Of a stretch of 34,215 nucleotides of DNA, positions 1 through 34,215 are shown one piece after another (the stretch's first letter is position 1; the number at the start of each line of letters is the position of its first letter). Under the pieces are notes generated by a model, which worked only from the letters and a program-made list of their open reading frames with translations, did not search any database and was not told the origin of the DNA. The position numbers were made by a program, and so were the translations under genes. This stretch comes from Bacteroidota bacterium (GTDB lineage Bacteria; Bacteroidota; Bacteroidia; Bacteroidales; Prolixibacteraceae), in the NCBI GenBank assembly GCA_023251435.1, contig JAHEYU010000030.1, positions 10,440-44,654 of the forward strand, given 5' to 3'.

Positions 1-348
1 GTCGTAATAAGTGCAGGTAAATTTATCAAGATTTACAAACCACTTTTCAATTCCGGTTTCAGCACAATGACAGCAAAATGTGTAATAGTCTGTTTCTCCT
101 TGCTGGTGGATTTTCAGATAATGAATGAATTTTTCTTTGTCGCTGCTGTTAGCTATCGTCAACTCTTTGTACTTAGGCTGCGATTTTGTCTGATAGTCGT
201 TTTTCCCGAAATATTCGGTATGACTATCTGAAACCCAGGTTTCGAATGCAGTCACCCCAATTTCTTTTATTTCCTGAATGTATTTTGGAAATTCTGCTCC
301 TGATTTTGCTTTGCTGTGAGCCAATTCAATTTGTTCTACTGTAAACAT
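1..348 (-). CDS. DUF1398 family protein (3' part off window)
   Basis: An open frame reads from an ATG at 348 (minus) to the window edge without a stop: 116 codons starting MFTVEQIELAHSKAKSG. The stretch ETWVSDSHTEYFG followed by a KYKELTIANSSDKEKF region is typical of the DUF1398 family (small proteins sometimes annotated as phage envelope proteins), which are usually about 120-130 residues, so only the last few residues should be missing. No biochemical function is established for the family. It stands alone, separated from RhuM by a repeat-filled intergenic region. The family call is from recalled sequence pattern only. Confidence 0.7.
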   Translation of the reverse strand, partial: MFTVEQIELAHSKAKSGAEFPKYIQEIKEIGVTAFETWVSDSHTEYFGKNDYQTKSQPKYKELTIANSSDKEKFIHYLKIHQQGETDYYTFCCHCAETGIEKWFVNLDKFTCTYYD

Positions 349-434
349 TTTGCGTGTTTTTAAATTATTACGATTCTTTTAAGTAATGAGAACAATTAGA
401 TGTCGTATAATTGAATTTGAACGATTAAAAATGG

Positions 435-607
435 AACGCGGATTTCCGCTGATATAGCGGATTAAAACGGATTTAAATCCCGACAAGTCGGAATGATTTT
501 CAGTTATTTATGATCCTATCATTCATGCCTGCATGAATATAAATCAGTCTTCAATCCGTTTAAATTATTTTCAGCGTTTATCCGCTTAATCCGCGGAAAT
601 CCGCGTT
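435..607. repeat. Long inverted repeat, copy 1 (AACGCGGATTTCCGC family)
   Basis: Perfect 15-bp arms AACGCGGATTTCCGC (435-449) and GCGGAAATCCGCGTT (593-607) enclose about 143 bp. Further arms (GCGGATTAA near 457 and TTAATCCGC near 586) and the inner hairpin CCCGACAAGTCGG extend the structure. A related copy sits at 6969-7185 with the same order of blocks, including the inner motif AATCCCGACAAG and the following GATGATTTTC. This is a dispersed, non-coding, fold-back repeat. Confidence 0.85.
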
Positions 608-727
608 CTATTATTTTCATGATATGCTACATTATATTTGTCCAATTACTTATGTGCGGTGTCGCACTACAATAATCGTTAACATTTGGCGGTATTAAAA
701 AGTTGCCGATTGTTCCGATTTAGCGGG

Positions 728-766
728 ACTGGGCGGAAAGATGCCCACCGGAAACCACCGCTGCCG
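728..766 (+). repeat. Short dispersed motif, copy 1
   Basis: The segment containing GGAAAGATGCCCACCGG and AAACCACCGCTG matches 2011-2053 in the same orientation with only a few differences. The copies lie just past the RhuM stop and just upstream of the RhuM start respectively, bracketing that gene. Confidence 0.7.
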
Positions 767-994
767 AATTTGTGGGCTGGATAAAGTTGTGCGTCAGGTA
801 TTTTTTTGTCTTCAATCATTTCTCTGTCAATTAGCTACAATGTTTCTGACTGCCGTGCGTTCGGACAGACACACACTGCTGGCAAGCGTTGGCTGGAGCG
901 TTGGCTTCCCGAAGCAAGTTCGGGACAGACTGTTGGGCTTTGGTTCCGATATTTTATCGGGATGCTTGTCCCGAAAGCATTCGGAACGTGGGCT

Positions 995-1978
995 TTATTT
1001 TTTCTTTTTTGTTTTATTTTCCAATACTTTCAAACTTTCTAAATAATTTTTTTCTGCTTCGCTCAATGTTTTTTGCTGATACTTCTTATATTCTGTAGTA
1101 GCCTTTTCAATAGCAATTTCGTGGCTGATGGAGCCCGCTCCCTGCAACAGTTTTTCTCCGCTCATTGTCAAAATTTTATCCAAATGTTCAGCCCAATCTT
1201 TCATTGTCATTGCTTGTTCTCGTTCGGCTTGACGCTCAGCAAAATCCAAATACCCCGAGACTATTTGTCCCAGCGAACGAAGCTCTTTTTCGTCCAAATA
1301 ATTTTTTGCAACCACAACGTCTTTCAAGTAAGGACGACTGCCTGGGAAAGTCATCAAACCCATAAATTCTTTTTCGGCATCGGCACGGGTAAAAATAACT
1401 TCGGAGGCAGTTTTACCGTGTACTGCATAATGAATTTTGTTTTGTACTTTCTTGAAAAATGCGATGGAAACATCTGATTTGGGATTGTAATCAATGCTGG
1501 TTGAGTATATATCAAGTACCTGACGATAAAATACCTTTTCAGATGCACGAATGTCGCGTATTCGTTGCAACAATTCTTTCCAATAGCCACCACCACCCAA
1601 ATTTTTAAGTCGTTCGTCGTCCATGGTAAAACCTTTGCGGATATATTCGTTAAGGCGTTTGGTTGCCCAAATACGAAATTGGGTACCACGTTGCGATTTT
1701 ACCCTATACCCCACTGAAATAATAACATTTAGGTTGTAAAATTTTACCGGTTTATCGGAATTTGCAATGTGCAAAAATTGCACATTGCTTTTTTCGTCCA
1801 ATTCGCCTTCCGAAAAAATATTGGCAATATGCTTAACAATTACAGTCCTATCCCTTTCAAACAATGTAGCCATTTGCTCTTGAGTCAGCCATACTGTTTC
1901 ATCTTCAAAGCGAACATCAACCGATATTTTTTCGTCCTCGGTTTTGAATAAAATAAAATCTGAATGGTTTGCTTTCAT
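995..1978 (-). CDS. RhuM family protein
   Basis: The 327-residue product matches the RhuM (virulence protein RhuM, DNA-binding-like) family. The N-terminal part has VRFEDETVWLTQEQMATLF, then a region ending LNVIISVGYRVKSQRGTQFR. The C-terminal part carries DYNPKSDVSIAFFKKVQNK and FTRADAEKEFMGL. RhuM proteins occur widely in accessory regions, often beside toxin-antitoxin or restriction genes; their function is not settled. The frame stays open upstream to 2122, but the extra 48 residues overlap the neighbouring ATPase stop and run through a dispersed repeat, while the family sequence starts near MKANHSDFILFKTED, so the ATG at 1978 was chosen. The C-terminus is lysine-rich. Confidence 0.85.
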   Translation of the reverse strand: MKANHSDFILFKTEDEKISVDVRFEDETVWLTQEQMATLFERDRTVIVKHIANIFSEGELDEKSNVQFLHIANSDKPVKFYNLNVIISVGYRVKSQRGTQFRIWATKRLNEYIRKGFTMDDERLKNLGGGGYWKELLQRIRDIRASEKVFYRQVLDIYSTSIDYNPKSDVSIAFFKKVQNKIHYAVHGKTASEVIFTRADAEKEFMGLMTFPGSRPYLKDVVVAKNYLDEKELRSLGQIVSGYLDFAERQAEREQAMTMKDWAEHLDKILTMSGEKLLQGAGSISHEIAIEKATTEYKKYQQKTLSEAEKNYLESLKVLENKTKKKK

Positions 1979-2010
1979 GTGTTTATAATTTGTTTTTAAG
2001 GCTCGAATAC

Positions 2011-2090
2011 CTGGGACAGAGCGAAAAGATACCCACCGAAAACCACCGCTGTCGCACTTGAAGGGTTGCTGATGTTTGTGGCCGGTGGTT
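2011..2090. repeat. Dispersed motif copy 2 plus hairpin
   Basis: Positions 2011-2053 repeat the motif at 728-766 (shared blocks ACCCACCG and AACCACCGCTG). In this copy AACCACCG (2041-2048) is the exact reverse complement of CGGTGGTT (2083-2090), giving an 8-bp stem with a 34-base loop. It fills the gap between the ATPase stop and the RhuM start. Confidence 0.65.
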
Positions 2091-2097
2091 ATTCTAG

Positions 2098-3330
2098 CTA
2101 GTCGCTTGTCCCAAGTAGCCAATTAAATACGTTCAAGTGTCTTACTCCGCTTCGGTTTTGCGTAAACGAATCTGTTGTGAGCAAATACTTCGGGTAATTG
2201 TCGTTGATTTTTTCCAATGCCCCAAACTCCCGTTCTACAGTACTTTCGGCTGTCATTTGCCAAGCTACCTGGTAGTATTCAATTTCGCCTATTGGGGTTT
2301 TGCACACAAAATCCACTTCTGTATTTCGGGCTGTGCCTGTCCAAACTTTGTTGCCTCTGCGTAACAATTCCAAATAAACAATATTTTCTAAAATGTGACC
2401 TCTATCGGTTATTCGCTCTTTCCCCGCCAAAATATTCAGTAACCCTACGTCAACCAAATAGTATTTTTCTTGTGTGGCCAATTGTTTTTTGCCTTTCAAA
2501 TCGAAGCGATTTACTTTGTAAAACACAAAACTTTCCACCAAATATTCCAGGTATTTTTCTACAGTGGCGTGATGTATGTTTTGTCCGTCTTGCTTGAGTG
2601 TTTTGGAAATGTTGCTTGGCGAAAGTGCGTTCCCAATATTAGATGCCACAAATTTTACAATGTTAGCAAAAGCACGTTTGTCGTTTATTTGGTGGCGTTG
2701 AGTTATGTCTTTTTCAATTATTGTGGTGTAAATAGCTTCAAGATATTCGTAGATTTTATCAAAACCGCTTTCTCGCAGTTCCACACCCTTAGGCAATGAA
2801 GTTTCGTTTATGTAATCAAAAAACAAGGCTTCGTAATTGAGGTACTTGTTGCTCGTTTCAATGTTGCGTGCAGTTAAATATTCTTTGAATGAAAAGGGCA
2901 AAATAGAAATTTCTATGTAACGACCACTCAGCAAAGTTGCTAGTTCGCTACTCAACAAAAATGCATTTGACCCAGTAACATACACATCGGTATTTTCGGT
3001 AGCAAAAAGCCCGTCTACTAATTTTTCAAAAAGCGGTATGTTTTGCACTTTATCCAAAAAAACATAATTGGTTTTGTCGGTTTGAATTTTTTTCTTTATC
3101 TCAAAATAAATATCGCTCCATGTTTTGTCCAGGTAATTTTCGGGTAATTCAAAATTGTAAAATTGCATTTGTCGTTTGCCGATGCCTTGTTTTAGCAAAT
3201 GTTCTCGGTAAAGTTCCAGCAAAGTGCTTTTGCCCGACCTGCGCAAGCCGCTAACGACTTTTATGAGGTCTTTATCTTTGTACGACAGTAGTTTGTCTAT
3301 GTATTCCTTACGATTTGTGTAATTAGTCAT
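2098..3330 (-). CDS. ATP-binding protein, AAA_14/DUF4143 type
   Basis: The 410-residue product has the layout of the AAA_14-DUF4143 ATPases common in Bacteroidota. Walker A is GLRRSGKST at residues 28-36. The Walker B strand YVFLDKVQ ends at residues 93-96, a sensor-like VTGSNAFLLSS follows, and the C-terminal DUF4143 half contains LVESFVFYKVNRFDLKG and EKYYLVDVGLLN. Family length is normal (about 380-410). The residue after the Walker B aspartate is lysine (AAA) where the family normally has glutamate, which may impair hydrolysis. The cellular role of the family is unknown. A perfect palindrome and a -7-like box lie just upstream, suggesting regulated expression. Confidence 0.85.
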   Translation of the reverse strand: MTNYTNRKEYIDKLLSYKDKDLIKVVSGLRRSGKSTLLELYREHLLKQGIGKRQMQFYNFELPENYLDKTWSDIYFEIKKKIQTDKTNYVFLDKVQNIPLFEKLVDGLFATENTDVYVTGSNAFLLSSELATLLSGRYIEISILPFSFKEYLTARNIETSNKYLNYEALFFDYINETSLPKGVELRESGFDKIYEYLEAIYTTIIEKDITQRHQINDKRAFANIVKFVASNIGNALSPSNISKTLKQDGQNIHHATVEKYLEYLVESFVFYKVNRFDLKGKKQLATQEKYYLVDVGLLNILAGKERITDRGHILENIVYLELLRRGNKVWTGTARNTEVDFVCKTPIGEIEYYQVAWQMTAESTVEREFGALEKINDNYPKYLLTTDSFTQNRSGVRHLNVFNWLLGTSD

Positions 3331-3334
3331 AGGG

Positions 3335-3342
3335 CAAATATA
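3335..3342 (-). promoter_or_regulatory. Candidate -7 promoter box of the DUF4143 ATPase
   Basis: Read on the minus strand the sequence is TATATTTG, an exact match to the Bacteroidota -7 consensus TAnnTTTG. It lies only about 5 bases before the ATG at 3330, implying a very short or leaderless 5' end. No clear -33 TTTG is seen at normal spacing; that region is occupied by the palindrome at 3351-3387. Confidence 0.4.
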
Positions 3343-3350
3343 TAAAATGA

Positions 3351-3387
3351 ATTATCAAAACTTGCATAAATTACAAGTTTTGATAAT
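3351..3387. promoter_or_regulatory. Perfect 14-bp inverted repeat, likely operator
   Basis: ATTATCAAAACTTG (3351-3364) and CAAGTTTTGATAAT (3374-3387) are exact reverse complements separated by 9 bases. The element sits 21 bases upstream of the ATPase start, overlapping where a -33 element should be, so a dimeric repressor site is the simplest reading. It could also be a hairpin of unknown purpose. Confidence 0.6.
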
Positions 3388-3614
3388 TATTGGCGTCCAG
3401 CTTTTATGAAAAAATAATACCCGATATCCCAAGTATAATTTGTTATGTGTCGTGTCAAAAGTTCGTGCGATTTCAGTGGTTGGCTGCAATACCATTGGGC
3501 ACAATCGAGTCACGCGAGGGAATCCCACCCTCCCGTTCTCATCCCAAGGTGTCGGGATACCTGAAAGTCTTCCTTCATAAGGCCTGTCCCGATTTGTCGG
3601 GGGCTCTTCTTGTA

Positions 3615-3750
3615 TAATACCAAATGCAAATCTAAATCAGTCCAAACCCATTCTGGTATAATGCCGATGAATAGAAATGTTAAGGCAAATCGAGTGTGCG
3701 ATCCCGATTATTTATCGGGAGGACTGTTATATTTCTTCAATCGGTATAAT
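3615..3750. mobile_element. MITE-like element, copy 1 (TAATACCAA / TCGGTATAA ends)
   Basis: The segment begins TAATACCAAATGC and ends CAATCGGTATAAT, which are imperfect inverted repeats. It shares ordered blocks with the reverse complement of 12239-12382: a TAATACCAA start, AGTCCAAA, a CCCGATT...ATCGGG hairpin, and AATCGGTATA at the end. No coding capacity is seen, so it would have to be moved in trans, if it is mobile at all. Confidence 0.6.
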
Positions 3751-3910
3751 CACAAAAGTGTAAACACTTTATGGATATACCAATTGCCAGGCTTGACCCC
3801 CCGACAAACAAAAATCAGGTTCCATTCGGAATACCAAAAATAAACTTCCTTTTTTTTACCCTGCAAAAATCGCTCGCAGCATCAGGTTTCGCTGAACAGA
3901 AAATAGACCA

Positions 3911-3947
3911 AAATCCCATTATCATTTTCCGGTAATGGGATTTTTTA
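3911..3947 (+). terminator. Rho-independent terminator-like hairpin
   Basis: AAATCCCATTA (3911-3921) pairs perfectly with TAATGGGATTT (3933-3943), with an 11-base loop, and is followed by a T run. The opposite side has an A run, so it may work both ways. It lies downstream of the PHP-ATPase module (minus strand). No plus-strand gene upstream explains it, so a deleted gene is possible. Confidence 0.7.
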
Positions 3948-3992
3948 TTGGAGGGATTTCGGCTATTCAGCTAAATGTTAACGCCCAGTGTT

Positions 3993-4310
3993 CTATTCAT
4001 TTAGCAATTTATAGTCTTCCAACTCTTTATAAACACTTGATAATTCAGAGTTTAATTGAGTTATATACTCTTTGCTAATATGATAAAATAGATCCTCTGT
4101 CGAGTCTTCTAATTCAAAGTTAAAAACTCCAGTTTTTAACTTTTGCAGTAGGTTATTGAAAACTGCCTTAACATTATTTGGGTTGTCATCGGTAAGAGCA
4201 ATATTAAACCGATTGTCACCCACATGAAGTGCCAATATCGTATTTTGGTCACCTCTAATTATTGACGCTTTAAATGTTTCCATATATTTTACCTCTTTCT
4301 CCGAAGGCAT
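3993..4310 (-). CDS. Small unknown protein coupled to PHP-ATPase
   Basis: A 105-residue acidic protein without a family I recognise. The N-terminal half (ASIIRGDQNTILALHVGDNRF) looks beta-rich and the C-terminal half (EYITQLNSELSSVYKELEDYKLL) is helical and could form a short coiled coil. Its start lies inside the 3' end of the PHP-ATPase gene: ATG at 4310 has AAGGAGG five bases upstream (41-bp overlap), and an alternative ATG at 4283 has a purine-rich AGAAAGAGG upstream (14-bp overlap, 96 residues). Either way the two genes are translationally coupled, pointing to a stoichiometric partner or accessory subunit of the ATPase. Confidence 0.7.
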   Translation of the reverse strand: MPSEKEVKYMETFKASIIRGDQNTILALHVGDNRFNIALTDDNPNNVKAVFNNLLQKLKTGVFNFELEDSTEDLFYHISKEYITQLNSELSSVYKELEDYKLLNE

Positions 4311-6411
4311 CTCTGCCTCCTTCGAGTGTTTTCATACTTATATTTTTCCAGTCTAAATCAGCTTTATCTTTAGTAATACAAACTAAATTGTTTGTAAAAG
4401 GATTGCCTGTAAATGTGTAGTAATTATTCAAGTCGTGTTGTCTATAGATTGAACTGTATGGCAATGTCCGCACAGCTATATTGGCATCGTGTGTTGCAAT
4501 TATTACTTTTTTCCCTTGCAAGGCTCGTTCTTTTAGTAACGGAACAATCACGTCATTTATGTAATCGTTTCCTAAACTCTTTTCTGGTTCATCTATAAAA
4601 TAGATTTCTTTATCTTTTTTTAGTTCATTATGCAAAAGAATCATTGAAGACTCACCGTTTGATGGATTATAAACTTGTCCATTAACAACAAAATGTCTGT
4701 TAAATAACAGTAAATCTTTGATGCTTTCAATTGTTTCAGAACCTTCAATTGCTATGAGGTCAGATATTTTCTTAAATAATTCATTCGTATATATGTGTTT
4801 TGAAATTAAGTCTAAATGTCTTGCAACTTCTTTCTGCGGAGTTTTATTCACCTTTTCTATTGGTGAAAATTTGCGGTCAATTATATTTCCATCCTGAATT
4901 AAGATATTTGTCTGACATAGTAAATCACCTTTTTCACCTAAATTTCCAACATTTTCAAGTTTTGGGTTTAAACCCTTTTTGATATTCGTCAGTATTTTAT
5001 TAACCGTCTTTTCAATTTCAATTCGGTTGCTTGCATATTGAAAGAAACCCGTTTTGATTGGTTTTTCTGGTTGACCTGTCTTCTTTGATATTTCAGAAAC
5101 AAAAATCTTTATCAATGAATTGAACATCATCATGCTCTTTGCATCCAGAAGCCTTTTCTCTGATTCATCCTTTAATTTGTTTAATATTTTTTCCAAAATT
5201 GTGAGCAACTCGTCTAATAACACAGAGCCTATTATTTCGCTAATATTCTGATTTTCTTTGACTGAAGTGTTGAACTTTCTAAATTCTAATAGGATTTCTT
5301 TTATTTCTTCAAATCTTCTTTTTGATTGCGAGTCATCAAGGTTTGTGAAATTTTTGATTCTGATTTTTTGTGAAATTTTATTCGTTTCTTGAATAGAGTA
5401 ATGCTGCAAATATTTTGTTAGACTTGTTATCTCTTGCTCTGTTGCTCCTTTAATAAAACTAAACTCATTCTCACAAACATCAATCTCAAATTCAAGTAAA
5501 TCTATTGTGAAATCCGCACCTTTCAAATTATAAACATCATTTAAATGGTTTGAATTTGACTCATATACCGATGTTTTATATCCTTTATCATTATAATGTT
5601 TTGATAATGCTTTAAGAATCTCTGTTTTGCCAGTACCTTTTGATCCAAAAATTATATTAATATCATTATAGATGTCAAGCTTTATTTGTTCGGCTAAAGT
5701 AAACGGTGTAATTTCAATAGTCTCTTTAGTTTTTTTGTCAAGTAGAGTCTGTATTGTTACATTATCTTTTTCAAGAAGAAGGCAGAATTGCTCAAAACTT
5801 TCTACAGGCAACCTTAAGTCGGGCAAATCCTTTGAAACATTAATGTATTCATCCCAATCATGGATGTCAGACCCATAGATAGAATTATGACCATGACTTA
5901 TGTAAATCCCTGCTGATATGGAATTTGTAGCCTCTTTTAATACTCTTCTTTTATTTGAAACTAAGTTTAATAATAGGTCAACTTCTTCATTTCCCAAATT
6001 AGGTTTTTTAACGAAATAGTGTGGTATGTAAATAGAATCCAATGTGTCAAAACTATCAACTGTTTGCTTTAAGGAGATAGTAAAATTATCAGATGTTTTC
6101 CCTTCAAGAATCTTCTGCACACACTCGTCAAACTCTTTAGATTTTACTGGATTGACAATGACTATTAAATGAGCTCTTTTCCCATTTTCAAGTATATCAA
6201 GTTCAATTCCAGGCCAGATTTGACATACTCCATCTAAATCCTGCTTAAACTGCTCATATTGTATAAGGTCAAAATGGTTGTGATTTGTAATTGCTAAGAT
6301 TTTCACATCTGTAGAACGAATCGTGTCACCAAATTTCTCGACACCAATATTTCTAAGCTCGGAGTCACCAGATTTAGTCTTTTTTGTATGTACATGAATG
6401 TCTATTTTCAT
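4270..6411 (-). CDS. PHP-domain SMC/ABC-like ATPase (TrlF/Ppl-like)
   Basis: A 713-residue fusion. The N-terminus is a PHP phosphoesterase domain: DIHVHT at residues 4-9, ITNHNHFD near 40-47, WPGIEL near 70, and SDIHDW near 180 supply the usual metal ligands. From about residue 250 it is an SMC/ABC-type ATPase: Walker A GSKGTGKT near 252-259, a helical coiled-coil-like middle, signature-like NGESS, Walker B YFIDEPEKSL near 602-610 and an ATHDAN H-loop. This layout is that of TrlF-type proteins and of the Ppl (polymerase/histidinol phosphatase-like) anti-phage ATPases, so a nuclease-type defence role is likely but inferred. ATG at 6411 was preferred over 6447 because MKIDIHVH is the family N-terminus. 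It overlaps the small downstream gene. Confidence 0.85.
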   Translation of the reverse strand: MKIDIHVHTKKTKSGDSELRNIGVEKFGDTIRSTDVKILAITNHNHFDLIQYEQFKQDLDGVCQIWPGIELDILENGKRAHLIVIVNPVKSKEFDECVQKILEGKTSDNFTISLKQTVDSFDTLDSIYIPHYFVKKPNLGNEEVDLLLNLVSNKRRVLKEATNSISAGIYISHGHNSIYGSDIHDWDEYINVSKDLPDLRLPVESFEQFCLLLEKDNVTIQTLLDKKTKETIEITPFTLAEQIKLDIYNDINIIFGSKGTGKTEILKALSKHYNDKGYKTSVYESNSNHLNDVYNLKGADFTIDLLEFEIDVCENEFSFIKGATEQEITSLTKYLQHYSIQETNKISQKIRIKNFTNLDDSQSKRRFEEIKEILLEFRKFNTSVKENQNISEIIGSVLLDELLTILEKILNKLKDESEKRLLDAKSMMMFNSLIKIFVSEISKKTGQPEKPIKTGFFQYASNRIEIEKTVNKILTNIKKGLNPKLENVGNLGEKGDLLCQTNILIQDGNIIDRKFSPIEKVNKTPQKEVARHLDLISKHIYTNELFKKISDLIAIEGSETIESIKDLLLFNRHFVVNGQVYNPSNGESSMILLHNELKKDKEIYFIDEPEKSLGNDYINDVIVPLLKERALQGKKVIIATHDANIAVRTLPYSSIYRQHDLNNYYTFTGNPFTNNLVCITKDKADLDWKNISMKTLEGGRDAFGERGKIYGNI

Positions 6412-6438
6412 AGTAATATAGTGTTTGATCGCGTACGC

Positions 6439-6520
6439 ACTTAACATTGGGCATAACTAGCGAATTACGGAAAGGTTACCGTACTTTTTTAAATTCCTAC
6501 CGTTTCTACTCCGCTATTGC
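6439..6520 (-). repeat. Bulged hairpin with GTTAAGT core (attC-like candidate)
   Basis: Two 25-base arms, 6451-6475 and 6496-6520, pair imperfectly with bulges (matching blocks GCA, AGCG, ACGG and AGG). Beside them, on the minus strand, lies GTTAAGT (6445-6439), which fits the integron R' core GTTRRRY and sits directly upstream of the PHP-ATPase gene. That is the position expected between two gene cassettes. A clean R'' partner is not visible, so the assignment is tentative. Confidence 0.3.
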
Positions 6521-6769
6521 TAATCATCTTAAAGTTTTATAAGTATGTGGTTATGTTTACACATCAAAGCGATTTGTAAATTTTTTATTCGCAGCTTAAG
6601 CTAAATTCCACGCTAGTTGAATTGCCAACAAGTTACAACAATTTGTTAAGCAAACGGCGGTTGGGGGCATCGCCTGTTCCGGTTTTCTTTTGAACTGTGC
6701 GTTTTATTACACGAACGTGCAGTTTGGGCCGTCGAATGGAATAAAAAAGAATGTTTTGATTGTGTTTTG

Positions 6770-6857
6770 GACTCACCCCACCCCGATAAATCGGGGTTAC
6801 CCCTCTCTTTTATGAAGAGAGAGGGGGGAAGGCCGCCCGCGGAATTCGGGGTGAGTC
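6770..6857. repeat. Nested hairpin cluster
   Basis: Outer arms GACTCACCCC (6770-6779) and GGGGTGAGTC (6848-6857) are perfectly complementary. Inside them lie two further perfect hairpins: CCCCGATAAATCGGGG (6781-6796) and CCCCTCTCTT with AAGAGAGAGGGG (6800-6826). The whole could fold as a three-way junction. No coding or RNA gene is recognised. Confidence 0.75.
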
Positions 6858-6920
6858 GGCTATTTAAAATACACCAGCAAATTTCAACCATTGTTCTATA
6901 AATACCCGCCTGCGGCTTCT

Positions 6921-7231
6921 ACCGTGTACCCACAAATAATTTGGAAATAATAATACAAAACAAAAAACAATGGAACGCGGATTTAACCTGATCGAGCGCC
7001 CGCCTGCCTAGGGAAGGGATTAAAACTGATTAAAATCCCGACAAGCCGGGATGATTTTCTAAAGAAACACTCATGAAATTATCAATCATCCATTATCCCA
7101 TTTGTCTTTTTTCGAATCCATTCCAATTTATTGGAATATAAATCCGTTTTCCATCCGCTAAACCCGTGTAAATCCGCGTTCCATTTTTTTCCGGTATATG
7201 ATACAATTGATAATACATGTGGGTACACGGT
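6921..7231. mobile_element. MITE-like element with 14-bp TIRs, repeat copy 2
   Basis: Terminal inverted repeats ACCGTGTACCCACA (6921-6934) and TGTGGGTACACGGT (7218-7231) match perfectly. Within them a second perfect pair, AATGGAACGCGGATT (6969-6983) and AATCCGCGTTCCATT (7171-7185), reproduces the repeat at 435-607, including the inner CCCGACAAGCCGGG hairpin. It encodes no transposase. Confidence 0.7.
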
Positions 7232-7378
7232 AAGTGCGTCGAGCAGGTTTGATGCCGCTGGGATCAAAACGTCATTGGACAATGGCAACCGATTAATTTT
7301 GTTTCGGAATTATCTGTATTATTTGGTGGTCTTTGATTAGCAACGGCATTTATGCCATTTGATAAATTGATGTTTGCT

Positions 7379-7421
7379 GTTGGCTTTAGCCATAAATGAT
7401 TCTCAATTAGGGCTAAAGCCC
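7379..7421. repeat. GGCTTTAGCC/GGGCTAAAGCCC hairpin
   Basis: TTGGCTTTAGCC near 7380-7391 pairs with GGGCTAAAGCCC at 7410-7421. A partial further unit (AGGCTAAGAC, GAGGCTAAACC) follows at 7450-7478. It lies downstream of the SRPBCC gene and may serve as its terminator, although no T run follows on the minus strand. Confidence 0.5.
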
Positions 7422-7512
7422 TTGATTATAAACATTTCTACCGCAGCCTGAAGGCTAAGACTATTGAGGCTAAACCAATAACCAGATAAATTAGTTAATA
7501 TTTGACCGGATT

Positions 7513-8052
7513 CTATTGTTCAAGAATCGCTTTCAGATTATCCAGTCCGTTTTGTAAATCGGGAGCCAGCATGGCTTCCATATCCATAAACAACAACATC
7601 AGCTTCATCGGGAATTTCATTTCTCCGTTAAAACTCCATTTAACCGATGTCACCGAATCATTAATGGCTTCGGTGGCAAGATGGGCGTAGTCGGTCGATT
7701 CGAATGGTTCGATAAAATGCAGTTCATAGTCAATACGACTGCCTTCCTCAATTTTGGTAATCTTCTGCTCACCTTTGCCTGCATCAGGATTTTCGCTGTC
7801 CCATGCCGAAACAAATCCAACGGTGGCATCTTCGCCAACAAATTCCTTTTTCATTGCGGGGTCAATTTTTGCCCAGACACTAAAATTGTCCTGATTCTTC
7901 AGGTACTTCACGTAATCGAAAACTTCCTGTTTCGGTTTATTGATCGTCACTTCGCGCACAACAGCATATTTACCGTCGATAAAAAGCGCTACTACTAAAA
8001 CAAGCACTACTATTCCAAGAATAGATAATCCAATAATTTTCAGAGCTTTCAT
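7513..8052 (-). CDS. SRPBCC family (polyketide cyclase-like) membrane-anchored protein
   Basis: A 179-residue protein with one N-terminal membrane segment (IIGLSILGIVVLVLVVALFI, about residues 5-24) followed by a START/SRPBCC-like fold: VVREVTINKPKQEVFDYV, FSVWAKIDP and a C-terminal amphipathic helix after VKWSFNGEMKFP. Such proteins bind small hydrophobic ligands; the ligand is unknown. The ATG at 8052 was chosen over 8175 because the upstream extension overlaps the preceding gene and the signal-anchor begins at MKALKIIG. It lies 19 bases after the DUF4287 gene, probably in the same transcript. Confidence 0.8.
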   Translation of the reverse strand: MKALKIIGLSILGIVVLVLVVALFIDGKYAVVREVTINKPKQEVFDYVKYLKNQDNFSVWAKIDPAMKKEFVGEDATVGFVSAWDSENPDAGKGEQKITKIEEGSRIDYELHFIEPFESTDYAHLATEAINDSVTSVKWSFNGEMKFPMKLMLLFMDMEAMLAPDLQNGLDNLKAILEQ

Positions 8053-8071
8053 AAGTATTGATTTGGGATAG

Positions 8072-8626
8072 TTAATTGGCTTTTTCGTATGATTTCCGGA
8101 TCCACCCGAAAACATCGGGCGTAATTTCATCCACCGATTCGATTTTAATTTTGTGCGAGCACATTGCGTTTGCACCGGTTATAAGCTCCAGAATTCCATC
8201 AGGCTCCTCCCCTTTCAGGTTCAGGCCAATCTCGAAACGGGTTTTGGTGGCTGGCTGAAGAATGGCAAATTGCCGTTTCCGCCTCAAACTTACGTAAGCA
8301 TTTTTAGGTGCAATTTCCACATCAGGGCCAAAGCGGAGAATTTCGTCCATCAATTTGTCGTAAATCGGGCGAAAATGTTCTTTGCCTTTGTACTGATTTT
8401 CAATCAACGATTCCGGATTTTCAGCCGAACCCGCATCGGTACCCAGCGATTTATGGGCTACTAGATTGGCGTAACCATAGGTAAAACCATGTTCTTCTTT
8501 CAAAAAACGCTGTATCTCGCTGTGTTTGGTAAACTGTTTTTGTTTTACAATTTCTACCCACTCTTCGAGCGACTTACCTGAATTCTTATGCAGGTTGTCC
8601 ATCATTGTTTTCTCTGCCTGATCCAT
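8072..8626 (-). CDS. DUF4287/DUF5655 domain protein
   Basis: A 184-residue protein. Residues 1-70 (GKSLEEWVEIVKQK, HGFTYGYANLVAHK) fit DUF4287, and residues 80-184 (YDKLMDEILRFGPDVEIAPK, YVSLRRKRQFA, CSHKIKIES) fit DUF5655, a common pairing in soil and marine bacteria. No activity is established. It sits 16 bases after the DUF1801 gene and 19 bases before the SRPBCC gene; these three families often occur together, which supports one transcript. Confidence 0.85.
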   Translation of the reverse strand: MDQAEKTMMDNLHKNSGKSLEEWVEIVKQKQFTKHSEIQRFLKEEHGFTYGYANLVAHKSLGTDAGSAENPESLIENQYKGKEHFRPIYDKLMDEILRFGPDVEIAPKNAYVSLRRKRQFAILQPATKTRFEIGLNLKGEEPDGILELITGANAMCSHKIKIESVDEITPDVFGWIRKSYEKAN

Positions 8627-8642
8627 CGTTTAATTGATTTTA

Positions 8643-9101
8643 TTAGTTTTTGAGAAAGTTCAGTTCGTATAAACCAATCCAATCGGCAACTTCCACTTTT
8701 CTAATCAGTTCGCCAATTAACTTATATGGAATCTGGTTCACATTTTTAAAACGGATACAGCTTTTGCCCATATCAAGCTTTAGTTTGCTGTGTTTGGGGT
8801 ACTCTTCGGTAAACCATTTCAGCAAATCAGGATCGGAATAGATGCCCATGTGGTAAAAGGCGATGAAGTTTTTTTGCGCGGCAGCAGCCAGAAAAGGCAA
8901 AGGTAATTTAGGGTCGCAATGATAGCCTTTTGGATAAATGCTGTGCGGAACAACATAGCCAATCATACCATAACTTATTTCTTCGGCGAACCCTTTGGGC
9001 AGGTTTTCAAGAATCGTTTTCCGGAGTAAAATAATGGCTTCGCGTTGGTGGTCGGAAACCTGACTGATATATTCATCGACAGTATTAACGTTTGATTGCA
9101 T
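8643..9101 (-). CDS. DUF1801 domain protein
   Basis: A 152-residue protein with the DUF1801 (YdhG-like) fold: TVDEYISQVSDHQREAI at the start, EEISYGMIGYVVP, then FIAFYHMGIYSDPDLLKWF and GKSCIRFKNVNQIP. The family is small and soluble with no known enzyme activity; some members are annotated as iron-chaperone-like. The start MQSNVNTVDEY at 9101 is the family start. Its neighbours are the sigma-factor membrane partner upstream (60 bases) and DUF4287 downstream. Confidence 0.85.
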   Translation of the reverse strand: MQSNVNTVDEYISQVSDHQREAIILLRKTILENLPKGFAEEISYGMIGYVVPHSIYPKGYHCDPKLPLPFLAAAAQKNFIAFYHMGIYSDPDLLKWFTEEYPKHSKLKLDMGKSCIRFKNVNQIPYKLIGELIRKVEVADWIGLYELNFLKN

Positions 9102-9161
9102 AACTTACAATTTTGGTTGCAGTTGATTAACAATCAGTCGATTTGAAAGGTTCAAAAAAAA

Positions 9162-9839
9162 CTATTCCACCTCTGCCGTTTCCTTAAGTTCATTCATCAT
9201 TTCATTCAGGCTAACCAGGTAACGACCATAAAGTTTGTTGAATCCCCAGCGAAGAACCAGGAAAGTAACTGCAATTAGCGGGACCAGCACTGCCAGTCCA
9301 ACACCAATAACCAGAAGTATTTTCGAAGTTGCTAGATTTTCAATCCCTCCGGTACTGTATTTAACGCCTTCGTAGAGCCCTGCAGCAAAACTTACGATCA
9401 TATTTATCAGCAAAATTATCACTGCCAGATAAAACAGCCTCCGGTAGGTTTTCAGGGTATCCAGAATTCCGGTCAGAAAATCTTTCAACTGAAGGTCAAC
9501 CGAGAAATTTCTTTTTATTTTCAGGTATCTGATTACAAAAAACAGGTAAGTGGCAATGATCAGTGTATTCGAAAAAATATCCATCGGAATCATCCACGAG
9601 GGATATTGCACCGGTTCTTTGATTAAAATTTTTGAGAGATATAAATCATCAAGAATAATATAGGCAATATATGCCAGCAAAATACCAATTCCAATTCTGA
9701 TATTCCGGTCGATCCGTTCTATCATTGTTTTCGTACGGTTACGCAGCAACCCGGTGATCGATTCCCTGCCAAGATGATGTTTATCAACCTCCTGTGAAGA
9801 GTATGTATTCCACGCCGATTTCAAGTCATTTATATCCAT
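9162..9839 (-). CDS. Four-helix membrane protein coupled to ECF sigma factor
   Basis: A 225-residue protein with four predicted membrane segments near residues 48-68, 86-107, 138-158 and 172-198, and a cytoplasmic N-terminus of about 45 residues (MDINDLKSAWNTYSSQEVD). Its ATG lies two bases after the sigma-factor stop codon, so the two are translationally coupled. That placement and the short N-terminal cytosolic part suggest an anti-sigma or sigma-controlling role, but no zinc-finger anti-sigma motif (HxxxCxxC) is present, so this is inference. No closer family is recognised. Confidence 0.75.
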   Translation of the reverse strand: MDINDLKSAWNTYSSQEVDKHHLGRESITGLLRNRTKTMIERIDRNIRIGIGILLAYIAYIILDDLYLSKILIKEPVQYPSWMIPMDIFSNTLIIATYLFFVIRYLKIKRNFSVDLQLKDFLTGILDTLKTYRRLFYLAVIILLINMIVSFAAGLYEGVKYSTGGIENLATSKILLVIGVGLAVLVPLIAVTFLVLRWGFNKLYGRYLVSLNEMMNELKETAEVE

Positions 9840-9841
9840 CT

Positions 9842-10330
9842 CTATCCTTCCGTATTCATTAACAACTTCAGCTTTTTCTTGATGCGATTCATTTTCACCC
9901 TCACATAATTTTGGGTAATCCCGGTTATTTCGGCAATTTCTTCGTATTTTTTGTCTTCAAGGAACAGCAGAATAATCGATTTTTCGATGCCCGTCAATTG
10001 TGCAACCGCCTTGTTTAGCATCTTTATCTGGTCTTCTGTGCCTGTATCATAAATTTCAACCGCCAACTGCAAATTCTCATACGGAATCCCCGATTTATCA
10101 GGTTGTCTTTTTTCTTTCTTGAAACTGGTAATTGCAGTGTTCAAAGCAACACGGTACATCCAGGTAGAGAATTTCGATTCGTTTCTGAATGAAGGGAACG
10201 ATTTCCACAGCTGTACCAGAATCTCCTGAAACAAGTCACGCCGGTCCTCTTCCGAATCGCAATAAATGGAACATACCTTGTGAATGATCCCCTGGTTCTC
10301 TGTGATTATTTGTAAAAATTCCTTCTCCAA
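9842..10330 (-). CDS. ECF-type RNA polymerase sigma factor
   Basis: A 162-residue sigma-70 family protein. Region 2 is DLFQEILVQLWKSFPSFRNES followed by FSTWMYRVALNTAI (residues about 32-70). Region 4 is LFLEDKKYEEIAEITGITQNYVRVKMNRIKKKL (about 120-155), a helix-turn-helix for the -35 element. The reading frame opens with TTG at 10330 (MEKEFLQIITENQG); no in-frame ATG or GTG is found nearby upstream, so a rare TTG start is proposed. It is coupled to the downstream membrane protein and lies 40 bases after the RluB-like gene. Confidence 0.88.
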   Translation of the reverse strand: MEKEFLQIITENQGIIHKVCSIYCDSEEDRRDLFQEILVQLWKSFPSFRNESKFSTWMYRVALNTAITSFKKEKRQPDKSGIPYENLQLAVEIYDTGTEDQIKMLNKAVAQLTGIEKSIILLFLEDKKYEEIAEITGITQNYVRVKMNRIKKKLKLLMNTEG

Positions 10331-10370
10331 AATCGTAGTTGATTAGTCTGCAAAAACTGATTTCATTACA

Positions 10371-11159
10371 TTAACTCATTTTCAGATAACTAATTTCGTG
10401 AGGAGTCAAAAAACGGTAACGTCCGCGGGGCAGATCTTTTTTGGTAAGTCCGGCAAAAAGTACACGGTCGAGTTTTTCAACATGATAGCCAAAATGCTCG
10501 AAAATACGGCGTACAATGCGGTTTCTGCCTGAATGTATTTCAATGCCCACCTGACGTGCATCGCTCTGATCGATGCGGTGAATATCGTCGGCAGCAATTA
10601 ATCCATCTTCCAGTTCAATTCCTGAAGCTATTTTTTCTATGTCGTCCTGAAGGAGGTCGCGGTCGAGCTGAACATGGTAAACTTTTTTCTTCTCGTAGCT
10701 CGGATGTGTCAATTTTTTGGCCAAATCGCCGTCGTTGGTAAATAGCAACAGTCCGGTTGTCTGAATATCGAGTCTTCCCACCGGATAAATCCTTTCGGGA
10801 CAAGCGCCCTGAACCAGTTCCATCACAGTACGACCTGCAAACGGATCGTCGCTGGTAGTCACAAAACCTTTGGGCTTGTTGAGCAACAGATATACTTTTT
10901 TCTCCGGATTCAGGCGTTTGCCTTCAAATACTACCTCGTCGTCGAGTGTCACTTTCCGCCCCAGTTCGGTAACTACCTCGCCGTTCACGGTGATAAACCC
11001 TTTGCTGATGAGATCGTCGGCATCGCGGCGCGAGCAAATACCCGCGTTCGAAATGTATCTGTTAAGTCGGATCAGTCCATCGCCAATCGGCACATTTACC
11101 GGCTCACTAACAGGCGGTTTCTTTTTTAAAGTGATTATTTTCTTTGGAAGCTCTTTCAT
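10371..11159 (-). CDS. rluB: Pseudouridine synthase, RsuA/RluB family
   Basis: A 262-residue enzyme that isomerises uridine in 23S rRNA (RluB) or a related site. A basic N-terminal tail of about 28 residues precedes an S4 RNA-binding domain (RLNRYISNAGICSRRDADDL, residues about 32-75). The catalytic domain carries LLNKPKGFVTT and the active-site motif PVGRLDIQTTGLLLFTNDG, in which the aspartate of GRLD is the nucleophile. NRIVRRIFEHFGYHVEKLDR is the usual C-terminal block. RsuA versus RluB cannot be settled by eye; the long N-terminal extension is more RluB-like. Confidence 0.85.
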   Translation of the reverse strand: MKELPKKIITLKKKPPVSEPVNVPIGDGLIRLNRYISNAGICSRRDADDLISKGFITVNGEVVTELGRKVTLDDEVVFEGKRLNPEKKVYLLLNKPKGFVTTSDDPFAGRTVMELVQGACPERIYPVGRLDIQTTGLLLFTNDGDLAKKLTHPSYEKKKVYHVQLDRDLLQDDIEKIASGIELEDGLIAADDIHRIDQSDARQVGIEIHSGRNRIVRRIFEHFGYHVEKLDRVLFAGLTKKDLPRGRYRFLTPHEISYLKMS

Positions 11160-11208
11160 TCGAAATTATGGCATTGAATTAAAAATAAATAATCCGGTTA
11201 CAAGCTAA

Positions 11209-11348
11209 TTCTACTTTAACACATTTGAAAAATCAACCTTTTTACCCTTAATCCCTAAAGGGAAAGGTCGATTTTTCAGCTTTCTCCCTTCAGGGTCGGG
11301 GTGAAAAGCTGAAAAATTGTTTCCTGAATTGAATCTGTTAAAGTAGAA
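11209..11348. mobile_element. 140-bp palindromic element with 13-bp TIRs
   Basis: TTCTACTTTAACA (11209-11221) and TGTTAAAGTAGAA (11336-11348) are exact reverse complements. Inside, ATTTTTCAGCTTT near 11271 and AAAGCTGAAAAAT near 11305-11317 form another perfect stem, with CCCTAAAGGG beside it. No open frame is present. It separates the rluB-like gene from the carboxypeptidase-regulatory-like gene upstream of it. Confidence 0.7.
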
Positions 11349-11414
11349 CTAATAATCAGCTGTATTTATCCGGAATTAGAAATGCAAAGGTCGTAAAAAT
11401 TAACGAAAATACAT

Positions 11415-12185
11415 TCAACGGCGCTCCTGCCGATAGATTTTATATTGTTCTTTTATAGCATTGCGAACTTCATATTCGGTCGAAATCTGACTTAGCAAAC
11501 CTTTGCTGTTAAAATATATCATAAACGAATCCGCCTGATAATCATTCATTCCGGTTAATTCCATCACCAATTCCTTGTTGTAAAATTGCGATAAAAACTC
11601 CCACTTCTTTTCGGTGACGATGGCTTGCCGGGTTTCACGTTTTTCGCGCTCCCGCTTGCTGGTGTAGTATTGCAAAAAACTTACCGGACTAAAAATGGCT
11701 GCCAGTACAGGTGGTTTTTTGTTGTAGGCATCGCCCCGAAGTTGCGGGTCGATATCTACTTTTTTCGCGACCGGAACCCCATCCATATTTACTTTGGTTT
11801 GCTCGCCCTGCACTTTCACTTCAGGAATTGCAAACCTGATGGGTTTTGCATAAAGAATCAATACATTCATTTCGTTGTAATTGGCGGGTATGCGAACCGT
11901 TGTTTTCGAAAACCCAAGCGAAGAAATGGACAGACTGTCGATGTTGAGCATATCCATCGTAAAGCGGCCCTGCTCATCGGTAGTTACACCGCTGTGCGTC
12001 CTGAAATTTAGCACGTAAGCAAATGGTACCGGCAATTCATCGTCGAGGTTCAGCACTTGTCCCTTCAGTTTTATGGGCATCGGGTCAATTTCTTCAGCCT
12101 CCTGAGCCTTTATCTGAAAAGCACACAAGACAACAAGCAGGAACAATATGGTTACAGAAAAAATATTTCGGGAATAAACTAACAT
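11415..12185 (-). CDS. Carboxypeptidase-regulatory-like exported protein
   Basis: A 256-residue exported protein. Residues 1-27 form a signal peptide ending in AFQIKAQ. Residues 38-110 (LKGQVLNLDDELPVPFAYV, GVTTDEQGRFTMDML, SISSLGFSKTTVRI) are a CarboxypepD_reg-like beta-sandwich typical of Bacteroidota envelope proteins. The C-terminal half, with PVSFLQYYTSKREREKRE and ELTGMNDYQADSFMIYF, is helical and highly charged. Proteins of this shape sit in the periplasm or outer membrane; the function is unknown. It is transcribed away from the serine hydrolase across a repeat-bearing divergent spacer. Confidence 0.8.
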   Translation of the reverse strand: MLVYSRNIFSVTILFLLVVLCAFQIKAQEAEEIDPMPIKLKGQVLNLDDELPVPFAYVLNFRTHSGVTTDEQGRFTMDMLNIDSLSISSLGFSKTTVRIPANYNEMNVLILYAKPIRFAIPEVKVQGEQTKVNMDGVPVAKKVDIDPQLRGDAYNKKPPVLAAIFSPVSFLQYYTSKREREKRETRQAIVTEKKWEFLSQFYNKELVMELTGMNDYQADSFMIYFNSKGLLSQISTEYEVRNAIKEQYKIYRQERR

Positions 12186-12556
12186 ATCAAGCTTATATTC
12201 AGTGCTTTCAAATCTTCAGACTTTTAGCTGTTTTGCAACTTATACCGATTGCACATTCATAATAGTCCAATTGCGACTTCGTCTTATTGTACTATATTCA
12301 TGTAGCATCGGCATTAATCCCGATTAATCGGGATAATTAATATTTTGTCTTTGGACTAAAATATAAATACAATTGGTATTAAAAGCCTTTCAGGCAAAAG
12401 TAAAAAAATACAAACAATTACACGCCCGCAGTAACATTCGTTAACTGGATTTAACAGAGTTTACAAGATTATAACCGAATCGCTGTATTTTCGATTCAGA
12501 TTAGCTAACTTTAATCACCCAATCTCTGAATAACAACCAATAAAAACTAAATCACC
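12186..12556. other. Divergent spacer with MITE-like copy 2
   Basis: No gene is seen. Positions 12239-12382 hold the second copy of the TAATACCAA element. The remaining part (12420-12556) should contain the promoter of the serine hydrolase; TAACTTTA at 12506-12513 is one mismatch from the TAnnTTTG box. Confidence 0.5.
12239..12382. mobile_element. MITE-like element, copy 2
   Basis: Ends TTATACCGATTG and CAATTGGTATTAA are imperfect inverted repeats. A CCCGATTAATCGGG hairpin lies at about 12318-12331 and TTTGGACTA near 12350. Read in reverse complement, the blocks appear in the same order as in 3615-3750. It is non-coding. Confidence 0.6.
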
Positions 12557-13933
12557 ATGAAAAAAGCTTCCGGAAGACAAAATTTCAAACGAATTCTTTG
12601 GGCAATATTAACAGTACTGGTTTTAGGTTTGGCTTATGGCGTGTATTACATCAATTCGCTGCTGCCAATTATTACCGGTTATCCGGCCAAATACTTGTGT
12701 TCGGCGGTATTCGTGTCAGGACGCGAACAGGCTGAAGTGGAAGCGATGGACCTGAACTTTTCTTTCATCAAATACACACAGAATACTGTCGATTTTAAGG
12801 ATTCGAGTGTAACCAGTTCATTTTTATGGGGAAAATCGAAAGCCATTTATCGGGAAGGATTTGGGGCAACTTTGCTTCGTGGTGTTAAAGAAGAGGATTT
12901 GCGTAAAATTAAATTCAGGAAACCGGTGGCTAATTATAATCAGGATACCATTGCATGGCCAATGGGAAATATGATGCCTGATACGACCACCAACATTGAT
13001 ACCGAAGTACTTGATGAAATTACGGAGAAACTGATGGATGAAGGTCGCTACAAAGGAAATGCTTTTTCATTTATGGTGATACACAAAGGGATTCCGGTAG
13101 TAGAAGCCTATCAGCCTCAATTCGATGCCAAAACACGTTTTTTAAGTTGGTCGATGGCTAAAAGTTTTACCAACTCATTGGCCGGAATCATGGTAAAAGA
13201 AGGGAAATGGGACATAAATCAGGCGATGAATATTCCTGAATGGCAAACAGACGACCGTAAACAAATTACCTACAACAACCTGATGCAGGCTGAAAGCGGA
13301 TTGCTTTGGAACGAAGATTACGGCAACCGGTCGGATGTTACGGTGATGCTTTATTGCGAAAAGGATTTTGCCCGTTATGTGTTTGACCGGCCACTCGAAG
13401 CACCGGTTGCAACAAAATGGATCTATTCATCAGGAAATCCCAACGTTGTTACGTATCAAATCAGACAAACCATCGGGAATGATCAGGAATACTATGAATT
13501 TCCTTATACACGCCTTTTTAATAAAATTGGGATGCCAAATGCTGTTTTTGAAGTGGATGCATCCGGAACTTTTGTAGGCTCATCGTACATTTATGCCACA
13601 ACCCGCGATTTTGCCCGTTACGGCTTTATGCTTCTCAACGATGGCGTGTTTAATGGCGAACGTATTCTTCCTGAAGGATGGGTTAAATATTGTACCAGCC
13701 CCAACACGAAAAGCAATGGTGAATATGGTTCACTGTTTTGGATCAACAAATCGAAATTCAGGTATCCATCGGCTCCCGACGATATGTTTTGGTGCCAGGG
13801 CTACGATGGCCAACGGATTTTTATTATCCCTTCAAAAGAATTAATCGTGGTAATCTTGGGCTTCTCGCACAAACCTGAAAACGAAATGATGCGTGATGCC
13901 CTGTTGGGAGATATCCTGAAAGCAATCAACTAA
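12557..13933 (+). CDS. Serine hydrolase, beta-lactamase/class C-like
   Basis: A 458-residue membrane-anchored or exported protein with a hydrophobic segment at residues 12-36. The catalytic SxxK is SMAK at about residues 199-202 (WSMAKSFTNSLAGIM), and the second motif is YSSGNPN near 288. The C-terminus carries WCQGYDGQRIFI in the position of the third motif. These features place it with the beta-lactamase-related serine hydrolases (EstB/FmtA-like, Pfam Beta-lactamase), many of which act on peptides or esters in the envelope rather than on antibiotics. The N-terminal 150 residues are not part of the core fold. It converges on the ThuA-like gene with 13 bases between. Confidence 0.85.
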   Translation: MKKASGRQNFKRILWAILTVLVLGLAYGVYYINSLLPIITGYPAKYLCSAVFVSGREQAEVEAMDLNFSFIKYTQNTVDFKDSSVTSSFLWGKSKAIYREGFGATLLRGVKEEDLRKIKFRKPVANYNQDTIAWPMGNMMPDTTTNIDTEVLDEITEKLMDEGRYKGNAFSFMVIHKGIPVVEAYQPQFDAKTRFLSWSMAKSFTNSLAGIMVKEGKWDINQAMNIPEWQTDDRKQITYNNLMQAESGLLWNEDYGNRSDVTVMLYCEKDFARYVFDRPLEAPVATKWIYSSGNPNVVTYQIRQTIGNDQEYYEFPYTRLFNKIGMPNAVFEVDASGTFVGSSYIYATTRDFARYGFMLLNDGVFNGERILPEGWVKYCTSPNTKSNGEYGSLFWINKSKFRYPSAPDDMFWCQGYDGQRIFIIPSKELIVVILGFSHKPENEMMRDALLGDILKAIN

Positions 13934-13946
13934 CCTAACGAAAAGT

Positions 13947-14657
13947 CTATTTTTCGGAGACATAAATAATTGCTTGCCTTACAAGTTTCTGATAATTGGG
14001 ATTTAACCACCCGTTTTTATCGTGCCCCGGCTGAATGTAAACGATGCGCGAATTTTCCTTTCGATGTGTCCACCCAATTATTTTGCTGCTTTGCGGATGA
14101 TCGGTGGTGAGCAATGTAGTTACCCCTGGCAAAACTTCGGTATTACCGTAAACTTCATCCAGAATTTCGAAGTCTTTTATCCCTTTGGTAACCGGATGTT
14201 TTGTATCGACTATTTTTACTTTAAATGTTACGTCGTGCTGGTAAGTTGACGATTGTGGTGTATTTTTTCCTTCGTGGTATTTGCCGCCAACAATGGTTTT
14301 GTATTCGTCCCACTGCTGATAAGAACATTGCGAATGGTGCAGAAAAACCAATCCTTTACCCAATCTCAGCAGTTTAGAATAGCTCTCCTTTTCTGTTTCT
14401 GAAATGGTTTTTGGCATATCGTAAAAAACCACTGCATCAAAAGTTTTTGAGTCGATGGTTCCGAGTTGCGCATTTGCTTCCGGATGTTTGAGCTCGGTGT
14501 AGCTGATATTCTGAAAGGTATCGAACATCTCAAAAAACGATTTACGTTCGAAATCGTGGCCTCCGGTAACAACCAGAATATTCAGCTTTTTTGCGGAAAC
14601 TGAAAAAGAAAGGATGATCAAAAAGCATAAAGTCAGAAAATACTGAATTTGTTTCAT
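13947..14657 (-). CDS. ThuA-like domain secreted protein
   Basis: A 236-residue protein with a signal peptide (residues 1-22, ending FSVSA) followed by a ThuA/class I glutamine amidotransferase-like fold: NILVVTGGHDFERKSFFEMF, FDAVVFYDMP, GLVFLHHSQCSYQQW, and a C-terminal VYIQPGHDKNGWLNPNYQKLV. ThuA-like proteins in Bacteroidota are linked to sugar metabolism, often keto-sugar or trehalose-related, but their reaction is not well defined. A periplasmic location is expected. It lies 12 bases downstream of sufS on the same strand, so co-transcription is possible. Confidence 0.85.
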   Translation of the reverse strand: MKQIQYFLTLCFLIILSFSVSAKKLNILVVTGGHDFERKSFFEMFDTFQNISYTELKHPEANAQLGTIDSKTFDAVVFYDMPKTISETEKESYSKLLRLGKGLVFLHHSQCSYQQWDEYKTIVGGKYHEGKNTPQSSTYQHDVTFKVKIVDTKHPVTKGIKDFEILDEVYGNTEVLPGVTTLLTTDHPQSSKIIGWTHRKENSRIVYIQPGHDKNGWLNPNYQKLVRQAIIYVSEK

Positions 14658-14669
14658 GATTTATTGGTT

Positions 14670-15887
14670 TTAGAACATCGAAATTACTTTTTTCAAAGCC
14701 GCCACAAACACATCAATTTCTTCCTTCGTGTTATAAAAAGCAAACGAAGCACGCACGGTTCCCTGTATGTCGAAATGATCCATTAGCGGATCTGCGCAAT
14801 GGTGACCTGTGCGAACAGCAATCCCAAATTTATCGAGCATTGTTCCCAAATCGAAGAAATGAACTCCTTCGACATTGAAAGAAATTACTCCCGATTTTTC
14901 GACCTGCGTACCATAAATACGCAATCCCGGAATGGTCAGTAGTTGTTTGGTCGCATAATTTAACAGTTCGGTTTCCCAGGCTGCTGCATTTTCAATTCCA
15001 ATTTGCTGAAGGTAACCGATGGCAGCACCAAAGGCAATTACTCCGCTGATATTGGGAGTTCCGGCTTCGAATTTGTATGGCAATTCGTTGTAAGTAGTTC
15101 CGGCAAATTTCACTTCCGAAATCATTTCACCGCCCCCCTGGTACGGAGGCATTTGTTCGAGCAGTTCTTTTTTGCCGTACAAAACGCCTACCCCATTGGG
15201 GCCATACATTTTGTGGGCCGAAAAAGCATAAAAATCGGCATCCAAATCCTGAACATCTATCCGGAGATGCGCCGCCGCCTGAGCTCCGTCAATCAAAATA
15301 CGGATGCCATTGGAATGGGCTATCTGCGCAATCTGTTTCACCGGATTGATAGTTCCAAGTACGTTCGAAACATGAGTAACAGCAATGAGTTTGGTGCGAT
15401 TGGAAATTAAACTTTCAAGTTTTTCAATTTGTAACCGGCCATCATCATCAATCGGGAGCATTACTATTTTAGCTCCTTTGCGGCCAGCCATCAGTTGCCA
15501 GGGAACGATGTTTGAATGGTGTTCCATTTCTGAAACAATGATTTCGTCACCTTCCTGAATAAACGCTTCTCCAAACGAAAATGCTACCAGGTTGATACTT
15601 TCGGTCGTTCCTTTGGTGAAAATAATTTGCTCACGGCTTTCAGCGTTGATAAGCTCGCGCACCATTTCACGGGTTTGTTCGTAAGCTTCGGTTGCTTTGT
15701 CGGCCAGAAAGTGTGCGGCCCGATGAATATTTCCGTAGTATTCGGTATAAGTCCGGGTTAATGCATCAATCACTCGCTGCGGGCGCTGCGTTGTAGCCGC
15801 ATTGTCGAAATAAACCAGTGGCCGGTTGTATATTTTTTGCTGAAGTATCGGAAAATCCTGACGTATTTTATCAATGTCGAAAATCAT
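14670..15887 (-). CDS. sufS: Cysteine desulfurase SufS
   Basis: A 405-residue PLP enzyme that removes sulfur from cysteine to alanine, feeding Fe-S cluster assembly. NAATTQRPQRVIDAL near the start, EMEHHSNIVPWQ, and FSAHKMYGPNGVGVLYGK with the PLP lysine near residue 226 are diagnostic. RTGHHCADPLM near residue 360 carries the persulfide cysteine on the tight SufS-type loop. The ATG at 15887 (MIFDIDKIRQDFPILQQ) gives the usual family length; the open frame to 15986 is upstream leader. No other suf genes are adjacent. A TATCTTTG box lies about 60 bases upstream. Confidence 0.92.
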   Translation of the reverse strand: MIFDIDKIRQDFPILQQKIYNRPLVYFDNAATTQRPQRVIDALTRTYTEYYGNIHRAAHFLADKATEAYEQTREMVRELINAESREQIIFTKGTTESINLVAFSFGEAFIQEGDEIIVSEMEHHSNIVPWQLMAGRKGAKIVMLPIDDDGRLQIEKLESLISNRTKLIAVTHVSNVLGTINPVKQIAQIAHSNGIRILIDGAQAAAHLRIDVQDLDADFYAFSAHKMYGPNGVGVLYGKKELLEQMPPYQGGGEMISEVKFAGTTYNELPYKFEAGTPNISGVIAFGAAIGYLQQIGIENAAAWETELLNYATKQLLTIPGLRIYGTQVEKSGVISFNVEGVHFFDLGTMLDKFGIAVRTGHHCADPLMDHFDIQGTVRASFAFYNTKEEIDVFVAALKKVISMF

Positions 15888-15946
15888 AACAAATTCATTT
15901 TTATGGAATAAACAACAAATATTACGCGCATATTCCTTGCGCGCAG

Positions 15947-15954
15947 CAAAGATA
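15947..15954 (-). promoter_or_regulatory. Candidate -7 box of sufS
   Basis: TATCTTTG on the minus strand matches TAnnTTTG and is followed by GCTGCGCGC. A transcript from here would have a leader of roughly 50 bases before the sufS ATG, which also argues against the longer upstream start. No clean -33 element was found. Confidence 0.45.
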
Positions 15955-16097
15955 AGAGAAATCGATTGCTTTGAATCATTGTACAAAATTCAATCTTTTA
16001 TCACAAATTAACGGTCACTCTGGTTTTATGGTTATTTTTAACCCGATTTAAATCATCAAATCAGAAATAGATTGTCAACTCTGAAAAACATATAACT

Positions 16098-16964
16098 ATG
16101 CAAAACTTTTTTGTCAAATCACACGGGCTCGGAAACGACTATTTTGTGCTTAACGAAGCCGAACTTTCATTCAGCCTGAATGAAAAAAACATCCAAAAAC
16201 TCTGCGATGTACATTACGGAATCGGATCGGATGGAATCTTGCTGAAAGTGGCTTCCTCAAAAGCTGACTTTGGCCTGAAAATTTATAATCCCGATGGCTC
16301 TGAAGCCGAAAAAAGTGGCAACGGACTGCGCATTTTTGCCAAATACCTTTACGATTACGGGCACACTTCAGGCAAATTTTTTACCATCGAAACCCCTGGA
16401 GGAGTTGTTACTGCCGAAGTTTCAGCAGAAACCAACGGCAAAGCCAATCAGGTGAAAGTTGACATGGGAAAAGCGATTTTTGGTTCGCACAAAGTGCCTG
16501 TAATGTGCGATCAATCAGAATGCCTGGATCATCCGCTGAATATTGTCGACCAAACTTTCCTGATCAATTGCGTGTCGGTTGGCAATCCTCACTGTGTTAT
16601 TTTGTGCAACAAACTTAGCAAATCGGAGATCCTGAAATATGGTTCTGAAATCGAAAATCACCCGTTGTTCCCGAACCGTATCAATGTGCAGTTTGCCAAA
16701 GTGCTGACGCGCAACGAGGTTGAAATACTGATCTGGGAACGTGGTGCCGGTTACACACTGGCCTCCGGAAGCTCATCGTGCGCGGTGGCTGCCATAATGG
16801 TAAAAAAAGGATTGACAGACCGCAAAATGACGATAAAGATGCCGGGAGGAACCCTTCAGATAGAAATTGACGAAGTCTGGAATATCCGGATGGAAGGTGA
16901 AGTCAGAGAAATTGCGTCAGGCTATTTAAGTGATGAACTGATTGCTGATGTGCTTTGTTTATAA
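16098..16964 (+). CDS. Diaminopimelate epimerase homologue lacking both catalytic cysteines
   Basis: A 288-residue protein clearly of the DapF fold: KSHGLGNDYFVLNEAE at the start, YGIGSDGILL, YNPDGSEAEKSGNGLR, VGNPHCVILC, and WERGAGYTLASGSSSCAVAA. In active DAP epimerases the two active-site loops read CGNG and ACGSG, with the cysteines acting as the acid/base pair and a glutamate in GAGET. Here they are Ser73 (AGT) and Ser223 (TCC), and the glutamate is Tyr219. Canonical epimerisation is therefore doubtful. I recall similar KSGNGLR proteins annotated as DapF in other anaerobes, so this may be a stable subfamily. It is followed after 40 bases by a LysA homologue. Confidence 0.85.
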   Translation: MQNFFVKSHGLGNDYFVLNEAELSFSLNEKNIQKLCDVHYGIGSDGILLKVASSKADFGLKIYNPDGSEAEKSGNGLRIFAKYLYDYGHTSGKFFTIETPGGVVTAEVSAETNGKANQVKVDMGKAIFGSHKVPVMCDQSECLDHPLNIVDQTFLINCVSVGNPHCVILCNKLSKSEILKYGSEIENHPLFPNRINVQFAKVLTRNEVEILIWERGAGYTLASGSSSCAVAAIMVKKGLTDRKMTIKMPGGTLQIEIDEVWNIRMEGEVREIASGYLSDELIADVLCL

Positions 16965-16971
16965 AAATCTG

Positions 16972-16979
16972 TAAATTTG
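16972..16979 (+). promoter_or_regulatory. Candidate -7 box of the LysA-like gene
   Basis: TAAATTTG followed by CAGCCC matches the Bacteroidota -7 consensus and lies 26 bases before the ATG at 17005, after the dapF-like stop. It suggests the LysA-like gene has its own promoter besides possible read-through. Confidence 0.5.
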
Positions 16980-17004
16980 CAGCCCAATATATTTAAAGAT
17001 TGTA

Positions 17005-18267
17005 ATGAAAACAAAACAAATTCCATTTTCGAAACAACAGATCGAACAGATCATCGAACAATATCCAACGCCATTTCATATTTACGATGAAAAGGGAATC
17101 CGCGAATATGCACGCAAATTTATCAAGGCATTTTCATGGAATCCGGGGTTCAAAGAATATTATGCCATTAAATCGGCTCCCAATCCGTATTTGATGAAAA
17201 TCATGCGTGAAGAAGGTTTTGGCATCGACTGCAGCTCGGTTGCTGAACTGGTGCTGGCCGAAAAACTGGGCATGAAAGGCGATGAAATCATGTTCACCTC
17301 CAACGATACTCCGGCTTACGAATATAAAAAGGCCATCGAATTGGGAGCGATTATCAACCTCGACGATATTTCGCACATCGAATACCTCGAAAAAAATGTG
17401 GGATTGCCTTCTCTGGTTTGCTTCCGCTACAATCCCGGTGCGCTGAAAGAAGGAAATACGATTATCGGTCATCCGGAAGAAGCCAAATACGGTTTTACCC
17501 GCGAGCAATTGTTCGAAGGCTACCAAATGCTGAAAGACAAAGGTGTTACCCGTTTTGGGTTACACACAATGGTTGCCTCGAATGAGCTGGACCCTGCTTA
17601 TTTTGTTGAAACTGCCGAACTTCTGTTTGACCTGATTGTGGAAATTAATGAGCGACTGGGCATTAAAATCGAATTTGCCAACCTTGGCGGTGGCATTGGC
17701 ATTCCATATCGTCCAACCGATCAGGCTGTTGATCTGGACTTTATGAGTCAGGGGATTCGGGAATTGTACAAGGAAAAGATTGAAGCCAACGGACTATCGC
17801 CGCTCCGGATTTATTTCGAATCAGGACGAGTAATGACCGGGCCTTTCGGCTTTTTGGTTTCGCAGGTACTGCACATCAAAAAAACATACAAGCAATACGC
17901 CGGACTCGATTCGTGTATGGCCAACCTGATGCGCCCCGCGCTGTACGGATCATATCACCATATTACCGTTCTCGGGAAAGAATATCAGCCAGCGGATCAG
18001 GTGTACGACGTAACCGGATCGTTGTGCGAAAACAACGACAAATTTGCCATCAACCGTAAATTGCCGGTAATGGAAGCTGGTGATATTGTGGTGATCCACG
18101 ATACCGGAGCACATGGCCATGCGATGGGTTTCAACTACAACGGCAAATTACGTTCGGCAGAATTGCTGCTTCGCGAAAACGGTGAAGTGGTGCAAATCCG
18201 TCGCGCTGAAACCCTCGATGATTATTTCGCAACGTTGGATTTTGACGGGGTGAAGGATTTCAAATAA
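17005..18267 (+). CDS. LysA-like PLP decarboxylase (group IV, divergent)
   Basis: A 420-residue fold-type III PLP enzyme of the diaminopimelate/ornithine decarboxylase group. FKEYYAIKSAPNPYLMKIM carries the PLP lysine at residue 56. FANLGGGIGIPY is the phosphate-binding glycine loop, FESGRVMTGPFG follows, and TGSLCENNDKFA holds the catalytic cysteine at residue 341. The usual HIGSQ block of LysA is replaced by LHTMVAS at about 186-192, and LysA's CESGD is CENND. A decarboxylase acting on DAP or a related diamino acid is likely, but the substrate is uncertain given the altered motifs and the cysteine-less DapF partner upstream. Confidence 0.85.
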   Translation: MKTKQIPFSKQQIEQIIEQYPTPFHIYDEKGIREYARKFIKAFSWNPGFKEYYAIKSAPNPYLMKIMREEGFGIDCSSVAELVLAEKLGMKGDEIMFTSNDTPAYEYKKAIELGAIINLDDISHIEYLEKNVGLPSLVCFRYNPGALKEGNTIIGHPEEAKYGFTREQLFEGYQMLKDKGVTRFGLHTMVASNELDPAYFVETAELLFDLIVEINERLGIKIEFANLGGGIGIPYRPTDQAVDLDFMSQGIRELYKEKIEANGLSPLRIYFESGRVMTGPFGFLVSQVLHIKKTYKQYAGLDSCMANLMRPALYGSYHHITVLGKEYQPADQVYDVTGSLCENNDKFAINRKLPVMEAGDIVVIHDTGAHGHAMGFNYNGKLRSAELLLRENGEVVQIRRAETLDDYFATLDFDGVKDFK

Positions 18268-18273
18268 TTTTTA

Positions 18274-18300
18274 AAAAGCCGGTAAAAGCCGGCTTTTTTG
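18274..18300 (+). terminator. Rho-independent terminator of the LysA-like gene
   Basis: AAAAGCCGG (18274-18282) pairs with CCGGCTTTT (18289-18297) around a six-base loop, followed by T residues. It lies 7 bases after the stop codon. Confidence 0.85.
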
Positions 18301-18330
18301 TTGAGGAATCTAACTGTTTCCAAATAAAAC

Positions 18331-18338
18331 TATCTTTG
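18331..18338 (+). promoter_or_regulatory. Candidate -7 box of the zeta remnant transcript
   Basis: TATCTTTG fits TAnnTTTG and lies 17 bases before the ATG at 18355. It may now drive the surviving small gene and the glycosyltransferase operon behind it. Confidence 0.4.
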
Positions 18339-18354
18339 ACAATAAATTCATCAA

Positions 18355-18447
18355 ATGCCAAATCTTTACATCATATCGGGATGCAATGGCGCAGGTAAAA
18401 CAACTGCATCATTTTCGGTATTGCCTGAAATGTTGAATACAGTCTAA
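18355..18447 (+). pseudogene. Truncated zeta-toxin-like ATPase, N-terminus only
   Basis: Thirty codons read MPNLYIISGCNGAGKTT and continue to LPEMLNTV before a TAA. The Walker A GCNGAGKTT and the leading LYIISG strand are those of the zeta-toxin-like (UDP-GlcNAc kinase-fold) ATPases, which normally have about 190-200 residues. Everything after the first helix is gone, so this is an internal or 3' deletion that leaves the start and the small partner gene in place. Confidence 0.65.
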
Positions 18448-18457
18448 TTGTAATGTA

Positions 18458-18622
18458 ATGACAAACGAAAAAGCAAGAGATTTGAGAGCTAAGATTCTGA
18501 AAGGTATTAAATTATCTTATAGCCGTTTATTAGTTTCCAAACAAAAAGAGGATGGCGAACTTGTATTTTCACAAAATGGGAAAATTGTAACAGTTAAGGC
18601 TAAAGAATTAAGCAATCTCTGA
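18458..18622 (+). CDS. Small protein, partner of the lost zeta-like ATPase
   Basis: A 54-residue basic protein starting MTNEKARDLRAKILKG, with a second half LVFSQNGKIVTVKAKEL resembling a short beta-hairpin. Small genes of this kind commonly accompany zeta-toxin-like ATPases in Bacteroidota, there encoded on either side of the ATPase; whether this acts as an antidote is not known to me. It begins 10 bases after the ATPase remnant stop and ends 4 bases before the glycosyltransferase ATG. Confidence 0.55.
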   Translation: MTNEKARDLRAKILKGIKLSYSRLLVSKQKEDGELVFSQNGKIVTVKAKELSNL

Positions 18623-18626
18623 AACA

Positions 18627-19745
18627 ATGAAAATCGGATTTGATGCCAAGCGTGCTTTTAACAATGCTGCCGGACTGGGAAACTTCAGTCGCAACACTAT
18701 TTCTGCGCTTGCAGATCAATTCCCCGATGACTGGTTTTTCCTCTTCCATCCCGGAAATACAAATCCACTTTATACTGCTCCTGAAAATTCCACAGAAATA
18801 AAACCTAAAAATCTGGCATGGAAAATACTGAAAAACGTCTGGCGCAGCTTTCAGATTTCAAAACTTGCCAAAGAACATAATTTAAACATCTATCACGGAT
18901 TAAGCCACGAATTGCCGGCTGGAATTGAAAAAACGGGAGTCAAATCCGTGGTTACCATTCACGACCTGATTTATATTCGTTATCCTAACTTCTTTCTGAA
19001 GATTGACCGGAATATTTATGATCTAAAATTCAGGCATGCTTGTCTGGTTGCTGATCGGATTCATGCCATTTCTGAACAAACCAAACGCGATCTGATTCAG
19101 TTTTTTTCGGTTCCGGAAGAAAAAATTGAAGTAATCTACCAATCTGTAAATCCTTTGTTTTTTGAGGTTTGCTCCGAAGAACAAAAGCTTGCCATCCGCA
19201 AAAAGAACCAACTTCCGGAGGAATTTATTTTAACTGTCGGAACCATTGAACCGCGCAAAAACCTAATGAATTTGCTCATAGGAATGGTTTCTAAAAAGAT
19301 AAAAATTCCGCTTGTTGTGGTCGGAAGATCAACCGGTTATCAACAAAGAGCCCGGTCATTTATTGAGGAAAACCGGCTGCAGATATTTTTTTTACACGGA
19401 ATTCAAGATACCGAGCTGGCCGTTTTATACCAAATGGCCAAAGTGATGATTTATCCGTCGCTTTTTGAAGGATTTGGTCTTCCGGTTGCCGAAGCGCAGG
19501 CCTCTGGCTGCCCGGTGATTACCTCGGATACCAGCAGTTTGCCCGAGGCGGGCGGCGATGCTGCCATTTACATTGATCCGGCGAAACCTGAAGAAATTGG
19601 GCAGGCAATTGTAACTTTGCTTTCTGATAAAAACCTGCGTGAAACAATGATTTTGAAAGGAAAAATAAATGCACAAAGGTTTACTCCTGAAAACTATGCC
19701 AAACAATTGAAACAACTGTATAACTCTATTTCAGATGCAAGATGA
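18627..19745 (+). CDS. Glycosyltransferase, GT4 family
   Basis: A 372-residue GT-B retaining glycosyltransferase. The N-terminal Rossmann domain has FDAKRAFNNAAGLGNFSRNT and VVTIHDLIYIRYPNFF. The C-terminal nucleotide-sugar domain has LTVGTIEPRKNL, FLHGIQDTELAVLY, the E-x7-E motif in PSLFEGFGLPVAEAQASGCPV, and SSLPEAGGDAAIYIDP. It probably transfers a sugar from a nucleotide donor in polysaccharide or lipid synthesis; the acceptor is unknown. Its last codons overlap the tsaC start by 11 bases, so the two are translationally coupled. Confidence 0.9.
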   Translation: MKIGFDAKRAFNNAAGLGNFSRNTISALADQFPDDWFFLFHPGNTNPLYTAPENSTEIKPKNLAWKILKNVWRSFQISKLAKEHNLNIYHGLSHELPAGIEKTGVKSVVTIHDLIYIRYPNFFLKIDRNIYDLKFRHACLVADRIHAISEQTKRDLIQFFSVPEEKIEVIYQSVNPLFFEVCSEEQKLAIRKKNQLPEEFILTVGTIEPRKNLMNLLIGMVSKKIKIPLVVVGRSTGYQQRARSFIEENRLQIFFLHGIQDTELAVLYQMAKVMIYPSLFEGFGLPVAEAQASGCPVITSDTSSLPEAGGDAAIYIDPAKPEEIGQAIVTLLSDKNLRETMILKGKINAQRFTPENYAKQLKQLYNSISDAR

Positions 19746-20298
19746 TATAAAAGCGGCGTTGGAAGTGCTGCAAAAAGGCGGGGTGATTTTGTACCCCACT
19801 GACACCATTTGGGGGCTGGGCTGCGATGCCTGCAACGAAGAAGCTGTTAAACGAATTTACGCGATAAAAAACCGTATTGACTCGAAAAGCATGTTGGTAC
19901 TGATGGAAAATGCGTCGCTTTTAGATCGGTATGTTGACGAAGTTCCTGAAATAGCTTTTGACCTGATTGAACTAACCGACAAACCACTTACGATCATTTA
20001 CGACGGAGCAAAGAACCTTGCGAAGAACCTTGTTGCCGATGACGGAAGCATCGGAATCAGATTCACGACAGAAGCTTTCAGCAGCGATTTAATCCGCCGG
20101 TTTAAGAAACCAATTGTATCCACATCGGCCAATATCAGCGGAAAGCCTTCGCCGGCCTGCTTCGTCGAAATAAGTCAGGAAATTATTGACGCCGTCGATT
20201 ATGTGGTAAAATATCGTCAGAATGACATACAAAAAGCTGTTCAGTCGAGCATTATGAAGCTCGGTCGTGGCGGCGAAATAAAGATTATCAGGGAATAA
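19735..20298 (+). CDS. tsaC: L-threonylcarbamoyladenylate synthase (TsaC/Sua5/YrdC)
   Basis: A 187-residue YrdC-domain protein that makes threonylcarbamoyl-AMP from threonine, bicarbonate and ATP for the t6A37 modification of ANN-decoding tRNAs. VILYPTDTIWGLGCDA, IYAIKNRIDSKSMLVL, TIIYDGAKNLA and KPIVSTSANISGKPSP are the family motifs. It is the short TsaC form, without the Sua5 C-terminal domain. The ATG lies inside the glycosyltransferase 3' end. Confidence 0.92.
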   Translation: MQDDIKAALEVLQKGGVILYPTDTIWGLGCDACNEEAVKRIYAIKNRIDSKSMLVLMENASLLDRYVDEVPEIAFDLIELTDKPLTIIYDGAKNLAKNLVADDGSIGIRFTTEAFSSDLIRRFKKPIVSTSANISGKPSPACFVEISQEIIDAVDYVVKYRQNDIQKAVQSSIMKLGRGGEIKIIRE

Positions 20299-20347
20299 AC
20301 AATAAGTCAGAAATCAGTATCAGTTGGTCAAACAATGTTACTTGATA

Positions 20348-20380
20348 CGGGTTGCGGGTTTCGCGACAACCCGTAACCCG
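20348..20380. repeat. Hairpin of ACCCGTAACCCG units
   Basis: CGGGTTGCGGGTT (20348-20360) pairs with AACCCGTAACCCG (20368-20380) with one wobble and a 7-base loop. A third AACCCG unit follows at 20382-20387. It lies between tsaC and the RluA-like gene and may be a terminator or a dispersed repeat. Confidence 0.6.
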
Positions 20381-20400
20381 TAACCCGAAACAATATAAAT

Positions 20401-21318
20401 ATGAAATATCCACAGAAGAAAACAACTTTTCGTCCGGAAAAATTAAAGGAAGTTGCATTTAAAGTGACTGAGAATTCGGAATTAATGAAATTCCTGATTG
20501 AGAAATTTCCGGAGAAAAGCCGTACTACCATTAAGTCGTTGCTTGCACATAAGCAGATTACGGTTGACGATATGATCACCACCAAATTTGACCACCCACT
20601 AAAACGCGGGCAAATGGTTTTCCTCAACAAAAAAAGGTCGGAGGAAAAACCGCGTTTCAGAGGATTGCGCATTGCACACGAGGATGCCGATCTTATTGTA
20701 GTTGAAAAAGGCAGCGGATTACTTTCTATGGCTTCAGAAACGGAGAAAGTAAAAACGGCTTACAACATGCTGAGCGAATATGTCAAAAAATCTAATCCCA
20801 AAAACCTGATTTTCATTGTACACCGGCTCGATCGAGATACTTCGGGCTTAATGATGTTTGCAAAAAGCAAAAAGATTCAGGAAATATTGCAAAAAGACTG
20901 GAACAATGCAGTCATAGAACGTTCGTATGTAGCTATTGTTGAAGGTGTTGTTGAAAAAACGGAAGGTACGGTTACTTCGTGGATGAAAGAAAATAAGGCG
21001 ATGGTGATGTTTTCGAGCCAAACTCCGGACGACGGACAAAAAGCAATTACACATTACAAGCTGCTAAAAACAAATCCACACTTTTCGATGCTTGAAGTGA
21101 AACTTGAAACCGGACGCAAAAACCAGATTCGGGTACACATGAAAGACATTGGATTTCCGGTTACAGGCGACAAAAAGTATGGGGCAAAGTTGAATCCAAT
21201 CGGGCAGATGGGACTTCATGCGCGCGTTTTGGCTTTCAAACATCCGGTTACCGGCAAAGCGCTTCGGTTTGAAACACCTATTCCGGGTAAATTTCTGAAA
21301 TTATTCAAAATTAATTAA
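20401..21318 (+). CDS. RluA family pseudouridine synthase
   Basis: A 305-residue enzyme that isomerises uridine in rRNA or tRNA. An S4-like N-terminal domain (FPEKSRTTIKSLLAHKQITV, DHPLKRGQMVFL) precedes the catalytic domain with LIVVEKGSGLLSM and the active-site motif VHRLDRDTSGLMMFAKS, whose HRLD aspartate is the nucleophile. EVKLETGRKNQIRVHM and FPVTGDKKYGAK complete the RluA block. The exact target (RluA, RluC or RluD class) cannot be settled by eye. A short run of non-conserved residues precedes the S4 part. Confidence 0.9.
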   Translation: MKYPQKKTTFRPEKLKEVAFKVTENSELMKFLIEKFPEKSRTTIKSLLAHKQITVDDMITTKFDHPLKRGQMVFLNKKRSEEKPRFRGLRIAHEDADLIVVEKGSGLLSMASETEKVKTAYNMLSEYVKKSNPKNLIFIVHRLDRDTSGLMMFAKSKKIQEILQKDWNNAVIERSYVAIVEGVVEKTEGTVTSWMKENKAMVMFSSQTPDDGQKAITHYKLLKTNPHFSMLEVKLETGRKNQIRVHMKDIGFPVTGDKKYGAKLNPIGQMGLHARVLAFKHPVTGKALRFETPIPGKFLKLFKIN

Positions 21319-21433
21319 GATTAATAGATCAAATTAAGCTGCGAACCAAAGAACCTGTATCGTCAGGGCAATTGATTCACGTTTCGCATAAAATTATCTT
21401 TGGCTCGCATAACCGCTCAATGATTAGTTTTAT

Positions 21434-21441
21434 TATTTTTG
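21434..21441 (+). promoter_or_regulatory. Candidate -7 box for tRNA-Gly
   Basis: TATTTTTG matches TAnnTTTG and lies 12 bases before the mature tRNA start. A second match, TATCTTTG at 21395-21402, lies farther upstream. Confidence 0.4.
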
Positions 21442-21453
21442 GTCGCACAAAAA

Positions 21454-21525
21454 GCGGGAGTAGCTCAGTGGTAGAGCATCAGCTTCCCAAGCTGAGGGTC
21501 GCGAGTTCGAGCCTCGTTTCCCGCT
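21454..21525 (+). tRNA. tRNA-Gly, anticodon CCC
   Basis: The 72-base cloverleaf is complete: acceptor GCGGGAG pairing TTCCCGC, D arm with TAGCTCAGTGGTAGAGCA, anticodon stem TCAGC/GCTGA with loop TTCCCAA (anticodon CCC, glycine), variable GGGTC, T arm GCGAG-TTCGAGC-CTCGT, discriminator T. CCA is not encoded. It is followed closely by a terminator and then by a gene-poor region and the defence-like island. Confidence 0.95.
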
Positions 21526-21534
21526 CACTGATAG

Positions 21535-21578
21535 CCAGCAATTTACAAATTTTGTATTTGCTGGTTTTTTGTTTTTAT
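21535..21578 (+). terminator. Terminator after tRNA-Gly
   Basis: CCAGCAATTTACAAA from 21535 pairs with TTTGTATTTGCTGG ending at 21564, with one or two mismatches, and is followed by TTTTTTG and a further T-rich tract. Confidence 0.8.
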
Positions 21579-21581
21579 AAC

Positions 21582-21621
21582 CCATTTATAACCTGTTCAT
21601 ATTTTCCATGGTTATAAATGG
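21582..21621. repeat. 12-bp perfect inverted repeat
   Basis: CCATTTATAACC (21582-21593) and GGTTATAAATGG (21610-21621) are exact reverse complements with a 16-base spacer, directly after the tRNA terminator. Confidence 0.7.
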
Positions 21622-21643
21622 AAAGATAAAAAAAAGGTAAAAG

Positions 21644-21722
21644 TGTCAAAAATGATTCAAATCTTAACTTGAGCAGAACTTTTGGGCACTGCACTCCTAA
21701 AAGTTCAGTAATATTTTTGACA
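21644..21722. repeat. Nested palindrome pair
   Basis: Outer arms TGTCAAAAAT (21644-21653) and ATTTTTGACA (21713-21722) are perfect. Inside them GAACTTTT (21676-21683) and AAAAGTTC (21699-21706) form another perfect stem. The symmetry around one centre could be a cruciform, a protein-binding site or a small structured RNA. Confidence 0.6.
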
Positions 21723-22438
21723 TTTTTACTGATGGCAATTTATATGGCGTACAATAATTATAGAAAATCAGTTTTACTAATCCAGTAATCAGATCAAATT
21801 TGTATAATTATTCCCTTGAAGACTAAATTTAAATCACTAAACAATTTTATTGCAATATTATAATCATAATTTTTCTTGCATCGTATTACGGTTAAAAATT
21901 AGGCTCGACTCTTCCTTAAATATACAATAGTTTTAATATCGTATTTAAAGGAAATAATTGTATTCAAAGCATTATATATCATTATATATCAAAACTATAA
22001 AACAAATAATCATCTAATCTATGTGTAATAACTTACATGGAGTAATCTTTCAATATTTACTCAATTTTTACCAACATTGACATATAAATTTAAAAGCCTT
22101 GATTGTCAACATACAGATATTCAATATTTAAGCTCCCTAAAAACGGATTAGGTTTGAATTAGCACAAATTCCGGGCGCCCCGCCCAGAGAGTTCTTTCAT
22201 ACGAAGTAATAATTTTTTTGCCTGATATATGGCAATGGTTTATTTTCTAGTCTGACCTAGGAGTTGTCGTAGTAGTTAGAGCGGATGCATCTGATTTCGA
22301 TCACTAAAACTTAATTGACATATCCCATAAAATAAAAAAGTTGGTTGAAGCCTATACAACTGATTACAATCACAGTACACGAAGTGTCAATATTATCATG
22401 TGAAACACTTGATTATCATTACAGCCTAAAGATTTTTA

Positions 22439-22597
22439 ATGAAGAAGATTTTATTGATTGCTCTGGTAAAGCTTACGATGTTGTGTGAGAAGGATGCCGC
22501 CTCTGAGCCATGTGAAGAAATAAAATCTGGAACCGGAGCTTTCCGTTCAAATTGTACGGCACACCAACTATTCACTTGTCTATTCAGAAGAAAATGA
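22439..22597 (+). CDS. Possible small ORF with signal-like start
   Basis: A 52-codon frame begins MKKILLIALVKLTMLC, a basic-then-hydrophobic start like a signal peptide, and contains four cysteines. Its second half overlaps the endonuclease remnant in another frame, so part of it is certainly not original coding sequence. It may be the decayed start of that exported nuclease joined out of frame. Weak support for a functional gene. Confidence 0.2.
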   Translation: MKKILLIALVKLTMLCEKDAASEPCEEIKSGTGAFRSNCTAHQLFTCLFRRK

Positions 22598-22669
22598 ATT
22601 AGCCAGTTGGGTTTATTCTCAGTTGACCACGAAATATCTCAACTGTACAAAAAACCGTAAAGTTGATTC
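22524..22669 (+). pseudogene. Remnant of DNA/RNA non-specific endonuclease (NUC family)
   Basis: In one plus-strand frame the sequence reads LEPELSVQIVRHTNYSLVYS, then ENELASWVYSQLTTKYL and KNRKVDSI. This resembles the N-terminal block of NucA/EndoG-type nucleases, where H-x2-Y-x-L-x-Y-(N/S)-E and WV-x-Y-x-LT precede the DRGH catalytic motif. A stop lies directly before it and the DRGH part is absent; the frame runs on only into the end of the WYL gene. The signal-like start at 22439 in a different frame may be its displaced 5' end. Confidence 0.5.
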
Positions 22670-22694
22670 TATAGCAAATCCTGTCAGAGAATAC

Positions 22695-23588
22695 TTAATA
22701 TTGTTTGTATGCCTTCTTATGTGCTTTTGTAATTTTATCTACCAATAGCTGCGGTTGTATTACTTTCATTTCAGCACCAAACGAAAGCAGCTCCATTACC
22801 AAATCGTGTGTAATACACAACTTAAGGCTGATTTGTAACTCTTCCTTGTTGTCAATCAATACTTTTTGGGTAGAATGAATTGGTAGAGTCTTGATGTATT
22901 TTCCCTGAAACGGAGTAAATGATAAGATGATTTCCTGCGGTTCTTCTCCATTGGGGCTGATGATCCCAAAACAATAGCGATAGCTCTCTTCAGCATTGTA
23001 ATCTTTTGGAAATTCAAAAGTCTTTTTTGTGATTTCAAGACTGGTCAGGCGATCCAATCCAAAGCTTTTAACGATCTCTTCATTTTCTTTGGCTAAAATA
23101 TACCAACGGTTATTGAATTCTTTTAAAGCGTATGGTTTGACAATCCGTTGGCTGGGTGCTTCTTCCCAAAACTTGTGGTAAGTGAATTTGATCTGGAGTC
23201 GATTCCTGATGGCATGAAGTAAACCGTATAAGTTCTCAGTTCCTGCTGGCCTTCGTTTCTCAAAATGAATATGATTCGAAAGCCGATCGGTTATATTCAG
23301 AGCATTAAAGGTGTCAAATGCCTCTAAAATCCGATCATTCACTTCCGGTTGATCGTCGATGTTTATAAAATAAACTTTTCGCGAAAAATCATACTGAATA
23401 TCCACATTGTAAAGCGAACGAATATCATCAAGGTCTCGCTGAAACGTTCGCTTTGAAATTGTGAAATTGTATTCCTGAATTTCAGATTCGAGTGCCAGAT
23501 AATCTGTTATTTCAATGAATGTTGATGGATTCTTCCGGAGCTTCCTAATGATCAGGGCATACCGTGTAATCGATTCGCGTTTTGACAT
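22695..23588 (-). CDS. WYL-domain transcriptional regulator
   Basis: A 297-residue regulator. Residues 1-60 form a winged helix (YALIIRKLRKNPSTFIEITDYL, ISKRTFQRDLDDIRSLY). The WYL domain spans about residues 125-220 with IKFTYHKFWEEAP, VKPYALKEFNNRWYILAKE and SFGLDRLTSLEI. A C-terminal WCX-like extension contains PFQGKYIKTLPIHSTQKV. WYL regulators bind a ligand, often nucleic acid, and commonly control defence genes. It lies 47 bases downstream of the UVR-motif gene on the same strand, suggesting it regulates the AAA/UVR pair. Confidence 0.88.
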   Translation of the reverse strand: MSKRESITRYALIIRKLRKNPSTFIEITDYLALESEIQEYNFTISKRTFQRDLDDIRSLYNVDIQYDFSRKVYFINIDDQPEVNDRILEAFDTFNALNITDRLSNHIHFEKRRPAGTENLYGLLHAIRNRLQIKFTYHKFWEEAPSQRIVKPYALKEFNNRWYILAKENEEIVKSFGLDRLTSLEITKKTFEFPKDYNAEESYRYCFGIISPNGEEPQEIILSFTPFQGKYIKTLPIHSTQKVLIDNKEELQISLKLCITHDLVMELLSFGAEMKVIQPQLLVDKITKAHKKAYKQY

Positions 23589-23635
23589 AACCAGTGTTTT
23601 TTTAGTACTTTATAGTTTCCATTTGCAAGCTTCAT

Positions 23636-24052
23636 CTATCCAACATTGGGATTCTTGAAAAATCCATTCTCGGGAGAAGTCAATCGGGAGTATATTTTCA
23701 GGTCGTTTTTAGCTGTTCCGGTATAAAAATAAGCAAAGATATTTTCTTCAATATCAAACATTGATTTCTCGATCTTAAACTGTTCTTTTCCCTGAATATG
23801 TTTCAAGCATTTCAATTCAAGTTCGCGTTTTTTGGCAGCAGCATCAAAGTTTTGCATTCTTACTAATTCAATCTTTTGAGCATTGATTATAGCTAAACGT
23901 TCTTTGTTAAAGTATTTAAAATCCATTAATCTGAACCTGACATTGGGTTGTTCCTTAAGCGATTGGCAGATTTCTTCCAACATGGCGTTATCCATTTTAT
24001 CTGCTTCGAGCAGTTCGTTCATCTTTTTTTCTATTTCTATTAGCGTTTCCAT
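23636..24052 (-). CDS. Small protein with UVR-like motif
   Basis: A 138-residue protein, mostly helical at the N-terminus (IEIEKKMNELLEADKMDNAM). Residues about 77-97 read KIELVRMQNFDAAAKKRELE, resembling the UVR motif of UvrB/UvrC (a protein-protein contact helix pair around F-x-x-A-A). The tail IYSRLTSPENGFFKNP is not recognised. The start is three bases after the AAA ATPase stop, so it is translationally coupled to it. A physical partnership with the ATPase is inferred. Confidence 0.7.
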   Translation of the reverse strand: METLIEIEKKMNELLEADKMDNAMLEEICQSLKEQPNVRFRLMDFKYFNKERLAIINAQKIELVRMQNFDAAAKKRELELKCLKHIQGKEQFKIEKSMFDIEENIFAYFYTGTAKNDLKIYSRLTSPENGFFKNPNVG

Positions 24053-24055
24053 AGT

Positions 24056-25180
24056 TCAATTTATAAAACCAATCAGATTTTTTCGTTTCACCTGCTGGAA
24101 ATCTTTTTCCTCCTGATTATAAATGGCAGTTAATGTCATTGGAGAATGGAAGATTGTCTCAAAGCCTAATTTTTTGGAGAGTGCCATTGCCTTTTGAACT
24201 TCGAGTTCTTTAAATTCATATTTCGCGATTAAACGTCCCTTTCTCATTAACGCTTTGTCAACCTGCGAAATATCTGTATTAAAAGAACAGATAATCTGGA
24301 TATTCAGACAATCAGACAGCAATCCGTCCGAAATATTGAGCAAGGCCGAAACCGGCGAATTCCCATTCTTTTCGCGGTCAACTATAATGTTTTCGGCATC
24401 TTCAATCACAAAAATGGAATTGGGATGATCTATCAGAATTGAAATCAGATCAGGATTCGTAATGGCATTGGCCATGTTCGGAGGAAGAAAAATAACCTCT
24501 TTCTTGATGCTGCTAATCAGGTAGCGGATGTAGGAGGTTTTCCCGGTACCAGGTTTTCCGTGCAATAATATCAGCCCTTTGTCATTTTTTTTCGAAAGTC
24601 TTTTCCTGATCGTTTGATGAATCTCCCAAAAATCATCGTTGTAATTATCTTCGATGTTCAATTTTGGTTTTGCAATTTTCAATGTTTTAGTTTCTATACC
24701 CGTTCGGGAATTGACCAGGAGTGAGATTTCTGGTTTCAATCCGGTTTTTCTCTTTTTAAATTTTCTTATTTCTGCGATAAGCTTGTCAACTTTGGATGTT
24801 TCTGTTTTTTTAAACAGGAATCTGACTCGTGATGATTGAGTGTCAAAATCTACAATAAGGTCATCATAGAGAAAGTAAAAAATGTCATCCAGCTCCGCTT
24901 TTTTATTTTGGCCAAAGTACAGTCTTGAGAAATACGAATCTTTTATTTCACTTTTATATGATGCAGAAAACCATTTATTTGCCTTTTTGCAATCAATGCC
25001 AATTTCATGAATGAAATTCGGAATCGAATTAAAATATGCTGTAAATAATGTAAATTCATTCAGATAACTATTGGCAGTTCTTGTTACGAAAACATCGGCC
25101 AAACGGATCTGATATGTGTTATTACCATTTACTAAACTATTTCCCGTTTGATGATTTATAGGAATTATTTTGGGCTCCAT
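24056..25180 (-). CDS. BCS1-like AAA ATPase
   Basis: A 374-residue protein. Residues 1-190 are a poorly recognised N-terminal domain with a beta-rich part (DSYFSRLYFGQNKKAELDD). The AAA core follows: Walker A LLHGKPGTGKTSY near 207, Walker B SIFVIEDAENI near 260, sensor IICSFNTD near 292 and the arginine finger block LMRKGRLIAKYEF near 312. The RxGR arginine finger is BCS1-like. Bacterial BCS1-type ATPases often pair with small effectors or chaperoned partners in conflict systems; here the partner is the UVR-motif protein. Direct function unknown. Confidence 0.85.
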   Translation of the reverse strand: MEPKIIPINHQTGNSLVNGNNTYQIRLADVFVTRTANSYLNEFTLFTAYFNSIPNFIHEIGIDCKKANKWFSASYKSEIKDSYFSRLYFGQNKKAELDDIFYFLYDDLIVDFDTQSSRVRFLFKKTETSKVDKLIAEIRKFKKRKTGLKPEISLLVNSRTGIETKTLKIAKPKLNIEDNYNDDFWEIHQTIRKRLSKKNDKGLILLHGKPGTGKTSYIRYLISSIKKEVIFLPPNMANAITNPDLISILIDHPNSIFVIEDAENIIVDREKNGNSPVSALLNISDGLLSDCLNIQIICSFNTDISQVDKALMRKGRLIAKYEFKELEVQKAMALSKKLGFETIFHSPMTLTAIYNQEEKDFQQVKRKNLIGFIN

Positions 25181-25206
25181 ACTCGTGATTTATTAAGGTT
25201 GTGGAG

Positions 25207-25214
25207 CAAATGTA
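25207..25214 (-). promoter_or_regulatory. Candidate -7 box of the AAA/UVR operon
   Basis: TACATTTG (minus strand) fits TAnnTTTG about 26 bases before the ATG at 25180. Just upstream, ACGTATGACGT at about 25229-25239 is a pair of ACGT palindromes that could be a regulator site. Confidence 0.4.
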
Positions 25215-25309
25215 AAGGTAGACTACGCCAACGTATGACGTGGGTGAGTAATAATACAAAAGAATGAGGATTATGGATTCGTTTGACTCGTTCTATTTCT
25301 CAGACTTTA

Positions 25310-26899
25310 CTACTTCTTCTTTTTTGATTTTTCGAGTTTCTTTTTTAACGCGATACCACTTGCAGTTAAACGGTAACGTTGGTTTGGATGATTCGGATTT
25401 TCAGGAAAAGTCATTTCAATAAATCCTGATTCAAGTGCTGGCAATATATAATTTACCCTAAAAAAGTCATCACTTCTCAAATCCAAATTCTTTTGGATCT
25501 CCGACCTTTTCATTTCACTACTAATAACCAATATAACTCTTTTAACTTCCCCAGTAACTTCCCCAGTAACTTCCCCAGTTTCCTCATAAGCTTGGTGGTT
25601 AGTATTTTCACCAACTTCCTCAATATCTGCACTTTCAATTTGTATGATTACTTGTCCAGTAGGTTCCCCACTAACTTCCTCAGTAGTTTTTAAAGTCCGC
25701 CAGATAATTGTTTTAAAATCCTCTTCCTGAATAAACTCCGGTTCTTTCAATCCTGCATCATTACACAAACGAATAATGTCACCGGTACCAGTTCCCATAC
25801 GCTCAATATATCCGGCCAGATACATCGGTTCGGCCAATAATGGATTTGCAGGAATGGATCGGTGTGGTTTGCGAAGCTTGGCGGGACTTAAACCAAAAGG
25901 CAGAGTTCCCGGGTTCCAAATTTCCAGCCGGTCTTTAAACAGCATCACCTGTACACTTCCATTGTTGGTATAATCGCGGTGGGCGATGGCGTTTACAATG
26001 GCTTCCGAAACTGCAGCGCGTGGAAGTTCATATTGTATAGGTACCTGGTTACTTTCTTCCCGGGTTCCGACCGACACATCAACTTTCGACAATACAAAAT
26101 CGACAGCCTGATTCACCAGTTGAAACACATCGCCTTTATAAACCTGGTAGGCCGGAATGGGCTTTACCACATCGAAGCCGTGGAAATGAGCACATTTTAC
26201 TTCTGAAGTAATGAAAAAACGTTGCGGCAGTTTGCCGAATAACAAGATGGCTGCATTACTTACGCGCTGGTTGTCCAATAAATTCAGATGGGTTAAAATG
26301 GTTTCCGGGGTAGATTCAACCGGCAAAGGAAAACCTCTTTTGGCTCTGGCAACGTGCACAAACTCTTTGATTTTATTCTGATCCAAATCCTCCAAAGTGG
26401 CAGTTTCGTTTAAACTGGCATCAAACGGACCGGTTCGAATAATTTCCTTTTCCTTGAGGTAATTAACCAGCGAGGCATAGACCCCTGAATTGAGGTCATC
26501 GCCCGAATTAAACCGTTTCCGCACCAGATCGATACCTACCTTTTGGATGAGTTGGTTCATTTTGGTATGGCGTTGCAAGCCCGAATCACCTAACACATAA
26601 ATAAGCCGGGTTTTGTGTTGCCGGGTTGCTTCATCGAACTCACGCTCGGTGGGCGAAATGCCTTCGGCATCTTCAAAACCATATTTGGCGCCAAACAGAC
26701 CAAGGTAAATACCGCACCGGGCAACTTCGCTGATGTAAACAGAATCGGCTCGTTGGTCCGATGCCGGCAGATTCTCGAATAAAAATGGTTCGAAAAAAAG
26801 CCCCAGCAACGGGTCACTATGCAAATAAACGAAGAGGTTTTGCCGCTCACTGGCAAACTCTGTTTGTACACTGCTAATAAAGATTTTTAGTTTCTTCAT
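25310..26899 (-). CDS. DUF4062 plus RecG-C-like ATP-binding fusion protein
   Basis: A 529-residue fusion. Residues 1-100 match DUF4062 (KIFISSVQTEFASERQNL, LGLFGAKYGFE), a TIR-like fold domain found at the N-terminus of conflict and STAND-type proteins. From about residue 170 it follows the AlbA_2/RecG-C class: RVSNAAILLFGK, then EAIVNAIAHRDYTNNGSVQV and LEIWNPGTLPFG near 300-340 (GHKL-type ATP site). The end is a winged helix (YRLTASGIALKKKLEKS). Before it, TGEVTGEVTGEV is encoded by a 12-bp tandem repeat. DUF4062 replaces the usual AlbA_2 domain. Likely a regulator or defence sensor; inference. Confidence 0.82.
   Translation of the reverse strand: MKKLKIFISSVQTEFASERQNLFVYLHSDPLLGLFFEPFLFENLPASDQRADSVYISEVARCGIYLGLFGAKYGFEDAEGISPTEREFDEATRQHKTRLIYVLGDSGLQRHTKMNQLIQKVGIDLVRKRFNSGDDLNSGVYASLVNYLKEKEIIRTGPFDASLNETATLEDLDQNKIKEFVHVARAKRGFPLPVESTPETILTHLNLLDNQRVSNAAILLFGKLPQRFFITSEVKCAHFHGFDVVKPIPAYQVYKGDVFQLVNQAVDFVLSKVDVSVGTREESNQVPIQYELPRAAVSEAIVNAIAHRDYTNNGSVQVMLFKDRLEIWNPGTLPFGLSPAKLRKPHRSIPANPLLAEPMYLAGYIERMGTGTGDIIRLCNDAGLKEPEFIQEEDFKTIIWRTLKTTEEVSGEPTGQVIIQIESADIEEVGENTNHQAYEETGEVTGEVTGEVKRVILVISSEMKRSEIQKNLDLRSDDFFRVNYILPALESGFIEMTFPENPNHPNQRYRLTASGIALKKKLEKSKKKK
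25547..25582 (-). repeat. 12-bp tandem repeat inside the DUF4062 gene
   Basis: Three units of TTCCCCAGTAAC (plus strand; the third degenerate) encode repeating TGEV in the linker before the C-terminal winged helix. Diverged units flank it (near 25650-25685), showing repeat expansion within the coding frame. Confidence 0.85.
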
Positions 26900-26933
26900 A
26901 CCAATAATCGTTTAATCTTTTCATTCGATGTCA

Positions 26934-26941
26934 CAAATGTA
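26934..26941 (-). promoter_or_regulatory. Candidate -7 box of the DUF4062 gene
   Basis: TACATTTG (minus strand) fits TAnnTTTG and lies 34 bases upstream of the ATG at 26899, in the 118-base gap that separates this gene from the McrBC operon tail. Confidence 0.35.
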
Positions 26942-27017
26942 ATGCTTTCAATAAATTTATCGGTGTGGCCGTGCATATCACAAATGAAGTCGATTATAGC
27001 TTAGGCTTTTAATGGAT

Positions 27018-27635
27018 TTACTTCCAATCCATATCAATTTCAAACAAATCTTCAGTTGGATAATCATATTTCTTAATCAATTCATCTTCAGTGAAAATTC
27101 GATTAAATGGATCGATGTACGAAGCAATAATTGCTTTAATCTTTTTTGCTTCTGAATCTATTGATTGTGAGATTTCTTTGGTAACGATATATGGGAAAAA
27201 GTATGGGTAACTAATCTCCATCATCCCTTTGTTGTGATTCACGAGTTTATTTAATTTCAGATAGTAATTCAAGAGATTACGGTAATTATCCTGCAGATCG
27301 TAAACACTTATTTTTCCTTGCTTGGCACCTTTAAACTCACTTTTTGCGATAGTTCTGTTTATTTCATCAAGCAGATTCGAATACTCTTTAATGGATTTAT
27401 TGGCAATAAACTCACCGGAATAAAAATTTTCAATACTCTCCTGCATTCCTTTAAAAGAGTACAATTCCGGAACAAATGCCAACGTCAATGAAAGAATTTG
27501 TTGCAGCCGAATAAATCTGGGGTCATTTTTCATTTGCACTTCAAATGACCAATCCTTTGGATCCGGAGTCATATTGGTGAATTCGATGATTTTTTCGAGC
27601 AAATCGATAGCGGTGTATTGAGATGAGTTATTCAT
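27018..27635 (-). CDS. Unknown helical protein, end of McrBC operon
   Basis: A 205-residue protein without a family I recognise. It has no signal peptide or membrane segment. It is mostly helical, with charged helices (SNLLDEINRTIAKSEFKGAK, DLQDNYRNLLNYYLKLNKLV) and an acidic tail. It is the last gene of the same-strand run from McrB, starting 42 bases after the 161-residue gene. Position suggests an accessory subunit of the system; function open. Confidence 0.65.
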   Translation of the reverse strand: MNNSSQYTAIDLLEKIIEFTNMTPDPKDWSFEVQMKNDPRFIRLQQILSLTLAFVPELYSFKGMQESIENFYSGEFIANKSIKEYSNLLDEINRTIAKSEFKGAKQGKISVYDLQDNYRNLLNYYLKLNKLVNHNKGMMEISYPYFFPYIVTKEISQSIDSEAKKIKAIIASYIDPFNRIFTEDELIKKYDYPTEDLFEIDMDWK

Positions 27636-27677
27636 AGTAAAAGTTGCTGTTTAGAATTTTATTTTCTGTACGATTAA

Positions 27678-28163
27678 TTACAAATCATCGAACCCATTAA
27701 ACGGAATATCATCATCCGGATCTTTATCAAACGGACCAACTCCCGGAGGATTGAACAGCCCCCAGCGGTCGGTGATGTAATCCCACTTGTCAAATCCGGC
27801 TACCCACTCAATGAACAACAACCGGTATTCCTCAATCAAATCCCTGACTATCTCAAAATATTCCACATGCTCAAAGCCAAACATTTCGAGGGAGTGGTTT
27901 TGAATCATCAGTTCACGGGCAGCTTTTCGGATAATGGCTGCGCACTCCATTTTGATATCGTACAACTGACCACCAGTCGCTCCGGCCACTTTAACAGTCA
28001 ATAGCATGGCATCTTCCAACATGATACCTTTCACATGTGCCAACATTTCGTCATCATCCGGAATGAGTTCACAAATGTGATGAACTACATCAAAAATTTC
28101 CATTCCCTTTTTGTAAATGGGTAGTTCTTTGGGATCTATTCTATCGTTTTTGTCGTCAAACAT
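27678..28163 (-). CDS. Unknown four-helix-type protein
   Basis: A 161-residue acidic protein. Residues 15-125 look like a helical bundle: FDVVHHICELIPDDDEMLAH, then MLEDAMLLTVKVAGATGG, ECAAIIRKAARELMIQNHSL and EYFEIVRDLIEEYRLLFIEW. The pattern recalls the four-helix-bundle proteins of Bacteroidota (some are relatives of the 23S-IVP/Avd fold). The tail RWGLFNPPGVGPFDKD is proline-rich and acidic. It starts 66 bases after the ADP-ribosylglycohydrolase gene. Function unknown. Confidence 0.65.
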   Translation of the reverse strand: MFDDKNDRIDPKELPIYKKGMEIFDVVHHICELIPDDDEMLAHVKGIMLEDAMLLTVKVAGATGGQLYDIKMECAAIIRKAARELMIQNHSLEMFGFEHVEYFEIVRDLIEEYRLLFIEWVAGFDKWDYITDRWGLFNPPGVGPFDKDPDDDIPFNGFDDL

Positions 28164-28229
28164 GGTCGTTATATTACTCTTGTTAAACTATTTATCAGGT
28201 GAATAACTCCAAATTTCGTTTTACATCAA

Positions 28230-29696
28230 TTAATTCTGATTAATCAATTTTTCACCTAGTCGTTCTGCTAAGTCAAGAATATTTTTTTTCTTGACAAGTT
28301 TATTAACCCATTTCTTCGGGATATTATCAAATCCATAAAGTAAACCAGCAAGTCCTCCTGTAATTGCTGCTGTTGTATCTGTATCCTCACCTAAATTTAC
28401 CGCTTTTAATATGGCTTCCTTGTAAGTTTCAGTTGTCAGTAAACACCAGATACTTGCTTCAAGTGAATGTACTACATATCCACTACTAAATATTTGTTCT
28501 TCGGGAAGTTCCTGAATATTAGATTTTAGCAAACGGTTGAAGTGATCAATTTCAGAAGCTGAAATACCAAGTTGTTTCAATATCTCCGGAATTTCTCTCT
28601 TTAAGTCGAAATAAATTTCAAACTTGTCTTTTTCATCCACCAGTTGCCTGGCAAATTCAAGATAATAATAACAGGCTATAACAGAACGAATGTGCCTGTG
28701 TGTGATTGATGAAACCATTTTAGTTATCTCAAATCTCTCCATGCTGTTTTTGTCAAGCATATAAAAGACCAATGGCAAAATCCTCATAAGCGATCCATTT
28801 CCATTCGAATTGGCCTCTGTACCACCAGCTAATTCCGGAGCGGTGCCATTAACGATGCGATCTATTGCAGAATGAGTTGCATTTCCAACATCAAAAACTT
28901 TTCCTCTGGCGGTCCAGTAGTTTTGATACCTCCATTTAATGAAATTTAAGCCGATATTATTTACATCAAAACCTTCTGTTATTGCTTCGGCCAGACAGAA
29001 GGTCAAAGAACTATCATCTGAAAATGTACCGGGAGGTAAATTATACGTTCCATAACCGATCATATCAATTACAGGATTTGCTTTGAGCGTTGACCTTGAT
29101 TTAAATTCAAATGGAACACCAACTGCATCACCTATAGCCACTCCAAAAAGTACAGATTTAATCTTTTCTTTAAGTAGTTGACAATAAATACTGTGGTCAA
29201 CTTTTTTGGGTTCTGTTAAAAGTGAACCTAAATTACTCCATCTCTTAATAAAATCGGCTTCGGATTTTATGTTATTCTCAAAATAAATGTCTTGTACCCC
29301 AATTCTTAAAAGTCCTTCTGCAATAAGGAAGCAAAAAGTTTTTCTATCCGAATCATCATCTGTGTTCGCATATATCAATGGATTTCTTTCAACCCAAAAC
29401 TCCCGAATTTCATATCGGTTTTCAATAGCAATAACATTAGCTTTATAAATCCCGATTCCAGTCCATGAACGGTGAAAATAAAGCCAATCATTTTCAAAAT
29501 AAATAAACCACTTTTCGCCCATATCATGAGGAATTAAACCTCTTCGAATTATTGAAAACTGGCTCTTAGTAAATTGCAGTGATATTGATATTCTTTTTGG
29601 ATCAGTAATTGGTTCAATTTTCCATGATTCCCGGGTTGCAATCTCATCCATTGTGATAGATTCAGATGATATATTAATATTTTCAACACACATCAT
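28230..29696 (-). CDS. ADP-ribosylglycohydrolase with unknown N-terminal domain
   Basis: A 488-residue fusion. Residues 170-488 are an ADP-ribosyl-glycohydrolase (DraG/ARH) domain: FGVAIGDAVGVPFEF near 185-197, the metal motif GTFSDDSSLTFCLAEAI near 222-238, NGNGSLMRILPL, and GEDTDTTAAITGGLAGLLYG near 435-454. All the metal-binding aspartates are present, so hydrolysis of ADP-ribose adducts is likely. Residues 1-160 (FTKSQFSIIRRGLIPHD, WFIYFENDWLYFHRSWTG) form a separate beta-rich domain I cannot name. The first ATG of an ATG-ATG pair directly abuts the McrC TAA with no gap, so expression is coupled to McrC. Confidence 0.88.
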   Translation of the reverse strand: MMCVENINISSESITMDEIATRESWKIEPITDPKRISISLQFTKSQFSIIRRGLIPHDMGEKWFIYFENDWLYFHRSWTGIGIYKANVIAIENRYEIREFWVERNPLIYANTDDDSDRKTFCFLIAEGLLRIGVQDIYFENNIKSEADFIKRWSNLGSLLTEPKKVDHSIYCQLLKEKIKSVLFGVAIGDAVGVPFEFKSRSTLKANPVIDMIGYGTYNLPPGTFSDDSSLTFCLAEAITEGFDVNNIGLNFIKWRYQNYWTARGKVFDVGNATHSAIDRIVNGTAPELAGGTEANSNGNGSLMRILPLVFYMLDKNSMERFEITKMVSSITHRHIRSVIACYYYLEFARQLVDEKDKFEIYFDLKREIPEILKQLGISASEIDHFNRLLKSNIQELPEEQIFSSGYVVHSLEASIWCLLTTETYKEAILKAVNLGEDTDTTAAITGGLAGLLYGFDNIPKKWVNKLVKKKNILDLAERLGEKLINQN

Positions 29697-31001
29697 TTAT
29701 GTTAGACAAGCGATCTCTTTTAATACCAGATTCTCTTTTTTAAAACTCCATGGAACACACCGAAGTGTGATTTGATCGTCATACTGAAAGAGCAATTCTT
29801 TGGTAAAAGTGTCGCATTCAGGATAAATAAGTATCAAATGATCTGATTGGTATTTCTTTCCGTAGGCATACAACTGATACATGTCGGCCTGAGTAATCAG
29901 GTAGTTTTTGCCTGATAGATTATGGTCGATTATTTTCCATTTTGTATCAGCGACTATCAAAACTTCACTTGTCCTAACCACAAGATCCGGTCTGATTCTG
30001 AATTTGTTTTGTTTCAGCAAGAGGTCGGTTAACAGGAAGTGCTGACGATCTTGGGTGGTTATTTTTAATTCAGGATATTGCTTTTTGAGTTTGTGGGCAA
30101 CATACGATTCAAAAAGTACTTCCATCGGAAATAGGATGGCTGTGTTCAGGTTCTTCCCTTTGTAGCTTGTGAATGATTTCCCCTCCAGAAAAAGTCTTGC
30201 CCAGATTAAGGCCGTGTCGTAATAATTGAACAACCGGCTGTGTCCATTCAATTTTGACAAGTCTGAAGCAATATTTTTCGAATGATCAACCTCTTCAAAA
30301 AGAGATAATAAGGAAATAATCTGGCTTTTGTTTTTTGTTGACTTACTTTTCTTGCTAACATAGGTTAGCGCTGCTTTTAGTATTCTATTTTGCGGAATAT
30401 CTGCTCTAAATTCATCATACCGTACAAAAAAACGATCCGCCCGGGTGACGTTCTGTTTAATTTGCTCGCTAAAAAGTAAGCGACCTTTTAAGAACTTCTG
30501 ATTCTCTTCCGAGTTGGCATAAAAATGTTTGATTCCTCTTGTTACAATACTTTCCACCTCTTTTAAAAACATCGAGATGAAAATTTCCAGAATAGGCATT
30601 CGGTTTGCATTGATATGAGCCTTATCAATGGTTTTAAAAGGCGAATTGTGCAGCGTCCGAAGCATGGAAAGCAGAATAGAACGGCTTTCATTAATCGCTT
30701 CGGGAGTATCATCTTTTTGTGTTGTATATATTTTTGGCAAAATCTCAATGGTTGTTCCATTTCGTGTTTCAATTACGCCAACATAATTTTTAACCCGTAT
30801 AAAATCTTTCCCTTTTTGCCGGTGATACGAAAAAGCAGATTCAATTTCGGTGCCCGGATCACTATTTTCAGCAACAAAACACTTCAGGTTCTCAAACGAT
30901 TTTGGTTCAAGGTAAATCGCTTGCACTGAATCTACATGCTCATGAAAATCCATTTCATTCCATATGGTGCCATATTCGCATATTCGTTTTACGTTTTTCA
31001 C
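29697..31001 (-). CDS. mcrC: McrC-family nuclease subunit
   Basis: A 434-residue McrC protein, the endonuclease partner of the McrB NTPase in modification-dependent restriction. The N-terminal half (FIRVKNYVGVIETRNGTTIEILPK, KGRLLFSEQIKQN) is the McrC beta-barrel/helical part. The C-terminal PD-(D/E)xK nuclease shows RIRPDLVVRTSEVLIVADTK near residues 333-352, with the aspartates and lysine of the active site in place. It starts with GTG at 31001, six bases after the McrB stop, and its TAA directly precedes the ADP-ribosylglycohydrolase ATG. Confidence 0.92.
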   Translation of the reverse strand: MKNVKRICEYGTIWNEMDFHEHVDSVQAIYLEPKSFENLKCFVAENSDPGTEIESAFSYHRQKGKDFIRVKNYVGVIETRNGTTIEILPKIYTTQKDDTPEAINESRSILLSMLRTLHNSPFKTIDKAHINANRMPILEIFISMFLKEVESIVTRGIKHFYANSEENQKFLKGRLLFSEQIKQNVTRADRFFVRYDEFRADIPQNRILKAALTYVSKKSKSTKNKSQIISLLSLFEEVDHSKNIASDLSKLNGHSRLFNYYDTALIWARLFLEGKSFTSYKGKNLNTAILFPMEVLFESYVAHKLKKQYPELKITTQDRQHFLLTDLLLKQNKFRIRPDLVVRTSEVLIVADTKWKIIDHNLSGKNYLITQADMYQLYAYGKKYQSDHLILIYPECDTFTKELLFQYDDQITLRCVPWSFKKENLVLKEIACLT

Positions 31002-31007
31002 CCGAGC

Positions 31008-34000
31008 CTATTTAGTTGTCGTTGGTCGTTCATAAATATGAATAAAACTTTCGACCGGAATTAGGTCAAAGTTCCCGGAACCTAGATTCTCATTGATCTC
31101 ATAAATGGTCTCATCTTCAAAATCATCCAGATCCAAGCCGAATAACTTCCTTTCATCTTCTTGTGAATATTTCTTCCTGATCCGTACAAATTTCTGTTCC
31201 TCGGTTTTTCCCCATTGTTTAATATCGCCTAAAACCAACTGCACCTTTTCCCAGTCTTTATAAAAATACTCCTGAAGAAGTGGTACAATTTTATCGCGGA
31301 AAGCAATACAAATATCTGATTTACTATTACATTTTATGAAATATGAATGCCCAATGGTGTGATCCCGATCCAGCAAAAACTCAATTCTTTCATTCATAAT
31401 CGATAGCAGTTTTTGCAAGTTAATTCCTTCTATTTCCTCATTGAGCAACTCAGGATCCGGCATAAGTTCTTTAAATGAGAATCTTCTCCTTAGTGCCGTA
31501 TCCATTAAAGCTATACTTCGGTCCGCTGTATTCATAGTTCCAATTATCCAAAGGTTTCCCGGAACTGAAAAACTTGATTTGGAATATGGAAGTCTTACTT
31601 CTAAACCTCTTTTATCTGGTTCAATTAAGGTGATTAATTCGCCAAATATTTTTGAAATATTCCCCCTATTTATTTCATCAATAAACAATGCATAAGGTTT
31701 ATCCAGATCTTTTGATGCTTTTTCACACATGCGCAAGAAAATACCTTTCTCCAATCTATATTTCAGTTCTTCTTCCTCTTCAAGATTGGGCCTAATCCCT
31801 TCTACAAATTCTTCATAACTGTATGATTGGTGAAATGTAACCAATTCATAACGCTTTGTAGCTTGTTTTTCGGGTATATAATTCTTCCACTCCTTTAATT
31901 TATCAACAAGGTCAGGTAGAATTTCTTCTGTCCTTGGCTTATCCAACGACCAGGTTGAGTTGTTATCCTTCCAAAAAACCTGAATTTCACTTTTTTTTGC
32001 AACATTAACATTAGGGCAATCATTCTTTGTATGATACTGCAGCCAATACCAAATTGTATTCCGTGGTTTTGTGTTTTTTGATTGGCTTATTTTCTCAACC
32101 ATTAATGGATGTGATGCAAGCTGATTCACTTTTACTGCATCCAGATCATACATGCACATTACAATTACTTCCCACCATGATAGTTCGTTAACCAACTCAT
32201 ACACGAAAATATCTTTTGATTTACCTGCGTAGAGATCAGTGAATTTGCCAAAATAATCATTAATCAATCGGTATGTTTTACCTGTTCCTGGTGGCCCATA
32301 TAATATAAGATTAAGTGGAATGTTGATAATCTTTTTTGGCAACTTTTCTCCGAGCTTATTGATCCCAATAATATTCAAAATTTTTTCGCAGTATTCCGGA
32401 TATGGACTTATATCGGTTAACGTTTTCAAAACCAGACTACCATCCATTGTCCATAAACCTTGTTCAATCCATCTTACTTTTCTCTTAAAGGGATATAAAT
32501 GGTCAGTTTCATAGTAATAACCTGACTCAACTATACCATATCCAATTAACTCAGATCGACCCTTTTTTACGACTACTAAATCACCAATATTAATTGAATG
32601 CAGAAAGTCCCAACTCATAGTTGCATCATTTTTTTTGCTGCTATCAGTTTTCTCTATCTCTTGCAATTTTTTTACAATATCTTCTTTAGAAGAATATAAT
32701 TTAAGATCACCAAGCTCTTCACCACCAACTGCCATAATTCCCTTTTGATAAAATTCATCCCAATAAACAGCTTGTCTTCCAGGTGCATAAATCCAAATTT
32801 TATTCATGGTTATTGGTGTTTTAATAATTTCAATAATCTTATTGTATTGTGCTTTTGTCGCAGTATAATTCGTTCCTTGCTTACCACCGAAAAAAACTTT
32901 GAATTCGGGAAGTTTGAGTAAGGCTTGCTTAAGTACCGGATTGTCTTTCAAGTTGTAATCTACAGTCATTTGAACAATATCCCGATTTTCTTCTTTGTCG
33001 AATTCAACTTCAGAACAAATTTCACATAAGGCATAACATCCACTTTCATCCCCTGTCATCCATAAAATAACTTTATCCCCTGTCTTGATTTTGTCTTTGT
33101 GAGCGGTCACTCTCCACCATTCATTTTTTGTATCTATGTTCCATTCTTTTCTAATATCCCATTGCTTTGGATTGAATTGAAATATCCAATAATTGGGCGC
33201 TTCATCTTGAAATTGAAAATAAAAAAGAATATCCTGTGCAAGAATATTTCCTCCTTCATCTTTCCATGCAGATTCTGGAAGAGTTGCATTCGTTAAATCC
33301 CACAATTCTTTGTCTTCAAGAATATACTTCTGTTTAAATTCTTCAATCAATTCTAGATAATGCAGATATTTGCTTCCCTTATCTGATTTTTTTTCATTGA
33401 TTAAATCGCAATATTTCGAATAGTATGAATCTTTATAGTATGTGTATTTATTTGGATACATGAATGTTAAATATACACTCATCGCACGTTCATCCTGATT
33501 TCCATTTAGTGTAGGATCAATTTGCTTGATTAACTTATCAACTTCTTTCGGGAAAATTTTAAGGCGTTCACCAAGGTCAATAGTTTCATCAAATAGCCTG
33601 ATTAAAATCTTTTTTGTTTCTTCTGCCTTGTCTGAAGCAATGCGATTAAGTGCTGAAATAGAAAGATTATAGATTAAATTAATTTGCTTTTTAATTGATT
33701 CTTTAACCATTGAACCAAAGTCTGGTGCATCCCATTTCCAATTATCTTTAAAATGCTGAATAGCTTCGTATTTATAAAATTCATCGGAATGACCCTTTTC
33801 TCTTTTTATGGCTTTATATCGCACAATTAAATCGTTGACTGGATCAGGAATAAATTTTTTTCCTTCATCAGTTCCGATTAAAAAATGTGTCAAAGCATCG
33901 GCTCTATAAAAATTGAATAATTCCGGATACTTCTTAAGCAAATCCCCTTGCGCAGATTCTATTGAATGATAACCTCCAATAAAGTCACTCTTAATTTCAT

Positions 34001-34202
34001 AGCCGAGCAAACTTAAAGCATTACGACTTTTCTGATTGACTATAACAAACCGTTTTTTATTTATTCGATTAAGATATATAGTAGATCCTCCTTGCCCGAA
34101 TGAGTTATATTCGGAAACACCTTCTAACCATTGATCAACGTCAAAATTTTCCTTGTATGGTGCTAATGCAAATTCCCTGAATTGTTCGAAATTGCTTTCC
34201 AT
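31008..34202 (-). CDS. mcrB: McrB-family AAA GTPase with EVE-type domains
   Basis: A 1064-residue McrB homologue, much longer than E. coli McrB (about 460). Residues 1-320 are an unassigned helical domain. An EVE/PUA-like domain ([35 protein letters not shown]) lies near 335-460, and a second PUA-like domain ([38 protein letters not shown]) near 466-620. The AAA core has Walker [16 protein letters not shown] near 632-645, Walker [11 protein letters not shown] near 838 and the McrB signature [14 protein letters not shown] near 888. EVE domains read modified bases, so it likely recognises modified DNA or RNA. The ATG at 34202 is near the window edge and no upstream stop is visible, so a longer start is possible. 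Confidence 0.9.
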
Positions 34203-34215
34203 TGCTTTTTTAAAA

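Follow-up and report, generated by a model that had tools for sequence, protein, structure and literature searches.

Introduction

McrBC restriction cuts phage DNA bearing modified bases. Some DNA-modifying phages also inject ADP-ribosyltransferases, by which host proteins are modified, the classical case being T4 with Alt, ModA and ModB, and T4 also has modified cytosines. The ARG-centric systems described by Iyer, Burroughs, Anantharaman and Aravind (2022, PMC9503650) were predicted to counter viral ADP-ribosylation, and WYL, vWA, HD, HAD 5'-nucleotidase, calcineurin-like phosphatase, Macro and REases were named among their components in section 3.8 of that article. In its passages on these systems, a coupled phosphatase was reported for a little over 55% of them, i.e. 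not universally, and host systems undoing phage ADP-ribosylation were presented as predictions with no test described. Neither 'McrB' nor 'bacteroidetes' occurs in the main text of PMC9503650. The main text of the EVE survey (PMC7641849) has no occurrence of 'ADP-ribos-', 'DraG', 'glycohydrolase' or 'macro domain', that of the McrBC census (PMC11090510) has none of 'ADP-ribos-', 'DraG', 'glycohydrolase' or 'macro', and no published report of a link between McrBC and an ADP-ribose hydrolase was found by literature search.

The window analysed here is a whole stretch of 34,215 nucleotides from a Bacteroidota bacterium of the Prolixibacteraceae (contig JAHEYU010000030.1, positions 10,440 to 44,654). 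Its EVE-McrBC operon carries a third gene for an ADP-ribosylhydrolase, and a restriction operon of this kind offers a direct test of the predicted defence against ADP-ribosylation.

Results

The three co-directional open reading frames of an earlier sequence-only reading (McrB, McrC and hydrolase) were all present on the minus strand. The McrB homologue (31008..34202, 1064 aa) was composed of an N-terminal region, an EVE domain (residues 337-406; Pfam EVE, E 1.9e-7), a second recognition-like region matched by the PADLOC PDC-S02 models (residues 466-593) and an AAA+ motor (about residues 630-1064; AAA_5, E 5.7e-15) with GPPGTGKT at 636 and MNTADRS at 890. The McrC homologue (29697..31001, minus strand, 434 aa; PF10117, E 1e-94) had a PD-(D/E)xK-type motif, with RPD at 337-339 and DTK at 352-354; its GTG start and the gap of 6 nt from McrB were seen in the sequence as reported earlier. 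An AAA+ McrB with P-loop and MNTADRS and an adjoining McrC with the nuclease motif, as in type IV McrBC, were thus both present, and the operon's McrBC is expected to destroy modified phage DNA. Scanning of viral contigs for McrC gave 3 pattern matches and no relatives.

The hydrolase gene was called at 28230..29696 on the minus strand (488 aa, or 473 aa from Met16), with ATGATG directly after the McrC TAA. McrC and the hydrolase share a reading frame, so a purely mechanical ORF call would begin at the first ATG beyond the McrC stop. Among 14 aligned homologues, 12 had ORFs starting at, or at most 1 residue from, the position of Met16, and the other two (L053 and L071) had longer ORFs, yet with Met at that position. 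Residues 1-16 had pLDDT <50 in the AlphaFold model. The true start is likely 29651, 45 nt past the McrC stop, and the 15 codons ahead of Met16 (29652..29696, minus strand) are probably leader, not protein. The zero spacing, from which translational coupling had been claimed, is probably a start-codon artefact because all 14 homologues favour Met16, and that claim is doubtful. Judged by strand and spacing, the three genes likely form one operon. No sharp boundary was found at the operon in the GC profile, and no evidential weight was given to a scan for promoter-like (24, against 29.8 in shuffles) and terminator-like sites (9, against 4.2).

Residues 182-461 of the hydrolase matched PF03747 (E 1.8e-72). 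SDD was found at 226-228 and DTDT at 438-441, and the SDD and DxDT residues presumably form a binuclear metal site, by analogy with DraG/ARH structures. SDD, D438, D440 and T441 were invariant in all 15 aligned sequences (T439 varied), which upheld the earlier description of the metal residues as intact. The family profile, the all-helical fold of the model and the metal-site motifs together place the protein in the ARH/DraG family. The AlphaFold model matched 8za7 (Lmo0067; TM 0.93 by target, 44% identity in structural alignment) and 6dre (30% identity in structural alignment for 6drh/6dre); these most similar proteins of solved structure serve as the immunity partners in ART-ARH toxin-immunity pairs. 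In a Foldseek search of viral structures with the model, 13 of the 15 matches at E <=0.001 were named ADP-ribosylglycohydrolase.

The structural matches would suit an immunity protein, i.e. an antidote to an ADP-ribosyltransferase toxin that either comes from competing cells or is encoded in the vicinity. So would one relative, L074, whose fused hydrolase lies 2.9 kb upstream, on the same strand, of a DarT-type gene (11548-12654, by structure searches) standing behind its own macro gene. Against this role, no ADP-ribosyltransferase family was matched at profile level in the nine window genes scanned, and no DarT relative was found in the window. Immunity was judged improbable.

The N-terminal domain of the hydrolase (29202..29651, minus strand; about residues 16-165) carries the motif [ED]KW....HRSW[TS]G and was modelled by AlphaFold as strand-helix-four strands-helix; when modelled alone from a single sequence, its mean pLDDT was 47.8. 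Nothing convincing was found in Pfam (best E 0.053, in one of seven members), solved structures (best E 0.52) or, by Foldseek of the hydrolase model, viral structures. Among its relatives, of which the best 80 of 205 were kept, the domain occurred alone, or adjoining or behind NUDIX domains. Its identity with the macro domain of the sister operon described below was ruled out by profile comparison (0.2%).

The window forms the last part of a tightly packed defence island whose genes share one strand, with HsdM, HsdS, HsdR, AbiE and two GmrSD. By Pfam scanning of nine window genes, no phosphatase, no separate gene for a vWA/SseB/TY-type chaperone and no adjacent regulator were detected; orf161 and orf205, which follow the hydrolase gene, matched no Pfam family, and a cryptic toxin among them is conceivable. 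A WYL/WCX regulator (22695..23588, minus strand; Pfam WYL, E 2e-13) stands 4.6 kb beyond the hydrolase on the same strand; its tie to the operon is uncertain, and WYL genes accompany the relatives L033 and L034 (in the same run) and L183. The island setting speaks for a passenger, i.e. a mobile, self-standing defence gene that came to lie behind mcrC by chance and is functionally unrelated to McrBC.

A second McrBC operon of the same genome (L130) has a McrC 93% identical to that of the window. The two copies have in common a block comprising the McrB motor and McrC (29722..32312, minus strand; 83% DNA identity by blastn), which extends from just before the McrB P-loop to near the McrC stop. 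Homology ends at both flanks: the recognition halves differ, and the slot after McrC is occupied in the sister operon by a macro-like gene, followed by vWA and a calcineurin-type phosphatase gene. The macro-like protein matched macro in hhalign (87.3%, pairwise E 3.8e-6), with a Pfam Macro E of 0.079, below the cut-off. In its family (6 members, after a 44-residue match in G488 was dropped from 7), 4 matched Pfam Macro weakly (best E 0.028), and the 25 profile matches to the PDB were mostly macro domains (best E 0.0067); a search of plasmids with the protein gave no match. In 2 of the 6 members (G467 and G499), the macro-like gene is followed by a 230-aa gene and then a DarT-type gene, which ties the family to ADP-ribosylation. 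That this slot holds a different ADP-ribose gene in the sister operon hints at the acquisition of swappable ADP-ribose modules by defence operons, and argues against a passenger.

Two unrelated ADP-ribose folds in one slot of sister operons with differing recognition halves would also be consistent with a dedicated partner of McrBC, for which ADP-ribosylated DNA or RNA is the substrate or signal, with the hydrolase or macro protein serving to recognise or erase that mark. The DarT-type neighbours in G467 and G499 and the macro and DarT-type genes of L074 point the same way, and the former lent some weight to the earlier proposal that marks are removed from nucleic acid; DarT modifies DNA, as a passage of PMC12255303 states. 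According to the sections of PMC11833690 on these enzymes, ARH-like and macro enzymes cleave phosphate-end ADP-ribose on RNA, whereas ARH is inactive on ADP-ribose linked to the guanosine base or the 2'-OH of RNA. Further evidence against a dedicated partner was that the hydrolase is missing from the most closely related McrBC operons, that the fused hydrolase of L052 follows a type I system instead, and that no DarT relative was found in the window, L130 or L183. Such a partnership was regarded as improbable.

For the neighbourhood of the hydrolase, 17 fused loci were used, i.e. 19 non-window two-domain ORFs minus L061 (cut at a contig end) and L129 (ARH 3e-4), neither of which has McrB or McrC. 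McrB or McrC was present on the examined DNA of 2 of the 17 (L050 and L059), and of these L050 alone has it on the strand of the hydrolase. The hydrolase does not belong to McrBC as a dedicated component: an obligate subunit was rejected on the 15 fused hydrolases without McrB or McrC and on the 5 McrC proteins most similar to that of the window (58-65% identity), none of which had such an ARH or macro gene on the 19.5 kb of DNA examined around it. The sequence-only reading had taken homologues almost never near mcrBC as evidence against a shared function, and this is largely what was found.

A Pfam scan of neighbours covered 13 of the 17 loci, taking in 71 proteins of 90-1300 aa that lay at most 4 kb away and considering the best 25 of 80 families, and coordinate lists for distance counts were compared by eye. 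Among the matches listed, some defence gene was found within about 3 kb of 7 of the 17 fused hydrolases, the neighbours being McrB, type I, BrxA/AbiEi, SIR2/TIR, DNA methylases and DarT; BrxA and AbiEi were assigned to L054, N6_Mtase to L066 and a C-5 methylase to L064 by reading. An impression that most fused hydrolases have no defence neighbours was qualified by this wider scan.

On the McrC side, 19 of the 25 loci of the window's family were examined and 6 weak ones were left out; L165, L168, L171, L173 and L174 are truncated by a contig end at mcrC or in its immediate vicinity. One same-strand run in G480 has McrBC and then ARH, and G479 has McrB-McrC-Fic-AlbA-PglZ-BrxL-macro-vWA on one strand, so that the pairing is not unique to the window, as the sister operon and G480 show. 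In related runs, G422 has WYL-vWA-hydrolase-orf-NT5C and the start of a McrB-type gene at the contig end, G471 has WYL-HD-orf-vWA-hydrolase, and a phosphatase is present in L033, L034 and L130. Outside the family, PF03747 was found within 10 kb of none of 60 McrC rows and PF01661 of 1 of 60 (62 PF10117 rows minus 2 of G000; two are pieces of one G232 gene).

ADP-ribose genes were within 10 kb of McrC in 3 of 19 cases, against 0.014 expected by chance, in a test designed after the data were seen. For this count, the strong ARH rows (>220 bits) were 14 among the matches listed, from which the window was then dropped. When 20- or 50-fold clustering in defence islands was assumed, the chance P rose to 0.003 or 0.03, respectively, and when all listed family ARH rows were counted (at least about 155), the adjacency to McrC was not significant. 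In a control with ResIII restriction helicases in 30 genomes, at least 3 of the 19 ADP-ribose genes (G486:C59, G000:C83 and G499) were within 10 kb, against a rough 1.4 expected, an excess weaker than that for McrC (3 against 0.014). Because ResIII helicases also lie near ADP-ribose genes, the tie may be to restriction and defence islands in general, not to McrBC specifically.

The passenger is therefore a rival with evidence on both sides. The 15 loci without McrB or McrC, the 7 near some defence gene among the matches listed, the hydrolase-free McrC relatives, the 0 of 60 outside the family and the count of all ARH rows speak for it, whereas the ARH after McrC in G480, the macro-vWA pair ending the McrBC/BREX run of G479 and the weaker ResIII excess speak against it; it was considered somewhat unlikely. 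Chance alone is unlikely to account for the pairing because of the sister macro slot, the DarT-type neighbours of macro relatives and the two further family McrBC runs (G480 and G479).

Discussion

The reading preferred here, to which a probability of about one half was given, is that the hydrolase removes ADP-ribose tags set by phage so that restriction continues, and that it is one of several swappable modules on defence operons. ADP-ribosyltransferases injected by phage modify host proteins, and the ARH/DraG-fold product of the third gene would strip the tags from host or restriction proteins, by which restriction could go on. The gene would be one of the interchangeable ADP-ribose modules (ARH, or macro-like with vWA and phosphatase) on restriction and other defence operons. 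The genes with their domains and intact motifs, the exchange in this slot between the two sister operons and the recurrence in the family were observed, whereas the activity of the hydrolase, its substrate, its induction by infection and its benefit to restriction are inferred.

Among the three functions proposed by the sequence-only reading, protection from phage ADP-ribosyltransferases fits best. Its argument for a shared function holds insofar as the link to ADP-ribose recurs in L130, G480 and G479, and is not supported as a dedicated partnership, McrB or McrC being at only 2 of 17 fused loci. It is also conceivable, if doubtful, that McrBC operons of this family are three-part cassettes, in which a constant block of motor and nuclease is flanked by a recognition half and an ADP-ribose module (ARH, or macro-vWA-phosphatase), both of them exchangeable, and that the module takes a working part in the restriction response by sensing or erasing ADP-ribosylation. 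In such cassettes, ADP-ribosylation could be a phage weapon against the restriction machine, or a DNA mark for or against McrBC.

Since T4-like phages bring both ADP-ribosyltransferases and modified DNA, McrBC with the hydrolase can be challenged by transferase-plus and transferase-less phages, and the two sister operons of one genome, with different ADP-ribose modules, provide a built-in comparison.

Compared with known systems, the window shares with EVE-McrBC type IV restriction (PMC7641849, PMC11090510) an AAA+ McrB with EVE followed by the McrC nuclease, and differs in the third gene, for ADP-ribose processing. With the hydrolases of ART-ARH immunity pairs (8za7 Lmo0067; 6drh/6dre) it has the ARH fold in common, but those are paired with a transferase toxin, none of which was found here, and the window hydrolase has the extra N-terminal domain. 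DarTG-type DNA ADP-ribosylation systems have a parallel in the macro family of the sister operon, two members of which adjoin DarT-type genes, whereas the window and L130 have no DarT relative and the ARH fold is unlike the macro antitoxin. On the best reading, the arrangement appears akin to the predicted ARG-centric systems, with swappable ADP-ribose cargo on restriction operons. Like them, it has an ARH with no coupled transferase in the nine genes scanned (at profile level), relatives that carry WYL, vWA, HD, HAD 5'-nucleotidase or calcineurin-like phosphatase, Macro as an alternative module and restriction-type effectors; unlike them, the window has the hydrolase only, with no phosphatase in the nine genes, and has it on an EVE-McrBC operon.

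Organization of the operon and start of the hydrolase gene

The three ORFs named in the sequence-only reading were recovered by ORF calling on the window, all on the minus strand: mcrB (31008-34202), mcrC (29697-31001) and the hydrolase gene (28230-29696), in a genome (G000) assembled to 5.7 Mb in 148 contigs. Pfam matches place an EVE domain and an AAA+ motor in McrB and show McrC to be PF10117 along its full length. In the third protein, the first 165 or so residues match no Pfam family and precede a complete ADP-ribosylglycohydrolase (ARH, PF03747) domain, whose metal residues appear intact from the SDD and DTDT motifs, as had been read earlier.

The spacing claimed between mcrC and the hydrolase gene was zero. 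The two genes share a reading frame, and the ATG abutting the McrC TAA is simply the first start past a stop. Among 14 aligned homologue ORFs, 12 begin at Met16 or within one residue of it; homologues L053 and L071 extend further N-terminally, yet both have Met at that position. Residues 1-16 of the AlphaFold model have pLDDT under 50. The 14 homologues point to Met16 as the likely start, which would put the spacing at 45 nt. First-start ORFs of the third gene likewise overlap mcrC in genome G480 and in the second (sister) McrBC operon of G000; by arithmetic, the Met preceding the ARH domain of G480 (read from the sequence) lies 58 nt past mcrC, and the start conserved across the macro family of the sister operon lies 82 nt past it.

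On the same strand, immediately 3' of the hydrolase gene, a pair of small genes of 161 and 205 aa (window 27018-28163) matched no Pfam, NCBIfam or PADLOC family, with one weak PHROG match (E 0.0028) for the 161-aa gene. They could be part of the operon.

Hydrolase and its N-terminal domain

The ARH domain was modelled confidently by AlphaFold. The best PDB match to the hydrolase model was 8za7 (E 8.5e-26; TM 0.93 by target), whose title names an ART-ARH toxin effector-immunity pair; next came 6drh/6dre (ADP-ribosyltransferase toxin/immunity pair), then other ARHs and DraG. The N-terminal domain has a conserved core, [ED]KW...HRSW[TS]G, and is predicted by AlphaFold to fold as strand-helix-four strands-helix. 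Scanning 84,980 species genomes gave 205 relatives, of which 80 were kept; the domain stands alone, neighbours NUDIX genes, or comes after a NUDIX domain in one protein (L031, L049, L080, L118).

Stand-alone forms were seen near large McrB-like AAA_5 proteins at two loci: a divergent one 88 nt from such a protein (L117:7130-9896), and one two genes away from another in an Acidimicrobiia MAG (L120:2-5326). These AAA_5 (Pfam) proteins matched McrB by phmmer at 1e-40 and 2e-36, respectively, and no McrC was seen by phmmer at either locus. On an Aeromonas media plasmid (L049:2760-12291), genes for ARH, a small protein, a NUDIX and N-terminal domain fusion, DUF262, SNF2 and DUF4391 lie in a row, with WYL on the opposite strand; similar ADP-ribose parts adjoin restriction-like genes in Gammaproteobacteria.

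Neighbourhoods of the fused hydrolases

Both domains were found in one ORF at 17 of the 80 loci (L061 and L129 excluded). The shared function read from gene coupling gained little from their neighbourhoods, as McrB or McrC was present on the fetched DNA at just two (L059, L050). In Gelidibacter japonicus (L059:1948-12353), the fused hydrolase is followed by SIR2-STALD and a ThsB-type TIR, and McrBC lies 5 kb from the hydrolase on the other strand. At L050, the start of a McrB-type gene stands at the contig end on the hydrolase strand. When 23 of the genomes that contain such loci were searched with PF10117, five had McrC, on the same contig as the hydrolase only in L059. L050 is a contig of genome G422; the sole McrC found there starts right at a contig edge elsewhere in the assembly, which would fit a gap within a single mcrBC.

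A defence gene lay within about 3 kb of the hydrolase at seven of the 17 loci: SIR2-STALD and the ThsB-type TIR (L059), the McrB start of L050, a type I system with the hsdR end 24 nt before the hydrolase (L052), a macro and a DarT-type gene (L074), and BrxA and AbiEi (L054), DNA methylases (L064) and N6_Mtase behind an HTH regulator (L066), the placements in L054 and L066 and that of the C-5 methylase in L064 being read from a family tally that does not name members. A WYL-HD-vWA set adjoins the hydrolase in L051, with no restriction gene nearby. At the remaining nine, some on short contigs, the neighbour families listed included none recognised as restriction or defence.

Sister operon and macro genes

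The McrC of the sister operon (G000:C83, locus L130) is 93% identical to that of the window and is followed by a 369-aa protein, vWA and a calcineurin-type phosphatase. One half of the 369-aa protein is macro-like; the other weakly resembles DUF4145. Its probable macro identity was read from hhalign against 13 macro proteins (87.3%), weak Pfam Macro matches in four of six family members, PDB profile matches mostly to macro domains, and DarT-type neighbours: in G467 and G499, the genes after the family member are one of 230 aa and one encoding a DarT-like domain (DarT1 E 7.2e-6 in G467), a pair that L074 has behind an ordinary macro gene. The NAAN motif usual in macro domains is not conserved in the alignment of this family, so the protein may bind rather than cut.

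The G467 and G499 sets (L185:8964-11785 and L186:7106-9902), in which the DarT-type protein has an extra N-terminal half, are possibly a DarTG-like system with a third gene. In Polaribacter marinus (L074:7334-12654), a fused hydrolase, a 355-aa gene, a macro gene, a 230-aa gene and a protein with a C-terminal DarT domain (PDB 7omv, E 3.8e-19) lie on one strand.

By blastn, the window and sister operons share a single block (window 29722-32312; 2.6 kb, 83% identity). It starts slightly ahead of the McrB P-loop, at residue ~631, and stops 22 nt short of the McrC stop codon. From these limits, the McrB recognition half and the third gene were both exchanged around a constant motor-nuclease block.

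McrC surveys, chance and defence islands

A phylum survey of 395 genomes gave 62 PF10117 rows in 53 genomes. Among the 60 rows outside the window's genome, none had PF03747 within 10 kb of McrC (the nearest at about 14 kb, G014) and one had PF01661 (G262, 8.9 kb), a profile that misses the sister-type macro gene; across the window and 40 loci searched, the sister-type profile matched only L130 and G479 (L163/L183). In the family survey (140 genomes, 25 McrC loci, 19 examined, several of these truncated by a contig end), McrC shared a same-strand run with an ARH or macro gene at four of the 19 (window, L130, G480, G479), or five if the G422 contigs are bridged.

Within 10 kb of McrC lay 3 of 19 genes (strong ARH, >220 bits, or macro), against 0.014 expected under a chance model that spreads the 25 McrC loci over the 140 genomes, each taken as 5 Mb (P 4e-7, the classes having been chosen after seeing the data), with P 0.003 or 0.03 when 20- or 50-fold island clustering was allowed. 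For strong ARH alone (1 of 13), P was 0.009 without clustering and 0.17 at 20-fold, and for all ARH rows (about 155 listed), 1 against 0.11 expected was not significant. In a ResIII control (532 matches, 30 genomes), at least 3 of 19 ADP-ribose genes (G486:C59, G000:C83, G499) lay within 10 kb of ResIII against about 1.4 expected. The window operon terminates a dense island that also includes a type I system, AbiE and two GmrSD genes. Clustering is therefore real, and the association may be with defence islands and not with McrBC as such. That the hydrolase is a mobile defence gene with no functional tie to McrBC is a weaker but serious candidate.

Just past the right end of the window, upstream of McrB on the same strand, the island L041:934-16194 (G000:C102:44933-60193) holds HsdM, DUF6088 and AbiEii, HsdS, two GmrSD_N, HsdR, a YgjP-like peptidase and a peptidyl-arginine-deiminase-like protein. 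Pieces of a gene related to that for the DUF4062-HATPase_c_4-Fic-like_C (Pfam) protein at window 25310-26899 occur at L041:6256-6965 (76-83% DNA identity), and a relative by domain, AlbA-HATPase-Fic-like_C, in the McrBC/BREX run of G479. A possible integration site is the tRNA-Gly (ccc) at window 21454-21526, close to the defence genes on their left.

Proposed role and comparison with known systems

The most weight (probability about 0.5) was given to the hydrolase as an accessory removing phage-placed ADP-ribose from host proteins. Phage ADP-ribosyltransferases would tag host proteins, and the hydrolase, made together with a restriction system aimed at modified phage DNA, would strip the tags. 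T4 DNA, for example, has modified cytosines.

ADP-ribosylated DNA or RNA might instead be the substrate or signal of McrBC, with the module reading or removing the mark. The DarT-type genes beside macro genes (L074, G467, G499) add weight to this, and ARH-like and macro enzymes are described as clearing phosphate-end ADP-ribose from RNA; the same source, as far as consulted, has ARH inactive on guanosine or 2'-OH adducts of RNA (PMC11833690), and we consider this reading improbable. No report pairing McrBC with an ADP-ribosylglycohydrolase was found in the open-licence literature, including the main texts of a McrBC census (PMC11090510) and an EVE survey (PMC7641849).

The accessory role can be set beside the wider gene sets of relatives. 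The order is WYL, HD, small ORF, vWA and hydrolase in G471, and WYL, vWA, hydrolase, small ORF and HAD 5'-nucleotidase in G422. The G479 run (L183:4898-19998) joins McrBC and BREX-type genes on one strand as McrB-McrC-Fic-AlbA-PglZ-BrxL-macro-vWA, the macro-vWA pair at its end and a WYL gene opposing. In G480, McrC is followed by an ARH and an endonuclease/phosphatase-family gene, with AAA_5 and a DUF2201 vWA-like gene farther along; in G427 (nearest McrC relative, 65%), a calcineurin-type phosphoesterase is next to McrC. The WYL, HD, vWA, 5'-nucleotidase and phosphatase-type parts around these genes are among those listed by Iyer et al. (PMC9503650, section 3.8) for ARG-centric systems, which are predicted to undo viral ADP-ribosylation.
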